A stretch of DNA of 61,403 nucleotides. Source: Clostridia bacterium (GTDB taxonomy: Bacteria; Bacillota; Clostridia; Oscillospirales; Acutalibacteraceae). The stretch lies in the NCBI GenBank assembly GCA_017531385.1, contig JAFXLD010000064.1, forward strand, positions 1 through 61,403. The letters run 5' to 3'. The notes beneath the pieces are model-generated. The model saw nothing but the letters and a program-made list of their open reading frames with translations, was not told where the DNA came from and did no database searches. Position numbers and translations under genes: made by a program. Shown here piece by piece: positions 1 to 61,403 of the stretch. Position 1 is the stretch's first letter. The number at the start of each line of letters is the position of its first letter.

Positions 1-10
1 ATTATTTATA

Positions 11-39
11 TTGACAATTGGTTACTTATGGTCTATAAT
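11..39 (+). promoter_or_regulatory. sigma-A promoter of tRNA-Leu
   Basis: The -35 box TTGACA (11-16) and the -10 box TATAAT (34-39) are both perfect and separated by 17 nt. Transcription would begin a few bases before the tRNA at 55. Confidence 0.85.
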
Positions 40-54
40 ATGTTTGATGTTTAG

Positions 55-141
55 GCTGGTGTGGCGAAATCGGCAGACGCAAGGGACTTAAAATCCCTCG
101 GTAGCAATACCGTACCGGTTCAAGTCCGGTCACCAGCACCA
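55..141 (+). tRNA. tRNA-Leu (anticodon TAA)
   Basis: A class II tRNA with a long variable arm. The acceptor stem GCTGGTG (55-61) pairs with CACCAGC (131-137), followed by discriminator A and an encoded CCA (139-141). The anticodon loop CTTAAAA (87-93) holds TAA at 89-91, which reads UUA leucine codons. The T arm GGTTCAAGTCC is canonical. Confidence 0.97.
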
Positions 142-144
142 AAG

Positions 145-178
145 AGAGCACTGCATTTTTCAGCATGTGCTCTTTTTT
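145..178 (+). terminator. intrinsic terminator after tRNA-Leu
   Basis: Stem AGAGCAC (145-151) pairs with GTGCTCT (167-173) and is followed by a T run. It ends the tRNA transcript, so the next gene may depend on readthrough or on a weak promoter not seen here. Confidence 0.75.
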
Positions 179-204
179 CATAATAAAACTAAAGGAGATT
201 TTTT

Positions 205-1194
205 ATGAACAAATTATATGCAAGAGGTATCGTGGGTCAGTATTTTTATAATTTTACGGAATTATTGGCATATGCTGTAACTTACAGACCAACTCCCTAT
301 GAATTAGTATATACAAAGAAATTGAAATACGGAGATGAAAAATTTCAATATATCAACACCTATTCACGCAAAGATATTCTGAATAAGAAAAAACCGTTGT
401 TTATCTATATCCATGGCGGCGGTTGGATATCAGGCATCACTGAAATGAGAAATGCTTACATTTCAGAATGGGCAAAAAAAGGATTTTTTACCGCATCTGT
501 AAGCTATACTTATGCACCTCAGAAAGTTTTTCCCGGGCAATTACATGAGATATTCAGTGCGATTGATTTTATTTTAGATCATGCTGATGAATATAATATT
601 GATACTGAAAATATTGTTATCGGCGGTGAAAGTGCAGGTGGTTACTATGTGGCATATGTTGCATCCTGCATGACTGATAAGACAATTTTTGATAAACTTA
701 ATATCTGTTTCAGACATATGGATAGTTTTAATATTAAAGCAATTGTGTCTCACTGTGGTTGTTATGATTTGAAAAGACTTACTGACCCTCAGAAAAAACA
801 ATCACGGTTTCCTGATATGAAAATGATGATTTCTTCTTTTTCCGGTATGCCGTATGATAAAATAAAGGAATTGCTGAATACTAAAGATGGAGATTTATAT
901 TCACCACAGATAAATGAACACTTTCCGCCTTCATTTATCACATGGGGAGATAAAGATCTGCTCAGATATGAAGCATTTGATTTTGCAGAAAGTCTCAGAT
1001 CGAACAATGTAAAATATCACTTGTTTAAATCTGACGGTATAATAGGAATGCACGCATGGTCAATTGTTCTGTTGTTTGAAAAAAGCAGAAAATGTCTGGC
1101 TGATACATTTGATTTTGTGTTACCGTATGTTTGTGATTATTTTGAAAAAGATAAGGAAAACAATTGGAGTTTTATTAGAAATAAAATTATTTGA
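205..1194 (+). CDS. alpha/beta hydrolase, HSL-type esterase/lipase
   Basis: A 329-residue protein of the alpha/beta hydrolase-3 (hormone-sensitive lipase) type. The oxyanion-hole motif HGGGW is at residues 70-74, the nucleophile elbow GESAGG places the catalytic serine at 143, a GDKD segment near 248-251 supplies the acid, and His283 is the likely catalytic histidine. There is no signal peptide, so it is probably a cytoplasmic carboxylesterase acting on small acyl esters; the true substrate cannot be read from sequence. An AAAGGAG site lies about 9 nt before the ATG. It is a single gene between the tRNA-Leu terminator and the promoter of the next gene. Confidence 0.85.
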   Translation: MNKLYARGIVGQYFYNFTELLAYAVTYRPTPYELVYTKKLKYGDEKFQYINTYSRKDILNKKKPLFIYIHGGGWISGITEMRNAYISEWAKKGFFTASVSYTYAPQKVFPGQLHEIFSAIDFILDHADEYNIDTENIVIGGESAGGYYVAYVASCMTDKTIFDKLNICFRHMDSFNIKAIVSHCGCYDLKRLTDPQKKQSRFPDMKMMISSFSGMPYDKIKELLNTKDGDLYSPQINEHFPPSFITWGDKDLLRYEAFDFAESLRSNNVKYHLFKSDGIIGMHAWSIVLLFEKSRKCLADTFDFVLPYVCDYFEKDKENNWSFIRNKII

Positions 1195-1267
1195 GTTTTT
1201 TGATTGTGTAATAAAATTCATATATGTGTACGGATTTTTAATTAAAAGTAAAATTTACAGTAGCATC

Positions 1268-1296
1268 TTGACAGTAAATATACATGATTTTATAAT
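1268..1296 (+). promoter_or_regulatory. sigma-A promoter of the amidase gene
   Basis: TTGACA (1268-1273), a 17-nt spacer and TATAAT (1291-1296), both boxes perfect, 38 nt ahead of the ATG at 1334. Confidence 0.85.
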
Positions 1297-1333
1297 AAAA
1301 TTAACAATATTCTTTTTTACGGAGGAAACAGCT

Positions 1334-2425
1334 ATGGAAAAGGAAAAAAATAAGAAGATAGGTAAAATTATTGCTTTATCTGTTGTTGGTGTTTTGGTAG
1401 TAATAATAGGTATTGCACTTTTAATTTTCCAGGGTGAATTAAGAACAATTCTCAGTGTTGATGCTGATACAGAAAACGGCATATATAATATTGATTATGT
1501 TGCTGACTACAAGCTTGACCAATTGCTTGAAGAGGGTGGCGTGAACAATGAAGATGAACTTGCTCAGTATATTCTTCGCATTATGCTCAAAGGTCTCCCC
1601 ATAAATATCGAATATGAAGTGCCCCAGCTTGCTTGCAGCACCTTTATTGCGGAGACACCTGAAAAAGGTTATATATTCGGAAGAAATCTTGATAATCAGC
1701 TTACAGACCTTGCTGTAGTAAAAACAGCACCAAAAAATGGTTATAAGTCTGTTTCTGTTGTAAATCTCAGCTTTTTGGGATATAACGATACATATACTCC
1801 CGAAGCATTGATGGACAGGATAGTTACTCTCGGCGTTCCGTATTTCCCGCTTGACGGCGTTAACGAAAAAGGTCTGGCTGTCGGTGTTTTGCAGTTGCAG
1901 GCTCCGCCTACTAATCAGCAGACAGACAAAGTTGATGTCGGAACAACTCTTGCAATCCGTATTTTGTTGGATAAGGCATCAACAGTAAAAGAAGCTGTTG
2001 ATATGTTGTCTAATTTTGATATGCATGCATCAGCAAACGGTTGTTTTCATCTTCAGATAGTTGATGCAACAGGTGACAGTGTTGTTGTATCATATGTTAA
2101 TAATGAGATGGTTGTAACTGAAAAAGAAGGAAAGTATCAGGCAGCCACAAACTTCTATCTTCATGATGTTCCGTTTGAATATGAAAAACAGGGTGAAGAC
2201 CGTTATGCGGTTCTTATGAACACATTAAAAGAAAATGACGGTGTTCTTACTGCAGAAGAAGGCATGGGGCTTCTTAACAGTGTGTCATTCAAGGAAACAC
2301 CTCCTGATGAAGAGGGTAGAGTATACTCAACACAGTGGTCTTCAATATATGATCTGATAAATCCGTCTCTTACACTTTGTGCAGACAGAGATTATGAGAA
2401 TCCTATTACATATACCGTTGATTAA
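1334..2425 (+). CDS. membrane-anchored linear amide C-N hydrolase (choloylglycine hydrolase/AAT family)
   Basis: 363 residues. The reading frame is open farther upstream, but the ATG at 1334 follows GGAGG (1321-1325) and a consensus promoter, so it is the start. Residues 8-33 form one hydrophobic signal-anchor helix. The rest resembles Ntn amidases of the penicillin V acylase/bile salt hydrolase superfamily: Cys101 in the ACSTF motif as nucleophile and GRNLD (116-120) with the usual Arg and Asp. In classical bile salt hydrolases the Cys is residue 2; here it follows a transmembrane anchor and a linker of about 65 residues, so activation would need internal cleavage or another mechanism. Substrate (bile salt, N-acyl amino acid or other amide) is unknown. 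Confidence 0.8.
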   Translation: MEKEKNKKIGKIIALSVVGVLVVIIGIALLIFQGELRTILSVDADTENGIYNIDYVADYKLDQLLEEGGVNNEDELAQYILRIMLKGLPINIEYEVPQLACSTFIAETPEKGYIFGRNLDNQLTDLAVVKTAPKNGYKSVSVVNLSFLGYNDTYTPEALMDRIVTLGVPYFPLDGVNEKGLAVGVLQLQAPPTNQQTDKVDVGTTLAIRILLDKASTVKEAVDMLSNFDMHASANGCFHLQIVDATGDSVVVSYVNNEMVVTEKEGKYQAATNFYLHDVPFEYEKQGEDRYAVLMNTLKENDGVLTAEEGMGLLNSVSFKETPPDEEGRVYSTQWSSIYDLINPSLTLCADRDYENPITYTVD

Positions 2426-2442
2426 TATTTAGACAAAAACCG

Positions 2443-2470
2443 GGGCTGTATCTTTTTGATACAGCCCTTC
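2443..2470. terminator. bidirectional terminator between convergent genes
   Basis: Ten-base perfect stem GGGCTGTATC (2443-2452) and GATACAGCCC (2458-2467). The T run on the minus strand (opposite 2436-2440) suits the kinase-like gene, and the + strand has a shorter TT tail. Confidence 0.75.
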
Positions 2471-2485
2471 AATATATCATTTAGT

Positions 2486-3109
2486 TCAGATAATTCCGCG
2501 CATTTTCATATAATCAATGATTATATCAGCACATTTATCATAAGAAAGTACGGAAGTGTTCAGACAGATGTCATAGTTCGTCATGTCATCACGTTCATTG
2601 CCTGTGAAGTAATTATAATGATTGGTTCTCTTTTTATCGACTTTGTCAACTCTGCTTTCAGCTTCTTTTTCTGAAATAGAAAGACGCTCTGCTTCAGTTT
2701 GGACTCTGTCGGCTTTGTCTGCATATATAAATACTCTGACAAGATTTTCATTATCTTTAAGAATAAAATCAGCACAACGTCCGATAACTATGTAACTCTC
2801 TTTTTCCGCAAGATCTTTCAGAACTTTAGCCTGATAGTTGAAAAGATTTTCCTGTGATGTAAAATCACTGCTTGATGGAGGGATAAGTTCGCCGTTATAG
2901 ATGTATTTTGTGAAGCGGAACAGGGGATTGCTTTTTAATTCTTCATCGGATCTTGCAAATAAATCAAGACTTATGCCACTGTCTTCCGATGCTAACTGCA
3001 AAATGTCCTGCCCGTAAAGCTTTATATTAAGTTTTTCTTCCAGAGATTCTCCAACATAGCTACCGCCACTGCCGCAGGTTCTGGCAATTGTAATGACATA
3101 ATTATTCAT
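2486..3109 (-). CDS. cytidylate kinase-like family protein
   Basis: 207 residues with an N-terminal glycine-rich nucleotide-binding loop (ARTCGSGGSYVG) and the body typical of the cytidylate-kinase-like family common in Clostridia. True cytidylate kinase phosphorylates CMP/dCMP; members of this paralogous family are generally uncharacterised, so a nucleotide kinase function is family inference. Of two in-frame ATGs I chose the one at 3109, because GGAG lies 9 nt upstream of it; that GGAG overlaps the first ATG at 3124. A promoter lies at 3144-3172 and a terminator shared with the convergent gene follows. Confidence 0.8.
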   Translation of the reverse strand: MNNYVITIARTCGSGGSYVGESLEEKLNIKLYGQDILQLASEDSGISLDLFARSDEELKSNPLFRFTKYIYNGELIPPSSSDFTSQENLFNYQAKVLKDLAEKESYIVIGRCADFILKDNENLVRVFIYADKADRVQTEAERLSISEKEAESRVDKVDKKRTNHYNYFTGNERDDMTNYDICLNTSVLSYDKCADIIIDYMKMRGII

Positions 3110-3143
3110 AAATTCACACTCCATTACTATTTTTTACACATTT

Positions 3144-3172
3144 ATTATAGCAATATTGCTGTGAATTTTCAA
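3144..3172 (-). promoter_or_regulatory. promoter of the cytidylate kinase-like gene
   Basis: On the minus strand TTGAAA (3172-3167), a 17-nt spacer and a perfect TATAAT (3149-3144). Confidence 0.75.
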
Positions 3173-3194
3173 TATTAAATTGAAAAATTTATAT

Positions 3195-3225
3195 AAAAAT
3201 ACCCATTCTCAACGGAATGGGTATT
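3195..3225 (-). terminator. terminator of the dnaX-recR-kinase operon
   Basis: Hairpin of ACCCATTC/GAATGGGT type (3201-3222), immediately past the stop codon of the last leftward gene and followed on the minus strand by a T-rich tail. Confidence 0.75.
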
Positions 3226-3231
3226 AATTCT

Positions 3232-4119
3232 TTATTGCCCTGCAAGTGCAGACATCATTGATTTTTTCTTTTTCTGTTTCTTAGGTTTGTATTTGGGGGG
3301 ATTCTCCAGTCTGAGCCTTGCACTTTTGCTTGATTTCAGAATATTATAAACTTTGATAAAATCTTCAACAACCAAATCACTGAGATTGTCAAGGACTGTC
3401 TGATGCATACCACCGTCCAAATCATAAGAAGCAAGCATAGTGACAATAATAACATCCTGAACCTCATTAGTGCCGTCTGCATATATTTCATTGATTATTG
3501 AAAACAGTTTTTTGAGCTTCTGGGGATTATTCTCTTTAAGAGTTTCATACACACGGGGATTCACATTGTTGATAAAGAAATCTTCACATAAGAATTCATC
3601 ATATTTTTCAAGATGCATTCTGTACAGATCTTTTAATTCGGGGTAAAGTGTTGCAAGTCTTACAGCAAGTGTTGCAGGATCATAAAAAAGACTGCCGTTT
3701 TTTACTGCTGCACGGGAAACAGTTGCCTGTGCTTTAACATTCTGCTGTCTTTTAGCAATCTGCTTTGGCGTGAATGATTCATTGATATTTTCAACAAGTT
3801 CATTAATGACAGATTTTAAGTCTCTGTTGTCGTATTCATCAAGAATCATCAGGTAACTTGCAATCAGTGTGTAATCGCTGTCATCTTCGCTTGCAGCATC
3901 TTTTTCACCTGTGAGAAGTCTTATTTTATTGTCGTTAAAGAGAATTCTGATTTTTCCTTTTTCGCCGCTGAAAGCGAGGAAATAAGAGGCGTCTCTTGTG
4001 AATACGGGAGTAGCACCTTTTTCTGTATTTGTTGGTATATCTGCTTTGAATCCTAATTTTTCAGTAACAGGTTTAAGCTCTGAAAAAATTGAATCAAAAA
4101 CAGTTGTTAATTCGATCAT
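3232..4119 (-). CDS. conserved hypothetical protein with lysine-rich tail
   Basis: 295 residues, not recognised as a named family. It looks like a soluble, mostly helical protein with no signal peptide or membrane segment. The N-terminal 100 residues are acidic with alternating beta-like stretches. The extreme C-terminus is very basic (PKYKPKKQKKKKSMMSAL), which could contact nucleic acid or membrane. It is last in the leftward operon, 21 nt after the FGGY kinase, with GGAAG ahead of the ATG. Function unknown; co-transcription with recombination genes may only reflect read-through. Confidence 0.7.
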   Translation of the reverse strand: MIELTTVFDSIFSELKPVTEKLGFKADIPTNTEKGATPVFTRDASYFLAFSGEKGKIRILFNDNKIRLLTGEKDAASEDDSDYTLIASYLMILDEYDNRDLKSVINELVENINESFTPKQIAKRQQNVKAQATVSRAAVKNGSLFYDPATLAVRLATLYPELKDLYRMHLEKYDEFLCEDFFINNVNPRVYETLKENNPQKLKKLFSIINEIYADGTNEVQDVIIVTMLASYDLDGGMHQTVLDNLSDLVVEDFIKVYNILKSSKSARLRLENPPKYKPKKQKKKKSMMSALAGQ

Positions 4120-4140
4120 TGTTTTCTTCCTTTCGGCAAC

Positions 4141-5739
4141 TTAACCGTTAAGAGCGGCAAAATTGGCCTTGTTTGATTTGTATAAATTCTTGAAAATCTC
4201 AAATTGCTTGTCATAAACGGGTTTGTTTTCTGTTCTTGGGTGGTAAGTTTTCACAACGGGAATAAGTTTTTTTGCATCACTTACACTGTTTATCATACCA
4301 AGACCGCAAGCAACAATAACTGCAGCACCGACAGCGCCGACATTCTGAGGACTGTTTACAGTTTCAACTGTTTTTCCTGTAATGTCAGCAAGAATCTGAC
4401 AAGTTACGGATGACAATGCACCACCACCGACAAAACGCACACGCTGAGATGTTCTGACTTTCTTTTCCTGAACTTCAATAAACCAACGAAGATGCATACA
4501 AACACCTTCAATAACAGCGCGAAGCATTTCTGACTTTCCGCTTTCAAGACTCAGGTTGAAGAACATACCTCTTGCATTAGGATCTTCAAAGGGACATCTG
4601 TTACCGTGAAGCCATGGCGTGAATACAACACCGTTTGCACCTGCGGGTACTTGTTCAATTACTTCAGACATATAGTCATAAAGGCTTGTATATTTTGCTT
4701 CATAAGAGTCTGTTACCTGTTCTTTTTTAAGGTAAATTCCGACTTCGTCAAGACAAAGATGGTCTTTTGCCCATTCAAGACATTTACCGGCAGTTTCCAG
4801 TTCAGCAAAATATGTATATTTTCCGGGATCGGCACCGACAATTGCTGCAATCATTGCTGACGCATCAACAATGCTTTTGTTAACAATTGTGCCAACCCAT
4901 CCTGATGTACCGGAATAAATATGTGTATCACCAAGTTCAACTGATCCTGCACCGACACCGATAAGAGAAGCGTCACCACCACCGCCGAAAACTGCAATTC
5001 CGGGAACAAGATGAAGCTCTGCAGCTGCCTTTTCTGTAAGCTCACCGATTTTTGCTGTACAGTCATTAATCTCGGGCATGTGCTCAAATTTTACACCCAG
5101 CATATCTGTCATTTCTTTGCTCCAGCAGTTTTTGCCTTTTCTGATATCATAGAGCATTGTTGCAAAAGCAGAGTCGGGAGTCATACAGCATTTATCTGTC
5201 ATACGGCAGATAAGATATTCCTTGACATCAAGCCATTTGTGAACTTTTTTGAAATTTTCGGGTTCATGCGCTTCAACCCATTTGTATTTCCAGACAGGGT
5301 CTTTGACTGATGCGGCAACAGCACCTGTTATCTGCAGTGATTTGAGAAGTTTAGGAATGTTTGCACCTGCAATCTGAGGACCGTGAGCAATACCTTTTTT
5401 CAGCTCTTCTCTGGCTCTTTGATCCATATAGCTCATTGCTCTGCGAACATGATTACCGTTTTTGTCAACAAGAACAACCCCCTGCATCTGAGAACAGAAG
5501 GAAATACCGCTGATTTCTTTTGCTTCGATACCGGATTTCTGCAGAGCTTCTTCTGTTGTGTCACACATTGCACTCCACCACTCGTCGGGATCCTGTTCAG
5601 CACCGCCATCAGGAAAAACATATAATTCATAACCCTTAGAGGCTCCGCCGAGGAGTTTTATTGTGTCCGATATCTCAAAAACACATGTTTTTACGCCTGT
5701 AGTACCAATGTCATAGGTGATTGCATATTTTTTATCCAT
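4141..5739 (-). CDS. FGGY-family carbohydrate kinase
   Basis: 532 residues. The N-terminal phosphate-binding segment (ITYDIGTTGVKTCVFE), a GGGGDA motif in the middle and the C-terminal GGGALS/GAVGAA segments mark the FGGY fold, which phosphorylates sugars such as xylulose, gluconate or glycerol with ATP. It differs clearly from the xylulokinase at 21287, so it likely acts on another sugar or polyol. It has a good GGAGG site and begins 15 nt after recR, giving an odd metabolic member in an otherwise DNA-maintenance operon. Substrate not assignable from sequence. Confidence 0.85.
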   Translation of the reverse strand: MDKKYAITYDIGTTGVKTCVFEISDTIKLLGGASKGYELYVFPDGGAEQDPDEWWSAMCDTTEEALQKSGIEAKEISGISFCSQMQGVVLVDKNGNHVRRAMSYMDQRAREELKKGIAHGPQIAGANIPKLLKSLQITGAVAASVKDPVWKYKWVEAHEPENFKKVHKWLDVKEYLICRMTDKCCMTPDSAFATMLYDIRKGKNCWSKEMTDMLGVKFEHMPEINDCTAKIGELTEKAAAELHLVPGIAVFGGGGDASLIGVGAGSVELGDTHIYSGTSGWVGTIVNKSIVDASAMIAAIVGADPGKYTYFAELETAGKCLEWAKDHLCLDEVGIYLKKEQVTDSYEAKYTSLYDYMSEVIEQVPAGANGVVFTPWLHGNRCPFEDPNARGMFFNLSLESGKSEMLRAVIEGVCMHLRWFIEVQEKKVRTSQRVRFVGGGALSSVTCQILADITGKTVETVNSPQNVGAVGAAVIVACGLGMINSVSDAKKLIPVVKTYHPRTENKPVYDKQFEIFKNLYKSNKANFAALNG

Positions 5740-5754
5740 AGCTAAATCCTCCGT

Positions 5755-6354
5755 TTATATTGATCGTCTGCCTTCGATTGCTCTTGAAAGAGTGACCTCA
5801 TCTGCATACTGAATGTCAGTGCCGACAGGAAGACCGAAAGCAATTCTTGATATTTTTATATCGAACGGTTTTATCAGTTTTGATAAATACATTGCAGTAG
5901 CTTCACCCTCAATGTCAGAATCTGTTGCAATGATTATTTCTCTGATATCATCGTTATTTAATCTGGCAAGCAACTCTTTGATTGTAAGTTGTTCGGGACC
6001 AATACCGTCCAAGGGAGATATTGCTCCGTGTAAAACATGATAAACGCCGCTGAATTCCTTTGTTTTTTCTATAGCGATCAAACTCTGAGAATCTTCTACA
6101 ACGCAAATAACCGAATGGTCACGTTTATCGTTTTTGCAGATGGGACAAAATTCATCTTCTGTGAGATTTGAACACAATGAACATTTATGAATTTTTTCAC
6201 AAGCATCAATAATTGCATCTGAAATTGCCGTAGATTCATTTTTCGGTAATCCGAGTATATAAAAAGCTATTCTCTGAGCAGTTTTTCTGCCGATCCCCGG
6301 CATTCTTTCAAACTGTTCAATCAGCTTTTGTAACGGAACGGCATTATACTGCAT
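5755..6354 (-). CDS. recR: recombination mediator RecR
   Basis: 199 residues, the standard RecR length. In order: helix-hairpin-helix (MPGIGRKTAQR), a four-cysteine zinc finger (CSLC...CPIC) and a Toprim domain starting at VVEDSQS. RecR works with RecO/RecF to load RecA at gaps. The frame is open farther upstream, but the start is placed at the ATG at 6354, where homologues begin, one base after the ybaB stop codon; translation is probably coupled. Part of the SRP RNA-dnaX-ybaB-recR cluster conserved in Firmicutes. Confidence 0.95.
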   Translation of the reverse strand: MQYNAVPLQKLIEQFERMPGIGRKTAQRIAFYILGLPKNESTAISDAIIDACEKIHKCSLCSNLTEDEFCPICKNDKRDHSVICVVEDSQSLIAIEKTKEFSGVYHVLHGAISPLDGIGPEQLTIKELLARLNNDDIREIIIATDSDIEGEATAMYLSKLIKPFDIKISRIAFGLPVGTDIQYADEVTLSRAIEGRRSI

Positions 6355-6355
6355 A

Positions 6356-6697
6356 TCAGAATAAACCACCCATTCCGGGAATGTTAAGTCCGCCTGTGAG
6401 TTTTCCCATTTCAGATTCCATTGCTTCATCTGCTTTTCTCATTGCTTCATTGATTGCTGCAAGAAGAAGGTCTTCGAGCATATCGATATCTTCGGGATCA
6501 ACAACTTCGGGCTGCATTTTTATGCCTTTTACTTCGTGTTTGCCGTTAACTGTAACTTCAACAGCACCGCCACCTACAGAAGCAGAAAACTCTGATTCTT
6601 CAACAGCAGCCTGAGTCTTAGCCATTTCTTCCTGCATTTTCTGAATTTTTTGCATCATGTTTCCGCCCTGATTTGCGTTTGGGATTCTTGCTTTCAT
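6356..6697 (-). CDS. ybaB: YbaB/EbfC-family nucleoid-associated protein
   Basis: 113 residues. The Met/Gln-rich N-terminal helix, central SVGGGAVEVTVNGKHEVKGIK-like strand and glycine/methionine-rich end are typical. YbaB forms dimers that bind DNA as a pair of tweezers. It has a GGAGG-type ribosome site, and sits between dnaX (23 nt) and recR (1 nt), as in most Firmicutes. Confidence 0.95.
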   Translation of the reverse strand: MKARIPNANQGGNMMQKIQKMQEEMAKTQAAVEESEFSASVGGGAVEVTVNGKHEVKGIKMQPEVVDPEDIDMLEDLLLAAINEAMRKADEAMESEMGKLTGGLNIPGMGGLF

Positions 6698-6720
6698 ATT
6701 TATAATTCCTCCGTTTTAAT

Positions 6721-8511
6721 TTATCCTAATCTTACGGTCAATTCGTTATTGCCCGTTATTTTTCGTGCTACCTGAGTCAGTTTATCTTTCACTATCGGAA
6801 AAATCATCGGTAACACAGAATTATAATTGTAAACAGTAAGAATATTACCGTTTATTTCTGCTTTTGTACCAAGCAGATGTCCTGTTACCGGAGGACATTC
6901 ACGCTCAGCTTCAATAATACAATTGGTCCATATCCTGGTAATATTGCCTGATGTTTGTGTTTGAGGAGCAGGCTGTGCATCAAATACAGGAGAAGTTTCA
7001 ACAGGTTCGTCATCAAACACGGGAGGAGCATCAAATACAGGTTCGTCATCAAACTGTAATGTATCTGTTGTTGGTTCTGCATCAAACATTACCGGATTAT
7101 CAGTTGTCTGTTCAATGTCGAACGGTGGATCATCAAAAAACGGTTCATTTTCAAATATCGGTGCATCTGAAGGAGGTGGCGGAACATCGTATAAATCAAA
7201 ATCATCATATTCGTCACTGTCATCTTCAAATTCCAATGAATTTAAATCAACGGCATTTTTTGTTTCTGTATTTTTAATTTCAGGAATAACAGGGAAGACG
7301 TCTGTTTTCTTGTCATCAGAAGTGTTTTCTGTTGCTGCGGTGTTTATAACCACTTGACCTGAACTCAACTTGTTTATTTTATCTTCAAGCTCTGCAATTC
7401 TGGAGAAAAGTGCAGAAATATCGGTGGATGCTTCGGGTGAACAGATTTTTATAATTGCCATCTCAGTTTCAATCCGCCTGTTCTGCGTAACTTTTATTGA
7501 AGCAATTGCAGAAGACAGAATGTTCATTATATTAAGGATTTCTTCTATACTGAATTGTGAAGAAAGTCTTTTCAGCTCTTCCAGTTCTTCATTTGTTCCT
7601 ATAAGAATATCTTCCGGTCTTTTAACCGATTTTATAATAAGAAGACTTCTGAAATGATTTGTAAGCTCAGTACAAAGTCTTTCTGTGTCACATGATGAAT
7701 TGTGTAACTCATCAATTACCGATAAAGCTTTTGATGTATCCTTGTTTTTGAATGCATAAGACAGAGTGAAAAGATAATCTTTACTCATAATTCCTGCAGC
7801 ATCGGAAACAACAGCAGTATTCACATTTTCAGATATGCTCAGACATCTGTCAAAAATTGAAAGTGCATCTCGCATACCGCCGTCAGCAATTCTGGCAATC
7901 AGCATAGCTGCCGAATCATCAATTGAAACATTTTCTTTTTCAGCAACATATTTAAGCCTTTTTACGATTGAATCAACTGAGATTCTTCTGAAATCAAATC
8001 TCTGACATCTTGAAAGTATAGTTGACGGAAGTTTCTGAACTTCAGTTGTTGCAAGAATAAAAACAATGTGCTCAGGCGGCTCTTCAAGTGTTTTTAGAAG
8101 CGCATTGAATGCTTCGATTGTAAGCATATGTACTTCGTCAATGATATAAACACGGAATTTTGCCTGTGCAGGTGTAAACGCTGATTCTTCACGCAAAGCA
8201 CGGATATCATCAATACCACGGTTACTTGCAGCATCTATTTCCACAACGTCAAGAACAGAACCATTGTCGATTCCTTTGCAGATATCACATTCATTACAGG
8301 GATTTCCGTTTGTCGGATGAAGACAATTTATTGCCTTTGAAAGAATTTTAGCACACGAAGTCTTGCCCGTACCTCTTGAACCTGTAAAAAGGTAAGCATG
8401 GGCAAGCCTGTTTTCGCGAACTTCATTCATCAATGTGTCTGTGATATGTGGCTGACCTGCAACATCATTGAATGTCTGAGGACGCCACTTTCTGTATAAT
8501 ACTCTATACAA
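6721..8511 (-). CDS. dnaX: DNA polymerase III subunit gamma/tau
   Basis: 596 residues. AAA+ clamp-loader motor: Walker A GSRGTGKTS, a zinc module CLHPTNGNPCNECDIC, Walker B VYIIDEVHML and the SRC arginine-finger motif. After residue 370 comes an acidic, proline-rich linker with repeated FDDEP/FDAPP units, then a short C-terminal tau-like domain. The start codon is TTG at 8511 (MYRVLYRKWRPQ matches DnaX N-termini), with GGAG (8524-8521) 9 nt upstream. The leader of this mRNA is the SRP RNA, whose 3' end lies only 29 nt away, so both probably come from one promoter. Confidence 0.95.
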   Translation of the reverse strand: MYRVLYRKWRPQTFNDVAGQPHITDTLMNEVRENRLAHAYLFTGSRGTGKTSCAKILSKAINCLHPTNGNPCNECDICKGIDNGSVLDVVEIDAASNRGIDDIRALREESAFTPAQAKFRVYIIDEVHMLTIEAFNALLKTLEEPPEHIVFILATTEVQKLPSTILSRCQRFDFRRISVDSIVKRLKYVAEKENVSIDDSAAMLIARIADGGMRDALSIFDRCLSISENVNTAVVSDAAGIMSKDYLFTLSYAFKNKDTSKALSVIDELHNSSCDTERLCTELTNHFRSLLIIKSVKRPEDILIGTNEELEELKRLSSQFSIEEILNIMNILSSAIASIKVTQNRRIETEMAIIKICSPEASTDISALFSRIAELEDKINKLSSGQVVINTAATENTSDDKKTDVFPVIPEIKNTETKNAVDLNSLEFEDDSDEYDDFDLYDVPPPPSDAPIFENEPFFDDPPFDIEQTTDNPVMFDAEPTTDTLQFDDEPVFDAPPVFDDEPVETSPVFDAQPAPQTQTSGNITRIWTNCIIEAERECPPVTGHLLGTKAEINGNILTVYNYNSVLPMIFPIVKDKLTQVARKITGNNELTVRLG

Positions 8512-8540
8512 TTTATGCTACTCCTATAGGGGTATAAAGA

Positions 8541-8683
8541 GAAGTCCAACCTCGGTCACACGGCGTGCAGGCGAACTGTATCGCACGGGCAGACCGCTTA
8601 ATGCTGCTCGGTTCCCCGCCTGACATGGTTCACAGCGCTCCGTCGCACAGGACCAACACGCCGCATGACAGAAATTGGACTTC
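8541..8683 (-). ncRNA. ffs: signal recognition particle RNA (4.5S-like)
   Basis: Read on the minus strand, this 143-nt segment folds into one long hairpin. GAAGTCCAA (8683-8675 side) pairs with TTGGACTTC, and GTCATGCGGCGTG pairs with CACGCCGTGTGAC farther in. The tip carries the conserved SRP helix-8 signature: AACCATGTCAGG, the GGAA tetraloop (8615-8612) and GAGCAGCA. It binds Ffh. Location just upstream of dnaX is conserved in Firmicutes. The exact ends are set by pairing and are approximate. Confidence 0.93.
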
Positions 8684-8697
8684 AAATTTCATTAGGT

Positions 8698-8726
8698 ATT
8701 ATAATATATTTTTTCAATAAAGGCAA
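8698..8726 (-). promoter_or_regulatory. promoter of SRP RNA and dnaX operon
   Basis: On the minus strand TTGCCT (8726-8721), a 17-nt spacer and a perfect TATAAT (8703-8698), about 15 nt before the SRP RNA 5' end. Confidence 0.8.
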
Positions 8727-8754
8727 GAGGAAAATTAAAAAAAATTAATTTTGT

Positions 8755-8787
8755 TAAAAAATATGTAGCTCCCATGTTTGGGAGCCA
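8755..8787 (-). terminator. terminator of the Asn-rich small gene
   Basis: Minus-strand stem GCTCCCA (8785-8779 side) and TGGGAGC (8774-8768), followed by TACATATTTTTT. It separates the small gene from the SRP promoter. Confidence 0.7.
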
Positions 8788-8790
8788 TGA

Positions 8791-8940
8791 TTAATAGTTG
8801 TTGTTATTATTGTTTCTGTTCTGAGAAGAGTTGTTCTGGTTTTTGTTCTGATTCTGATTGTTGTTCTGATTATTGTTAGAGTTTGATTTTGAATTCTGGT
8901 TATTGTTATTAGAATTCTTTAAGTTTTCGTTTTTTGACAT
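8791..8940 (-). CDS. asparagine-rich 49-residue protein, unknown function
   Basis: ATG at 8940, TAA at 8793-8791. Of 49 residues 27 are Asn, 6 Gln, 7 Ser and 4 Lys; only one Leu, one Tyr and one Glu interrupt the pattern. It starts MSKNENLKNS and ends NNNNNY. It is probably disordered and very polar. AAAGG lies 11 nt before the start and a good terminator follows the stop, which argues for a real small gene rather than chance low-complexity DNA. Asn/Gln-rich composition recalls gamma-type spore proteins, but the characteristic motif of that family is not visible. Function unknown. Confidence 0.6.
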   Translation of the reverse strand: MSKNENLKNSNNNNQNSKSNSNNNQNNNQNQNKNQNNSSQNRNNNNNNY

Positions 8941-9035
8941 TTAAAACACAACCTTTCAAAGTTTGTACTATTAGTATTGCTGTTTTTATTGGAACTATTC
9001 AAATAAAATTTATAAATTTAAATATGCTTTTTGTA

Positions 9036-9064
9036 TTGTATTTTTTTTGTTTTTGTGATAAAAT
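9036..9064 (+). promoter_or_regulatory. promoter of the GPH transporter
   Basis: TTGTAT (9036-9041), a 17-nt spacer and TAAAAT (9059-9064), 28 nt before the ATG. Confidence 0.6.
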
Positions 9065-9091
9065 ATACAAAAAAAATAGCAAGGTGATAAA

Positions 9092-10699
9092 ATGAGTAAA
9101 CTAAATGACATCAAGTTGCTCCACAAGGTTTATGGAACAACGCCCGGTAAGGGGATTCAGCCGAAGGAAGCTGTTGCATACGGCATAGCTGGTTTCGGAC
9201 AGAACTTCATTTGTACAATTATAGGTTCTTATCTTACCATTTTCCTTACAGATGCACTTCTCTTTGGTGCTGAAGGAGTAACAATCGGTTCTGTTGCAGG
9301 TTCAATGGCTGTTGCATATCTTATGCTTGGAACCCGTATTTTTGATGCTTTTAACGATCCTATTATGGGTTCTATCGTTGACAGAACACGTACAAAATGG
9401 GGTAAATGCAGACCTTATCTTAAATGGATGGCGTTGCCTATTGCTGTTATGACGATTGCATGTTTCTTGCCTGCGTTCCAGGCTAAAGCAACTTCATCAT
9501 TTATAATTGTTGCTATTATTTATGTTGTATGGTCTGTTGTTTATACTGTTGCCGATGTTCCTTACTGGGGACTTTCAACATGTATGACAAACGATACTGT
9601 TGTCCGTGGTAATCTTCTCACAATTACACGTCTTCTTTGTACTTTAGGTGCAGGTATTGTTACTGTTTTTGTTCCTATTATTACAGGTGCGGTAACTGCA
9701 AAATTCAGATACACAGCTACTGATATTGACAAAATTATGGTTGACAAAGCTTCTGAAATTCAGAAGCTTGTTGCAAATCAGGGATTAACAACAGAAGATG
9801 CAGCAGCAACTTTTATTGATACTGTTATTAAAGGGCAGGAAGTCGCAAATGCTGATACTCTCAAATGGACATATTTCATCTGTGCGTTAGTTCTTGTAGT
9901 TATAGCTATTCCCATGTTCTTCTATGGATTTAAGCATACAAAAGAACGCTTTACAGCTAATGACAATCCTCCCAGCCTCGGTCACAACCTGAAGCTCCTT
10001 TTCAAGAATAAAGAACTTCTTCTTATTGTTCTTTCCGGTATTCTTGGTGGTGCCAGAATGGTTTATACATACACCGGCGGTCTTTATTTTGCAAAATATG
10101 TTCTTCATAATGAAGGTCTTTACAGTCTTATTACTTTGCTTGTTGTTCCCGGTGGTTTGGTTGCATCAATTCTTGTTCCCTGGATGTCAAAGAAATTCAC
10201 CAAAAAATGGGCATACATCGCTGTCCACATTTTCGGCGGTGTAGTTATGGCTGTTATGTATTTTGTAGGTTACGATGCTCCTTGGAAGCTTATTATTGCA
10301 GCGATCGCTCTGGTTCTTCTCGGTATTCCTCAGGGTGTTAATAATATCATCACATATGCAATGATCGGTGATACTGTTGATTATCTTGAGTGGAAGACAG
10401 GCGAAAGAGGTGAAGGTATCTGCTTCGCAATGCAGACACTTATCAATAAGATCGGTATGGCTGTAGGTGCATTTATCGGTGTTATTTCTTTTGCCGCTGC
10501 AGGTATCAACTCAGAAACAGGTTATATCTCTGCAGAAGGTGCAAATACACTCTGGAATATGCTTGTTCTTTCAGGTGTAATCAGTATGTTTGCTTGTGCA
10601 GTTCCTATGTTCTTCTACAAGATTACAGAGAAGAGACAGAAAGAAATGGTTGACGAAATTGCAGCAAGAAAAAATACTACTGCAGAAAAAGCTGAATAA
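9092..10699 (+). CDS. MFS transporter, glycoside-pentoside-hexuronide (GPH) family
   Basis: 535 residues with about twelve hydrophobic segments. The early DAFNDPIMGSIVDRTRTKWGKCRPYL segment is the signature of GPH:cation symporters (MelB/XylP/LacS type). These import sugars or glycosides with Na+ or H+. An insertion of roughly 45 polar residues (near 215-260) separates the two halves. There is no C-terminal EIIA domain, unlike LacS. AAGGTG precedes the ATG. With xylA/xylB in the same region a xyloside or pentoside substrate is plausible but inferred. Confidence 0.87.
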   Translation: MSKLNDIKLLHKVYGTTPGKGIQPKEAVAYGIAGFGQNFICTIIGSYLTIFLTDALLFGAEGVTIGSVAGSMAVAYLMLGTRIFDAFNDPIMGSIVDRTRTKWGKCRPYLKWMALPIAVMTIACFLPAFQAKATSSFIIVAIIYVVWSVVYTVADVPYWGLSTCMTNDTVVRGNLLTITRLLCTLGAGIVTVFVPIITGAVTAKFRYTATDIDKIMVDKASEIQKLVANQGLTTEDAAATFIDTVIKGQEVANADTLKWTYFICALVLVVIAIPMFFYGFKHTKERFTANDNPPSLGHNLKLLFKNKELLLIVLSGILGGARMVYTYTGGLYFAKYVLHNEGLYSLITLLVVPGGLVASILVPWMSKKFTKKWAYIAVHIFGGVVMAVMYFVGYDAPWKLIIAAIALVLLGIPQGVNNIITYAMIGDTVDYLEWKTGERGEGICFAMQTLINKIGMAVGAFIGVISFAAAGINSETGYISAEGANTLWNMLVLSGVISMFACAVPMFFYKITEKRQKEMVDEIAARKNTTAEKAE

Positions 10700-10716
10700 T
10701 TTTTTTCAACGATAAA

Positions 10717-10744
10717 AGGAGTCGGTATTGTGCCGACTCCTTAA
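10717..10744. terminator. terminator between transporter and dus
   Basis: Stem GGAGTCGGTA (10718-10727) with TGCCGACTCC (10731-10740). It lies between two convergent genes; the T tail on the + strand is short (TT AATTT). Confidence 0.65.
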
Positions 10745-10745
10745 T

Positions 10746-11711
10746 TTATTCATTTTCTTTGGTTATTTTAAATGCAATTTCCTGAAGCTGTTCAATGCTT
10801 TCAAGAGTCGACATCTGTCGTCTGTATTCAGCTGAACCTCTTATGCCTTTTGTGTACCATAATGCGTGTTTTCTTGCTTCTCTCATTCCGATTTTTGCAC
10901 CTCTGTCATTGCATATATTCTCAATATGCCTGAGCATAATCAACATTCTTTGTGATACTGGAGGTTCTGGTAAAATAACTTCATTTTTCATGTAGGCTGA
11001 AATCTGCTGAAATACCCATGGTCTGCCGAGCGCACCTCTGCCGACCATAACAAGATCACAACCTGTTGTTTCATACATTTTCGCTGCAGAAAAAGCATCA
11101 TCAATATCACCGTTACCGATGACAGGAATTGAGACAGATTCTTTTACTTTTTTTATAATTTCGATATTCACAGGAGGGGCATACATCTGCTCCTTAGTTC
11201 TTCCGTGAACGGTTATGGCTGCAGCACCGTTGTTTTCTGCTATTACAGCCATTTCAATTGCATTCAAGCTATCGCTATCCCAACCTGTTCTGATTTTTAC
11301 TGTTACGGGAATATCTACTGCAGATGAAACAGCCTTTATAATTCTTCCAGCAAGTTCAGGATTCTGCATAAGCTTGCTTCCTGCACCGCCTTTTATAATT
11401 TTTGGTGCGGGACATCCCATATTGATATCGATGATATCAGGTTTCATTTTTGCGGCACACAAAGCAGCTTCAGCCATTGTTGCAGGCTCATTACCGAAAA
11501 TCTGAATCGAAGACGGATGTTCTTTTTCGGAAATATACATAAGTTCACCCGACTTTTTGTCACCCATTGAAACGCCTTTTGCGCTTACCATTTCGCTGAC
11601 GGTAAGTGCGGCACCGAAATCCTTGCATAATTCTCTGAATGTCTTATCTGCAACGCCTGCCATAGGTGCAAGTGCTGCAGTTTTTTCTATTTCTACATTT
11701 CCTATCTTCAT
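10746..11711 (-). CDS. dusB: tRNA-dihydrouridine synthase, DusB-like
   Basis: 321 residues, FMN-dependent TIM barrel that reduces uridine to dihydrouridine in tRNA D-loops. Visible motifs: APMAGVADKTFR at the N-terminus, the catalytic cysteine in NMGCPAPKI, KIRTGWD, TVHGRT and the FMN-binding IGNGDI and VGRGALGRPW. The C-terminal helical domain is present and length is normal. Single-gene unit, convergent with the transporter and divergent from polA. Confidence 0.92.
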   Translation of the reverse strand: MKIGNVEIEKTAALAPMAGVADKTFRELCKDFGAALTVSEMVSAKGVSMGDKKSGELMYISEKEHPSSIQIFGNEPATMAEAALCAAKMKPDIIDINMGCPAPKIIKGGAGSKLMQNPELAGRIIKAVSSAVDIPVTVKIRTGWDSDSLNAIEMAVIAENNGAAAITVHGRTKEQMYAPPVNIEIIKKVKESVSIPVIGNGDIDDAFSAAKMYETTGCDLVMVGRGALGRPWVFQQISAYMKNEVILPEPPVSQRMLIMLRHIENICNDRGAKIGMREARKHALWYTKGIRGSAEYRRQMSTLESIEQLQEIAFKITKENE

Positions 11712-11843
11712 TTATAAGTATCCTTGAAAAAATATTTTTATTATTTTAACATATTTTTTTTAGTTTTGCATTACTTTTTTCAAAAAATATGTTATACTAC
11801 TTTAAAATGGTTTAATAGGCATATCTGAAAGGACAAGATAGAT

Positions 11844-14393
11844 GTGAAATTACTTGTTTTAGACGGTAACAGTATTGTTAACAGAGCTTTTTACGGCATA
11901 AAAACATTATCTACAAAAGACGGAAAATTCACTAACGGAATTTTCGGTTTTCTTAACATACTTTTTTCACTGAAGGAAACTTACAAACCTGAAGGTGTGG
12001 CAATTGCATTTGATGTTCATGCACCTACATTCAGACATGAAATGTATAGGGAATATAAAGGCAACAGAAAGGGAATGCCTGAAGAATTGGCACAGCAGAT
12101 GCCTGTTCTTAAGGATTTGTTAAAAGCACTCGGCTATAAATTGCTCGAATGTCCGGGCTGGGAAGCAGATGATATTATCGGCACACTTGCACATAGCTGT
12201 AATGATGGTGATTTTTGTTATATTGCTACAGGTGACAGAGATTCTCTTCAGCTTGTAAATGAAAAAACAAATGTACTTCTTGCAGCTCCCAAAGGCGGGA
12301 AAACTGAAACTGTTGTTTATGATATCGAAAAAATTATTGAAGATAAAGGTGTAGAGCCTCTTAAACTTATTGAAGTCAAAGCTCTGATGGGTGATGCTTC
12401 CGATAATATCCCCGGCGTACAGGGAATTGGCGAAAAAACTGCCACTGATCTTATAAAAAAATACGGATCTATTGATTATATATATGAACATTTTGATGAA
12501 CTTGAATTTACTCCGTCTGTCAGAACAAAACTTTCTGCCGGCAAAGAGATGGCATTCATCAGCAGAACGCTTGGAACTATCAGTAAAGATGCTCCTGTTG
12601 AAACTGATTATAATTTGTATGTTCCCGGAAAAATGGATGAACAAGCTGCAAAAACGATTCTTACTGAACTTGAAATGCAGAAATTTATTGATAAATTAGG
12701 ACTTCGCGATACTGTTATTGTGAATTCAGTTGCATCATCAGTAAAAATTGAATATGTGGAGTCAGATTCAGATGTAATAATTAAAAAAGTAAAGAAGAGT
12801 CAGGAACTTTATTTCTTGTTCAATGAAGATTTTACAGTTGCATACGTTAATTCCGGTAATCAGGTTTCAGATGTGCAATTTTCTGATATCATTTGTCTTT
12901 TGGAAGATGAAAAAATCAGAAAATATACTTTTGATTGCAAAGGTCTTTACTCACATTGCATTAAGAATAATATAAACGTCAGGAATATTGCTTTTGATAT
13001 TCTTCTTGCAGGATATTTACTCAACCCAAATTCATCTGAATATTCAGTGTCCGTATTATCTGAAAGTTACAGAATCGCTGTTGATATTGATACTGATAAT
13101 TCTTCTGTCCGTGACTGTGCTGTAATGCGTGAGCTTTGTAAGAAGCTTGACGAAAATATAATTGAAAACAGTGAAGAGAAACTGTTGCATGACATTGAAA
13201 TTCCTCTTTCCGAAGTTCTTTCAGCAATGGAAATTGACGGTTTTAAGGTTGATTTTTCCGGTATTCATGAATATGGTATCAATCTTGAAGCAAAGCTTAA
13301 TGAACTTATTTCAACTATCTATAATTATTCAGGTGAAGAATTCAATCTTAATTCCCCGAAGCAGCTTGGTGTTGTTCTGTTTGAAAAATTAGGACTTCCT
13401 GTAAAAAAGAAAACAAAAACAGGGTATTCAACAAACGCAGAAGTGCTTGAAAGTCTTTATGATGAGCATCCGATAATTCCTGCAATACTTGAATACAGAA
13501 CTATTCAGAAGCTGAAATCAACTTATTGTGACGGACTGCTTAAAGTTGTCGGTGTCGACGGAAGAATACATTCAACATTCCAGCAGACCGAAACCCGGAC
13601 AGGCAGATTGTCATCAACTGAGCCGAATCTTCAGAACATTCCCGTCAGACAGGAACTTGGCAGGGAACTGCGCAAATTTTTCATAAGTAATGAAGGAAAT
13701 GTTTTGATTGATGCAGACTATTCACAGATTGAGCTTCGCGTTCTTGCTGACCTTGCTGATGATGCGAACATGATTGAAGCATTCAATAATGATGACGATA
13801 TTCATGCCATTACTGCATCACAGGTGTTTAATATGCCGCTTTCAATGGTTACTCCTTTGATGCGTAGCAGAGCAAAGGCTGTTAATTTCGGTATCGTTTA
13901 CGGAATCGGGGCTTTTTCTTTGAGTAAAGATATAAAAGTGTCTGTATATGAAGCAAAAAAATATATCGAAAATTATCTTAACCATTATTCAGGCGTTAAT
14001 AAGTATATGGAAAATGTTGTAATTGACGCAAAAAATAACGGATATGTCAAAACACTTTTCAATCGGAGAAGATATCTTCCTGAGTTGTCAGCATCCAATG
14101 CAATTCAGCGTTCATTCGGTGAACGTGTTGCAAGAAACATGCCTATACAGGGAACCGCGGCAGATATAATAAAAATTGCAATGGTTAAAGTTTTCAACAG
14201 GCTGCGTAATGAAAATATGAAGTCAAGACTCATAATGCAGGTTCATGATGAACTTATTATTGAGGTACCGGAAAATGAAAGCGAAAAAGCCATGCAGATT
14301 CTTAAAGAAGAGATGGAAAATGCCGTTAAGATGAAAGTCCGTCTGTCTGTTGATGCTCATATCGGAAAAACATGGTATGATGCTAAGGGGTGA
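11844..14393 (+). CDS. polA: DNA polymerase I
   Basis: 849 residues. Residues 1-290 are the 5'-3' exonuclease/flap domain. The middle segment sits where the 3'-5' exonuclease should be but lacks the DxE motif (LYFLFNEDFTVAYV), so proofreading is probably absent, as in many Bacillus-type enzymes. The polymerase domain has motif A DADYSQIELRV, motif B RSRAKAVNFGIVYG and motif C QVHDELIIEVP. The start is GTG at 11844 with AAAGGA 10 nt upstream; an overlapping ATG is out of frame. First gene of a run with the phosphatase-RimI fusion (4-nt gap) and tsaD. Confidence 0.96.
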   Translation: MKLLVLDGNSIVNRAFYGIKTLSTKDGKFTNGIFGFLNILFSLKETYKPEGVAIAFDVHAPTFRHEMYREYKGNRKGMPEELAQQMPVLKDLLKALGYKLLECPGWEADDIIGTLAHSCNDGDFCYIATGDRDSLQLVNEKTNVLLAAPKGGKTETVVYDIEKIIEDKGVEPLKLIEVKALMGDASDNIPGVQGIGEKTATDLIKKYGSIDYIYEHFDELEFTPSVRTKLSAGKEMAFISRTLGTISKDAPVETDYNLYVPGKMDEQAAKTILTELEMQKFIDKLGLRDTVIVNSVASSVKIEYVESDSDVIIKKVKKSQELYFLFNEDFTVAYVNSGNQVSDVQFSDIICLLEDEKIRKYTFDCKGLYSHCIKNNINVRNIAFDILLAGYLLNPNSSEYSVSVLSESYRIAVDIDTDNSSVRDCAVMRELCKKLDENIIENSEEKLLHDIEIPLSEVLSAMEIDGFKVDFSGIHEYGINLEAKLNELISTIYNYSGEEFNLNSPKQLGVVLFEKLGLPVKKKTKTGYSTNAEVLESLYDEHPIIPAILEYRTIQKLKSTYCDGLLKVVGVDGRIHSTFQQTETRTGRLSSTEPNLQNIPVRQELGRELRKFFISNEGNVLIDADYSQIELRVLADLADDANMIEAFNNDDDIHAITASQVFNMPLSMVTPLMRSRAKAVNFGIVYGIGAFSLSKDIKVSVYEAKKYIENYLNHYSGVNKYMENVVIDAKNNGYVKTLFNRRRYLPELSASNAIQRSFGERVARNMPIQGTAADIIKIAMVKVFNRLRNENMKSRLIMQVHDELIIEVPENESEKAMQILKEEMENAVKMKVRLSVDAHIGKTWYDAKG

Positions 14394-14397
14394 ACAC

Positions 14398-15282
14398 ATG
14401 AATATTCTTTTTGTCTGCACAGGAAATACTTGCAGAAGTCCCATGGCTGAATACATTTTTCGTCAAAAAACTCAATACTTTAAAGGATATTTTAATGTTT
14501 ACAGTTTTGGTATGGCGGCTGTTGACGGCACACCCGTGAGTGAAAATGCAGTCATAGCGATGAAAAAAAGAGGCATTGATATAACAGCGCATAAAGCACA
14601 GCGAATTTCTGCCCGTATTGTAAAGGATTCTGATTATATTTTCTGTCTTTCACATGAACAGTATAATATAATGATAGGTGTTGAACCGGAGAAAACATTT
14701 CTTTTAGGCGACGGAATTTCGGACCCGTACGGAATGGATCAGTCTGTATATGATAAATGTGCAGATGAAATATCAGCTGCAATTGATGAAATTATGAATT
14801 CCGACCTGTTTTTTAGCACGCAGCTGATGGAATATGAAGATATTCCTGTTATTGCAGAGATTGAAAAAAAATGTTTTTCAGAGCCCTGGAGTGAAAACGC
14901 ATTTTTTTCGCATCTTTCAAAGCCATATTCAAGAAGTTTTACAGTAAAATATCTGAATAAGCCGGTTGGCTATATCTGCTGTGATTATATAGTGGATGAA
15001 ATGTATATCGGCACTATTGCTGTTGATGAAAATATGAGGAGACGACATATTGCGGACAAGTTGCTTACAATGATTATAGACTTGTGTGAATATCTCGGAG
15101 CTCTGATTTTAACCCTTGAAGTCAGGGTGTCGAATGAAGCAGCACAGAATCTTTATAAAAAATACGGTTTTAAAAATTTAGGCGTCCGTAAAGGCTTTTA
15201 TTCAAAACCAAAGGAAGATGCCTATATTATGACAAAATATTTTGTTGGTGAGGAGTGTCTGAATGAAAATAATTTCTATTGA
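14398..15282 (+). CDS. fusion of YwlE-like low-molecular-weight phosphatase and RimI-type acetyltransferase
   Basis: 294 residues in one uninterrupted frame. Residues 1-135 are a low-molecular-weight phosphatase: the P-loop is C7-TGNTC-R13 and the acid loop is SDPYG. Thr11 in the P-loop is the residue known in B. subtilis YwlE to favour phospho-arginine. Residues about 140-290 are a GNAT domain with the RimI features LEVRVSNEAAQNLYKKYGF and GVRKGFY; the acetyl-CoA loop reads RRRHIA, with His where Gly is usual. RimI acetylates the N-terminal alanine of ribosomal protein S18. The start is the ATG after AAGGGGTG. The end overlaps tsaD by 20 nt. A two-domain fusion of this kind is unusual. Confidence 0.88.
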   Translation: MNILFVCTGNTCRSPMAEYIFRQKTQYFKGYFNVYSFGMAAVDGTPVSENAVIAMKKRGIDITAHKAQRISARIVKDSDYIFCLSHEQYNIMIGVEPEKTFLLGDGISDPYGMDQSVYDKCADEISAAIDEIMNSDLFFSTQLMEYEDIPVIAEIEKKCFSEPWSENAFFSHLSKPYSRSFTVKYLNKPVGYICCDYIVDEMYIGTIAVDENMRRRHIADKLLTMIIDLCEYLGALILTLEVRVSNEAAQNLYKKYGFKNLGVRKGFYSKPKEDAYIMTKYFVGEECLNENNFY

Positions 15283-16279
15283 ATCATCATGTGATGAAAC
15301 TGCCGCAGCTGTTGTTGAGGACGGCAGAAAAGTCCTTTCAAATGTTATTTCATCTCAGGTTGAAGAACATAAAATATATGGCGGTGTAGTTCCTGAAATT
15401 GCGTCAAGAAGACATTCTGAAAACATTTCAGCAGTAGTAAAAAAAGCTCTTGAAGATGCAGACTGTACCTATGATTCAGTTGACGCTATTGCAGTTACAT
15501 ATGCTCCCGGTCTTATCGGTGCGTTGCTTGTAGGTGTAAATTTTGCTAAAGGTTTGTCCTTTGCAACGGGAAAACCTTTGATTCCCGTTCATCATCTGCG
15601 TTCACACATCGCCGCAAACTATATTTCCCATCCTGACCTTGAACCACCATTCCTTGCACTTGTTGTTTCAGGAGGTCACAGTCATATAATCAATGTTAAA
15701 AGTTATACTGAATTTGAAATAATCGGCAGAACCCGTGATGATGCGGCAGGAGAGTGTCTTGATAAGGCTGCAAGAGCAATGGGTGTTCCGTATCCCGGAG
15801 GTGCAAATCTTGATAAACTTGCAAAAGACGGAAATGCATCTGCTTACAAATTCCCTCATCCGAGAATTGACGGTTCACCTCTTGATTTTAGTTTTTCCGG
15901 CCTTAAAACTTCTGTAATCAATATTATACATAATGCAAATCAGAAGGGTGAAACTATAAATATCCCTGACCTTGGTGCATCTTACATTTCAGCTGTTGTT
16001 GGATGCCTTACTGAAAATCTGATGAAAGCGGCAGAGCTGACCGGTCAGAAAAAAATTGTTGTTGCAGGCGGTGTTTCTGCAAATTCAGTGCTCAGACGTG
16101 AACTCTCCAGTCTTTGTAAAAAGCGTCAACTTGAGCTCTATATGCCCGAGCTTTCACTTTGTGGTGATAATGCGGCAATGGTTGGATCTCAGGCTTTTTA
16201 TGAGTACCAAGCCGGTCACATTGCAAAGGAAAATCTTAATGCAATTGCTTCGTTGGGTATTGACAAAAACCCCGAATAA
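15263..16279 (+). CDS. tsaD: tRNA N6-threonylcarbamoyladenosine transferase TsaD
   Basis: 338 residues, ASKHA fold. SIESSCDETAAAVV near the N-terminus, the metal-binding H111-x3-H115 pair (HHLRSH), SGGHSH, GECLDKAAR and the late CGDNAAM motif are all present. With TsaB/TsaE it transfers threonylcarbamoyl to A37 of ANN-decoding tRNAs. GAGGAG (15250-15255) serves the ATG at 15263, inside the end of the upstream fusion gene, so translation is coupled. Confidence 0.96.
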   Translation: MKIISIESSCDETAAAVVEDGRKVLSNVISSQVEEHKIYGGVVPEIASRRHSENISAVVKKALEDADCTYDSVDAIAVTYAPGLIGALLVGVNFAKGLSFATGKPLIPVHHLRSHIAANYISHPDLEPPFLALVVSGGHSHIINVKSYTEFEIIGRTRDDAAGECLDKAARAMGVPYPGGANLDKLAKDGNASAYKFPHPRIDGSPLDFSFSGLKTSVINIIHNANQKGETINIPDLGASYISAVVGCLTENLMKAAELTGQKKIVVAGGVSANSVLRRELSSLCKKRQLELYMPELSLCGDNAAMVGSQAFYEYQAGHIAKENLNAIASLGIDKNPE

Positions 16280-16394
16280 TGATACTATATATATGATTTT
16301 GGCTTATTTTTACAGTTACAAAAATATTGTATAAAATTTGTTGAAGTTGCGCAAAATAATTTGTAAATTAATCCAAAAAGGAGAGAAATATTTA

Positions 16395-18173
16395 ATGGAG
16401 CTTACCACAAACAAATCCATTCTTGAATGGATCAAAGAAAAAGCAGAACTTGTTAATCCCGATAAAATTGTCTGGATCGACGGTTCAAAAGAGCAGATCG
16501 ATGCACTTCGTGCAGAAGCTTGTTCAACAGGTGAAATGATTAAGCTTAACGAGGAACTTCTTCCCGAATGCTATCTTCACAGAACAAAGCCCAACGACGT
16601 TGCCCGTGTAGAAGACAGAACACTTATCTGTACTCCTACAGAAGAAGAGGCAGGCCCCACAAACCATTGGATGGAGCCCTCAGCATGCTATGAAATGCTT
16701 TACGATATAGCTAAGGACAGCTATAAGGGCAGAACAATGTATGTTATTCCTTACTCAATGGGTCCCGTTGGCTCACCTTTCTCAAAGGCAGGTATTGAGC
16801 TTACAGACTCTATCTATGTTGTTCTCAACATGGTTATTATGACAAGAGTCGGCAAGAATGTTCTTGAAGTTCTCGGCGACAGCAATGACTGGGTTCGCGG
16901 TCTTCACTGTAAGTGTGACATCGATCAGGATAAGAGATGGATCTGTCATTTCCCTCAGGACAATACAATTATCTCAGTTAATTCAGGTTACGGCGGAAAT
17001 GTTCTTCTCGGTAAGAAGTGTTTCGCACTCCGTATTGCATCATACCAGGGTTGGAAAGAAGGCTGGCAGGCAGAGCATATGCTCATCCTCGGTGTTGAAA
17101 ATCCCCATGGTGAAGTCAAGTACATCTGTGCAGCATTCCCCTCAGCTTGCGGTAAGACAAACCTTGCTATGCTTATTCCTCCCGAAGGATATCAGAAGGC
17201 AGGCTACAAGGTATGGTGTGTAGGCGACGACATTTCATGGATACGTAAGGGCGAAGACGGCAGACTTTATGCTATCAACCCCGAAAACGGCTTCTTCGGT
17301 GTTGCTCCCGGTACAAATATGAAGTCAAATCCCAATGCTCTTCTTTCAACAAAGCAGGGTACAATCTTCACAAACGTTGTTCATAATCTTGAAAACAATA
17401 CTGTATGGTGGGAAGGCCTTGACAAGAATCCTCCCACAAATGCAAATGACTGGCTCGGCAATCCCTGGAACGGCGCAGAATCAACGGAAAAGGGTGCACA
17501 TCCCAACTCAAGATTCACAGCTCCCACAGCTAACTGTCCTTGCCTCAGCAGCGAATTCGAAAATGCACAGGGTGTTCCCGTTTCAGCATTCGTATTCGGC
17601 GGCAGACGTGCAAAGCTTGCTCCTCTTGTTTACCAGGCAAAGAGCTGGAACAACGGTGTATTCGTAGGTTCAATCATGGCTTCTGAAACAACAGCAGCAG
17701 CTGCAGGTGCAGTAGGTGTTGTTCGTCGTGATCCCATGGCTATGCTTCCTTTCTGCGGCTACAATATGGCTGATTACTGGCAGCATTGGATCAACATCGG
17801 TGCAGGTCTTGATGAAGATAAGGCTCCCAAGTTCTTCAATGTTAACTGGTTCCGTAAGGACGACGAAGGCAACTTCATGTGGCCCGGTTTCGGTGACAAT
17901 CTTCGTGTTCTTGAATGGATCCTCAACAGATGTGATGGTAAGGTTGACGCTAAAGAAACAGCAATCGGTTATGTTCCTTACGCAGAAGATATCAACATCG
18001 AAGGCATCGAAGATGAAGTTTCACTTGATACTCTCAAGAGCATCCTCGAAGTTGACGCTTCACTTTGGGCTGATGAAACAAAGGGTATCGAAGAGTTCTA
18101 TGCAAAGTTCGGTGATAAGATCCCCGCAACTCTCGTTAATGAACTTGAAACTCTTAAGGCAGCTCTTAAGTAA
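16395..18173 (+). CDS. pckG: phosphoenolpyruvate carboxykinase (GTP)
   Basis: 592 residues, the usual length of the GTP-dependent class. FPSACGKTNLAM carries the P-loop with its reactive cysteine, GDDISWI is the metal/kinase-2 motif, and the N-terminal half has the ANCPC-like PTANCPC segment. It interconverts oxaloacetate and PEP; in anaerobes it often runs toward oxaloacetate. AAAGGAGAG (16376-16384) fixes the ATG at 16395. Codons are strongly biased to CCC, AAG, GGC and TTC compared with neighbours, implying high expression. It stands alone between an AT-rich leader and a terminator. Confidence 0.96.
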   Translation: MELTTNKSILEWIKEKAELVNPDKIVWIDGSKEQIDALRAEACSTGEMIKLNEELLPECYLHRTKPNDVARVEDRTLICTPTEEEAGPTNHWMEPSACYEMLYDIAKDSYKGRTMYVIPYSMGPVGSPFSKAGIELTDSIYVVLNMVIMTRVGKNVLEVLGDSNDWVRGLHCKCDIDQDKRWICHFPQDNTIISVNSGYGGNVLLGKKCFALRIASYQGWKEGWQAEHMLILGVENPHGEVKYICAAFPSACGKTNLAMLIPPEGYQKAGYKVWCVGDDISWIRKGEDGRLYAINPENGFFGVAPGTNMKSNPNALLSTKQGTIFTNVVHNLENNTVWWEGLDKNPPTNANDWLGNPWNGAESTEKGAHPNSRFTAPTANCPCLSSEFENAQGVPVSAFVFGGRRAKLAPLVYQAKSWNNGVFVGSIMASETTAAAAGAVGVVRRDPMAMLPFCGYNMADYWQHWINIGAGLDEDKAPKFFNVNWFRKDDEGNFMWPGFGDNLRVLEWILNRCDGKVDAKETAIGYVPYAEDINIEGIEDEVSLDTLKSILEVDASLWADETKGIEEFYAKFGDKIPATLVNELETLKAALK

Positions 18174-18186
18174 TTCAAAATATTTA

Positions 18187-18216
18187 AGCCTCTGTGGAAA
18201 CACAGAGGCTGTTTAT
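18187..18216 (+). terminator. terminator of pckG
   Basis: Perfect 10-bp stem AGCCTCTGTG (18187-18196) with CACAGAGGCT (18201-18210), GAAA tetraloop, then GTTTAT. Confidence 0.8.
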
Positions 18217-18226
18217 ATATATAAAT

Positions 18227-18760
18227 TTATTTGCGAGTTTTATATAAACCAAACGCAGAACCGGCAGAAAAGATTAATGTAATGATTAAAATTAACGGAC
18301 GTAAAGAAGTGCTTGAAACAAAAACATTTGTCGGACCGTTATATCCGCCGATTATAGTGGCATTTGCACTGATGTTATTCATTACGGTGTTATAATAAAT
18401 AAGGTTAACAATACTTCCGACAAGGATTGCTATTGAAATTACCAAAATGACAGTAAAAATAATTCTTCGCATTTTTCTGCGTGCCTCTTTCTGTTTAGCC
18501 AACTGATTATTTATTGATTCGAGATTTGTTGCAATAGCTTTTATATCCAAATCGTTATCAATTTTTATTTTTGTATCTAAAAGAACGCTGACTGTTGTAT
18601 CAAGTTCCTTGGCAATATTAATCAGCATTTCAGCATCGGGCACAGATAATCCGTTTTCCCATTTTGATACAGTTTGTCTTACTACATTCAGTTTTGTTGC
18701 AAGCTCCTCTTGTGAAAGGCCTTTTTCTTTGCGTAGTATTTTAATATTGTCATTCAGCAT
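18227..18760 (-). CDS. XRE-family regulator with two membrane segments
   Basis: 177 residues. An N-terminal lambda-repressor-like HTH (residues 1-60, LSQEELATKLNVVRQTVSKWENG) is followed by a short coiled segment and two hydrophobic helices (about 98-120 and 152-170). This architecture is common in Firmicutes and couples DNA binding to the membrane; ligand unknown. AAGGAGG lies 10 nt before the ATG. The promoter at 18795-18823 overlaps a perfect palindrome, suggesting autoregulation. Convergent with pckG. Confidence 0.82.
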   Translation of the reverse strand: MLNDNIKILRKEKGLSQEELATKLNVVRQTVSKWENGLSVPDAEMLINIAKELDTTVSVLLDTKIKIDNDLDIKAIATNLESINNQLAKQKEARRKMRRIIFTVILVISIAILVGSIVNLIYYNTVMNNISANATIIGGYNGPTNVFVSSTSLRPLILIITLIFSAGSAFGLYKTRK

Positions 18761-18777
18761 ATGTGATTGACCTCCTT

Positions 18778-18823
18778 AACTATAATTCATAATAATTATA
18801 GTTACTTTCTAGCGTTGCATCAA
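18778..18823 (-). promoter_or_regulatory. promoter plus palindromic operator of the XRE gene
   Basis: Minus-strand TTGATG (18823-18818), 17 nt, TATAAT (18800-18795). The -10 lies inside a perfect inverted repeat AACTATAATT / AATTATAGTT (18778-18787 and 18794-18803), a likely binding site for the encoded repressor. Confidence 0.65.
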
Positions 18824-18841
18824 GCAATGATAATTAACATT

Positions 18842-19810
18842 TTATCTTTCAATATAAACACCGAAACAAGTGCAGTTTGCGCCAGTTACAGTATCAATAG
18901 TATCAACACCTAGTTCAAAGTATTTTCCTTTCATGCCATTTGCATTCCAAACTTTTTTAAATTCACCGTCGGCAAAAAGATGTTGTTTACTGAATATTGT
19001 AGTATCTTTACCATCAAAATTAAAATACAATGTTGATCTTCCGGTTATATAAAACTTATCAAATATTTCAATATCACTATAATTTTCAGCCGCTTCAATA
19101 AAGTGTTCATTCTTCAAAAAATCACATAAATCCGAATATAATATTCCGTCTTCAGTTGAATAATAACTATACTTTTTATTGATTATGTATGATAGCTGTT
19201 CAGGCTGTTCACTCGGAGAAAGCAAAACAAGGCTGATATATTCGTGCAAAGATTCATCATTCATCTTGATTTCTGCAGACTTAAAGTTTCCGTCAGAATC
19301 AAGAATTATATCAATATCTGTGCAAACAGTATTTTCTGAAAAATAGCTGTTACGGCTATCCAATTCAATAAGCAATTCAGTTACAGCAATTCTGTTTTTT
19401 GTACCAAAGTCACCAATATATGTAACAGTATTCTGATTATCAATTACGGTTTTAATAAGAAATGATATTGAAAAAACGCAAAAAACCACAGCAACAATCA
19501 AGAAGAATTTTACTGTTTTCCCCTTTTTTATTGTCGTTTCAGTTTTTTGTACAGCTTCAACCAGATTATCATCTGATTTCTGAGTGAAGGTTTCTTCAGG
19601 AATTTTTTCTCCTGTCAACAGCTCGTTTACTGTTATACCCAATATACCTGCAAGGGGAACTAAAAAAGATGAGTCCGGCATTCCTTTACCTGTTTCCCAA
19701 CGGGAAATAGCTTTGTCTGTACAACCTATTTTTTCAGCAAGGTCTTTCTGTGTCATATTTAATTCAGTTCGTTGGACTTTAATAAATGCACCTATTTTTA
19801 CAACATCCAT
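18842..19810 (-). CDS. XRE-family HTH protein with membrane anchor and extracytoplasmic domain
   Basis: 322 residues. HTH at 4-60 (MTQKDLAEKIGCTDKAISRWETGKG), a charged linker, one transmembrane helix around 105-125, then about 195 residues predicted outside the membrane, rich in acidic and aromatic residues and without a recognised fold. It looks like a single-pass sensor-regulator. GAGGTG precedes the ATG at 19810; a longer frame exists upstream but lacks its own ribosome site. A promoter is at 19829-19857. The two neighbouring XRE genes share orientation and may have arisen by duplication of the HTH part only. Confidence 0.78.
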   Translation of the reverse strand: MDVVKIGAFIKVQRTELNMTQKDLAEKIGCTDKAISRWETGKGMPDSSFLVPLAGILGITVNELLTGEKIPEETFTQKSDDNLVEAVQKTETTIKKGKTVKFFLIVAVVFCVFSISFLIKTVIDNQNTVTYIGDFGTKNRIAVTELLIELDSRNSYFSENTVCTDIDIILDSDGNFKSAEIKMNDESLHEYISLVLLSPSEQPEQLSYIINKKYSYYSTEDGILYSDLCDFLKNEHFIEAAENYSDIEIFDKFYITGRSTLYFNFDGKDTTIFSKQHLFADGEFKKVWNANGMKGKYFELGVDTIDTVTGANCTCFGVYIER

Positions 19811-19828
19811 GTGTATCACCTCAACAAA

Positions 19829-19857
19829 ATTGTACCTACAAAAGTTATAATAATCAA
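19829..19857 (-). promoter_or_regulatory. promoter of the second XRE gene
   Basis: Minus-strand TTGATT (19857-19852), 17-nt spacer, TACAAT (19834-19829). Confidence 0.65.
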
Positions 19858-19928
19858 CCTATGAATCGTAGAATACGGGATTATTCACTATATTTTCCAT
19901 ACTACTTTATTCGAAGTGGCTCAATATG

Positions 19929-19966
19929 CAAACTGCCCCTACAAAAGTAAGAGCAGTTGATTTTTT
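19929..19966. terminator. hairpin after xylA
   Basis: CAAACTGCCCCTAC and GTAAGAGCAGTTG form an imperfect stem with an AAAA loop directly after the xylA stop. The T run (ATTTTTT) is on the + strand side, so it would terminate rightward RNA best; as the xylA terminator it lacks a clear U tail. Confidence 0.4.
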
Positions 19967-21284
19967 AACCAAAAAGTATGTTGTTTACAATTCCCTCAAG
20001 TCTTTCCTGTTTTCCTGAGCAAGGGGAGTTGATACCTTTAAGATTTTCTGCATAAGCTGAAAGTTCTTCAAGTGTAGCATCGCCTGAGAGGATTTTTGAG
20101 CCGATTTCTGTATTTTTGAATGAAGAATACTTCTGAGCAACAAACTCGTCAATTCTGCCGTCTTCAATGATTTTAGCGGCATTCATAAGACCGAGTGCAA
20201 ATGTATCCATACCGAGAATGTAGCTTTCAAACATATCCTCATAAGTGTTGCTGGGACGTCTGTTCTTTGCATCGAAGTTGAAACCGCCTGTAAGACCGCC
20301 TGCTTTAATTACTTCATACATACACATTGTTGCTTCATAAACATCAAAGGGGAATTCGTCGGTGTCCCAACCCAGAAGATAGTCGCCCTGATTAGCATCG
20401 ATACTGCCGAGCATGCCGTTGATTGCAGAAACTCTGAGCTCGTGCTGGAATGTGTGACCTGCAAGTGTTGCATGGTTTGCTTCAATATTCATCTTGAAGT
20501 CCTTATCAAGACCGTACTGACGAAGGAAACCGATTGCAGTTGCAGCATCAAAATCATACTGATGTTTCATAGGCTCTTTGGGCTTAGGCTCAATATAGAA
20601 ATCACCTGTAAAACCGATTTTTCTGCCGTAATCAACAGCCATTTTCATAAGTCTTGCAATGTTTTCCTGCTCAAACTTCATATCTGTGTTGAGAAGTGTT
20701 TCATAGCCTTCACGACCGCCCCAGAAAACATAGCCCTTACCGCCGAGTTTTACTGTGATGTCAAGTGCTTTTTTAATCTGAGCTGCAGCAAAACAGTAAA
20801 CATCTGCCGAGTTTGTGCTGCCTGCACCGTTCATAAATCTCGGATTTGAGAACATATTGGCTGTACCCCAGAGACACTTGATGCCTGTTGCATTCATCTT
20901 TTCAAGTATATAATCTGAAATTTCGTCAAGTCTTGCATTTGTTACATTGATATCATCAGCTTCGGGAACAAGGTCAACATCGTGGAAACAGAAATATTCA
21001 ACACCGAGCTTCTGCATAAACTCAAAGCCTGCATCAACTTTTGCTTTTGCGTGTTCCATTGTGCCTTTTTCTGCACCAAAAGACTTGTCTGCAGTGTCTC
21101 TGCCGAACATATCTGTACCTGCGGCACCGAGATTGTGCCACCAAGCCATAGCAAAGGGAAGATGTTCTTTCATTGTTTTGCCGAGAACAATCTTTTCAGG
21201 ATCATAAAACTTGAAAGCAAGGTTATTTTTACTTTTTGAACCCTCAAACTTTATTTCGGGAATGTTTTTAAAGATTTCAGCCAT
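19965..21284 (-). CDS. xylA: xylose isomerase
   Basis: 439 residues, the class II xylose isomerase length. The FHDVDLVPE segment carries the catalytic His-Asp pair, [14 protein letters not shown] and [17 protein letters not shown] supply the metal-binding Glu, Asp and His residues. It converts D-xylose to D-xylulose. GGAGG sits before the ATG. It starts 2 nt after the xylB stop codon, so the two are one operon in the order xylB-xylA. Confidence 0.97.
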
Positions 21285-21286
21285 TT

Positions 21287-22771
21287 TTATTCCTCCGTTA
21301 TCATATCTGCAAATGTATTTTTAAGTGCAGGATATATCTTTCTGAATTTATTATATTTGATTTCATAACGGTTAGTTAAATCTTTATCAGGATAAACCGT
21401 TTCAGAAATTTGGGCAAGATTTTTACAGGCATCTTCAACTGAATCATATTCATTACAAGCTACCATTGCAAGAATTGCACCACCGTAACCGGGACCTTGT
21501 TCAGTTTTGAGAATATTAAGCGGAATTCCGAGAACATTTGCAAAGATTTTCTGCCAGAGCTTGCTTTTAACACCGCCGCCACAGATATTGCTTGTTTTAA
21601 TATCAATGCCGAGTGATTTGGCAATCTCGAAACTGTCACGGATTGCAAAAGCAACACCTTCAAGAACAGCCTGAAGCATATCTTCTTTCTTTGTTGCAAG
21701 GCTCATTCCGATAAATGTACCTCTTGCGTTTGTATCGTTAACAGGACTTCTTTCACCCATAAGATATGGCAGGAAATATACTTCATTTCTGCCGAGTTTT
21801 TCCTCATTTATAAGGCTTTGAACCCCGTTATAATCTTTATTGCAGAGAATATCATCCATAAACCATTTATTACATGATGCGGCTGAAAGCATACATCCCA
21901 TAAGATGATAACCACCGTCCGCATGCGCAAATGAATGAAGTGCATTGTTGTTGTCAACACCGAATTCATTACTTGAAATAAATACAGTACCCGATGTGCC
22001 GATTGATATATTACAGTTGCCGTTGCCGATGGTTCCTGTTCCTATTGCGGCTGCAGCGTTGTCACCTGCACCTGCCACAACAACAATATCGGGTGAAAGT
22101 CCGAATTTTTCTGAAATTTCAGGTTTGATTTTACCAGTGACTTCATAACTTTCATAAAGACATGCGAGTTGTTTTTCTGTTACTCCGCAGATTTCAAGCA
22201 TTTTCTTTGACCAGCATTTATTCTTTACATCAAGCAGAAGCATACCCGATGCATCTGAATAGTCACAGGAATGAACACCTGTAAGAAAATAATTTATGTA
22301 GTCTTTCGGAAGCATAATTTTACTGATTCTGTCAAATAAATCAGGTTCATTATTCTTCATCCACAGTATTTTCGGAGCAGTAAAACCTGCAAAAGCAATA
22401 TTCGCAGTGTTCTCAGATAAAACATCTTTGCCGATCACATTGTTAAGATATTTTACTTCTTTATGAGTTCTTCCGTCATTCCAGAGGATTGCAGGACGGA
22501 TTACTTCATCATTTTCATCAAGGACAACAAGTCCGTGCATCTGACCGCCGCAACCGATTCCTTTAACTGCGGATTTATCACAATCTGCAAGTAATTCGGC
22601 AAGACCCTCATTGACTGCTGTTATCCAGTCTTCAGGATTTTGTTCAGACCAGCCTGAATGCGGAAAATAAACTGGATATTCTTTTGAAACCTCATTAATA
22701 ATTGCACCTTTTTCATCAACAAGAAGTAATTTGACTGCAGATGTACCAAGGTCAATTCCTATATAAAGCAT
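21287..22771 (-). CDS. xylB: xylulokinase
   Basis: 494 residues, FGGY kinase. [14 protein letters not shown] begins the fold, [10 protein letters not shown] and [12 protein letters not shown] are typical of xylulokinases, and [13 protein letters not shown] is the FGGY sugar-site region. It phosphorylates D-xylulose to xylulose-5-phosphate. The ATG at 22771 follows AAGGGTG at good spacing; an upstream in-frame GTG overlaps that site and is less likely. First gene of the xylBA operon, under the promoter at 22802-22830. No obvious xylR operator or cre box was found by eye. Confidence 0.95.
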
Positions 22772-22801
22772 AAATTTCACCCTTTATATAATAGTGAAAT
22801 A

Positions 22802-22830
22802 AGTATAGCATTTTAATCTTATAATATCAA
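22802..22830 (-). promoter_or_regulatory. promoter of xylBA
   Basis: Minus-strand TTGATA (22830-22825), 17-nt spacer, TATACT (22807-22802). Confidence 0.75.
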
Positions 22831-22841
22831 TAGAGATAAAA

Positions 22842-22879
22842 CAAAAAAAAATCTCACTGTCTTTTTAAGACAGTGAGAA
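22842..22879 (-). terminator. terminator of the NhaC-type transporter
   Basis: Minus-strand stem TCTCACTGTCTT / AAGACAGTGAGA followed by a run of nine T residues; a strong intrinsic terminator. Confidence 0.9.
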
Positions 22880-22893
22880 AATGATAATAAATT

Positions 22894-24684
22894 TTATTTT
22901 GCTGTTTTCTTATCTTTCTTTGTAAGTACTTTTATTACAAGAATTGTACCTACTGTAAGAACAGCGCCGATTGCAAGCATAATTGCAGCATTCTGTACAA
23001 AACCGGAAATCACATAACATACAAATGATATTGCGGCAACAGTAATTGCATAGGGAAGCTGAGTATTTACATGGTTGATGTGGTTGCACTGAGCACCTGC
23101 AGACGACATAATTGTTGTATCTGAAATGGGTGAACAGTGGTCACCGCAGACAGCACCTGCAAGACAAGCAGAAATACCGATAACAAGAATTGTCGAATCA
23201 GCCGGGAAGATAGCTGTAACGATGGGGATAAGAATGCCGAATGTACCCCATGATGTACCCGTAGCAAATGCAAGACCGCAGGCAACAAGGAAAATGATAG
23301 CGGGAAGGAAGTTTGCAAGACCTTCAGCAGCACCGTTCATAAGATCAGCAACAAAGTACTTTGCACCGAGAAGACCTGTCATATTCTTAAGAGCTGTTGC
23401 AAATGTAAGAATTGTGATAGCGGGAACCATTGCCTTGAATCCTTCGGGAACGCATTCCATAGCACCCTTAAATGTGATAACTCTTCTGCATACCATATAA
23501 ATCATGGTAAGAACAAGAGCAATGAGTGCACCCCAAGGAAGACCTACAGTAGCATCTGTATCTGAAAATGCAGTAATAAAGTCTGCACCGTCGAGAATAC
23601 CGCCGTTATATACAAGAGCGAATACACAAGTTACTATAAGGAAAACAACCGGGAGAATAAGGTCAATAACTTTACCTTTTGAATTTCCTGCATCTTCTGC
23701 AACATTGTCAACTCTGTCACCTGATGTGTAAAGATCATTGTTGAGAACAGCATTCATTTCATGAAGTTTCATCGGTCCGTAATCAACTTTAAGAAATACG
23801 ATTGCGATGATGAATACGAATGTGAGAAGTGAATAATAGTTATAGGGGATAGCCTGAATAAAGAGCTTGAGTCCCTGACCTTCTTCTGCATAAGAAGCAA
23901 CTGCAGCTGCCCATGAAGAAATGGGAGCAATCATACAGATAGGAGCAGCAGTAGCATCAATAAGATATGCAAACTTAGCCCTTGAAACATTATGAGAGTC
24001 TGTAACAGGTCTCATAACTGAACCGACTGTAAGGCAGTTGAAGTAGTCGTCGATGAAAATAAGTACACCGAGAGCGAATGTTGCAAGCATAGCACCTGCT
24101 CTTGACTTGATGTGCTTAACAGCCCAGTTACCGAATGCTCTTGAACCGCCTGATTTGTTGATAAGAGCAACCATAACACCGAGAAGCACAAGGAAAATGA
24201 ATATACCTGCGCTGTCAGAAACGGCTGAAATAAGACCGTCGTTGATGATATAGTCCATTGAACCCGTAAGGCTGAAACCTTCTTTGAACAGGTTTGCTGA
24301 AAGAAGACCGCCGGCTACAATACCAACAAACAGTGAAGAATAAACTTCTTTTGTGATAAGAGCAAGTCCGATAGCGATAATGGGAGGAACGAGTGCCCAG
24401 AATGATGCAAAATAACCGCTGCTTGCAGTTTCTTTTACATTGATGATACCTGTGCCGCCGCAGGATTCACAAACAGCATTGTGTTCGCATGTAAAACCTG
24501 TTCCGTCACAGTCTTCACAACTCTCTTCATAAACGTTGAGAGCTGATACTGATGATTCTGTTGTTGCGCCGATTGTCAATGTGTCTTCTGATGTGGGTTC
24601 AGCAGAAGCCGCAGCAGTTATGATCATAAAGCTGCAGAAAACAATTGCAAGAATCATACAAAGGAGTTTTTTGCGTGTTTTCAT
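22894..24684 (-). CDS. NhaC-superfamily transporter, probable lysine transporter, with secreted Cys-rich N-terminal extension
   Basis: 596 residues from the ATG at 24684 (GGAAG upstream). Residues 1-28 look like a signal peptide. Residues 56-63 and 72-79 are two CxxCxGxG motifs (CEDCDGTG, CESCGGTG) with Cys66 between them, as in the DnaJ zinc centre, predicted to lie outside the membrane. From about 90 onward there are eleven or so membrane helices with the NhaC-family hallmark CGDHCSPISDTTIMSS. NhaC proteins are annotated as Na+/H+ antiporters, but the lysine riboswitch upstream points to lysine uptake, as proposed for LysW of this superfamily. Codon bias suggests good expression. Confidence 0.85.
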   Translation of the reverse strand: MKTRKKLLCMILAIVFCSFMIITAAASAEPTSEDTLTIGATTESSVSALNVYEESCEDCDGTGFTCEHNAVCESCGGTGIINVKETASSGYFASFWALVPPIIAIGLALITKEVYSSLFVGIVAGGLLSANLFKEGFSLTGSMDYIINDGLISAVSDSAGIFIFLVLLGVMVALINKSGGSRAFGNWAVKHIKSRAGAMLATFALGVLIFIDDYFNCLTVGSVMRPVTDSHNVSRAKFAYLIDATAAPICMIAPISSWAAAVASYAEEGQGLKLFIQAIPYNYYSLLTFVFIIAIVFLKVDYGPMKLHEMNAVLNNDLYTSGDRVDNVAEDAGNSKGKVIDLILPVVFLIVTCVFALVYNGGILDGADFITAFSDTDATVGLPWGALIALVLTMIYMVCRRVITFKGAMECVPEGFKAMVPAITILTFATALKNMTGLLGAKYFVADLMNGAAEGLANFLPAIIFLVACGLAFATGTSWGTFGILIPIVTAIFPADSTILVIGISACLAGAVCGDHCSPISDTTIMSSAGAQCNHINHVNTQLPYAITVAAISFVCYVISGFVQNAAIMLAIGAVLTVGTILVIKVLTKKDKKTAK

Positions 24685-24711
24685 TGAAATCTTCCTTTCG
24701 GTTTTGTAAAT

Positions 24712-24744
24712 AAAAAACAGACCACAGTGAAATACACCATGATC
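24712..24744 (-). terminator. attenuator hairpin of the lysine riboswitch
   Basis: Minus-strand stem GATCATGGTG (24744-24735) with CACTGTGGTC (24729-24720) and loop TATTT, ten pairs including wobbles, followed by TG and six T. It lies between the aptamer and the gene, so it is the regulated terminator. Confidence 0.8.
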
Positions 24745-24759
24745 ATGAGAATCAATCAC

Positions 24760-24912
24760 GATAGCACTCCACAAATGTGACAGTTTACGGCATATTCTGC
24801 CGCACCCCGAATAATAACTCTCCGATAAAAGTTATCACCCTCGGCAATAATTCCTTTCACTTGTCCTACTATCGGGAAACAGACAGTTACTGATAATTAT
24901 TGCACCTCTATC
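24760..24912 (-). promoter_or_regulatory. lysine riboswitch (L-box) aptamer
   Basis: On the minus strand the 153-nt aptamer opens GATAGAGGTGC (from 24912), contains AGTAGGACAAGTGAAAGG, GCCGAGGG, and CTGTCA, and closes TGGAGTGCTATC (to 24760), so that GATAG and CTATC form P1. These are the conserved lysine-riboswitch core segments in order. Lysine binding should favour P1 and leave the downstream terminator free, switching the transporter off when lysine is plentiful. Confidence 0.92.
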
Positions 24913-24923
24913 TTATTAAAATA

Positions 24924-24952
24924 AATATATCATAAAGATTGTGCAAAGTCAA
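24924..24952 (-). promoter_or_regulatory. promoter of the riboswitch-transporter unit
   Basis: Minus-strand TTGACT (24952-24947), 17-nt spacer, TATATT (24929-24924), just ahead of the aptamer. Confidence 0.75.
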
Positions 24953-25102
24953 CAATTAAATTGTAGATAAAAGAAGATTGATGTAATATTTTGTATTTAT
25001 TTTTCTAAAATATAAAAATAATTTATTTACAAATCGGTATAATATAGATATCCAGAGCATAATGGATGTGTATATCAACCAATAACATAAAGGAGAGTTT
25101 TT

Positions 25103-26251
25103 ATGGCAAACAGATTTGTACTCAATGAAACAAGCTATCATGGCAAAGGTGCTATCGCAGCAGTTGCTGACGAAATCAAGGCAAGAGCATTCAAAAAAGC
25201 TTTTGTATGTTCAGACCCTGACCTTATCAAGTTCGGTGTTACAAAGAAAGTAACTGACATTCTTGATGGTGCTGAAATAGCTTATGAGATTTTCTCAGAA
25301 ATCAAAGCTAACCCCACAGTTGAAAATGTCCAGGCAGGTGTATCTGCATTCAAAGCATCAGGTGCTGATTGTATCGTAGCAATCGGCGGCGGTTCATCAA
25401 TGGATACTGCTAAAGCTATCGGTATTATCATCACAAACCCCGAATTTGCTGATGTTGTTTCACTTGAAGGTGTTGCTCCCACAAAGAACAAGTGTGTTCC
25501 CATTATCGCAATTCCCACAACAGCAGGCACAGCCGCTGAAGTTACAATCAACTATGTTATCACAGACGTTGCAAACAACCGTAAAATGGTTTGTGTTGAC
25601 GTTCATGATATTCCCGTTGTTGCAGTTGTTGACCCTGATATGATGGCTTCTATGCCCAAAGGTCTCACTGCTGCTACAGGTATGGATGCTCTTACTCATG
25701 CAATTGAAGGTTACATCACTAAGGGCGCATGGGAAATGAGTGATATGTTCCATATCAAGGCTATCGAAATCATTGCAAAGAGCCTCCGCGGTGCTGTTGA
25801 AAACACAGACGAAGGCAGAGAAGGTATGGCTCTCGGTCAGTATGTTGCAGGTATGGGCTTCTCAAATGTCGGACTCGGTATTGTTCATTCAATGGCACAT
25901 CCTCTCGGTGCTCTTTATGACACACCTCACGGCGTTGCAAATGCTATCATTCTTCCCACAGTTATGGAATACAATGCTTCCGAAACAGGTGAGAAGTACA
26001 GAGATATTGCAAAGGCTATGGGTGTTGACGGTGTTGACGCAATGACTCTTGAAGATGCAAGAAAAGCAGCAATTGACGCAGTTAAGAAGCTTGGTGCTGA
26101 TGTAGGTATTCCTGCTGACCTTAAAGATATTGTAAAAGCAGAAGATGTTGGTTTCCTTGCACAGTCAGCATTTGACGATGCTTGCCGTCCCGGAAATCCC
26201 AGAGATACATCTGTTGAAGAAATTAAAGCACTTTATCTTTCACTTATGTAA
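25103..26251 (+). CDS. fucO: lactaldehyde reductase / iron-containing alcohol dehydrogenase FucO
   Basis: 382 residues, the same length as E. coli FucO and alike over the whole chain (MANRFVLNET, VAIGGGSSMDTAKAIGII, IPTTAGTAAEVTINYVITD). GGGS binds NAD(H). The metal ligands are the Asp and His of GMDALTHAIEGYI and the two His of HSMAHPLGALYDTPHG. It reduces L-lactaldehyde to 1,2-propanediol, or similar short aldehydes, in fermentation. AAGGAGAG precedes the ATG. A perfect TATAAT is at 25038-25043 but no good -35 was seen. Strong codon bias suggests abundance. Confidence 0.92.
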   Translation: MANRFVLNETSYHGKGAIAAVADEIKARAFKKAFVCSDPDLIKFGVTKKVTDILDGAEIAYEIFSEIKANPTVENVQAGVSAFKASGADCIVAIGGGSSMDTAKAIGIIITNPEFADVVSLEGVAPTKNKCVPIIAIPTTAGTAAEVTINYVITDVANNRKMVCVDVHDIPVVAVVDPDMMASMPKGLTAATGMDALTHAIEGYITKGAWEMSDMFHIKAIEIIAKSLRGAVENTDEGREGMALGQYVAGMGFSNVGLGIVHSMAHPLGALYDTPHGVANAIILPTVMEYNASETGEKYRDIAKAMGVDGVDAMTLEDARKAAIDAVKKLGADVGIPADLKDIVKAEDVGFLAQSAFDDACRPGNPRDTSVEEIKALYLSLM

Positions 26252-26266
26252 TCAATGAAAAAAATT

Positions 26267-26298
26267 AAGCACTGTCCGGAAGGGCAGTGCTTATCTTT
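26267..26298. terminator. terminator after fucO
   Basis: Stem AAGCACTGTCC with GGGCAGTGCTT around a GGAA loop (26267-26292), then ATCTTTT. It sits between convergent genes. Confidence 0.8.
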
Positions 26299-27506
26299 TA
26301 TAAAGTTATTGTATATTCAATGATATCCAAAGTTCTGTAATAGTAAGCAATTATAACAAGTCTGTGCGTACCGCTTTCAGTCGGAATTGTATTGATTTCT
26401 TTTGTGTCAACATTATACAGAATAGAATATTCAGAATCTGCAAAATAATCGGGATAGGGAACAATATGCAGGAAATCGTCGGGAAAACCTTTCTTCCAGA
26501 TATCATAAGAAATAATCTTTTCAACATAGTTTATTTTAGTTTCAACATATTCAAGTTCTGTAAATTCCATATCTATTTCATTGATTATTTCAATTCTGTT
26601 GTCTTCTGAGTAAAATTCTTTATAAAAATTGATATAATCAGGAACAGGAATGTCAATTCCGAGATGTTTTTCTGTTTCAGCAATAACATTATATCCGCTA
26701 TCATAATACTTGTTGTAACCGACCTGTTCAATACCACTTATTATACACAAAACTGAAATAATAATTCCGGCAATCAATCCTGGAATCCATTTAATATCCC
26801 GTTTTTTACGGACTAATGAATTGATAATCATTCCTAGCGAGAAAGGTAATACTGTAAAATATATCCAATAACAAGGATTGCCGAGATGCAATGCAATATT
26901 GTCTTTGCATGCAACAACAAATGCATACAATCCGAAAGTCAGAACCAGAAAAGTTATTGTCACAGCATTATGTTTTTTGATTTTTGAGTATTTTTCGGTT
27001 GCTTTCCTGAATTTATCAAATAAAATACTATCATGTCTGATTATTGACTTCCTGATAAAATATACCTGCATATCATCAGAAAAAACAAAAAATTCGTCAT
27101 TTTCTTTTATTGTGATGATGCTGTCATAATTAATTGAAACTTTGCTGACAAGTTCATAGTTTTCAATTATCGAAAGTGACAGTTTTTCATCAAAAACATC
27201 AATAAGATACTGCCTGTTTTCTATAATCAGACTTTTTTTAACCCAGTTCTTTTTAATTGAATGAGAACCGATCAGCATTAAGAGAATATAAAACAAACCT
27301 GTACAAAGCAGGACAAGAGATGTCAATGAGTTGAATGGCATAAATATCAATGCTGACACAACAAAAATAAGTGCGCAAATTAAAATTGATTTATTTCTTT
27401 GCCTTGTTGAAAGCTTGTATATGTTCATGTATTCATCTTTTGAAACAGACATTATATACTGTTCATTTCCACTATTTACAGTGTAAATATTATCATTATC
27501 ATCCAT
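26298..27506 (-). CDS. membrane protein of unknown function, YcxB-like N-terminal half
   Basis: 402 residues. Two helices near 40-85 followed by a strand-rich segment (NYDSIITIKENDEFFVFSDDMQVYFIRK) resemble the YcxB-like domain found in many Clostridial membrane proteins. Two to three further helices (about 180-255) precede a C-terminal soluble domain of about 140 residues, presumably outside, without a recognised fold. No partner gene is next to it. Function unknown. Confidence 0.65.
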   Translation of the reverse strand: MDDNDNIYTVNSGNEQYIMSVSKDEYMNIYKLSTRQRNKSILICALIFVVSALIFMPFNSLTSLVLLCTGLFYILLMLIGSHSIKKNWVKKSLIIENRQYLIDVFDEKLSLSIIENYELVSKVSINYDSIITIKENDEFFVFSDDMQVYFIRKSIIRHDSILFDKFRKATEKYSKIKKHNAVTITFLVLTFGLYAFVVACKDNIALHLGNPCYWIYFTVLPFSLGMIINSLVRKKRDIKWIPGLIAGIIISVLCIISGIEQVGYNKYYDSGYNVIAETEKHLGIDIPVPDYINFYKEFYSEDNRIEIINEIDMEFTELEYVETKINYVEKIISYDIWKKGFPDDFLHIVPYPDYFADSEYSILYNVDTKEINTIPTESGTHRLVIIAYYYRTLDIIEYTITL

Positions 27507-27542
27507 AATGTCACCTCAGATTCATATTAACACACAATATAT

Positions 27543-27572
27543 AAAAAATCAAGCGACAGAAAACTGCCGCCT
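27543..27572 (-). terminator. terminator of glutamine synthetase
   Basis: Minus-strand AGGCGGCAG / CTGTCGCTT around TTTT, then GATTTTTT. Immediately after the stop codon region. Confidence 0.8.
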
Positions 27573-27581
27573 GATAAATAA

Positions 27582-29006
27582 TTACAGATTATAATATTTC
27601 TCAAACTCAACGGGATGAGGAATCTTAGCGATTTCACTGCATTCTGCACGTTTTCTCTTGATGAAGTTCTTGATAAGTTCTTCGGGGAATACACCGCCTG
27701 CTGTGAGGTAATCATAGTCAGCTTCAAGAGCATCAAGAGCAGCCTCGAGAGATGTAGGAAGCCCTTTGAGCTTTGCCTTTTCTTCTTCAGGAAGATTGTA
27801 GAGGTTCATATCATAGGGACCCCAACCGTTTTCATGAGGATCAATCTGATTCTTGATACCGTCAAGACCAGCCATAAGAAGAGCGGCATAGCAGAAATAG
27901 GGGTTACATGTGGCATCAGGATTACGGATTTCAAAACGGCGTTCTGTGGGCTGTTTTGCATATGCGGGAATTCTGATAACTGCACTACGGTTACTTGTTG
28001 CATAACCGACTGTAACGGGTGCTTCAAATCCGGGAACAAGTCTCTTGAAAGAGTTTGTGCTGGGATTTGTGATAGCACAGAGTGAGCCGATGTGCTTGAG
28101 AAGACCACCTATAAAGTAGTGAGCTGTTTTGCTCAGATGTGAATATCCGTTATCGTCTGAGAATACGGGTTCGCCGTCTTTGAGAAGAAGCATATGTACG
28201 TGCATACCGCTGCCTGCTTCACCGTAAACGGGTTTAGGCATAAGAGTAGCACTCTTGCCGTACTTTGCAGCAGTATTATGAATGATATATTTGATCATCA
28301 TTGTTGCATCTGCCATTTTTGACATTTCACCGAGCATGGGTTCAATTTCAAACTGACCTGAAGCAGCAACTTCGGGATGATGATATTTAACGGGAATACC
28401 TGCATCTTCAATAAGCATACACATTTCGCTTCTGCATTCGTATGAAGTATCGAAAGGCTTTGCGATGTGATAAGCTTTCTGAAGAGGAACGATGTGTCCG
28501 AGCCCCTGAGTAGCACTGTTCCAGTATGATTGCTTTGCATCAACGCTCATTGCAACAGAGTTGGGTTTTACTTCCCAGCCGACCTGATCAAAAAGATAAA
28601 ATTCAAATTCGGGGAGAATCATCATTGTGTCTGCAATGCCTGAATCTCTCATATACTTCTCAGCTGCAAGAACAATATTTCTGGGGTACTGAGCAAGAGG
28701 ACGGTTTTCAGGGGAGTCGATAATCATTGCATTACCGCTCATTGAAAGTGTGGGTATTTCGCAGAAGGGATCAATCATTGCAGTATCGGGATCGGGAATA
28801 AATACCATGTCACTCTTTTCAACAACAGCATAGCCGTAGTTTGAAGCGTCAAAACCGACACCGTTACGCATAATTTCGGGTGTGAAATTCTGAGCGGGGA
28901 TTGTAACATGGCGGTACTGACCGTTGATATCAACCATCTTGAAGTCAACCATTTTTATGTCATGTTCTTTAATAAGATCCATGACTTTTTTTACACTTGC
29001 GTTCAT
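27582..29006 (-). CDS. glnA: glutamine synthetase, type I
   Basis: 474 residues. EFEFYLFD, GSGMHVHMLL, NPSTNSFKRLVPGFEAPV and RFEIRNPDATCNPYF are the ATP, glutamate, metal and ammonium site motifs of GSI. The NLYNLP segment near the C-terminus matches the position of the adenylylation tyrosine loop of GSI-beta enzymes. It makes glutamine from glutamate, ammonia and ATP. I chose the ATG at 29006, 9 nt after GGAG; the ATG at 29015 touches that site. Single-gene unit with promoter and terminator. Confidence 0.95.
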   Translation of the reverse strand: MNASVKKVMDLIKEHDIKMVDFKMVDINGQYRHVTIPAQNFTPEIMRNGVGFDASNYGYAVVEKSDMVFIPDPDTAMIDPFCEIPTLSMSGNAMIIDSPENRPLAQYPRNIVLAAEKYMRDSGIADTMMILPEFEFYLFDQVGWEVKPNSVAMSVDAKQSYWNSATQGLGHIVPLQKAYHIAKPFDTSYECRSEMCMLIEDAGIPVKYHHPEVAASGQFEIEPMLGEMSKMADATMMIKYIIHNTAAKYGKSATLMPKPVYGEAGSGMHVHMLLLKDGEPVFSDDNGYSHLSKTAHYFIGGLLKHIGSLCAITNPSTNSFKRLVPGFEAPVTVGYATSNRSAVIRIPAYAKQPTERRFEIRNPDATCNPYFCYAALLMAGLDGIKNQIDPHENGWGPYDMNLYNLPEEEKAKLKGLPTSLEAALDALEADYDYLTAGGVFPEELIKNFIKRKRAECSEIAKIPHPVEFEKYYNL

Positions 29007-29045
29007 TGGAAGCATCTCCGTTTCTGTGTATTAATTTACATTGTG

Positions 29046-29074
29046 ATTGTATCATACATTTTTTGCGTTTTCAA
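29046..29074 (-). promoter_or_regulatory. promoter of glnA
   Basis: Minus-strand TTGAAA (29074-29069), 17-nt spacer, TACAAT (29051-29046). Confidence 0.7.
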
Positions 29075-29199
29075 TATTAAATTTACAGAAAAATTATAAT
29101 TTATTTTTATAAAAACTATCATATCTGACGCTATATTAATAAGGAAAATAATAAATACACATATTGCATGAATTATAATAAAAAAATTCAATAAAACTC

Positions 29200-29227
29200 T
29201 TGACAATTTTACTTTTTGTGTTATAAT
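29200..29227 (+). promoter_or_regulatory. promoter of the tRNA pair
   Basis: TTGACA (29200-29205), 16-nt spacer, TATAAT (29222-29227), about 20 nt before the first tRNA. Confidence 0.8.
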
Positions 29228-29246
29228 AATCAAGCGTGATTGAGTT

Positions 29247-29323
29247 GGACCATTAGCTCAGTTGGTTAGAGCAACCGGCTCATAACCGGTTGGTCCGGGG
29301 TTCGAGTCCCTGATGGTCCACCA
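29247..29323 (+). tRNA. tRNA with CAT anticodon (elongator Met or Ile2)
   Basis: Acceptor GGACCAT pairs with ATGGTCC, discriminator A, encoded CCA (29321-29323). The loop CTCATAA carries CAT. The G1-C72 pair rules out the initiator tRNA. The body (GGACC...GGCTCATAACC...GGTCC) resembles Bacillus tRNA-Ile2, where the C34 is changed to lysidine, so Met versus Ile2 is unresolved. Confidence 0.93.
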
Positions 29324-29332
29324 AAATAATAT

Positions 29333-29408
29333 AGGGGTATAGCTCAGTTGGTAGAGCAGCGGTCTCCAAAACCGCGTGCCGAGGGTTCGAACCCTTCTGC
29401 CCCTGCCA
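29333..29408 (+). tRNA. tRNA-Trp (anticodon CCA), prophage attachment gene
   Basis: Acceptor AGGGGTA pairs with TGCCCCT; discriminator G and encoded CCA (29406-29408) are right for Trp. Loop CTCCAAA gives anticodon CCA. The 3' 46 nt are repeated at the window end, showing that the prophage used this gene as its attB. Confidence 0.97.
29363..29408 (+). repeat. attL (tRNA-Trp 3' half)
   Basis: Identical to 61358-61403 for the first 26 nt and last 14 nt. Three differences (G/A, A/G, C/T) fall in between, in the T arm. Confidence 0.93.
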
Positions 29409-29417
29409 TTAAAAAAG

Positions 29418-29466
29418 TGCCTTAAAACCGCTATAATGCGTGGTTTTTAAGGCATTTTTGTTTTTG
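29418..29466 (+). terminator. terminator downstream of tRNA-Trp
   Basis: TGCCTTAAAA-CC pairs with GG-TTTTTAAGGCA, followed by TTTTTGTTTTT. It lies on the prophage side of attL, so the phage supplies the tRNA terminator. Confidence 0.8.
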
Positions 29467-29523
29467 TAAAATTTTAATTTTTTCGGTAAATTACATCAAA
29501 TTCATGAATATATACATAAAAAG

Positions 29524-29544
29524 TGCAAGTCAACATGCAAGTCA
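29524..29544 (+). repeat. left integrase arm-site pair, TGCAAGTCA x2
   Basis: TGCAAGTCA occurs at 29524-29532 and 29536-29544, 12 bp apart in the same orientation. The same pair is found near attR at 61285-61304. Confidence 0.65.
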
Positions 29545-29547
29545 AAA

Positions 29548-29592
29548 CTCCCTGCAAGAATCACATTTTTGTGATTTGCAAGGAGCTTTTTT
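29548..29592. terminator. terminator of integrase gene
   Basis: Long stem CTCCCTGCAAGAATCACA / TGTGATTTGCAAGGAG with T runs on both sides (TTTT on the minus strand, eight T on the +). It acts for the leftward integrase and insulates from the tRNA. Confidence 0.8.
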
Positions 29593-30729
29593 TTATGCAT
29601 TCAAATAAGCATCAAGTTGAGTGATATTATTTATCCTGTGTTCTTTTTGTAAATGTGTATAGATTGACAGGGTAGTCTTCGGATCTGAATGTCCCATTTG
29701 TTCTTGTGCAACGAGAACGTCAATACCTGCTTCGTACATCATTGTGCAGAAGGTATGCCGTAAACAATGATATGTGAAAGGCTCAATCATCATTGAAGCT
29801 TTCTGCGGTGCAAATTTATTTGTCGGCTGAATAAAATTACCGTATTTCAGGTTCATATCTGTTATATAGCTTTCAAGCAATCGTTTCCATGCTGTTTCTG
29901 TCATCATCTTATTGTTTGCACTTGTTATTACGTAAGGTGAAGTTCGTTCTTCTTTCTTCAGAAAATCAATCAGTATCGAAGGAACGGATATAAGTCTGCT
30001 TTTGCCGTTCTTAGGAGCTTTCAATGCTTGTGTTTTGAAGTTGAATGATTTGGTGACAGATATTGTTTTATTTTTGAAATCAATATCAGACCAAAGCAAG
30101 GCTGTTGCTTCACCTCGTCTGAGTCCCGACAGCATAAGGAGCATCATTGCACGTTGTCCTCTGTGTGCAAATTCAATAATCCGTGAGCGTTCCGTTTGTG
30201 TCAAAGCTCTGCGTTCAGATTTTTCAGCGTTTTTCGGCGGCTTGATTCTCTGTGCCGGGTTGAAGTCAATTGCTCTGTTATCAATGGCAAAGTCAAAGAT
30301 GTTTCTCAGTATATTTATATATGATAACAGGGTACGTCTTGCAGTTGGTTTTCCTGTATATGGATTGCAGATGAAAAGTTCATTAATGACCTGCTGAATG
30401 TTCATTGGCAATACATCAGAGATTGTGAATTCTTTGAAATACTGTTTCCATACTTCGGCTCTGCTGCTGATTAACTTGTATTGTTCTGCACTTACTTCAC
30501 TTTTCTTTGACATTAAGAAATAATTTGCCCAGGTAACAAAGCTGTCCTTTTCTTTTGTAATGTCGATACCTTTGCACATTTTCAGGCGGAGTTCTTCGGC
30601 TTTCTGGTCTGCTTCTTTCTGTGTTGAGCCGTAGACGGTTTTATATTTGCGTTTTCCGTCTACAAGACCGAGATACACCTGAACGGCAATTCTGCCGTCT
30701 GCTCTCTTCTTATTTGATTTTTTTGCCAT
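29593..30729 (-). CDS. int: phage tyrosine recombinase (integrase)
   Basis: 378 residues. N-terminal arm-binding domain (GRIAVQVYLGLVDGKRKYKTVYG, about 1-60), SAM-like core-binding domain (about 65-165) and catalytic domain with Arg in LSGLRRGEA, H-L-R-H in YHCLRHTFCT, the second His in MGHSDPKTT and the nucleophile Tyr in SIYTHL. It should recombine the tRNA-Trp att sites. The ATG at 30729 follows GAGGAG. Located at the attL end and read toward it, as is usual. Confidence 0.95.
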   Translation of the reverse strand: MAKKSNKKRADGRIAVQVYLGLVDGKRKYKTVYGSTQKEADQKAEELRLKMCKGIDITKEKDSFVTWANYFLMSKKSEVSAEQYKLISSRAEVWKQYFKEFTISDVLPMNIQQVINELFICNPYTGKPTARRTLLSYINILRNIFDFAIDNRAIDFNPAQRIKPPKNAEKSERRALTQTERSRIIEFAHRGQRAMMLLMLSGLRRGEATALLWSDIDFKNKTISVTKSFNFKTQALKAPKNGKSRLISVPSILIDFLKKEERTSPYVITSANNKMMTETAWKRLLESYITDMNLKYGNFIQPTNKFAPQKASMMIEPFTYHCLRHTFCTMMYEAGIDVLVAQEQMGHSDPKTTLSIYTHLQKEHRINNITQLDAYLNA

Positions 30730-30750
30730 TTTTGAACACACTCCTCAAAA

Positions 30751-30768
30751 GGGTATAAAAATACCCCT
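30751..30768. repeat. short hairpin in the integrase leader
   Basis: GGGTAT-AAAA-ATACCC inverted repeat; on the minus strand it is followed by TTTT and then the GAGGAG ribosome site, so it may work as a leaky terminator before int. Confidence 0.45.
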
Positions 30769-30796
30769 TGTAAAATCAAGGGAAGTGTGATATACT
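30768..30796 (+). promoter_or_regulatory. promoter of a candidate small RNA
   Basis: TTGTAA (30768-30773), 17-nt spacer, TATACT (30791-30796) on the + strand, where no protein gene follows. Confidence 0.55.
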
Positions 30797-30802
30797 GATT
30801 CT

Positions 30803-30874
30803 GCGTGTGTGAGTATTCACACTCCCTATATTATCCGTCACTCTGAGTGCCAGTCAGAGCGGCGGATTTTTTTT
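30803..30874 (+). ncRNA. candidate prophage small RNA, about 72 nt
   Basis: Downstream of the promoter at 30768-30796 the sequence holds a 5' hairpin GTGTGA-GTAT-TCACAC (30807-30822), a 12-nt single-stranded stretch and a terminator stem TCCGTCACTCTGA / TCAGAGCGGCGGA (30834-30866, one mismatch) followed by eight T. No coding potential. It lies between two leftward genes, and its end abuts the stop codon of the exonuclease gene, so it could act in trans or as a roadblock. No known RNA family recognised. Confidence 0.5.
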
Positions 30875-30877
30875 GTT

Positions 30878-32467
30878 TTATAATTTATATTTCCATTTAA
30901 AACCACCGGCAGTCTTTTGTATACCATTAGCAGCATCACGAATGCATTTAGGGCTAATTCCAACTTCCTTACTTGCAGCAAAAATTGTTTCAAATTCTCT
31001 TATAATGTTTTCGTTAGCATCCATCTGGATAATAATTCTTCCTCGAGGCTGTTTGGTTTCTGTCGAGTTCATTTCTTTTTGAACTGATATATCTGTTTGT
31101 TGAACAGGTTTATCTGCTATTATATTGACTTCAATTATTGGTTTGTTTTTTGCTGATTCAAGCAATGAGCAGACGTTTTCTTCAGTCAATTGAGTGGTGA
31201 ATGAATTGTTTTCGTCATATAGATTTTTGTTATAATATGATGCATACTCTTCAGCACTCAAACGGCTTTCTAAAAATTTGTTATAGAAATATTCAGCAAA
31301 TTCTTCCAAATCAAAGGGACTTGAGAAAATTAAGCGAAGAAATTGTTCACCGCCTTCACTTTGTGTACAAGGTTCTGTAATATAATTGGCTAAATTTTCA
31401 CAATCACTTTTTACTAAAATGTAATTATTTTTCTTTGTACATTTGAATTTTAAGAATTTATAAAAACATCCGGCTTCAACATAACCGCTACTATTTTTTC
31501 TAAATCCAAGCAATGAAATATCATCACAGCGTTCAGAAATCTTTTTTTGCACAAACGCACAAATCTCCATTTCCTCTTGTGTCAACTTTAATTTTTCTTT
31601 TTTTAATTCTTCTTTTTCTAAATCTGTAAATGCTAGATCAATTAACTTTGTTAAGATATAGCCACAATTCTCTGCATCATTTCCTGCTCTATGAGAAGCG
31701 GTATTTATCAAACCGAAATGATTTTCAATTGTAGGTTGTTTATAATTTACTAAGCCATGCAGATATTGTCTTGCAATTTTCAAAGTATCTAAATATTCAA
31801 TATTTGCATTATAACCAAGTCGAGACAATGTGTTACAAAGAAAAGAAAAATCAAAGTTTGCATTATGTGCACACATCACAGTTTTACCCTGCAAGGCATC
31901 TCCTAAAAAATCAACCAAGTTAGCATATACTTCACTTTCCGAAGGTGCAGAAGATAGCATCTCATTTGTAATATGATTAATCGAGGATGCTTTCTGAGAA
32001 ATACTAATTCCGGGATTAACAAGTGTAGAAAATTCCTTATCGACTTTACCATTTCTGAACAATACAGCACCAATTTCAACTATTCTGTCTGTCTTACAAT
32101 TTAAACCCGTTGTTTCAACATCAAAAGATATGAAACATTCTCGGATTTTATTTATATTAGTAAAATCAAGTGATATTTGTTTTGCATTTGCATTTCCAAA
32201 AATAAAAGTTGTATCGGGTTTCTTATTAATTTCAGTTTCAATTTTAAAATTTTGAGGAACTGAATCAAAATTAATATCAGATATATTGTTGTTTATTTTA
32301 CCTTTATCTTTTTTTCTTTTCTGTATGATATAAATTGCAACAGAAATACCAATGACAGCAACAGGCAAAGATATGTACCAGTAGGAAAAAAGAATTGAAA
32401 TTATACATAGTGCAAACAGACAAATAAAAAATATAATGACAGGGCTTTTTTTCTTGTTTTTACTCAT
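30878..32467 (-). CDS. membrane-anchored DEDDh 3'-5' exonuclease with C-terminal NUMOD1-like motif
   Basis: 529 residues from the ATG at 32467; an in-frame ATG at 32515 would add 16 residues and neither has a strong ribosome site. Residues about 8-50 form two membrane helices. An exonuclease of the DnaQ/PolC-epsilon type follows (about 100-280): FDVETTGL (DxE), AHNANFDFSF, and SHRAGNDAEN with the catalytic His and Asp. About 180 residues of unrecognised sequence come next. The last 55 residues resemble a NUMOD1 DNA-binding motif (ASKEVGISPKCIRDAANG...AGGFKWKYKL). Located beside the repressor, so likely expressed in the lysogen; a defence or exclusion role is possible but not shown. Confidence 0.78.
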   Translation of the reverse strand: MSKNKKKSPVIIFFICLFALCIISILFSYWYISLPVAVIGISVAIYIIQKRKKDKGKINNNISDINFDSVPQNFKIETEINKKPDTTFIFGNANAKQISLDFTNINKIRECFISFDVETTGLNCKTDRIVEIGAVLFRNGKVDKEFSTLVNPGISISQKASSINHITNEMLSSAPSESEVYANLVDFLGDALQGKTVMCAHNANFDFSFLCNTLSRLGYNANIEYLDTLKIARQYLHGLVNYKQPTIENHFGLINTASHRAGNDAENCGYILTKLIDLAFTDLEKEELKKEKLKLTQEEMEICAFVQKKISERCDDISLLGFRKNSSGYVEAGCFYKFLKFKCTKKNNYILVKSDCENLANYITEPCTQSEGGEQFLRLIFSSPFDLEEFAEYFYNKFLESRLSAEEYASYYNKNLYDENNSFTTQLTEENVCSLLESAKNKPIIEVNIIADKPVQQTDISVQKEMNSTETKQPRGRIIIQMDANENIIREFETIFAASKEVGISPKCIRDAANGIQKTAGGFKWKYKL

Positions 32468-32560
32468 AACATTTACACGTCCTTGAAATATAGTTTGTTT
32501 ATTTTGGAAAGACATACTTATCCAAAATATAAAACAGCAAAACAGACAAAATGTAACACA

Positions 32561-33262
32561 TTATTGCTCAATTTCTCTTACAAGAAGAACGGGAATACCA
32601 ACAACTCTGCACTGTTCAAGTTCTGAACCGGATATTGTTTTTGGTTCATATGAAGGATTTATAGGAATAAGTTTCATCCAATCTTCACCGTCAACATATT
32701 CAACTTTTTTCAAAGTAGCATAATCTTCATACTGAACAACACCTATGTCACCACTTCGGTTTAATGTAGGTGACTTTTTTATAAGTACTTTATCATTATT
32801 CATATATAAAGGATACATACTGTTGCCGTGAATTTTAAGGACAAAGAAATCATCCTTCGATCTGCCTTTTAAATATGATAAAGGGATTTCAATAGAATCA
32901 AGAGCATCATATTCTTCATTTGCAAACATATCATAGCCAGCAGCCAATTCGCCAATGACAGGAAAGACAACGGTGTCATCGGTTATATTTAAAGTATCTG
33001 AATCAAGTTGAATTTCATTCTTAAGGTCAACAGGGATATCATCAACTCTTACAAATAAATCAGTTAAAGATATTCCCATCCCCCTTGCTAACTTTTTTAA
33101 TACTGGTATAGTCGGCGTGATTGCTTCTCCTGTGTTGGGATTCATACCTTTTTCCAACATTGATATATACCCATTGGAAAGATCGCATTGGTTCGCAAAT
33201 TTTCTTTGTGACATATTATCATGTTCTGTTCGATAAATTTGAATTAATTCGCTTAATGTCAT
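32561..33262 (-). CDS. phage repressor, XRE HTH plus S24 (LexA-like) peptidase
   Basis: 233 residues. HTH at residues 1-70 (MSQRKFANQCDLSNGYISMLEKG). The C-terminal S24 domain has an Ala-Gly cleavage site (GELAAGYD), the catalytic serine in GNSMYP and the lysine in TLKKVEY. It should keep lysogeny and self-cleave with RecA after DNA damage. AAGGAG precedes the ATG at 33262. Its promoter diverges from that of the Cro-like gene. Confidence 0.92.
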   Translation of the reverse strand: MTLSELIQIYRTEHDNMSQRKFANQCDLSNGYISMLEKGMNPNTGEAITPTIPVLKKLARGMGISLTDLFVRVDDIPVDLKNEIQLDSDTLNITDDTVVFPVIGELAAGYDMFANEEYDALDSIEIPLSYLKGRSKDDFFVLKIHGNSMYPLYMNNDKVLIKKSPTLNRSGDIGVVQYEDYATLKKVEYVDGEDWMKLIPINPSYEPKTISGSELEQCRVVGIPVLLVREIEQ

Positions 33263-33283
33263 ATGTATCAAAACTCCTTAATT

Positions 33284-33299
33284 GTTTAATTTATTATAC
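33284..33299. promoter_or_regulatory. putative operator O1
   Basis: GTTTAATTTATTATAC, one mismatch from the palindrome GTTTAAT-NN-ATTAAAC. It overlaps the -10 box of the repressor promoter. Confidence 0.5.
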
Positions 33300-33321
33300 A
33301 TTTTAGCATGTCACTTGTCAA
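33293..33321 (-). promoter_or_regulatory. repressor promoter
   Basis: Minus-strand TTGACA (33321-33316), 17-nt spacer, TATAAT (33298-33293); full consensus. Confidence 0.85.
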
Positions 33322-33326
33322 TAGTT

Positions 33327-33342
33327 GTTTAATAAAATTAAC
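33327..33342. promoter_or_regulatory. putative operator O2
   Basis: GTTTAATAAAATTAAC, a degenerate copy of the palindrome, lying between the divergent promoters. Confidence 0.4.
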
Positions 33343-33360
33343 ACTTTTTGTAAAATACTA

Positions 33361-33389
33361 TTGACAATCAAAAAAGAATAGTGTATCAT
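33361..33389 (+). promoter_or_regulatory. early (Cro) promoter
   Basis: TTGACA (33361-33366), 17-nt spacer, TATCAT (33384-33389). Confidence 0.8.
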
Positions 33390-33393
33390 GAGT

Positions 33394-33409
33394 GTGTAAT
33401 CAATTAAAC
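33394..33409. promoter_or_regulatory. putative operator O3
   Basis: GTGTAATCAATTAAAC, one mismatch from the perfect palindrome, placed at the start point of the early promoter where a bound repressor would block it. Confidence 0.6.
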
Positions 33410-33433
33410 ACTTGTAGAGAAAGGGGTGATTAG

Positions 33434-33634
33434 ATGGGATATAAAATAAAAGAATTTCGTAAAAAGAGAAATATGTCGCAAGAAGCTCTTGCTAAAAAAA
33501 GCGGAGTTTGTCGTGCAACTATTTCTGCACTTGAAAATGGTACTGAAAGAATAACAAGTACAAAGACACTATTATCTCTTGCACGAGCTCTTGATACTAC
33601 AGTGGATAATATTTTTTTTGACGACAATGTTTAA
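33434..33634 (+). CDS. Cro-like XRE regulator
   Basis: 66 residues, essentially one HTH (MSQEALAKKSGVCRATISALENG). The first gene of the rightward early operon, opposite the S24 repressor, which is the Cro position. AAAGGGGTG precedes the ATG. Its stop codon lies inside a perfect copy of the operator palindrome. Confidence 0.87.
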   Translation: MGYKIKEFRKKRNMSQEALAKKSGVCRATISALENGTERITSTKTLLSLARALDTTVDNIFFDDNV

Positions 33635-33644
33635 TCAATTAAAC
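33629..33644. promoter_or_regulatory. putative operator O4, perfect palindrome
   Basis: GTTTAATCAATTAAAC, arms GTTTAAT and ATTAAAC perfect, overlapping the Cro stop codon. Confidence 0.55.
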
Positions 33645-33671
33645 AAAATAAGTGTGTGTGAGGTGAAAAGT

Positions 33672-33866
33672 ATGGCAGATATTGAAATGAAAACACCCGA
33701 GAGTGTAAAAATCCTTCCTGTAATAGCAACAAAATGCACCCGTGGTGCTGGCACGAGTGCAAATCCTGTGAGATTGGTAACACAGTATTGGAGCTTAGAC
33801 GGAAAATTACTTGCAGAGAATGATAGTTTTATGCAGGAGAAATTGTCTCAGCATCTTTCTCAATAA
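33672..33866 (+). CDS. small phage protein of unknown function
   Basis: 64 residues starting MADIEMKTPESVKILPV. The core (ATKCTRGAGTSANPVRLVTQYW) has the look of a small conserved protein seen beside Cro-like genes in Firmicute prophages. GAGGTG precedes the ATG at 33672. Its last 38 nt overlap the convergent DUF4145 gene. Function unknown. Confidence 0.7.
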   Translation: MADIEMKTPESVKILPVIATKCTRGAGTSANPVRLVTQYWSLDGKLLAENDSFMQEKLSQHLSQ

Positions 33867-34527
33867 AATACATTCCGATAAAGTAAACCATTGCTTGAAT
33901 GAAATTTTTTAAATCAGTAATATCACGGTCAGAATGCTTTTTAGTGTAATGACTTTCATCATTACCTATCCAGGCAGACTTTAATGCAAGATTTTTGATT
34001 CTTGCATCATCAACATAATTGTTAATGCAATTACTCAGAAGCATTGCTTTTATCTTGTCTGAATCTTCTGGTTTTTCAGAAATTGCAAAGTCTTTAACAA
34101 GAAACTCAACGGCTTTGCGGTATCCCATTCCTGCGATATGATTCAACTTCATTTCTTCCGCAGTATGAGACTGATTATATATTTCAACAAAATCAGGGGA
34201 CAAATCAGTAATTACTTTTTCAAAATCAATATTTTCATTTTTTTTAGGTTCAGATGAAATTAATCTATAATTTTTATACCTATTTGAAGAAACATATTGT
34301 GCATCATATGTATTTATATATATTTGATTGCATACTCGACATCTGTTTATAATCACACATACATCATTGTATTTGTATGTATATAACATTGCATAAAGAT
34401 GTTCAGCTTCACCATATTTTTTGCACAATGGACAACATTCATCTGAATCATATGTAAACTGAATTATTTTGCTCGTTGAAAAACCACGGTCATTCAGTTT
34501 GTTTTCGGCATCAATAGTGATATTCAT
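33829..34527 (-). CDS. DUF4145-type protein with N-terminal zinc ribbon
   Basis: 232 residues. An N-terminal CPLC...CRVC four-cysteine pattern (residues about 33-66) suggests a zinc ribbon. The C-terminal half (KAVEFLVKDF ... NLALKSAWIGNDESHYTKKHSDRDI) is typical of DUF4145, a helical domain often tied to restriction or defence genes. GGAAG precedes the ATG at 34527. It is the only leftward gene inside the early rightward operon, so it is probably expressed in the lysogen and may be an accessory (moron) gene. Confidence 0.75.
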   Translation of the reverse strand: MNITIDAENKLNDRGFSTSKIIQFTYDSDECCPLCKKYGEAEHLYAMLYTYKYNDVCVIINRCRVCNQIYINTYDAQYVSSNRYKNYRLISSEPKKNENIDFEKVITDLSPDFVEIYNQSHTAEEMKLNHIAGMGYRKAVEFLVKDFAISEKPEDSDKIKAMLLSNCINNYVDDARIKNLALKSAWIGNDESHYTKKHSDRDITDLKNFIQAMVYFIGMYFIEKDAETISPA

Positions 34528-34603
34528 TTGTACACTTCCTTTCACAAAGAGTGTAGCAAAAAAAGAAAATAATGTCAATTAAAGAAAAAAGAGGTGATTT
34601 TTA

Positions 34604-34825
34604 ATGCAGGGAAGACCAAGATGCAAACCGGCTACATATAACGTGTATACGGAATATGACAAAGTTCCCGTTCTGATGACTGTGAAACAAGCTGCAATTC
34701 TTTTACAGATGTCAGACCGCACCGTTTTGAATCTCATTTATAGTGGCGAAATTGAAGCCATAAAGGTCGGAAATGAATGGCGAATTCCCAAAGATAAACT
34801 TCTGAACATGGGGGTGAGTGCATGA
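34604..34825 (+). CDS. helix-turn-helix protein, excisionase-type (HTH_17)
   Basis: 73 residues. VLMTVKQAAILLQMSDRTVLNLIYSGEIEAIKVGNEWRIP is the MerR-like winged HTH of excisionase-family proteins. It could be the directionality factor for Int or an early regulator. GAGGTG precedes the ATG; the stop overlaps the next start (ATGA). Confidence 0.85.
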   Translation: MQGRPRCKPATYNVYTEYDKVPVLMTVKQAAILLQMSDRTVLNLIYSGEIEAIKVGNEWRIPKDKLLNMGVSA

Positions 34826-35049
34826 TTTCAGATAATTATAAAAACATCCGTGTCAAAGGCTTTAACGGTAAATGGTCCGCTATTGATGAATACTCAGATG
34901 GTGAAGCTGACTACATACTGATTGAGTGTATTACTTTCAGAGTCGGCATGCCGCATCTTATATGTCAGGTAACAGCATCAGGGGAGCTTATTATGATAAG
35001 CAAGACATATGAGAGTAAGCTTTCTGATGCTCTTGAAGAATTAGCATAG
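34822..35049 (+). CDS. small phage protein, unknown
   Basis: 75 residues, acidic, predicted beta-rich (IRVKGFNGKWSAIDEY). ATGA overlap with the upstream HTH gene indicates coupled translation. No family recognised. Confidence 0.65.
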   Translation: MISDNYKNIRVKGFNGKWSAIDEYSDGEADYILIECITFRVGMPHLICQVTASGELIMISKTYESKLSDALEELA

Positions 35050-35062
35050 AAAGGATAAAAAT

Positions 35063-35239
35063 ATGATTGCTTTGTTGAAATTTATAGCAGTGGTGTGTAT
35101 AGCCATTCTTTCATCCTGCGCCACATCATTGTGGAAAGACAGAAACAAACAGTTTCTTAACTTTGTTTCTTCGCTTATCGGTGGACTGCCTGTCGTGACG
35201 GTTTTTCTTGTTGGTACTGTTATTTATTTGCTTGGTTAA
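35063..35239 (+). CDS. small membrane protein, unknown
   Basis: 58 residues from the ATG at 35063 to TAA at 35237-35239. Two hydrophobic segments (residues about 3-22 and 37-57) flank a basic loop (WKDRNKQ). A Cys at 19 follows SS, so a lipobox-like site is possible but weak. GAAAGGA lies 9 nt upstream. Small early membrane proteins often serve exclusion, but nothing here proves it. Confidence 0.6.
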   Translation: MIALLKFIAVVCIAILSSCATSLWKDRNKQFLNFVSSLIGGLPVVTVFLVGTVIYLLG

Positions 35240-35275
35240 GCTCAAGAATAAATCAATAGCGAAAGAGGTGACAAA

Positions 35276-35434
35276 ATGGAAACAGAAGTTCAACAGAAAA
35301 AGCCTGATAACATTGACCGATGCGTGAAAGCAGCAAAACAGCTTTCAGAACGCAAGGGTAAATATATCACATACGGTCAGTATATGGGGCTGTATCATGA
35401 TAAAAAACCAAAAATACCGAGAATAAAAAAATAA
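35276..35434 (+). CDS. small phage protein, unknown
   Basis: 52 residues, basic C-terminus (KPKIPRIKK). GAGGTG precedes the ATG at 35276. The SERKGKYITYGQYMG segment looks like a short helical DNA-binding or adaptor motif found in phage early regions. Function unknown. Confidence 0.6.
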   Translation: METEVQQKKPDNIDRCVKAAKQLSERKGKYITYGQYMGLYHDKKPKIPRIKK

Positions 35435-35482
35435 GCCGCATAGGAGCTGGCACTCCAGATGCGGCAGATACAAAAAATATCT
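35435..35482 (+). repeat. paired hairpins in the PcfK leader
   Basis: GCCGCAT (35435-35441) pairs with ATGCGGC (35459-35465) with an inner GGAG/CTCC, and AGATA/TATCT follows. The first hairpin begins directly after the upstream stop codon and has no T tail, so it looks like a processing or translation-control element rather than a terminator. Confidence 0.5.
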
Positions 35483-35533
35483 ACTATTATTTTATACGAC
35501 ATTGAAAGAAATGTCAAGAAAGAAGTGTGTGAA

Positions 35534-35872
35534 ATGTCAGAACTTATAAAAAAAGCTATCGAGAAAATCGATAAAGAGATGGAAACAAGTCCGTCATACA
35601 AACCTTTTGCTCAGTACATAATTGATGAACTTATTGTTGATGATGCATCTGCAGAAAAGATTCTCAATGAAAAGAAAACACTTACCGTTTGTTATAAAGA
35701 AATAGAAAGCAAAGCAAGAAGCAGAGCTGTCGGGAACTGTGCATTTGTGGAGCCTGAAACAGTGTATGAATGGATAAGACAATATTTCGGTTTTTCTTCC
35801 GTTCCCGGAAAGCCTGTTTCCACTCAGGCGGAAAGCAATATAGTCAATTTTGATATTTTTGCAGGGGTCTGA
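35534..35872 (+). CDS. PcfK-like protein
   Basis: 112 residues from the ATG at 35534. Mostly helical; the middle SYKPFAQYIIDELIVDDASAEKIL and late VEPETVYEWIRQYFGF segments, plus the position right before a PcfJ-like gene, match the PcfK-like family of plasmids and phages. PcfK/PcfJ were named on the conjugative plasmid pCF10; their biochemical role is unclear. The ribosome site is weak; the leader AGAAAGAAGTGTGT is shared with the Rep gene. Confidence 0.68.
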   Translation: MSELIKKAIEKIDKEMETSPSYKPFAQYIIDELIVDDASAEKILNEKKTLTVCYKEIESKARSRAVGNCAFVEPETVYEWIRQYFGFSSVPGKPVSTQAESNIVNFDIFAGV

Positions 35873-35881
35873 GGTGGCAAT

Positions 35882-37540
35882 ATGGATACAGAAAAACTTA
35901 TGAACTCCATTCCGGAGCTTCCCGAAGATTTTGAAGCTTGGGTTCGTAATATTCCTCTCAGAAACAGCAAATATCTGTTTAAATTCACAGAAAACGGCAA
36001 ACGGAAAGGTTATTGCACTCACTGTGAAAAAATAGTCAGCCTTGACCATACAGATTACAGAACCTTCACTGATGAAGACAGAATGAATCTCTATAATAAA
36101 CATAATGAAAGAGGACACTGCCCAAGCTGCCGTACTAATGTCACATTCAAAGATAACTACCGTGGTAAAGGCAAGATATATGATTTTGCTAAAGCAATTA
36201 TTCTTCAGAGAATCAACAATATTGCTTGTTTCCGTTTCTTTGACCTTGTCAGAAACTATGAGAACTGCAATTGCTCACCTGTAAATACTCAGATAATGGA
36301 AGAAATTCGTTTATTTCTTGATATTTCCGAGAATAAAGCTGAGATGTGGAAAAGAAACGTCAGTTATGCTGATAAATATACTGCCCGATATTATGGTTGT
36401 TCCATATGTGAGGTTGTTAATTATTCTGATTGGTACAAAATGAATAGAGTAAATGTAAATCTTACTCGGTATTGGGATTCTTCGTTTTACAACATTGAGG
36501 AGCTTAATACATTGTTCGGTGACACAGATTTCAAATACTGTGATTTGGATGCATACGAAAATAATTCAAGTTATCAGTATCGAAACTACATCAAATATAT
36601 AACTACCTTCTGTAAATACCCAAAGGTAGTTGAATTTCTGATGAAAGCCGGTTATGCAAAGCTGTTTTGTGAATATCTTTCATATCCGACACATCACATA
36701 TTCAATATGAGAGCTAAAACAACCGAAAAGCTCTTTAAACTTTCAAAAGCTCACATTAAGTATTTCAAAAACTGTGACAAGAAATGTGATTGCGATAATC
36801 TCTCGTACCTGCAGGAGCTTGAAAAAGCAGGATATAAAGAAGATGTTCTCAGGTTTCTTTATGAAAAATCAAGTAGTTGGGAGCTTGAATCATATTGGAA
36901 GACAATTCTGAAATATACCACCATCAAAAAGACAGTCAACTATTTAGAGAAGCAACACAGGGTTACAGAACTTCCTGCAAGATGGTATGCCGATTACATT
37001 AAGGACTGTGAAAAGCTCGGTTATGACCTCGCAGAAAGTGCAGTGCTGTTCCCCCGTGACCTTTTCGAGGCTCACACAAGAACAATAGAACTTATCAGAG
37101 CTCAGGAAGAAGCACTCAGAACAGCAAAAGCAAAGCAACAGAAAATTGATTCTGCTAAGAAAACTGCAGAGATTAACAATGATATTAAGAAACGGTTCAA
37201 GGAGCTCAACAAGAAATATGAATTCCACTCAAACGGACTGTTTATAAGACCTGCAATGAGTGTTAAGGAAATAAAAAATGAAGGAGAAACACAACACATC
37301 TGTGTCGGCAGCGATACACAAAACTATATCAAAAATCACGCTGCAGGAATTGCCTTCATTCTCTTTGTCAGAAAGGAATCCGAACCGGACAAGCCTTTCT
37401 ATACTGTTGAAATAACAAAAAGTGATTATGTTGCTCAATGCAGAGGAGCACATAATCAGGGTAAGACAGAAGAAGTGCAGGCTTTTATGATTGCTTTTCA
37501 GAAATATCTTAAAAGTCAGACTGAACAGAAATCAGCATAA
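35882..37540 (+). CDS. PcfJ-like protein
   Basis: 552 residues. Two Cys pairs near the N-terminus (CTHCEK ... CPSCRTNV) make a zinc ribbon, a long helical middle follows, and the C-terminal GLFIRPAMSVKEIKNEGETQHICVGS...YKNHAAGIAFILFVRK block is the PcfJ-family core. The family occurs in phages and mobile elements beside replication genes. GAGGTGG precedes the ATG. Function is not established. Confidence 0.8.
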   Translation: MDTEKLMNSIPELPEDFEAWVRNIPLRNSKYLFKFTENGKRKGYCTHCEKIVSLDHTDYRTFTDEDRMNLYNKHNERGHCPSCRTNVTFKDNYRGKGKIYDFAKAIILQRINNIACFRFFDLVRNYENCNCSPVNTQIMEEIRLFLDISENKAEMWKRNVSYADKYTARYYGCSICEVVNYSDWYKMNRVNVNLTRYWDSSFYNIEELNTLFGDTDFKYCDLDAYENNSSYQYRNYIKYITTFCKYPKVVEFLMKAGYAKLFCEYLSYPTHHIFNMRAKTTEKLFKLSKAHIKYFKNCDKKCDCDNLSYLQELEKAGYKEDVLRFLYEKSSSWELESYWKTILKYTTIKKTVNYLEKQHRVTELPARWYADYIKDCEKLGYDLAESAVLFPRDLFEAHTRTIELIRAQEEALRTAKAKQQKIDSAKKTAEINNDIKKRFKELNKKYEFHSNGLFIRPAMSVKEIKNEGETQHICVGSDTQNYIKNHAAGIAFILFVRKESEPDKPFYTVEITKSDYVAQCRGAHNQGKTEEVQAFMIAFQKYLKSQTEQKSA

Positions 37541-37554
37541 AGGAGCTTAATACA

Positions 37555-37725
37555 ATGTGCAATCAAGATATAAGAGAAGCTGCAAAAAAGGCAGACATTA
37601 AACTGTGGCAGATTGCTGATAAGCTTGGAATAAATGACGGAAAATTTAGCCGTAAGCTTCGCAATGAACTTAGTATTGATGATAAGATAGAAATTTTTAA
37701 GATTATTATAAAACTGATAAAATGA
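37555..37725 (+). CDS. small HTH-like phage protein
   Basis: 56 residues. REAAKKADIKLWQIADKLGINDGKFSRKLRNELS resembles a degenerate HTH seen in many Firmicute phages. GGAGCTTAATACA precedes the ATG, and nearly the same leader precedes the next gene, pointing to a local duplication or a conserved translation signal. The stop codon overlaps an alternative ATG of that gene. Confidence 0.72.
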   Translation: MCNQDIREAAKKADIKLWQIADKLGINDGKFSRKLRNELSIDDKIEIFKIIIKLIK

Positions 37726-37745
37726 ACAGAACGGAGTTTAATACA

Positions 37746-38771
37746 ATGAACGATATTATCACTTTTGAAAATAATACACCTACAAAAAGAGCAGAAGCAG
37801 AATACCTTCATTATGAAATACTCAGAAACGGCAACGATGCCGCCGAAGCAATGTGTTCACTCGCAATGAATCTTAAAAAAATGCGTGATGAACGATTGTA
37901 TGAAGAACTCAATTTTGACAGCTTTGAGGATTATACAGAAAAAGCAGTAGGGCTCAAGAAGTCACAGGCATATGACTACATAAAGGCACTTGAATCGCTC
38001 GGCGAAGATGTTTTCCGTTCAACCGGAAGACTCGGCATAACAAAGGTCAAAGTATTGTGTGTATTTTCGCCTGCTCAGGCAGAGCAGTTTGTTCAGGAAA
38101 ACAATGTGGATGAAATGACGGTCAAAGAGCTTAGGGCTAAAGTTGAAGAGCTCACAAGACAAGGTGAACAACTTTCACTCGATCTTGATAATGCAAAATC
38201 TTTAAATGATGAAGAATTGCAGAAGCTTCGTGATGAAATCTATGACCTTGAGGTCGCAAACGAGCATCTTGAAGAAGAAAATGAAGCACTGAAAAATCAG
38301 CCTACAGAGGTTGCTGTTCGTGAGCCTTCAGATGCTGAAATAGCTGAATATTCTAAAAATGCTGTTGAAACTGCAACAGCGGAATATGAGCAGAAGCTTA
38401 AAGATGCGGAAAAATCCCGAAAATCTGCTGAAAAGCAGCTCAAGGATGCAGAGAAAAAGCACTCTGAGGAGCTTAAAAAGGCAAAAGAAGATGCACTCAA
38501 AACTGCCAGAGAAGAAGCTTCAAAAGAAAACTCTCAGCTTGCCAATGAAATTGCAAAAGTCAAACAGCATTCTGCAGAGCTTGAAAAACAGCTCAAGCTG
38601 TCTGCTTCACCTGAGATTACAAGATTTTCATTCTACTTCGAAGCTGTTCAGAATGATGTCAATAAACTTCTTGAAGCACTTTCAAAAATTGAAGATGAAA
38701 ATACGGTCAGAAAACTTAAAGAAAATCTGTGCCATTTTGCAGACAACATGAAAGGACTGTTTGAAAAATGA
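37746..38771 (+). CDS. coiled-coil phage protein
   Basis: 341 residues. The N-terminal 100 residues (NAAEAM..LYEELNFDSFEDYTEKAVGLKKSQAYDYIKALE region) resemble the DUF3102-type/ParB-like segment of phage proteins. Residues about 120-290 are a long charged coiled coil rich in Glu, Lys and Ala. The short C-terminal domain is helical. The ATG at 37746 has GGAG at good distance; the ATG at 37722 overlaps the previous stop. Probably a structural or replication-associated scaffold; unknown. Confidence 0.68.
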   Translation: MNDIITFENNTPTKRAEAEYLHYEILRNGNDAAEAMCSLAMNLKKMRDERLYEELNFDSFEDYTEKAVGLKKSQAYDYIKALESLGEDVFRSTGRLGITKVKVLCVFSPAQAEQFVQENNVDEMTVKELRAKVEELTRQGEQLSLDLDNAKSLNDEELQKLRDEIYDLEVANEHLEEENEALKNQPTEVAVREPSDAEIAEYSKNAVETATAEYEQKLKDAEKSRKSAEKQLKDAEKKHSEELKKAKEDALKTAREEASKENSQLANEIAKVKQHSAELEKQLKLSASPEITRFSFYFEAVQNDVNKLLEALSKIEDENTVRKLKENLCHFADNMKGLFEK

Positions 38772-39376
38772 AGATAAAAAAGATAATATCCCTTTGCAAA
38801 AATGCAGGTCAGCTTATTCTGTATTCGGATCCTGACAGAGATATTCAGTGGTTATCTGACGGCAGAGCAATATACCCGTTAATCGGATGTCCGAAATTTG
38901 ATGAAGATTCATTTTGCAATACATATGAAATAACCGATTCGCAGCGTAAAAAAATGGCTTTCAGAATCAATGAACCTCTGCCGATAAATTTTAATTTCGA
39001 TGATACGGATGACTTCGAAACAGAAACAGAGAAAATGCCGTTGTCTGTGACTTATAGCACTTATGATGCAGTTGCTTACAAAACACAATACGGAGTTGAA
39101 TTTATAAACAGAGCGCATCTTCAGCCTTTCGGTGATTATTCAGGCAGAGATATTGTCTGTACTTTAAGAACAGATGAATCAGGAGAGTCATATTTCGCAG
39201 TCAAAAACGGTTTTATGCTCATTGGTATTGTTCAGCCTTTGAAAATCATTGTCAAAAGCTTTATTGATGACCTTAAAACATTTGAAAGACAGGTCGAAGT
39301 TACTTTTTATAACAGCAAGTCTGAAAATCCTCAACTTGAAATTCCAGAGGTGAATACAGATGATGAAGAAGACTGA
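38768..39376 (+). CDS. phage protein of unknown function
   Basis: 202 residues, ATGA overlap with the upstream gene. Acidic C-terminal tail (EVNTDDEED). Alternating strands suggest a compact alpha/beta protein. Its end overlaps the SSB start by 17 nt, so it belongs to the replication operon. No family recognised. Confidence 0.65.
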   Translation: MKIKKIISLCKNAGQLILYSDPDRDIQWLSDGRAIYPLIGCPKFDEDSFCNTYEITDSQRKKMAFRINEPLPINFNFDDTDDFETETEKMPLSVTYSTYDAVAYKTQYGVEFINRAHLQPFGDYSGRDIVCTLRTDESGESYFAVKNGFMLIGIVQPLKIIVKSFIDDLKTFERQVEVTFYNSKSENPQLEIPEVNTDDEED

Positions 39377-39743
39377 TAATTTCAGCAAAACAATAAAAGT
39401 CGGAAGAATTGCCAGTGTTTCTGATTTAAGAACAAATACAACAAACGGCAGACAATGTGTTGAATTTACAATTGCAATCAACAAGCCTGATGCAAAACCC
39501 GATTATTATAATTGTATAGCTTATAACGGTGTTGCCCGCAACATGGACAGATACATCCGGGTTGGTCATAAAGTGCTTGTAATCGGAACTGAAAGTATCA
39601 TTTCAAAAAAAGGTCATAACGGTATGCAATACAAATCAATTCATGTAGATGCAGATTTTGTATTTTTATATGAATCGGAAACTACTGTCACAATCCTCAC
39701 AGTAATTCAACAATTATTATCTTTTTGCAAAGGAGCAATGTAA
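39360..39743 (+). CDS. ssb: single-stranded DNA-binding protein
   Basis: 127 residues. OB-fold signature: VGRIASVSDLRTN, CVEFTIAIN, YYNCIAYNGVARNMDRYIRVGHKVLVIG, and the MQYKSIHVDADFVFL strand. The usual acidic C-terminal hook (DDDIPF) is missing; it ends in a hydrophobic FCKGAM, so it may not recruit host SSB partners. GAGGTG lies ahead of the start. Confidence 0.88.
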   Translation: MMKKTDNFSKTIKVGRIASVSDLRTNTTNGRQCVEFTIAINKPDAKPDYYNCIAYNGVARNMDRYIRVGHKVLVIGTESIISKKGHNGMQYKSIHVDADFVFLYESETTVTILTVIQQLLSFCKGAM

Positions 39744-39745
39744 AA

Positions 39746-39973
39746 ATGATAGATGAATTATTACCGTGTCCGTTTTGTGGCGGAAATGCAGCCCTTTATT
39801 CTAAACAACTGCAAAATGGGGACCACATAATGAATGTACGATGTGAAGTGTGTAAAGCCTCCACTCGAATGTTTGGTTGTGAAAATAATAATTATGATGA
39901 TGAAAATTATTGGAATCAATTAGCAGCAAAGAAAGCAATAAATATATGGAATTTGAGAAGTGAAAAGGAGTAG
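39746..39973 (+). CDS. Lar-family restriction alleviation-like zinc protein
   Basis: 75 residues. ELLPCPFCGGNAALY at the start, a second Cys pair CEVC and an AIN.WNLR ending are typical of Lar-like proteins, which in some phages and Rac prophage reduce host restriction. AAAGGAG precedes the ATG at 39746. Function in this phage is inferred from family only. Confidence 0.82.
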   Translation: MIDELLPCPFCGGNAALYSKQLQNGDHIMNVRCEVCKASTRMFGCENNNYDDENYWNQLAAKKAINIWNLRSEKE

Positions 39974-39980
39974 TGTAAAA

Positions 39981-40298
39981 ATGATTCACGAATTGAAATG
40001 CTTTCCTGAATATTTTCAGGATGTAATAGACGGCAAAAAAACTTTTGAAATCCGTATTCATGACAGACCGTATCAGGTGGGTGACCTGCTTGCTCTTAAT
40101 GAATATTGTCCCGATACAGATTCTTATACAGGCAGAAGTTGTGTTGTAATCATTGATTATATGCTCAATGATGCAAAGTTCTGTAAAACCGGATTTGTTG
40201 TTCTGGGTATTAAAGCCTGTGTGGTTATGACTGCAAATGATTGCTATAAATTTGAAGTTCCTTTGATACTTGCGAAGGAGCGTGCAGCAGATGGCTAA
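39981..40298 (+). CDS. DUF3850 (ASCH/PUA-like) protein
   Basis: 105 residues. MIHELKCFPEYFQDVIDGKKTFEIRIHDRPYQVGDLLALNEY is the DUF3850 pattern, an ASCH-like fold that may bind RNA or modified nucleotides. AAAAGGAG precedes the ATG. Common in Firmicute phage early operons. Confidence 0.83.
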   Translation: MIHELKCFPEYFQDVIDGKKTFEIRIHDRPYQVGDLLALNEYCPDTDSYTGRSCVVIIDYMLNDAKFCKTGFVVLGIKACVVMTANDCYKFEVPLILAKERAADG

Positions 40299-40794
40299 AC
40301 AATACGCAGATGCAGTTACATATGAAGCAAAACTCGAAAAAGTTATGTCCCGATTGAGTGTTGAAAAATATGACTACAATTGGGACCGTTTCTCCTGTTG
40401 GATTGAGTTTTGGTATAAAGGTCAGATGTATCGTTTTGAACACAGCATTGAAAATGCAAAGGCTCACGGCAATAATGTCAGATATGGTTCAGATGTATTT
40501 GCACAGGTAGTTCTTACTCTTGAAGACATTGCTCGTATGACCGAAAGGGGAATATATGAGCTCTCAACCTGGGTTGCAGGGCTGAAAGCCTTACCAAAAC
40601 CGAAAAATATACCAAATTGTTTTCTGCTTCTTGGATTTAATTATATCCCAACTTTTGAAGACTTGAAAAAGAGATATAAGGAGATTGCAAAAACAAATCA
40701 TCCTGATGTAGGTGGAAATGCAGAATATTTTATTTCAATACAGGATGCTTTTGAATCTGCACAGGAAGTATTAAAGAATGGTGACTCTGAATGA
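40291..40794 (+). CDS. phage J-domain protein
   Basis: 167 residues. The C-terminal 55 residues form a J domain with the HPD tripeptide (KRYKEIAKTNHPDVGGN...IQDAFE). The N-terminal 110 residues are unrecognised. J domains stimulate host DnaK; in lambda and other phages such recruitment helps replication. GAAGGAG precedes the ATG at 40291; the end overlaps the next gene by ATGA. Confidence 0.82.
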   Translation: MAKQYADAVTYEAKLEKVMSRLSVEKYDYNWDRFSCWIEFWYKGQMYRFEHSIENAKAHGNNVRYGSDVFAQVVLTLEDIARMTERGIYELSTWVAGLKALPKPKNIPNCFLLLGFNYIPTFEDLKKRYKEIAKTNHPDVGGNAEYFISIQDAFESAQEVLKNGDSE

Positions 40795-41018
40795 TACAGA
40801 CAATTGCAATTGATGAATTAAGTGAGTTTATTATAAAGCCGATAAAAGATATGGTTCAAACAATCATCGATTCATTTGAAGATATGCAAACGCTTATAGA
40901 GGAGCTTGAAGTTATTTCTAATGATAAAGAAACATATCCATATGCTTTTTATCAAGTGAAAATTATTGTTCCACAAGTGAATTATAAACGCCTTTGGAAA
41001 AGGCAAAAAATACCTTAG
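40791..41018 (+). CDS. small phage protein, unknown
   Basis: 75 residues, acidic helical N-terminal part and basic C-terminus (NYKRLWKRQKIP). ATGA-coupled to the J-domain gene. Unknown. Confidence 0.6.
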   Translation: MIQTIAIDELSEFIIKPIKDMVQTIIDSFEDMQTLIEELEVISNDKETYPYAFYQVKIIVPQVNYKRLWKRQKIP

Positions 41019-41049
41019 TTGTATATTACATTATATATAAAGAAAATTG

Positions 41050-41216
41050 AACACCGAAACGGTGTTATCGGGCTTGTAATGGAATATTAAAGTTAGAACC
41101 ATTATCATGAGATGATATATATTTTAACAAGAATAACTTTATGCGTTATAAGCCGCGAAAGATAGGGGGTGCCGGGGGAAAGAAACGCGGGCTTCGTTAC
41201 TGTCTTTCCCCCGGCA
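41050..41216 (+). repeat. two hairpins upstream of rep, candidate replication origin
   Basis: A small hairpin AACACC-GAAAC-GGTGTT (41050-41066) and a 13-bp perfect inverted repeat TGCCGGGGGAAAG (41170-41182) / CTTTCCCCCGGCA (41204-41216) with a 21-nt loop containing GCGGGCTTCGT. They are separated by AT-rich DNA. No T tail follows, so the second is not a terminator. Immediately upstream of the HUH Rep-like gene, it fits a double-strand origin. Confidence 0.6.
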
Positions 41217-41243
41217 TTCCTAAGAAGAAAGAAGTGTGTAAAA

Positions 41244-42041
41244 ATGAGATGTTATAATCGTGAAAATATGATTTTTCATGGCAATTACCTCGATGTCAAT
41301 ATTTATCCTGTTTTTGCATCAAGCAGTAAAAAAGGAACTCGCAGAAAAAAGGCAAAACCGACATCAGAAGTACAGCAGTTGCTGAATGAAAGAAATGCAA
41401 AGAAAAAAATCGTATATTTACTCAACGAGAATTTCAATGAATCAGATTATGCACTTCACTTATCATACGACAAATTTCATTTACCTGCATCTTTTGAAGA
41501 TGCGGAACATGAGGAAGAAAACTTTATCCGAAGATTAAGAAGAGCACTGAAAAAAATCGGTGTTGAATTGAAATACTATTCTGCTCTGGAACAGGGTGAA
41601 AAAAGTGGAAGGCTTCATCATCACATTGTAATTTCAGGTGGATTATCTATAAAACAAATTGCTGAAATATGGGGAAACGGTTACATTCAGGTGAAGCCAT
41701 TGCAATTTAATGAAACAGGAATTACAAATCTAAGTTACTACATATCAAAAACAACAAAAGGAAGAAAAAGACTCAGACATTCAAGAAATCTTAAATTGCC
41801 GACTGAAAAACAGCGTGACGGCAGAATTTCAAAAAAGACAGTCAAGGAGCTTCACAATCACGATTGTGATATAAAAGCCGTCTGCAAGAAGTATTATCCT
41901 GAATATGAGTTTGCAGATATAGATGCCAAATATAATGATTTCAACGGACAGTATTATATATCACTCAGACTGTACAAGCCTGAGATATTCAGGAAAAAGG
42001 GGCGGAGAAATGGGCGTACATATGAGCAATCAGGAGCTTAA
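41244..42041 (+). CDS. HUH replication-associated protein (rolling-circle Rep-like)
   Basis: 265 residues from the ATG at 41244; the frame continues upstream but only through the hairpin. The EQGEKSGRLHHHIVISGG segment is the HUH metal motif (GRxHxH), as in Microviridae and plasmid Reps, and NLSYYISKTTKGRKR downstream has the Tyr-x2-Lys catalytic motif. Such enzymes nick one strand in a hairpin and bind covalently to DNA. With SSB, J-domain protein and the origin-like hairpins upstream it is likely the phage initiator. No helicase domain is attached. Confidence 0.8.
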   Translation: MRCYNRENMIFHGNYLDVNIYPVFASSSKKGTRRKKAKPTSEVQQLLNERNAKKKIVYLLNENFNESDYALHLSYDKFHLPASFEDAEHEEENFIRRLRRALKKIGVELKYYSALEQGEKSGRLHHHIVISGGLSIKQIAEIWGNGYIQVKPLQFNETGITNLSYYISKTTKGRKRLRHSRNLKLPTEKQRDGRISKKTVKELHNHDCDIKAVCKKYYPEYEFADIDAKYNDFNGQYYISLRLYKPEIFRKKGRRNGRTYEQSGA

Positions 42042-42399
42042 AAAGCTTGGCATAAAAGCTCCGACTTCAGAGAGTAAATATAAATCACAGAAAATTAATC
42101 ACAACGGTAGAACATATGACAGTATTAAAGAATTTCATCGACACCTTGAACTTCTCATGCTTCAAAAAGCAGGAGAAATCTCTGAACTTCGTGAACAAGT
42201 TCCATTTGAACTTATTCCCAAGCAATATGATGATAATGGCAAAGTTTGCGAACATGCATGTAAATATATAGCAGATTTTGTTTACACACAGAACGGTGAA
42301 ACTGTTGTTGAAGATACAAAAGGGCTTAAAACTGAAGTGTATAAAATCAAGCGTAAATTGATGCTGTTCCGATACGGCATCAGAATCAAGGAAATATAA
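42010..42399 (+). CDS. DUF1064 PD-(D/E)XK-like phage nuclease
   Basis: About 129 residues; starts at 42010 or at the in-frame ATG at 42022 (no ideal ribosome site for either). KYKSQKINHNGRTYDSIKEFHRHLE, YIADFVYTQNGETVVEDTKG (D-x-E/D-x-K) and KIKRKLMLFRYG match DUF1064, thought to be a Holliday-junction-resolvase-like endonuclease. It overlaps the end of rep by 32 nt. Confidence 0.83.
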   Translation: MGVHMSNQELKKLGIKAPTSESKYKSQKINHNGRTYDSIKEFHRHLELLMLQKAGEISELREQVPFELIPKQYDDNGKVCEHACKYIADFVYTQNGETVVEDTKGLKTEVYKIKRKLMLFRYGIRIKEI

Positions 42400-42410
42400 G
42401 GGGTGGTATT

Positions 42411-42815
42411 ATGACCTTAAAGGAGCTTAGGAATTATCCATATGTTTTAAATGCAATTGAAAGATATGAAGATGAACTTGCTGAATTATATGATGATTCG
42501 GCAGGTTCGATGTCGCCAGATATGTCAGGGATGCCACATGGCAGCGGTAGTACCAGCAGTAAAGTTGTAGCAGGTTATGAGCGTAATGAAAAAAGAATAA
42601 CGGAGCTTACGGAGAAATTAAACAGCTATCGTGAGCGTTTACATAGATATGAGCAGTTTTTCAATGCAATTGACGATGAATATATATTACAAATATTTGA
42701 ACTGCGATTTAAAAAGCAATATTCATGGGAACAGATTTCCGCACATATTGGTGGTAACAATTCAAAAGACTCTGTTAAACAGATTTGTTATCGCTATCTC
42801 AAAAAAAATATTTAA
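42411..42815 (+). CDS. ArpU-like late transcription regulator
   Basis: 134 residues. A coiled N-terminal half and a C-terminal sigma-region-4-like HTH (YILQIFELRFKKQYSWEQISAHIGGNNSKDSVKQICYRYLKK). It sits at the end of the early operon before the packaging genes, where ArpU/RinA-type activators of late genes are found. GGGGTGG precedes the ATG. Confidence 0.78.
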   Translation: MTLKELRNYPYVLNAIERYEDELAELYDDSAGSMSPDMSGMPHGSGSTSSKVVAGYERNEKRITELTEKLNSYRERLHRYEQFFNAIDDEYILQIFELRFKKQYSWEQISAHIGGNNSKDSVKQICYRYLKKNI

Positions 42816-42916
42816 TTATAAAAGATATTCCCAATGTTCCTTTTTTATGTGTTAAACTTACATTGTCAGAAGATTGATAACGATAACTTTCATTTGACAC
42901 ACACTTCTTTATGTGA

Positions 42917-42946
42917 AAAGCACCGCCTGATGTAGACGGTGCTTTC
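42917..42946. terminator. bidirectional terminator, early operon versus minus-strand cassette
   Basis: AAAGCACCGCC (42917-42927) pairs with GACGGTGCTTT (42935-42945) around TGATGTA; short T runs on both strands. Confidence 0.75.
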
Positions 42947-42949
42947 TGC

Positions 42950-43129
42950 TTATTCTTTTGTGCTGTCTGCAATTTCTTTAAGCTCCTTGAGAACAAGCCT
43001 TTCGACATATGGCGGGCATTTTCGTCTACCTGCTTCCCATTCTTCTATAGTTCTTTTTGGAATTTCAAGCTGGTCAGACATTGCTTGTTGTGTAAGACCT
43101 GCAGCAAGTCTTGCTTCTTTCAGTGTCAT
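42950..43129 (-). CDS. small XRE-type HTH protein
   Basis: 59 residues, ATG at 43129, TAA at 42952. EARLAAGLTQQAMSDQLEIPKRTIEEWEAGRR is a complete HTH; the end RLVLKELKEIADSTKE is helical. AAAAAGGAG lies 7 nt upstream and overlaps the end of the preceding tiny gene. Read opposite to the surrounding phage genes, so probably expressed in the lysogen. Confidence 0.8.
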   Translation of the reverse strand: MTLKEARLAAGLTQQAMSDQLEIPKRTIEEWEAGRRKCPPYVERLVLKELKEIADSTKE

Positions 43130-43130
43130 G

Positions 43131-43226
43131 TTATTGCTCCTTTTTGTTTTTTATGAGCCAATACACTAATTTAGCAATACCGAAGCAAATGAGCAGAACG
43201 CCAAGAGCTGTTAAGAATGTTTTCAT
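43131..43226 (-). CDS. 31-residue single-helix membrane peptide
   Basis: ATG at 43226, TAA at 43133, one base before the HTH start. One membrane helix (TFLTALGVLLICFGIAKLVYWLI) with a basic end KNKKEQ. The ribosome site is weak. It could be expressed by coupling in an operon with the HTH gene and the 38-residue peptide upstream. Confidence 0.42.
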   Translation of the reverse strand: MKTFLTALGVLLICFGIAKLVYWLIKNKKEQ

Positions 43227-43233
43227 AAGCGTA

Positions 43234-43262
43234 TTGACAATGGCTTTGAATTTGTGTAGAAT
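43234..43262 (+). promoter_or_regulatory. antisense promoter of the putative type I antitoxin RNA
   Basis: TTGACA (43234-43239), 17-nt spacer, TAGAAT (43257-43262) on the + strand, pointing into the 3' end of the leftward 38-residue gene. No + strand reading frame follows. Confidence 0.6.
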
Positions 43263-43267
43263 GAAAG

Positions 43268-43416
43268 TGCAAGGGGAAGTTTGGGCTTCCCCCGCACCCG
43301 CTGTCTTAATCGATTAGTTTATCGATTATTATTAACAGCGTTCCTATGACCAAGTCAATCAAGGCTGTGATAAGTATTTCCTTGTACTTAACCTTGATTG
43401 GCTTTTTCTTTTTCTT
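43268..43416 (+). ncRNA. putative antisense RNA (type I antitoxin)
   Basis: Predicted from the promoter at 43234-43262 to a hairpin with arms AAGTCAATCAAGG (43352-43364) and CCTTGATTGGCTT (43392-43404), an inner TAAGTA/TACTTA stem, and a T-rich tail (43403-43416). It begins with a GTGC-GGGGAAG/CTTCCCC-GCAC hairpin (43268-43298) and contains TAATCGAT/ATCGATTA. It would be complementary to nearly the whole 38-residue coding sequence. Ends are inferred. Confidence 0.5.
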
Positions 43417-43422
43417 AGCCAT
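43306..43422 (-). CDS. 38-residue lysine-rich single-helix peptide, candidate type I toxin
   Basis: ATG at 43422, TAA at 43308. The N-terminus is MAKKKKKPIKVKYK; residues 16-33 form one hydrophobic helix and the end is DKLID. The Shine-Dalgarno site AAAGGAGGT (43439-43431) is a perfect anti-16S match 8 nt from the ATG, and the promoter is full consensus, so expression potential is very high for so small a gene. An opposing promoter and terminator-like hairpin frame the same DNA. The set fits a type I toxin-antitoxin locus. It is not recognisably TxpA, BsrG or Fst by motif. A small holin-like or host-modifying peptide is the alternative. Confidence 0.65.
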   Translation of the reverse strand: MAKKKKKPIKVKYKEILITALIDLVIGTLLIIIDKLID

Positions 43423-43455
43423 TGTCGTTGACCTCCTTTCCTTTACTGTGTCTTT

Positions 43456-43484
43456 ATTATATCACACAATGCGTGATATGTCAA
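43456..43484 (-). promoter_or_regulatory. full-consensus promoter with internal inverted repeat
   Basis: Minus-strand TTGACA (43484-43479), 17-nt spacer, TATAAT (43461-43456). The spacer holds ATATCAC / GTGATAT (43459-43465, 43473-43479) separated by 7 nt, a likely operator overlapping both boxes. Confidence 0.82.
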
Positions 43485-43560
43485 TACATTTTTTAGATTT
43501 TTTTCAAATATTTTTATATTTTTTTCAGCTCTTTGGGGCTGATTTTTTATTGGTGAATCT

Positions 43561-43893
43561 ATGTCAAAGGAATTTGCAAAAGCATTTTACAGTTCAAGCA
43601 AATGGCTCAAATGCAGGGCTGCTTATATATCTGAACGCCAGGGGATTGACGGTGGTCTGTGTGAAGAGTGTAGGGAAGTGCTCGGTTATATCGTGCATCA
43701 CAAAATAACTCTTACAGAATCAAACATTCATGATCCTGATATAGCACTTAACTTTGAATATTTGGAATATGTTTGCAAAAAATGTCACGATAAATTTGAC
43801 GGACATTTCAAACCAAAAACAAAAACGGACATTCTTCCTTTGATTGCATTTGATGAAAACGGACAACCGTTCCCGGTAGTCCCCCCTGTCTGA
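43561..43893 (+). CDS. HNH endonuclease next to terminase
   Basis: 110 residues. CEECREVLGYIVHHKITL...NFEYLEYVCKKCHDKFDGHF contains the HNH core with flanking Cys pairs for zinc. HNH proteins beside TerS/TerL assist cohesive-end cleavage in many HK97-type phages. GGTGA is 7 nt upstream. It ends in a C-rich region before terS. Confidence 0.87.
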   Translation: MSKEFAKAFYSSSKWLKCRAAYISERQGIDGGLCEECREVLGYIVHHKITLTESNIHDPDIALNFEYLEYVCKKCHDKFDGHFKPKTKTDILPLIAFDENGQPFPVVPPV

Positions 43894-44009
43894 AAGTGTT
43901 ATTTTTAGGCTGAAATGACCGAACGCCCAGATTGGAAAAATACGCAGGTCGGTTTGCAGGACCCCCTCCCCAAATTCGTACAGGAAATATTTTATTTTTA
44001 AACAACTTA

Positions 44010-44038
44010 TGCAGCTTTTCAGAAAGTTGCATTTTTTT
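44010..44038 (+). terminator. terminator just before terS
   Basis: TGCAGCTTT (44010-44018) with AAAGTTGCA (44023-44031), then seven T, only 20 nt ahead of the terS start codon. Late transcription must read through it or start very close. Confidence 0.65.
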
Positions 44039-44057
44039 ATGCAAAAGTGGTGATTTT

Positions 44058-44432
44058 TTGATTGATTTTGATATAGAAAAGGCTGTTTCTGATGAAGAAA
44101 AAAGATTGAAGCGACAGTTTAACGGAATTGATAAAAAGGCAAAAGCTGTTGTTCTCGGTCTGATTGAAAATGCGGCTTTTATGCGTGTTCAGCTTCGTAT
44201 ACTTAAAGAAGATCTGACTGAGAACGGTGTTACCGAAATGTTCAAGCAGTCAGAGAATCAGAAGCCTTATGAACGCAAACGCCCACAGGCGGAACTGTAC
44301 AACTCAATGAACACAAACTATCAGAAAATTATAAAACAGCTTACTGATCTGCTTCCGAAGACTGAAGTTAAAGCACCGGTAAAGAGTGATGAAGATTTTG
44401 AAAGCTTTGTAGACAGCCGTGAGGATTTGTGA
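44058..44432 (+). CDS. terS: terminase small subunit, P27-like
   Basis: 124 residues with a TTG start at 44058 (GGTGA upstream); the frame is open further left but lacks a ribosome site. KKAKAVVLGLIENAAFMRVQLRILKEDL and the YNSMNTNYQKIIKQLTDLLP segment match P27-family small terminases, which recognise phage DNA for packaging. It overlaps terL by GTGA. Confidence 0.82.
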   Translation: MIDFDIEKAVSDEEKRLKRQFNGIDKKAKAVVLGLIENAAFMRVQLRILKEDLTENGVTEMFKQSENQKPYERKRPQAELYNSMNTNYQKIIKQLTDLLPKTEVKAPVKSDEDFESFVDSREDL

Positions 44433-46093
44433 GAAATCCTATAATTGAATACTATGGCAAAATTCTCTCCGGTGAAGAGGTCGTAAGCAGAAAAATACGG
44501 AAAACATACAGAAAACTCGTCTGGGATATAGAGCATCCCGGCGAGTATTTTTATTCCCCGAAACGAGCAGCACACGCAATTGATTTTATTCAGAATTATT
44601 GTAAACATTCAAAAGGTAAGTTCGGCGGTAAGCGTGTTATTCTCGAACTCTGGGAGCTTGCTTTAATTGCTGCCATTTTCGGTTTTATTGACATCAACGG
44701 AAACAGAAAATACAGAGAAGTTCTGCTGATTGTCGCAAAGAAAAACGGTAAGAGTCTTCTTGCTTCTGCAATAGGCTTGTATATGCAGGTTGCAGACGGT
44801 GAAGCCGGTGCAGAAGTCTATGCTGTCGCAACCAAACGTGACCAGGCTAAAATCATCTGGTCTGAAGCTAAGAGAATGGTTAAGAAATCTCCCGTTCTCT
44901 TATCTAAAATCAGAACTCTTGTTTCTGAAATGGTCTGTGATTTCAACGACAGCGTTTTCAAACCTCTTGCATCTGATTCCGATACACTTGACGGTCTTAA
45001 TGTTCACTGTGCATTGATGGATGAAATACATCAGTGGAAGAACGGCAGAGCATTGTTCAACATTATTGCTGACGGTGTAACCGCAAGAGAACAGCCGCTT
45101 ATATTCATGACATCTACAGCAGGTTTTATTCGTGGTGACCTGTATGACGATAAATATGAGTATGCAAAAAAGGTTATAAACGGTTACTTTGACGACAACG
45201 GATATAAAGACGAAAACTTCCTTGCGTTGGTTTATGAGCTTGATGACCGAAAAGAATGGACTGATCCGAATTGCTGGAAAAAGGCAAACCCCGGACTTGG
45301 CACAATTAAGAATCTTGAAACTCTCCGTAAAAAGGTTGAAACAGCAAAGGCGAATCCGCAGTTTGTTAAAAATCTGCTTTGCAAGGAATTCAATATACCT
45401 GAAACTTCTGAAGAAGCGTGGCTTTCATGGGAAGAAGTTAACAATACAGCTCTTTTCGACATTAATGCATTAAAACCGAGATACTGCATCGGTGGTGTTG
45501 ACCTTTCTTCAACAACTGATCTTACTGCAGCCTGTATCATTTTCAGAATTCCAGGTGATGATACAATCTACTGTTATATTATGTTCTGGATCGCTGATGA
45601 CCTTGTAGAAAAACGGGTAACGGAAGATAAAGTTCCATATGACCAATGGATTGATGATGGATACGTTCGCACCTGTCCCGGTAATAAAGTAAGCTACAAA
45701 ATGGTGGCTGATTGGTTTGAGGAAGTTCAGAATGAGCTTGATGTATATATTTTCAAAATCGGCTATGACTCATGGTCTGCAAAATATTTTGTTGATGATC
45801 TGACAAACAGATTCGGTGACAGCGTTCCTGTTCCTGTCATTCAGGGCAAGAAAACACTTTCATCACCGATGAAAAACCTCGGTGTGAATCTTGCATCGAA
45901 GCTTGTCAATTACAATAACAATCCCGTTCTGAAATGGTGTCTTGCAAATACTGCATATGACGAGGACAAGAACGGCAATATTCAGCCTTGCAAGACAAGC
46001 AAGCCTACAAGACGAATTGACGGCACATCGGCTCTGCTCGATGCCTGTGTTGTATATGAAGACAATAATGAAGAATATATGAGTATGATTTGA
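44429..46093 (+). CDS. terL: terminase large subunit
   Basis: 554 residues, GTG start at 44429. Packaging ATPase with Walker A VAKKNGKS and Walker B CALMDEIH, coupling motif MTSTAG, then a RNase H-like nuclease domain with the acidic GGVDLSSTTD segment and a late DACVVYED. Full length. Confidence 0.95.
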   Translation: MRNPIIEYYGKILSGEEVVSRKIRKTYRKLVWDIEHPGEYFYSPKRAAHAIDFIQNYCKHSKGKFGGKRVILELWELALIAAIFGFIDINGNRKYREVLLIVAKKNGKSLLASAIGLYMQVADGEAGAEVYAVATKRDQAKIIWSEAKRMVKKSPVLLSKIRTLVSEMVCDFNDSVFKPLASDSDTLDGLNVHCALMDEIHQWKNGRALFNIIADGVTAREQPLIFMTSTAGFIRGDLYDDKYEYAKKVINGYFDDNGYKDENFLALVYELDDRKEWTDPNCWKKANPGLGTIKNLETLRKKVETAKANPQFVKNLLCKEFNIPETSEEAWLSWEEVNNTALFDINALKPRYCIGGVDLSSTTDLTAACIIFRIPGDDTIYCYIMFWIADDLVEKRVTEDKVPYDQWIDDGYVRTCPGNKVSYKMVADWFEEVQNELDVYIFKIGYDSWSAKYFVDDLTNRFGDSVPVPVIQGKKTLSSPMKNLGVNLASKLVNYNNNPVLKWCLANTAYDEDKNGNIQPCKTSKPTRRIDGTSALLDACVVYEDNNEEYMSMI

Positions 46094-46102
46094 GGTATTT
46101 CA

Positions 46103-47254
46103 ATGGGTATGTTTTCAAACAAAAACAAAGTAGTTACAAAGTTTAAACTCGTGACCGATGTCGGTAACGGGTTCTATGCTTTTGACGGCAATGTATACAA
46201 ATCTGACATTGTCAGAGCCTGCATCAGACCGAAGGTAAAGGCAATCGGGAAACTGGTGCCAAAGCATATATATACAGCTGAACAAGCAGACGGTACGACA
46301 AAACTTGAAGTAAATCCCGATGCATATATCAGATTTCTTCTTGAAGATCCGAACCCGTATATGACAGGGCAGGATTTACAGGAAAAGGTTGCTACACAGT
46401 TAATTCTCAACAGCAATGCTTTTATTCTTATTATCCGTGACGATAACGGATTGCCTTATCAGTTATATCCTCTTCCGGCAACATATGTTGAAGCCTTGTA
46501 TGATAACTTCGGGGAGCTTCATCTTCAATTTACTTTTGCAAACGGCAGCACATATCAGTTTTTCTATACTGACATTATTCATCTGAGAGAAGACTATTAC
46601 GAGAATGATATTTTCGGAACGTCAAAAATCCCTGCGCTGTTACCGCTAATGGAAATTGTTACAACAACAGATCAGGGTATAGTCAAGGCAATAAAAAATT
46701 CAAGTATTGTCAGATGGCTTCTGAAATTTCATAATTCACTCCGTCCTGAAGACAAAAAGAATGAAGCAGACCAGTTTGCTAAAAGCTTTCTGAGCGTCGG
46801 AGACGGCGGCGGTAATGGTGTTGCTGCAGTTGACAGTAAAGCAGAAGCAGTTCAGATACAGCCGCATGATTATGTTCCCAATTCCGCTCAGATGGAAAAA
46901 ACAACACAGCGTATTTTTAATTTTTTCAACACGAACATCAAGATTGTTCAGTCTAACTGGACGGAAGATGAATGGAACAGTTATTACGAAGCTGAAGTTG
47001 AGCCTGTTGCAATGAAATTTGCAAACGGCTATACCAAAGGTCTTTTTACAAGACGGGAACGGGTTCACAATAAAATTGTTTTTGAAGCTTCCAATCTTCA
47101 GTGTGCTTCGATCTCCACAAAACTTGCGTTTGTGTCTATGGTTGACAGAGGTGCATTCCTTCCCAATGAATGGAGAGGTACATTTAATCTTGCTCCCATT
47201 CCCGGTGGTGACGAGCCTATCAGAAGACTTGACACTAAACCGATTGAGGAATAA
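46103..47254 (+). CDS. HK97-family portal protein
   Basis: 383 residues. The pattern of residues DIVRACIRPKVKAIGKL, LNGNAFILI-like LNSNAFILIIRD, PLPATYVEAL and HLREDYYENDIFGTSKIPAL is typical of HK97 portals that form the dodecameric DNA entry vertex. Starts 9 nt after terL. Confidence 0.93.
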   Translation: MGMFSNKNKVVTKFKLVTDVGNGFYAFDGNVYKSDIVRACIRPKVKAIGKLVPKHIYTAEQADGTTKLEVNPDAYIRFLLEDPNPYMTGQDLQEKVATQLILNSNAFILIIRDDNGLPYQLYPLPATYVEALYDNFGELHLQFTFANGSTYQFFYTDIIHLREDYYENDIFGTSKIPALLPLMEIVTTTDQGIVKAIKNSSIVRWLLKFHNSLRPEDKKNEADQFAKSFLSVGDGGGNGVAAVDSKAEAVQIQPHDYVPNSAQMEKTTQRIFNFFNTNIKIVQSNWTEDEWNSYYEAEVEPVAMKFANGYTKGLFTRRERVHNKIVFEASNLQCASISTKLAFVSMVDRGAFLPNEWRGTFNLAPIPGGDEPIRRLDTKPIEE

Positions 47255-47282
47255 TTCATTTACTGTGAAAGGTGGTGAGTGA

Positions 47283-47963
47283 ATGAGATTTAATCTTTTT
47301 GGTACTATTGTTGAGAATGAAGACAAGTGGTTTTATGAATGGTTCGGTATGGAAGCCGTCTGTCCCAAGGATATAATTGATGCCATTGCAAAAATCGATG
47401 ACAAGGAAACGGTTGATGTTTATATCAATTCTCCGGGCGGCAGTGTATTTGCAGGCAGTTCAATCTATTCAACACTCAGGGAGCTTCATGACCGAGTAAA
47501 AATCCACGTTGTGGGAATTGCAGCTTCCGCTGCATCAGTTGTTGCCTGTGCAGGTCAGAGTGACATTTCTCCAACGGCAATGTTAATGATTCATAACTCT
47601 GCAACATCGTGTCAGGGTGATTATCATGCTATGGATAAAGCTTCTGAACGACTGCAACAGGTCAACAAAGCAATTGCTTCAGCGTATGTTGCAAAGACCG
47701 GCATGAGTGAACAGGAAGCCCTTGAACTTATGGACCGTGAATCATGGATAACAGCTTCACAAGCTGTTGAATACGGTCTTATTGATTCCATTGCAGGTCA
47801 GGAGCTTAACAAACCTGCAAACAGCTCACAGATGCAGATTGTTGCATCTCTCGGGAATATTATTCCCAAAGAAAATATCAGTAAATTATCTGCCCTTTTA
47901 AAGGAAACAGATTATTTAAATGCACAAATCGAATTTTTAAAATTGAAAGGAAATGCAAAATGA
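47283..47963 (+). CDS. ClpP-type head maturation protease
   Basis: 226 residues. YINSPGGSVFAGSSIYSTL, the serine in GIAASAASVVA and the histidine in MLMIHNSAT form the ClpP-like site. It would cleave the delta domain of the capsid protein. GGTGGTGAG precedes the ATG; ends with ATGA overlap to the capsid gene. Confidence 0.94.
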   Translation: MRFNLFGTIVENEDKWFYEWFGMEAVCPKDIIDAIAKIDDKETVDVYINSPGGSVFAGSSIYSTLRELHDRVKIHVVGIAASAASVVACAGQSDISPTAMLMIHNSATSCQGDYHAMDKASERLQQVNKAIASAYVAKTGMSEQEALELMDRESWITASQAVEYGLIDSIAGQELNKPANSSQMQIVASLGNIIPKENISKLSALLKETDYLNAQIEFLKLKGNAK

Positions 47964-49162
47964 CAAGAGAACAGTATTTAAACAAAAGAAATGAACTTCT
48001 CACGCAGGCTCAGGCACACCTTGATGCTCACGATATGGAGAAGTTCAATGAAACAAAAGCTGAAATCGAAAAGCTCGACAGTCAGTTTGAAGAGTCAGCA
48101 AGAGAGCAGGCAAATCTTGATGCCCTCCGTGGTAATCCAGTAAACTGCAATCCCTTTGCAATGGCAGTCAACACTCCCACAGGTGACCCCGTTGCAACAT
48201 TCGGTGCTGCAAGCGGCACACCCGAAAACACAGATACATACGAACACGCATTTATGAACTTCGTATGTCGTGGCACCCCTATTCCTGAAAAATTCCAGAA
48301 TGCAACAACTGACACAACAGCAACAAAAGCTGTAATCCCCACTACAATACTTGATGAAATCATAAGAGAGCTTAAATCCAGTGGTTCTATCTATTCACAG
48401 ATAAGAATGCTCAATATTCAGGGCGGTGTTGAAGTTCCCATAGTTGACCTTATTCCCACTGCAACATGGATTACAGAAGAATCAGGTGCTGAAGAAAATC
48501 AGGTTAAAGCCGACAAGTCAGTATCTTTCTCTTATTTCGGACTTGAATGTCTTATTTCTCAGACACTTCTTGCAAATGTCACAAATCTTAAGGAATTTAC
48601 TGACAAATTTATTCCTCTGGCAGTTGAAGCTGTTATCAGAGCACTCGAAATTGCTGTTTTTAACGGCACAGGTAAAGGTCAGCCTCTCGGCATTACCAAA
48701 GATAAAAGAGTTACAAATATTGTCACACTTTCTGAGGCAGAATTCAACTCCTACAAGGGTTGGAAAACAAAGGTTTTTGCTAAGATGAAGAAATCCTACA
48801 AAACAGGTAAATTCTTTATGGCAGAAGCCACATTCCAATGTATTGACGGTATGGTTGATACAAACGGTCAGCCTGTTGCACGAACCAACTATGGTATAGG
48901 TGCCGATTTGAATTACTATTTCGGCGGTAAAGCTGTAGAAACAGTTGAAGAAGATATTATTGCATCCTTCACAGATGCCGCAAGCGGTGATATTGTCGCT
49001 GTATTTGCAGACCTGAGCAAGTATGGTGTCAACAGCAATATGCAGATGCATACTGTTCAGTGGGAAGACCACAAAACACATAAGAAGTATACATCTGTTA
49101 TGATTATCTGTGACGGTAAACTTCTTGACCCCAACGGTGTAATTATCATTAAGAAGGCTTAA
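47960..49162 (+). CDS. HK97-family major capsid protein
   Basis: 400 residues. Residues 1-100 are a charged helical delta (scaffold) domain to be removed by the protease; after that comes the HK97 fold (TTILDEIIRELKSSGSIYSQ, WITEESGAEENQVK, GTGKGQPLGI). Ends in VIIIKKA. Confidence 0.95.
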   Translation: MTREQYLNKRNELLTQAQAHLDAHDMEKFNETKAEIEKLDSQFEESAREQANLDALRGNPVNCNPFAMAVNTPTGDPVATFGAASGTPENTDTYEHAFMNFVCRGTPIPEKFQNATTDTTATKAVIPTTILDEIIRELKSSGSIYSQIRMLNIQGGVEVPIVDLIPTATWITEESGAEENQVKADKSVSFSYFGLECLISQTLLANVTNLKEFTDKFIPLAVEAVIRALEIAVFNGTGKGQPLGITKDKRVTNIVTLSEAEFNSYKGWKTKVFAKMKKSYKTGKFFMAEATFQCIDGMVDTNGQPVARTNYGIGADLNYYFGGKAVETVEEDIIASFTDAASGDIVAVFADLSKYGVNSNMQMHTVQWEDHKTHKKYTSVMIICDGKLLDPNGVIIIKKA

Positions 49163-49180
49163 TAAAGGAGTGCTCCGGGT

Positions 49181-49462
49181 ATGAATATGAATCGTTTTTA
49201 TAAAATCAAAAAAGCCCTGAAAAGAAGCAACGATGCCATTGATGATGAAATCAAAAGTAATATCGAAGCTTGTCTTGAGGAGCTTAAAAGAGTCGGGATT
49301 TCAGTAACGGCAGATAAACCGTTGATTGATAAGTGCTGTGAACTGTACTGTAAAGCTCAGCTCAATTTTGATAACAACTCGGAGCGCTATCAGCTTGCCT
49401 TTGAAAAGCTTCGTGATGCTCTGAGTTTGTCTTCAGAGTATAAGGTGCAGAAAAATGAATGA
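49181..49462 (+). CDS. head-tail connector protein (gp6-like)
   Basis: 93 residues, all helical; follows the capsid gene as do gp6-type adaptors (IEACLEELKRVGIS, YCKAQLNFDNNSERY). Ribosome site AAAGGAG. Confidence 0.78.
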   Translation: MNMNRFYKIKKALKRSNDAIDDEIKSNIEACLEELKRVGISVTADKPLIDKCCELYCKAQLNFDNNSERYQLAFEKLRDALSLSSEYKVQKNE

Positions 49463-49742
49463 ACAAATCATATTGATTTCCGTTAAAACGGAATATATCA
49501 AAGGACATGACAAATCCACTGAAAAAAAGTGGACCGTAAATGCGGATGTCAAATCCCCGACACGAACAGAGTTTTATCAGGCAATGAAAGCAGGACTTAA
49601 AGCATCAATTGTTTTTAAGGTCTATACTGACGAACTCTGTAAGGCTTCATTCGTTGAGTATGAGGGTGTCCGCTATGAAATCAAGCGTACATTCAGGGTT
49701 GATGTAAATTATACGGAATTAACCTGTTCAGAGGTGGTCTGA
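49455..49742 (+). CDS. head-closure / head-tail joining protein
   Basis: 95 residues, strand-rich (VEYEGVRYEIKRTFRV), consistent with the SPP1 gp16-like stopper family. Overlaps both neighbours by a few bases. Confidence 0.75.
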   Translation: MNEQIILISVKTEYIKGHDKSTEKKWTVNADVKSPTRTEFYQAMKAGLKASIVFKVYTDELCKASFVEYEGVRYEIKRTFRVDVNYTELTCSEVV

Positions 49743-50146
49743 TGGGTCGCTTTGATTTTTCTTTTGATGAAGATTTTATAAAAACCTTGGGCACGCTTGC
49801 TCAGGTGGAACGGTATGCACCGAAAATGATTGATGAAGCATTGCCAATAATCGAAAAAAGGCTTGTAGCGAATCTTCAATCACACAAAATTTCAGGTGAT
49901 TTGATTAATTCAATAAAAATCAAGAAGTGTAAAAAGGTGAAAAACGGCGGTTACTTCGGTTCTGTTTTTCCTTCTGGAAAATCTGAAGATGGAACTACTA
50001 ATGCTGAAAAGCTTGTATATCTTGAATTCGGCACAAGTCATCAGGCAGCAACAGGCATTCTTGCAAAAGCAGTGCAGGAATCCACAGAAGAAGTAAATGC
50101 AAAAATGCAGGAAGTATTTGAAAGAGAGGCGTTGAAAGGCTTATGA
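49742..50146 (+). CDS. HK97 gp10-like tail component
   Basis: 134 residues. The YLEFGTSHQAATGILAKAVQES end is the hallmark of HK97 gp10-type proteins located between head closure and tail terminator. One-base overlap with the upstream gene. Confidence 0.85.
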   Translation: MGRFDFSFDEDFIKTLGTLAQVERYAPKMIDEALPIIEKRLVANLQSHKISGDLINSIKIKKCKKVKNGGYFGSVFPSGKSEDGTTNAEKLVYLEFGTSHQAATGILAKAVQESTEEVNAKMQEVFEREALKGL

Positions 50147-50490
50147 CAGCTTGTGAAAAGTTGTGTGATATTCTTGAACCGATGAACCTACCCATAGCTG
50201 AAGGTTTTTATAACGGTTCTGCAAAGGAATATTTCACATTCAATATATTCTCTGAACATCCTGTACTTTTTGCAGATGATGAAAGTGTTGAGGAAGCATC
50301 AGAACTTTATCTTCATTATTTCACAAAAGACAATACACACGGTAATAAGACAAAAATAAAAAAACTTTTGCGAAATAATGATGTAAATGTTATTGATATT
50401 GAAACTCTGCACGAAAATGACACAGGTTATCTCCATGTTATTTTCCAGTTACAATTAACTAACGATATTGATGAAAGGAATGAAAATTAA
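50143..50490 (+). CDS. probable tail terminator protein
   Basis: 115 residues, ATGA overlap. LYLHYFTKDNTHGNKTKIKKLL and the position between gp10-like and major tail genes fit a tail terminator; assignment rests mainly on order. Confidence 0.68.
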   Translation: MTACEKLCDILEPMNLPIAEGFYNGSAKEYFTFNIFSEHPVLFADDESVEEASELYLHYFTKDNTHGNKTKIKKLLRNNDVNVIDIETLHENDTGYLHVIFQLQLTNDIDERNEN

Positions 50491-51065
50491 TGCAGTATAA
50501 AGCATGTACTCCGGTTATTGCACCGTATCAGGTAGGAGCTGAAGACAGTATTTCATATGGCCCCGGAAAAAGAGTCGGTAAGCTTATGAAAGTTGATGTT
50601 AATCCTACCTTTGAAAATGTAAAAGTGTTTGCTGATGATGGTATTGCAGAAGAAATTAACATTTTTAAAAATGCCGCAATTACACTCGGTACAAACCATA
50701 TTCCTGCTGATTGTGAACCGATAATGTTCGGCTGTACTTATAGTGAAGATAAACGCAGTGCAGAATATGGTGAAGATGATATCGGACAGTATGTAGGCTT
50801 CGGCTCTGTATATTGCAAAAAAATTGACGGTAAAGATGTTTACTATATGGAATGGCTTCACAAAGTCATGTTTGTTCTTCCCAATGAAAGCAGAACAACA
50901 AAAGGTGAAACAATTGCATTCAACACACCGTCAATAACAGGCACTGCATATGTTGATGCAAACGGTAAATGGCGTACAATTGACAACTTTGATTCACTTG
51001 AACAGGCAATAAGTGCATTATATGCAAAAGCAAATATGCAAGCTGCAGGTGCAAAAACTGAATGA
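50490..51065 (+). CDS. major tail tube protein
   Basis: 191 residues. Strand-rich, with GMPGKRVG-like GPGKRVGKLMKVDVNPTFENVKVFADD and a late KTEGETIAF-like segment (TTKGETIAFNTPSITG) seen in siphovirus major tail proteins of the phi13 type. AAAGGA ahead of the ATG. Confidence 0.87.
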   Translation: MQYKACTPVIAPYQVGAEDSISYGPGKRVGKLMKVDVNPTFENVKVFADDGIAEEINIFKNAAITLGTNHIPADCEPIMFGCTYSEDKRSAEYGEDDIGQYVGFGSVYCKKIDGKDVYYMEWLHKVMFVLPNESRTTKGETIAFNTPSITGTAYVDANGKWRTIDNFDSLEQAISALYAKANMQAAGAKTE

Positions 51066-51121
51066 TTTTAAGGGACGGCTATGCTGTCCCTTTTTTGCGC
51101 TATAAAGAAAGGATAGATTTT

Positions 51122-51571
51122 ATGAAAGCAATTCCTGTTACAAATGCAAAAAAAGAATATGTCGAACTTAAACTCGGCAATCGTACTTATGAACTTTCTC
51201 TTACTCTCAATGCAATTATTGAACTCCAGAATATATTCGGTGATCTCACCAGTGTAACGGAAAAATCAAGAGACCTGAATCAGTTGCTTATTATTTTCAG
51301 AATTCTTGTAAATGATGCAGTTGATAATCACAATGATGATTTCCCCGAAGATAAGTGGTCTCACGTTGACGAGAGATATATCGGCAGAAAACTCAATCTG
51401 ACGAACCTCGCAAGTCTTAAAGGTATCATTCCTGCCGTATTCGGTGTTTCACTTCCTGAAACGAAAAATGAAGAATCAGACGAAACTGTTGTTTCTGATG
51501 AAATGAAGGAGCTTCTTGATGAAATTCCTGATAATGACGATGAAAAAAACTCGGATTCCGGGCAGTCATAA
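51122..51571 (+). CDS. tail assembly chaperone, short form (gpG-like)
   Basis: 149 residues from the ATG at 51122 (AAAGGATAG upstream). Helical core (LGNRTYELSLTLNAIIELQNIFG) and an acidic tail. The A AAA AAC heptamer at 51544-51550 lies in the correct phase near its 3' end, allowing a -1 shift into a second frame to make a longer form, as in lambda gpG/gpGT. Confidence 0.85.
   Translation: MKAIPVTNAKKEYVELKLGNRTYELSLTLNAIIELQNIFGDLTSVTEKSRDLNQLLIIFRILVNDAVDNHNDDFPEDKWSHVDERYIGRKLNLTNLASLKGIIPAVFGVSLPETKNEESDETVVSDEMKELLDEIPDNDDEKNSDSGQS
51544..51550 (+). other. programmed -1 frameshift site
   Basis: A-AAA-AAC, a classical slippery heptamer, in phase with the chaperone frame (codons GAA AAA AAC). 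Confidence 0.8.
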
Positions 51572-51714
51572 GTGTTGACCGATGGTTTTACATCGGTAAA
51601 TGTCTGCTCGGGTTTGATGAAAAAACCACATGGAAAATGACAATCAGGCAAATCAAAGCGCTGTTTGATGAATATTGCTTTTTCCATGGGATAAAAAGGG
51701 CAGGTGAGGATTAG
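51550..51714 (+). CDS. T-extension of the tail chaperone (frameshift product, gpGT-like)
   Basis: In the -1 frame 54 codons follow the slip site (LGFRAVISVDRWFYIGK...KMTIRQIKALFDEYCF) and stop at TAG 51712-51714. The full product would be about 197 residues. No start codon with a ribosome site serves this frame, so frameshifting is the only sensible route. The tape measure gene starts with GTG overlapping this stop. Confidence 0.82.
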   Translation, partial: LGFRAVISVDRWFYIGKCLLGFDEKTTWKMTIRQIKALFDEYCFFHGIKRAGED

Positions 51715-54071
51715 TGGCAAAAAAAATCAGTGCAGGGATAGGTCTTGACGGTGAAAAAGAGTTTCGGCAGGCTGTAAAAGCTATCAACAGTGACCTGAAT
51801 GTTTTAAAATCTGAAATGAAACTTGTCACTGCAGAATTTATTGATAATGAAGATTCTATAAAATCATTAAAAGCGCAACAAGAAGTTTTAAACAAGCAAA
51901 TTAATGAGCATTCAGAAAAATGCAATATTTTAAAATCTGCTTTACAAAATGCAACTAAAGCTTATCAAGAAAATGTTGCACTTCTTCCAAAAATGGAAAA
52001 AAATCTAAATTCTGCAAGAAATGAATATGAACGAATAGCAAAGGCTTTCGGTAAAAACTCTGATGAAGCTAAAGCTGCAAAAAGGGCGCTTGATTCTGCA
52101 CAAAAAAGCTATGATGATGTTTCTAAGGCTACACAGCACGCTCGCTCTCAAATGAATCATTGGCAAAAGGCACTTAATGAAACAACTGCAGATATACACA
52201 AAATGAAAAAAAATCTTGATGACCTTGAAGATAAATCAAAAGTCATTAATAGATTGAAATCTACATTTGATTCACTGACAGATAAAATTGATGATGCAAA
52301 AGAAAAAACTGAAAAGTTTCGAGATGGTTTAGATAAAATCGGTGATGCTGCTAAAAAGGGAGTAAAAGTTGCTACAGGCGCAATAACAGTTGCAGGTGGT
52401 GCAATAGTTGCATTAACAAAAAATGCTGTTGAAAATTATGCTGAATATGAACAGTTAATAGGCGGTGTCGAAACTCTTTTCGGTGCTGGTGGACAAAGTC
52501 TTTCTGAATATGCAAAGGCAAATAATGCCACATGGGCAGAAGTAAAAAAAGATTATGATTTACTGATTCAATCACAACAGGATGTAATTGATAATGCTAA
52601 TGTTGCATATAAAACAGCTGGTATATCTGCTAATGAGTATATGACAACCGTCACTTCTTTTTCTGCAAGTTTGTTACAAAGTCTTGAGGGCGACACCGTA
52701 AAAGCCGCTGAAAAGGCAGATCAAGCTCTTATTGACATGTCAGATACTGCAAATAAGATGGGTTCAGATATGCAATCAATCCAAAATGCATATCAAGGCT
52801 TTGCAAAGCAGAATTACACAATGCTTGATAATCTAAAGCTTGGTTATGGCGGCACAAAGGAAGAAATGGAACGATTGCTTGATGATGCTGCAAAATTAGA
52901 CAAAGCTTTTGCAAAACAGTTTAAGGACTCAGGCTATGATATGAGTTTTTCTAATGTTGTTGATGCTATTCATATCATTCAAAGTGAAATGGGTATCACG
53001 GGTACAACAGCTAAAGAAGCAAGCACAACAATTACAGGTAGCATCAGTTCAATGCAAGCATCGTGGCAGAACCTGCTCACAGGTATTGCAGATGAAAATC
53101 AAAACACTGATGATCTGATAGACTATTTTGTTGACAGTGTAGTTACTGTGGGAGAAAATGTTACACCTGTGGTTGAAGAGTCATTAAAAGGTATTGGAGA
53201 TTTAATCGAGGGGTTAGCACCCGTTATTGTTAACGATTTGCTTCCCTCAGTGATGAATGATGTATTGCCGGATATAGCCAAAAATGCAACCGAAATAATA
53301 TCAACATTAACAAAAGGTCTTTCAGAGAACAAAGAAGGGGTAATCAATTCTGCGGTTAAAATAATAACAGAACTCGGCACGGGATTAATAGGTTGCGCTC
53401 CTGACATAATTGATGTTGGTATGGATCTTATTATCGGTCTTATTGACGGCTTGACTTCTCCTGAATCAATGGAAAAGCTTATCGGCGGAGCTATTGAATG
53501 CATAGGAAAAATCACTTCAACTTTGATTGAGAAAATACCGGACATTTTAGCAATCGGCGGTCAGATTATTGAAGGTCTTTGGAATGGTATCAAAGACAAA
53601 GACGGATGGCTCAGAGAGAAAATTTCAAGCTTTTTCGGTGGTGTAAAACAGAGTATCAAGGACTTCTTCGGTATCGCATCTCCCTCAAAATGGGCAAGAT
53701 ATGAAATCATGGGTAATGTAATGGATTCATTTGGTCTTGCGATTGATGAAAATGCCGATAAAGTCAGAAATAAAATGACTGCTTTTACTGCTACATTGAC
53801 AGAAGATGTTGAATATGACCTCAGAATCAGTGACATCAATGCTCAGATTGCTTCTGCAGATATTCCTGCATCTGTTCTTACTGTCACTCATACTCAGCCT
53901 GCGCCATCCAATGATGATAAATTTGACCGTATGCTTGCACTGCTTGAAATTATCGCAATGAACAGCAAAAAGGACCTCTTGATTGATAAGAAAACTCTTG
54001 TCGGTGAGTTGGTTCCTGAGATAAACGAAGAACTCGGCGATATTTTAGTAAAACAGGAGAGAGGATCTTAA
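51714..54071 (+). CDS. tail tape measure protein
   Basis: 785 residues, GTG start. The first 220 residues are coiled coil. Around 210-235 is a glycine/alanine-rich hydrophobic helix, followed by the tape-measure core (LIGGVETLFGAGGQ, MDTANKMGSDMQSIQNAYQGFAKQ-like). At the end PSKWARYEIMGNVMDSFGLAI is typical. The length suggests a tail near 120 nm by the usual 0.15 nm per residue. Confidence 0.95.
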   Translation: MAKKISAGIGLDGEKEFRQAVKAINSDLNVLKSEMKLVTAEFIDNEDSIKSLKAQQEVLNKQINEHSEKCNILKSALQNATKAYQENVALLPKMEKNLNSARNEYERIAKAFGKNSDEAKAAKRALDSAQKSYDDVSKATQHARSQMNHWQKALNETTADIHKMKKNLDDLEDKSKVINRLKSTFDSLTDKIDDAKEKTEKFRDGLDKIGDAAKKGVKVATGAITVAGGAIVALTKNAVENYAEYEQLIGGVETLFGAGGQSLSEYAKANNATWAEVKKDYDLLIQSQQDVIDNANVAYKTAGISANEYMTTVTSFSASLLQSLEGDTVKAAEKADQALIDMSDTANKMGSDMQSIQNAYQGFAKQNYTMLDNLKLGYGGTKEEMERLLDDAAKLDKAFAKQFKDSGYDMSFSNVVDAIHIIQSEMGITGTTAKEASTTITGSISSMQASWQNLLTGIADENQNTDDLIDYFVDSVVTVGENVTPVVEESLKGIGDLIEGLAPVIVNDLLPSVMNDVLPDIAKNATEIISTLTKGLSENKEGVINSAVKIITELGTGLIGCAPDIIDVGMDLIIGLIDGLTSPESMEKLIGGAIECIGKITSTLIEKIPDILAIGGQIIEGLWNGIKDKDGWLREKISSFFGGVKQSIKDFFGIASPSKWARYEIMGNVMDSFGLAIDENADKVRNKMTAFTATLTEDVEYDLRISDINAQIASADIPASVLTVTHTQPAPSNDDKFDRMLALLEIIAMNSKKDLLIDKKTLVGELVPEINEELGDILVKQERGS

Positions 54072-54072
54072 T

Positions 54073-54798
54073 ATGGACGGTACCAAATACGGCGGATATC
54101 ATTCTTATGAAAAATTCGGTCTGTTGCGTTCTGCAAGACCTGTCATAAGTGACCCGGAAGTAAAAACTCACATAGTTGATAATCCCGGTGCTAACGGTGA
54201 TATTGATTTGACAACTTCTCTCACAGGTGTTCCGCAATACAAAAATCGAACCATAACTGAATCATATATTGTCAGAGGGGACAGGAGACAAAGAGAACAT
54301 CTGCCGTCAAGGTTGTATTCACATTTTGACGGTTCAAGAGAGTACATCATTATCGATAATGACCCCGGCTATATGTGGCTTGGTCGTTCATTGGTTAAAG
54401 GTGTGGATAAGTCAAGCGAAACTCATATGAAGCTCAACATTGTAAGCGATGTTGAGCCTTTTAAATATGAGCGTTTTTCTTCGATAGATGACTGGGAATG
54501 GGATTATCTTAATTTTGAAACAGGAATCATTCGTGAATATAAAGATATTTATGTTGATGGAATCTGTGAAATTGAAATTATCGGCACAAAAAGGCCGTCA
54601 ATCCCTGTTTTTCATCTTTCGAATGTTACATCTGATATCAGTGTTGAATACTATGACGGTGTTCTTGACAGAACGGTGCTTGCTAACTTGTCAAAAAGAG
54701 AAGACACATCGGATATTATTATTCGTGAAGGTATAAATAGGCTTAGCTTTTACGGAGTCGGATATGTTTCAATTGAATACCGAGGGGGTATTCTCTGA
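54073..54798 (+). CDS. distal tail protein (Dit)
   Basis: 241 residues. DLTTSLTGVPQYKNRTITESYIVRG and the pattern of an N-terminal tail-ring domain with a C-terminal jelly-roll-like part fit Dit of siphoviruses. Begins 1 nt after the tape measure stop. Confidence 0.83.
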   Translation: MDGTKYGGYHSYEKFGLLRSARPVISDPEVKTHIVDNPGANGDIDLTTSLTGVPQYKNRTITESYIVRGDRRQREHLPSRLYSHFDGSREYIIIDNDPGYMWLGRSLVKGVDKSSETHMKLNIVSDVEPFKYERFSSIDDWEWDYLNFETGIIREYKDIYVDGICEIEIIGTKRPSIPVFHLSNVTSDISVEYYDGVLDRTVLANLSKREDTSDIIIREGINRLSFYGVGYVSIEYRGGIL

Positions 54799-55859
54799 TG
54801 TTTCATATCTGGCTTGATGATAAAAAATTGCATGTTCCCGACAGCAGAGAGTTCCGCAAGCTCTCTGCTGCTGAGCTTGATACGGAGCTTAACAAAGCAG
54901 GTACACTCAACATAAAAATACCGCCTGTTCATATTCTGTACAACTCTATCACCAATTTGAAAAACTGTATCACCGTATATGATGACGATGATATGATTTT
55001 TAAAGGCAGAGTAATCAAGCAGAGTGCAGATTACAAAAACTTAAAAACAGTCACTGCAGAAGGTGAGTTCGCATACTTCAATGATTCAGTTTTTCAGCCA
55101 TCAAAAATCGGTGAATATAACACAGCTCAGTTACTTCCCGAAATTATAAACAGTCATAATAAACAGGTTGATGAATGCAGACAATTTCAGGTAGGTAACA
55201 TTGAACCTTATGTTTTTTGCGTTACATCGCTGAAAATATATAACTCTATGCGTTTTTTACAAGATGAAGTAATTAAAAGCACCGGAGGATATTTTTCTGT
55301 AAGATATGAAAAGGATGTCAGATTTCTTGATTTTTCTCTTTTACCCGGTGTTGAGGACACATCAACGAAAATTGAATTCGGTGTAAATCTGCTTGATATC
55401 AATAAATATATTGATTCTACTGCTCTTTATACATGTATTGTCCCATATGGAGAGACTGACAAGAATACAGGCAAGCCTCTTGATATTACTTCTGTTAATG
55501 CAGGTGTTAATTATGTTGAGAATGCCGCAGCTGTTGCAGAGTTCGGAAGAATTTTTAAGCCCGTGGAATTCAAAGGTTTTACAGATCCTGAAATGCTTTA
55601 TTCCGAAGCTATAAAATTTGCAAATAGTGTTGTAGCTGAAGCAATTACACTTGATCTGACAGCAATTGAAATGCGACAGATTGATTTTCAGAATCCTTAC
55701 GGAGTATTTAAGCAAGGAAATTACTATAAAGTAATTTCAAAACCACATGGCGTTAATGAATTTTTCTTGTGTTCTAAGAAAAAAACAAATTTATTTTTAC
55801 CGGAAAACAATAAGGTTCAACTCGGTCATACAAGAAAAAGACTGACAGATTTCATTTAA
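54798..55859 (+). CDS. tail-associated protein (Tal), prophage endopeptidase-tail family
   Basis: 353 residues, one-base overlap with dit. Corresponds to the N-terminal baseplate hub domain (gp27-like) of Tal; no lysin domain is attached, so it is a short structural Tal. Confidence 0.83.
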   Translation: MFHIWLDDKKLHVPDSREFRKLSAAELDTELNKAGTLNIKIPPVHILYNSITNLKNCITVYDDDDMIFKGRVIKQSADYKNLKTVTAEGEFAYFNDSVFQPSKIGEYNTAQLLPEIINSHNKQVDECRQFQVGNIEPYVFCVTSLKIYNSMRFLQDEVIKSTGGYFSVRYEKDVRFLDFSLLPGVEDTSTKIEFGVNLLDINKYIDSTALYTCIVPYGETDKNTGKPLDITSVNAGVNYVENAAAVAEFGRIFKPVEFKGFTDPEMLYSEAIKFANSVVAEAITLDLTAIEMRQIDFQNPYGVFKQGNYYKVISKPHGVNEFFLCSKKKTNLFLPENNKVQLGHTRKRLTDFI

Positions 55860-55876
55860 GAAAGAAGGATGATAAA

Positions 55877-56719
55877 ATGTCAAATTTTAATGAGTTCTTA
55901 ACAAAAATAAAAACTGCAGTTTACGGCAAAGATGTTAGGACGGCAATTCATGATGCCTTGTCTTATTTGTATAAAAACATGTCAGGTGTTTATACACTGC
56001 CTGCGGCATCTGCATCTGAACTTGGTGGTGTGAAACTGAGTCAGGATGTATATTTGGATGATGAGCAAAAGCTTTGTATCAATGGAGCAACTTCAGAGAT
56101 TGTTGAACTCTCAACTACTAAAAATACAGCCTTGTATGAGGCTTTTAATAAACTTGCAACAAAAGCACATATCATAACTTCAGAATCCTTGGCATCTCAA
56201 TCTCAAAAAATGATTGTGCAGATATGTATTGCTGCAAACAGTTATTCAATTCCTGTTTATAGAATTTTTAACAGTAATGTATGGTCAGATTATATTCCAC
56301 TTGCAGGATACGGACTCAGTTCTGATTTTAAGATTAATGAAAACTCCGAACTTGAAATGTCTTTAGCTTTCAAACTTTCAATGCTTTCCTTAGTTGGAAA
56401 TTCATTGATTCCGGAAGATATTTCAAGTGACTTTATATTATCTTACGATTCAGACACTACTATCTCTGGTGTAAAAGTTTTCAAGCAAGGTAACATTATT
56501 TCGGGCAGTATGTATTTCACACACAAAACAACAAGTGATGCAGAAATAGATATTAATGAAAATTATAAACCTTTACACACTGTTGCCTTTTCTTTTACAG
56601 ATCCGTCAGCTTGTAAAATGGCAAAGTTGAATGCAGATTCAAACTTTTTAACCATTGCTGTTTCTGATTTAGGTAAAAACATTGCTTTGCCTGTTTCATT
56701 TATGTATATCTGTCAGTAA
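55877..56719 (+). CDS. tail fibre / baseplate protein
   Basis: 280 residues. The N-terminal KIKTAVYGKDVRTAIHDAL is a common tail-attachment motif, and ASELGGVKLSQDVYLDD is a fibre-shaft repeat type. The C-terminal 150 residues are likely the receptor-binding part. AGAAAGGATG precedes the ATG. Confidence 0.73.
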   Translation: MSNFNEFLTKIKTAVYGKDVRTAIHDALSYLYKNMSGVYTLPAASASELGGVKLSQDVYLDDEQKLCINGATSEIVELSTTKNTALYEAFNKLATKAHIITSESLASQSQKMIVQICIAANSYSIPVYRIFNSNVWSDYIPLAGYGLSSDFKINENSELEMSLAFKLSMLSLVGNSLIPEDISSDFILSYDSDTTISGVKVFKQGNIISGSMYFTHKTTSDAEIDINENYKPLHTVAFSFTDPSACKMAKLNADSNFLTIAVSDLGKNIALPVSFMYICQ

Positions 56720-56733
56720 GTGAGGTGAAGAAA

Positions 56734-57072
56734 ATGTGTGACAACATTTTTCCCGATAACAGTATCGAAATAATCGCCGGAGATGATTTCACATTCAATG
56801 TTGATTTTACCTTTGATGGTGAAAATGCAATTTTTGAAGACGGTGACACTGCTGAAATGCTGATTCACGATGATAATGAAGATATACATATAAAAGCGAA
56901 GCTGTATGAAAACAATACAGCTTCATTTTATTTATCTTCTGAGCTTACACAGTCTCTTCTGAGAGAAGATGAAACGGAGAGCTATTACGAATATTGCATC
57001 TGTGTAAACTGGGCTTACAGAGGCAGACACACACCGATACACAGAAAAACATTGACGGTCAAGAGGTGTTGA
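56734..57072 (+). CDS. BppU-like baseplate protein
   Basis: 112 residues from the ATG at 56734 (GAGGTG upstream). Strand-rich domain (IEIIAGDDFTFNVDFTFDG) like the N-terminal domain of upper baseplate proteins. Function by context. Confidence 0.68.
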   Translation: MCDNIFPDNSIEIIAGDDFTFNVDFTFDGENAIFEDGDTAEMLIHDDNEDIHIKAKLYENNTASFYLSSELTQSLLREDETESYYEYCICVNWAYRGRHTPIHRKTLTVKRC

Positions 57073-57073
57073 T

Positions 57074-57343
57074 ATGGCAGATGTTAAAGCAGAAATAAGA
57101 ACACCCACAGTTCATGCAAATGTATACCGTGCTACGCTTCCCGGCGGTACATCAGGACCTGAAGTCCAGATCGGCGATGGTCTGAAGCTTGAGGACAACG
57201 TCTTGTCGGTAGATACAGCTGACAAAGTTGAACAGGACAACACAAAGCCTGTCACATCGGCGGCGGTATTTTCCGAATTAGCTGATGCGTTCGTTCCGTT
57301 GAGCAACATTGAAATTGATGAAATATTAAACAAATTTAAGTAA
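57074..57343 (+). CDS. small fibre-associated protein
   Basis: 89 residues. VQIGDGLKLEDNVLSVDTADKVEQDNTKPVTSAAVFSEL is a shaft/linker type repeat seen in phage fibres. Its last segment NEIDEILNKF-like (EIDEILNKFK) recurs at the end of the next gene product (EIDEILGLAT), a shared module. Confidence 0.68.
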   Translation: MADVKAEIRTPTVHANVYRATLPGGTSGPEVQIGDGLKLEDNVLSVDTADKVEQDNTKPVTSAAVFSELADAFVPLSNIEIDEILNKFK

Positions 57344-57359
57344 AGCGAGGCAATTTATA

Positions 57360-58088
57360 ATGGCTGTAAATGAAAACAGAGGTATTAACGCAAACGGTCT
57401 TTCACACTTATTGCAGGGCTTAATCAATCTTTTTGTTAAAAAAGAAGACGGCAAAGGTCTTTCGTCAAATGACTATACACTTGATGAAAAAGTCAAGCTG
57501 GCAGGTATTGATACAGGGGCAAATAAGACAGTTGTTTCTGACAGCTTGTCAAACCCTTCCTCAACTGATGCTTTGTCTGCAAATCAGGGTAAAGAGCTTA
57601 ATGACAAAATCAACGCTATCAACATCAACATGGGCAATCTCGGTGGCGGCGATATGATGAAATCTGCCTATGACACTGACGGTGACGGTAAGGTTAATAG
57701 TGCAGACAATGCGGATAAACTCGGCGGTGTACCTGCTTCTGAGTATGTCAAGCAGACTGATATCGAAAACCTTGCACCGGGTAAACACAATCACGAACAG
57801 AGCGATATAAACGGACTTTCGGAAACTGTTGCAGCTGTTACCAATATCGCAAACGGAAAATGTAAAACGGAAGTGTTTGACACCGTTGATGCTATGAACG
57901 TTTGGCTTGCAAATTCCGAAAATACAAAAGAGCTTAAAACGGGCGATGTATTTCTTATCCGTGCTGTTGATGTTCCCGACTACTGGTGGGACGGCAGTTC
58001 TGCACAGGTTCTTGAAACAACAAAGATAAGTATTGAATTTCTGACAAATGATGAAATTGATGAAATCCTCGGTCTTGCAACCAACTAA
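57360..58088 (+). CDS. tail fibre protein with EF-hand-like loop
   Basis: 242 residues. N-terminal MAVNENRGINANGLSHLLQGLINLF, a shaft (ADKLGGVPASEYVKQTDIENLAPGKHNH) and a DTDGDGKVNSAD loop that matches a Ca-binding F-hand. Similar N-terminal module in the next gene. Confidence 0.72.
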   Translation: MAVNENRGINANGLSHLLQGLINLFVKKEDGKGLSSNDYTLDEKVKLAGIDTGANKTVVSDSLSNPSSTDALSANQGKELNDKINAININMGNLGGGDMMKSAYDTDGDGKVNSADNADKLGGVPASEYVKQTDIENLAPGKHNHEQSDINGLSETVAAVTNIANGKCKTEVFDTVDAMNVWLANSENTKELKTGDVFLIRAVDVPDYWWDGSSAQVLETTKISIEFLTNDEIDEILGLATN

Positions 58089-58102
58089 AAGGGGGTTGTG
58101 TG

Positions 58103-58567
58103 ATGGGTAACAAAGGCATAAACGGTGAAGGTCTTGCTCATTTGTGGGATAAGATAACTTCTATACTTGCCACAAAAAAAGAGGTGCAGGATGCCCTTTC
58201 AGCTGTCGGTGGGCAAGGCGGTAGTGGAGCTGTGCAGGAAATAATGGTAGTGTCAGCAGATTTCAGTTTTGAGACATTACAGGTAACCAATTTTTCTCGT
58301 AGCTATGCTGATATACTCCAATTTGTAACATCGGAAAGAATTGTAAAACTCAAAATAGGCTTCTATTTTCCGGGCGGTACACGCACCAATTATGCAATCG
58401 GAGAATTGACTGCCGTAGTTGTTGCTTCAAGTACATTGGTATTCAATATACAGATAGAAGCTGATTTAGGAGCAGGGTCTAATATGTATTTATTTCATAT
58501 CGAGTATTATAGCAACAATTCTTCAGTTACAAGAGTAAGACTTTTGAATACCACTGATGTTGGATAA
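58103..58567 (+). CDS. tail fibre protein, second copy of N-terminal module
   Basis: 154 residues. NKGINGEGLAHLWDKITSILATKKE repeats the head of the previous protein; the rest is a separate strand-rich tip. Likely result of module duplication. Confidence 0.7.
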   Translation: MGNKGINGEGLAHLWDKITSILATKKEVQDALSAVGGQGGSGAVQEIMVVSADFSFETLQVTNFSRSYADILQFVTSERIVKLKIGFYFPGGTRTNYAIGELTAVVVASSTLVFNIQIEADLGAGSNMYLFHIEYYSNNSSVTRVRLLNTTDVG

Positions 58568-58579
58568 GGAGAATAAGCT

Positions 58580-58789
58580 ATGGACTATAATTCAGAATCA
58601 AAATTACATCCGTCAATTCAGATTCTTAATCTCAAAAAGAAATTGGCGGACACTGATTATAAGGCTATCAAATATGCTGAAGGCTTTATCTCGGAAGAAG
58701 AATACGCTCCCATTAAAGCCGAAAGACAGCGTATCAGAGACAAAATCAACGAGCTTGAAAAGAATATAAAAATTACAGGAGATGAATAA
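58580..58789 (+). CDS. small coiled-coil phage protein
   Basis: 69 residues, charged helix (KAERQRIRDKINELEKNIK). Sits between fibre and lysis genes; GGAG ahead of the ATG. Unknown role. Confidence 0.68.
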   Translation: MDYNSESKLHPSIQILNLKKKLADTDYKAIKYAEGFISEEEYAPIKAERQRIRDKINELEKNIKITGDE

Positions 58790-58790
58790 C

Positions 58791-59537
58791 ATGGCAAAGA
58801 AAATCTACATAGACGCAGGTCACGGCGGTGTACAGCCGGGTGCAGTAAACGGTAAGCGTAAGGAATCTGACGATACACTCAGACTTGCCCTTAAGCTTCA
58901 GGCACTTCTCAAAGACCAGGACTGTGAAGTCCGCCTGTCACGTTCAAAGGATGTTGATATTAAAATCAATGACCGTTGCAGAGATGCAAACAACTGGAGA
59001 GCTGATTATTTCCTTTCCATTCACCGTAATGCGGCATCTGCATCGGCAACAGGCAATGAAATTTGGATATATTCCAAAGCAAACGAATATACCGAAGCCA
59101 AAGCAAGAAACATTCTCAATGCTGTCTGCAAGGTTGACGGTCTTAAGAACAGAGGTGTAAAGCGTGGTGCTCCCTCATACACCGACTATGGTGTAAACAG
59201 AGACACAAATATGCACTCTGCTTTGATTGAGCTCGGCTTTATTTCAAATTCATCTGACAACAAGGTCTATGATGCAAAGCTTGATGCAATCGCTCTTGCT
59301 CTTGCAAAGGTTCTTCTTTCGGTTGTCGGCTCTGAATGGAAAGAGCCTATAATTATGGGTGATGTCAACGGCGATGGAAAAGTAACAGCTGCAGATGCAA
59401 GGGAAACACTCAGAACCGCTGCACAGCTTGAAACACTTTCCGAAAAGGAAAAAGTTGCTGCTGATATGAATGGTGACGGCAAAGTCACCGCAGCTGATGC
59501 AAGAGAAATTCTTAAAGAATCAGCAGGGGTGAAGTGA
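58791..59537 (+). CDS. endolysin: N-acetylmuramoyl-L-alanine amidase with C-terminal type I dockerin
   Basis: 248 residues from the ATG at 58791 (GGAG 9 nt upstream). Residues 1-180 are Amidase_3: zinc ligands His11 (DAGHGG), Glu25 and His78 (SIHRNA) and catalytic Glu147 (LIELGF). It cleaves the amide between MurNAc and the stem peptide. Residues 189-247 are a dockerin: two duplicated F-hand calcium loops DVNGDGKVTAAD (191-202) and DMNGDGKVTAAD (225-236), each followed by a helix. Dockerins bind cohesins of cellulosomes and of some cell-surface scaffolds, so this lysin may dock to host surface cohesins. No signal peptide; release is through the holin. Confidence 0.93.
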   Translation: MAKKIYIDAGHGGVQPGAVNGKRKESDDTLRLALKLQALLKDQDCEVRLSRSKDVDIKINDRCRDANNWRADYFLSIHRNAASASATGNEIWIYSKANEYTEAKARNILNAVCKVDGLKNRGVKRGAPSYTDYGVNRDTNMHSALIELGFISNSSDNKVYDAKLDAIALALAKVLLSVVGSEWKEPIIMGDVNGDGKVTAADARETLRTAAQLETLSEKEKVAADMNGDGKVTAADAREILKESAGVK

Positions 59538-59538
59538 T

Positions 59539-59817
59539 ATGACGAATGAAGAAATCGTTGAAAGAATTACCGCTGCCGAACAGGCTGTAAAAGCCGCACA
59601 GCATCAGATTAACGAAATGAAAGAGCTGACAAGCTCTATTCATGAGCTTGCTTCTGAGGTCCGTTATATGCGAAATGACATCAATAAGATGCAGTCCGAT
59701 ATTGACGAACTCAAGGCAAAACCTGCAAAACGCTTCGATCTTATCGTAACAGCAATTATATCAGCTCTGTCAAGCGGAGTTGTTGGCTTCGCAATCTCAC
59801 AGATTCTTGCACATTAA
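59539..59817 (+). CDS. XhlA-like coiled-coil lysis protein
   Basis: 92 residues: a helical heptad region (1-70) and one C-terminal membrane helix (VTAIISALSSGVVGFAISQIL), the hemolysin XhlA layout, usually beside holin and endolysin. Confidence 0.78.
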   Translation: MTNEEIVERITAAEQAVKAAQHQINEMKELTSSIHELASEVRYMRNDINKMQSDIDELKAKPAKRFDLIVTAIISALSSGVVGFAISQILAH

Positions 59818-59837
59818 ACGACAGAAAGGAAACAACC

Positions 59838-60089
59838 ATGGAAATTCTCACATACATAACCGAAAACGCACTCATTCTCATTCCCGTCCTTCTGATCCTC
59901 GGTCTGATTCTCAAAAGACTTGAGTTCATCCCGGACAAATATATCCCCGTTATCCTCTTGCCCTTCGGCATCCTCGGTGCAATGGCTCTCGGCGGTTGCA
60001 CTGTCCCGTCTGCTATCCAGGGAATCCTCGTCACCGGCGCCGCCGTCTACGGTAATCAGATTTATAAACAGCTTAATAAGACAGAATAA
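59838..60089 (+). CDS. phage holin
   Basis: 83 residues, three hydrophobic segments (about 10-24, 37-55, 59-72) and a charged C-terminus, as in the Phage_holin_5_2 type family. It would open the membrane for endolysin. Codons are notably C-rich at third positions compared with neighbouring genes. AAAGGA precedes the ATG. Confidence 0.85.
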   Translation: MEILTYITENALILIPVLLILGLILKRLEFIPDKYIPVILLPFGILGAMALGGCTVPSAIQGILVTGAAVYGNQIYKQLNKTE

Positions 60090-60097
60090 AAAGATTT

Positions 60098-60137
60098 ACT
60101 CCCTCATGGTTCTTACGAACTGTGGGGGAGTTTTTTT
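60098..60137 (+). terminator. late operon terminator
   Basis: ACTCCCTCATGGTTC (60098-60112) pairs with GAACTGTGGGGGAGT (60117-60131), one or two wobbles, followed by eight T. It ends the late operon. Confidence 0.88.
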
Positions 60138-60287
60138 ATTAAATAATAGCAACTGTTTGAATGTTTTATTGTAAAAAATTGTTTTTTCTTGTTACAAATT
60201 ATATTTTTATTTGTTTATAAATATATGTAAATCAATATAAAAGTATATTGTAATTTATAAATTATGATTATAGAGAGTGTGAGATTA

Positions 60288-61259
60288 ATGTCAAAAGTTA
60301 TGCTTGATAATTGGGGAATGACTGAATGTATTAACAAGAGGTTTGATGTTAAAAATAATTATGACGGATATAGACATTTTAATCATTATGGAATTGATGA
60401 TAAAATTACTGATGCATGTTGGCAGAATTTTTTAACAAGTTGTATTTTGTGGGACGATATATACTTGATGTTTGATGATAGTAGTTTTTCTCTTGATTTA
60501 GAAACACCTTATTTTATAAATTTTGCAAAACAATATATTAGTCAAAATGATTTTTTACATATTAATAAAAGACGTTCTATTGGTAAGTATGATTATTATA
60601 AAATAGTTAATCTTTATACTCGTACTCAATCAGATGATTTAAAGGATTATGACAAAGAATTATTGATGAGAGCATATATTTACTTATCTGAAGCAAATTT
60701 ATCAGGATATAGCTATGTTCCTCATCCAATTAGAGCAAAATTATTATATGATTCACAAATATTTAAAAAAGGTTTTGATAGAAAATTATATTTGGACATA
60801 ATTGACGAGGAAGTAGATGCTTATATTAATTACGTGAATGAATTATGCAAAAATCAACTCATGACTACATCAATTCCAGTATTATATAAATTTATATCTG
60901 ACAATGCTAAAGATGTGAAAGAAGAGTTGGATATTGCAATATCATTAAGAAATGACAAGAATGTAAGAAAATTGAGAGAAAGTTTGAATGAAATTGAAAA
61001 AGAAGTCTCTAATGGATTTTTATTTAATTTGGCACAAAGTTTGCTTATTGTAAAAGACATCTGTAATGAAATAACTGATACATTGTACAAAAAACCATTA
61101 TCAACTGAAATTTCACTAGGCTTAAGTCCTGCAATTAATATAGGCTGTGATTTCGATGTAAAAACATCGTCAACCGCATTACATACTACTTTTTTGTATG
61201 ATATTACAAAATATGCGATAAAAGGAGATTTGGAGAATAGGTATAAAAAATATTTTTAA
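60288..61259 (+). CDS. AT-rich cargo gene beside attR, unknown function
   Basis: 323 residues from the ATG at 60288; an ATG at 60264 would add 8. No strong ribosome site is present. The protein looks soluble and helical, rich in Asn, Asp, Lys, Ile and Tyr; no signal peptide or clear membrane helix. A charged helix around 220-260 (LRNDKNVRKLRESLNEIEKEVSNG) may be coiled coil. No family recognised. It lies after the late terminator and before attR, where phages keep lysogenic conversion or defence genes, and it is visibly more AT-rich than the phage late genes, suggesting separate transfer. Confidence 0.75.
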   Translation: MSKVMLDNWGMTECINKRFDVKNNYDGYRHFNHYGIDDKITDACWQNFLTSCILWDDIYLMFDDSSFSLDLETPYFINFAKQYISQNDFLHINKRRSIGKYDYYKIVNLYTRTQSDDLKDYDKELLMRAYIYLSEANLSGYSYVPHPIRAKLLYDSQIFKKGFDRKLYLDIIDEEVDAYINYVNELCKNQLMTTSIPVLYKFISDNAKDVKEELDIAISLRNDKNVRKLRESLNEIEKEVSNGFLFNLAQSLLIVKDICNEITDTLYKKPLSTEISLGLSPAINIGCDFDVKTSSTALHTTFLYDITKYAIKGDLENRYKKYF

Positions 61260-61284
61260 TATTTAATGTATAATAAATTTTCAA

Positions 61285-61304
61285 TGCAAGTCATATGCAA
61301 GTCA
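61285..61304 (+). repeat. right integrase arm-site pair, TGCAAGTCA x2
   Basis: TGCAAGTCA at 61285-61293 and 61296-61304, 11 bp apart and in the same orientation as the pair near attL. Confidence 0.65.
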
Positions 61305-61357
61305 GAAGAATCTTAAAAATGCCGATTTATAGCCGTTAGCTGTGCTTTTTTCTCCAT

Positions 61358-61403
61358 TCTCCAAAACCGCGTGCCGAGGGTTCAAGTCCTTCTGCCCCTG
61401 CCA
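61358..61403 (+). repeat. attR (second copy of tRNA-Trp 3' half)
   Basis: TCTCCAAAACC...CTGCCCCTGCCA, 43 of 46 positions identical to attL. Not a complete tRNA; only the part from the anticodon loop to CCA. Confidence 0.92.

Follow-up and report, generated by a model that had tools for sequence, protein, structure and literature searches.

A prophage endolysin of a Clostridia bacterium ends in a type I dockerin that probably docks to cohesins of the host cell wall

The stretch of DNA analysed here (61,403 nucleotides from a Clostridia bacterium, hereafter the window) harbors a prophage of approximately 32 kb in a tRNA-Trp gene. Two copies of an attachment site, read on the forward strand as a 46-bp direct repeat (93%), delimit it: the first (29363..29408) is located inside the 3' end of the tRNA gene (29333-29408, ARAGORN), which remains intact at the left prophage end, and the second (61358..61403) forms both the right prophage end and the end of the contig. 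On the left, the reverse strand encodes a tyrosine integrase (29593..30741; PF00589, 87.9 bits) and an HTH/S24 phage repressor (32561..33271; PF00717, 70.8 bits). Packaging, head and tail genes lie between the repeats, with a terminase large subunit (44429..46093; phrog_9, E 1.7e-159), a portal protein (46103..47254; phrog_12), a major capsid protein (47960..49162; PF05065, 73.7 bits), a tape measure protein (51714..54071; phrog_6900 and phrog_58) and a tail endopeptidase-like protein (54798..55859; PF06605, 68.2 bits; phrog_3558) on the forward strand; the ORF at 54073-54798 was labelled Dit from its position. A dockerin was considered and rejected for the tail-fibre-like protein at 57360-58088, which contains a single DTDGDGKVNSAD calcium-loop-like stretch and scores below the cut-off (E 0.092). 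An ORF of 331 aa (60264-61259), which may be a cargo gene, lies in the AT-rich DNA that separates the holin from the right attachment site; Pfam gives it no match up to E 1.

Translation, Pfam, PHROGs and a predicted structure together define an endolysin gene of 248 codons for amino acids at 58791..59537 on the forward strand, in which an Amidase_3 catalytic domain (residues 5-168, 58803..59294; Pfam, 136.6 bits against a cut-off of 27) precedes a type I dockerin. PHROGs annotates the protein as an endolysin, and H11, E25, H78 and E147, the zinc ligands and the catalytic glutamate of this family, are invariant in all five rows of our amidase-dockerin alignment (A1). No signal peptide is seen at the translated N-terminus (MAKKIYIDAGHGG), and the lysin thus lacks the signal-dependent secretion by which a cellulosome enzyme is recognized. 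It is directly followed, on the same strand, by an XhlA/hemolysin-like coiled-coil lysis protein of 92 aa (59539..59817; phrog_937, E 4e-10, with the Pfam XhlA match under its cut-off) and then by a holin of the Hol44 family of 83 aa (59838..60089; PF16079, 72.6 bits; phrog_1129). The product of 58791-59537 is the endolysin of a temperate tailed, siphovirus-like phage.

Residues 187-248 of this lysin (59349..59534, forward strand) are a complete type I dockerin. The Dockerin_1 profile matches residues 190-239 with 48.6 bits (Pfam cut-off 22.9) and is covered from position 2 to 51 of 57. The translation contains two F-hand calcium loops, DVNGDGKVTAAD (residues 191-202, 59361..59396) and DMNGDGKVTAAD (residues 225-236, 59463..59498), and the predicted structure places them, with helices at residues 200-210 and 234-245, in a dockerin fold. 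When this structure was compared with Foldseek (pdb_via), all 62 of 62 residues superposed at 1.1 Å on 2ccl_B, a dockerin bound to its cohesin, 56 residues at 1.0 Å on 1ohz_B and 62 residues at 2.0 Å on 8ajy_B, the dockerin of R. flavefaciens ScaH; positions 10-11 of the first-repeat loop are A-A in the window dockerin and S-T in 2ccl_B. Dockerins bind two calcium ions. An internal start at Met189, preceding G190, which would yield a free dockerin, was rejected, since L037, L038 and L040 have Lys in place of this methionine and L039 has Ala. The initial annotation had described the gene as a phage endolysin ending in a complete dockerin of two F-hand loops with their helices. Both parts are borne out, the former by the Amidase_3 domain, the PHROGs assignment, the lysis cassette and the prophage context, the latter by the fold and by the profile search it had proposed, in which the match lies far above the cut-off and spans both repeats.

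The host genome (G000), a draft of 2.47 Mb in 107 contigs and 83% complete, contains 61 dockerin matches, 59 of them above the cut-off, and the phage dockerin has the top score. Cohesins in the host had been anticipated from the lysin itself, and the genome scan did find them, with five matches, four of which are above the cut-off; four sortase matches were also obtained. A cohesin encoded within the prophage was considered and rejected, none being matched on the window contig (C26). Read by eye, two of the cohesin proteins (L001 and L002) comprise a signal peptide, one cohesin, a Pro/Thr linker and an IPQTG-TM-RKK tail, two others (L003 and L004) have a membrane anchor, and L005 combines a cohesin below the cut-off with a dockerin. 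The sortase matches and the tails of L001 and L002 would fit docking at the wall. Among the best-scoring 29 of the 60 other host dockerin ORFs, 10 of which are cut at the N-terminus by the end of the locus, the 25 families listed include SH3, GH25, carboxypeptidase, deacetylase, CAP and LRR and no cellulase family, and because of this the host dockerins may represent a general surface-attachment tag. By a crude rule, 18 of the 19 ORFs whose N-terminus is visible have a signal-like start. The one without, L012, joins GH25 to a dockerin and precedes an XhlA-like ORF (39% identical to that of the window) and a holin (74%); the two dockerin proteins of the host that were read and lack a signal are therefore both phage-type lysins. 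On host contig C95 (L208, 10015-14813), a compact module consists of a sigma-like ORF, fibre-like ORFs, a GH25-dockerin lysin, an XhlA-like protein and a holin; its neighbors, by eye, are a glycyl-tRNA synthetase gene, genes resembling cellulases and one of MMPL type. Capsid genes are not seen, and the module is either what is left of a phage or a lysis cassette that has been domesticated.

Full-length amidase-dockerins with both domains above the cut-off are encoded in four further genomes, at 85, 72, 59 and 38% identity (G008, G006, G018 and G053, respectively), and both F-hand repeats are retained over this whole range. When 300 genomes were drawn from the host family, an amidase match (E 1e-30) was obtained in 48, and in nine, from five genera, the match runs through the dockerin (G000, G006, G008, G018, G053, G124, G155, where it lies at a contig edge, G253 and G288; a match to residues 5-236 in G211 was left out). 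Within the host genus, 3 of 11 genomes have an amidase-dockerin. Homologues of XhlA and/or the holin adjoin the lysin in G006, G008, G018, G253 and the IMG/VR contig L066, and in G124, as read by eye, the next ORFs encode a small membrane protein and a coiled-coil protein; neither an XhlA nor a holin homologue was found beside the amidase-dockerin gene of G288. In this last genome (contig C58; L250, 7351-9358), 226 bases separate the amidase-dockerin gene from a convergent gene, whose product has one cohesin and an IPKTG anchor tail. At another locus (L251, 5439-6272), an ORF that precedes the lysin gene in a stretch of phage tail-like genes has a lone ADMDLDGKITASDAR loop of the host dockerin pattern near its N-terminus.

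In the six of the nine dockerin-lysin genomes whose cohesin proteins were read (G000, G006, G008, G018, G053 and G288), one such protein combines a single cohesin with an (I/V)P(Q/K)TG tail. Dockerin matches number 32-61 in the nine dockerin-lysin genomes versus 1-15 in nine genomes selected from the 48 with an amidase match, as ones whose related lysin was taken to be of phage type with another tail (G099, G139, G184, G200, G215, G217, G249, G281 and G175), a separation that is descriptive because the comparison genomes were chosen by hand and the genomes are related. Cohesins are present in 9/9 of the former and 7/9 of the latter, which says little since they are common among relatives (65 of 98 genomes), and we rejected their co-occurrence as too weak to serve as evidence for docking.

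A tree of 38 Amidase_3 catalytic domains was built from those matches whose locus sequences were available, without L213 (same place as L039), L089 and L223 (both cut) and others; L072, on a long branch, was omitted from a second tree. Following the first tree, the labels of L072 and L076 were changed by hand. Well-supported branches force the dockerin tail to have changed at least three times, by gain or loss, and a single clade of dockerin lysins is rejected (p-AU 2.8e-44). The dockerin lysin L216 groups as the sister of L067/L068, both of which are SPOR-tailed; the sister group of L040, likewise with a dockerin, consists of the SPOR-tailed L217, L218 and L230 together with L226, which has another tail. 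SPOR domains bind peptidoglycan. The dockerin stands beside SPOR-tailed relatives at two positions of the tree and thus occupies a slot of wall-binding modules. Behind the SPOR domain of L068 (345-1118) lies a seemingly decayed half dockerin, possibly the trace of a tail swap.

Dockerins are also found on other phage lysins. A scan of IMG/VR for the dockerin DNA motif returned 29 stretches, 20 of whose ORFs were searched with Pfam and the rest read by eye (L168, L169, L171, L176, L186, L187, L190, L192 and L195). A peptidoglycan hydrolase domain scores above the cut-off in 13 of the 20: GH25 in seven (two with CHAP, two with LysM), Amidase_3 in two, Amidase_2 in two, CHAP alone in one and M23 in one. 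Seven of these hydrolases have a dockerin above the cut-off, and such dockerins sit on GH25, CHAP and M23 enzymes, the M23 protein matching the first half of the profile only; six (L173, L174, L177, L178, L180 and L182) have a single F-hand, that is, half a dockerin, below the Pfam cut-off, and Amidase_2 is found with single F-hands. A further gene of the window prophage is matched on 4 of the 13 hydrolase stretches (L172, L173, L179 and L183), and for the remaining nine the phage origin rests on IMG/VR. Four more IMG/VR ORFs are tail-like proteins with a dockerin above the cut-off. Two of them (L188, 1851-3032, and L191, 1-642) are Dit-like, 30-32% identical to the window ORF 54073-54798, and may possibly form a cohesin-binding tail tip; L170 (1483-3858) and L193 (10086-12773) encode, by eye, large tail-like proteins with the dockerin at the end. 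Among named phage records, the window lysin has 117 matches, each covering less than 80% of its length, and the CHAP-dockerin L172 has 593, two of them over 80%, the eight matches listed stopping at residue 163 or 176 of 215. The five records that match the window dockerin alone are all unverified fecal scaffolds with ORFs that look cellular by eye. In one of these five, a human fecal 'phage' scaffold (L205, 2867-4192), a signal-bearing CHAP-like protein with an SH3-like part and a dockerin looks bacterial by eye.

An ADAR..LR pattern dominates in the 28 best-scoring host dockerins, in which R14, L17 and R18 are conserved at 93/96%, 96/96% and 93/89% in repeats 1 and 2, respectively (28 and 27 repeats read), and the phage dockerin agrees at the non-calcium positions, with R/R, L/L and R/K. 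Its nearest cellular dockerins, among sequences from earlier searches, are 68-69% identical and belong to an Oscillospiraceae MAG (L090), a member of the same genus (L053) and the host (L022). Phage dockerins as a whole show two sequence patterns: the IMG/VR GH25/CHAP lysins L074, L075, L084, L180 and L182 have dockerins or half dockerins of an NVTDV..AAHVKG-like pattern, closest to those of Ruminococcus albus, and the GH25 lysins L073 and L012 display the ADAR pattern, which therefore does not follow enzyme type. Agreement of the dockerin with the host pattern is shown solely for lysins encoded in bacterial genomes, those of the window phage and of its relatives there. Relative to L037, the closest pair, dN/dS is 0.19 for the dockerin and 0.10 for the amidase part, the dockerin being less constrained; relative to L038 the values are 0.09 and 0.12, with dS near 2.

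Based on these observations, we hypothesize that the dockerin fills the wall-binding slot and probably tethers the lysin, in a calcium-dependent manner, to wall-anchored cohesins of the host. The lysin, having no signal peptide, would stay cytoplasmic until the membrane is opened by the holin (59838-60089), and the Amidase_3 domain would then cut the peptidoglycan. Calcium outside the membrane would fold the dockerin, which in its folded form could plug into the single-cohesin proteins fixed to the wall by sortase, and docking would keep the enzyme at its substrate and, once the cell has lysed, bound to the debris. We thereby infer calcium binding, cohesin binding, a tether with its benefit, and an origin of the dockerin in a host. 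Several points argue against tethering. The six single-F-hand hydrolases of IMG/VR are hard to reconcile with ordinary docking, agreement with the host pattern is limited to the window phage and its relatives in genomes, the co-occurrence with cohesins is weak, the dockerin is less constrained than the amidase in the closest pair, and no XhlA or holin homologue was found next to the G288 gene. Hosts rich in dockerins would also be the likeliest place from which to capture one, and surface cohesins may lie outside the layer first met by an enzyme arriving from within.

The initial annotation had offered calcium-dependent folding beside docking, and the former, taken by itself, is the most probable of the alternatives. 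The dockerin might act as a calcium switch only, unfolded in the low calcium of the cytoplasm and folding outside, where it would activate or stabilize the amidase with no cohesin involved. The two calcium ions bound by dockerins would suit such a role, as would the existence of lysin tails with a single F-hand. A precedent is provided by the phage lysin LysGH15, which, according to an excerpt of its description, needs calcium at an EF-hand-like site (PMC4022735). However, R14, L17 and R18 follow the host pattern and are not required by calcium binding alone, and the module alternates with SPOR domains, themselves binders of peptidoglycan; these host-like residues and the exchange with SPOR would favor the docking reading, and we regard a mere switch as unlikely. 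The benefit might otherwise come after lysis, with freed lysin docking on the cohesins of neighbors or staying on debris, thereby sparing kin that can still be infected. The same anatomy and the wall-anchor tails of the host cohesins are consistent with this, as is the idea, raised for endolysin binding domains, that tight wall binding limits stray lysin; nevertheless it is a variant of tethering, the findings do not separate docking after lysis from docking during lysis, and as a distinct explanation we consider it improbable. Accidental capture, in which the lysin gained a host dockerin by fusion and retains it as a functionless passenger, could draw on the 61 host dockerin matches available for recombination, the seemingly decayed half dockerin of L068 and the faster change of the dockerin than of the amidase in the closest pair, but it appears very improbable given dN/dS values of 0.19 and 0.09, at least three tail changes on Amidase_3 lysins, dockerins above the cut-off on GH25, CHAP and M23 hydrolases with single F-hands on Amidase_2, and two repeats retained from 85% to 38% identity.

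If tethering to cohesins is taken as the preferred reading, a broader scenario may tentatively be drawn, in which phages of dockerin-rich gut Oscillospiraceae, and perhaps of Ruminococcus, repeatedly swapped polymer-binding domains for dockerins, so that the lysin receptor became a sortase-anchored cohesin. Some might even adsorb via a cohesin, given the Dit-like dockerin proteins on two IMG/VR contigs, and a host could then escape lysis or adsorption by altering its cohesins; lysins that bind polymers leave no room for such a coevolution. Should the dockerin bind host cohesins, what holds the lysin would be a well-studied, calcium-dependent protein-protein plug instead of a polymer of the wall. 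Purified parts and point changes would then allow the disputed function of binding domains in lysins to be tested, and lineage-specific handles on little-studied dockerin-rich gut bacteria would be gained. It would also suggest a job for non-cellulase dockerins and single-cohesin wall proteins, as a general surface-attachment system exploited by phages.

The C-terminal modules of the Amidase_3 endolysins PlyPSA (1XOV) and CD27L (3QAY) bind wall polymers, whereas that of the window lysin is a dockerin, a protein-binding module. With the type I and ruminococcal dockerins solved together with cohesin (2CCL, 1OHZ and 8AJY) it shares the fold and differs in sitting on a phage lysin. Among the matches listed in the literature searched, which largely omits subscription papers, a dockerin on a phage endolysin is unreported. 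Cell-wall hydrolases of bacteria with a dockerin are already known from the excerpted sources, for example the cellulosome lysozyme of Ruminococcus champanellensis (PMC6403190, citing Morais 2016 and Bensoussan 2017), and, as far as these sources extend, what is new is the dockerin on a phage lysin. Both that lysozyme and the window lysin join a peptidoglycan hydrolase to a dockerin; however, the excerpt discusses the former as a part of the bacterium's cellulosome (PMC6403190), and the latter is a signal-less phage gene in a holin-XhlA cassette. LysGH15 is likewise a phage lysin with an EF-like calcium site, which in the portion of the paper available is placed inside its CHAP domain (PMC4022735), in contrast to the separate C-terminal module of two F-hands in the window lysin. 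On the side of the putative receptor, the host proteins L001 and L002 share the layout of ScaE, described in an excerpt as a single-cohesin scaffoldin linked by sortase to the envelope of R. flavefaciens (PMC5301203). The same excerpt describes a dual binding mode for symmetric dockerins with similar repeats on the cohesin of wall-linked ScaE, and the window dockerin, like these, has two similar repeats (PMC5301203).
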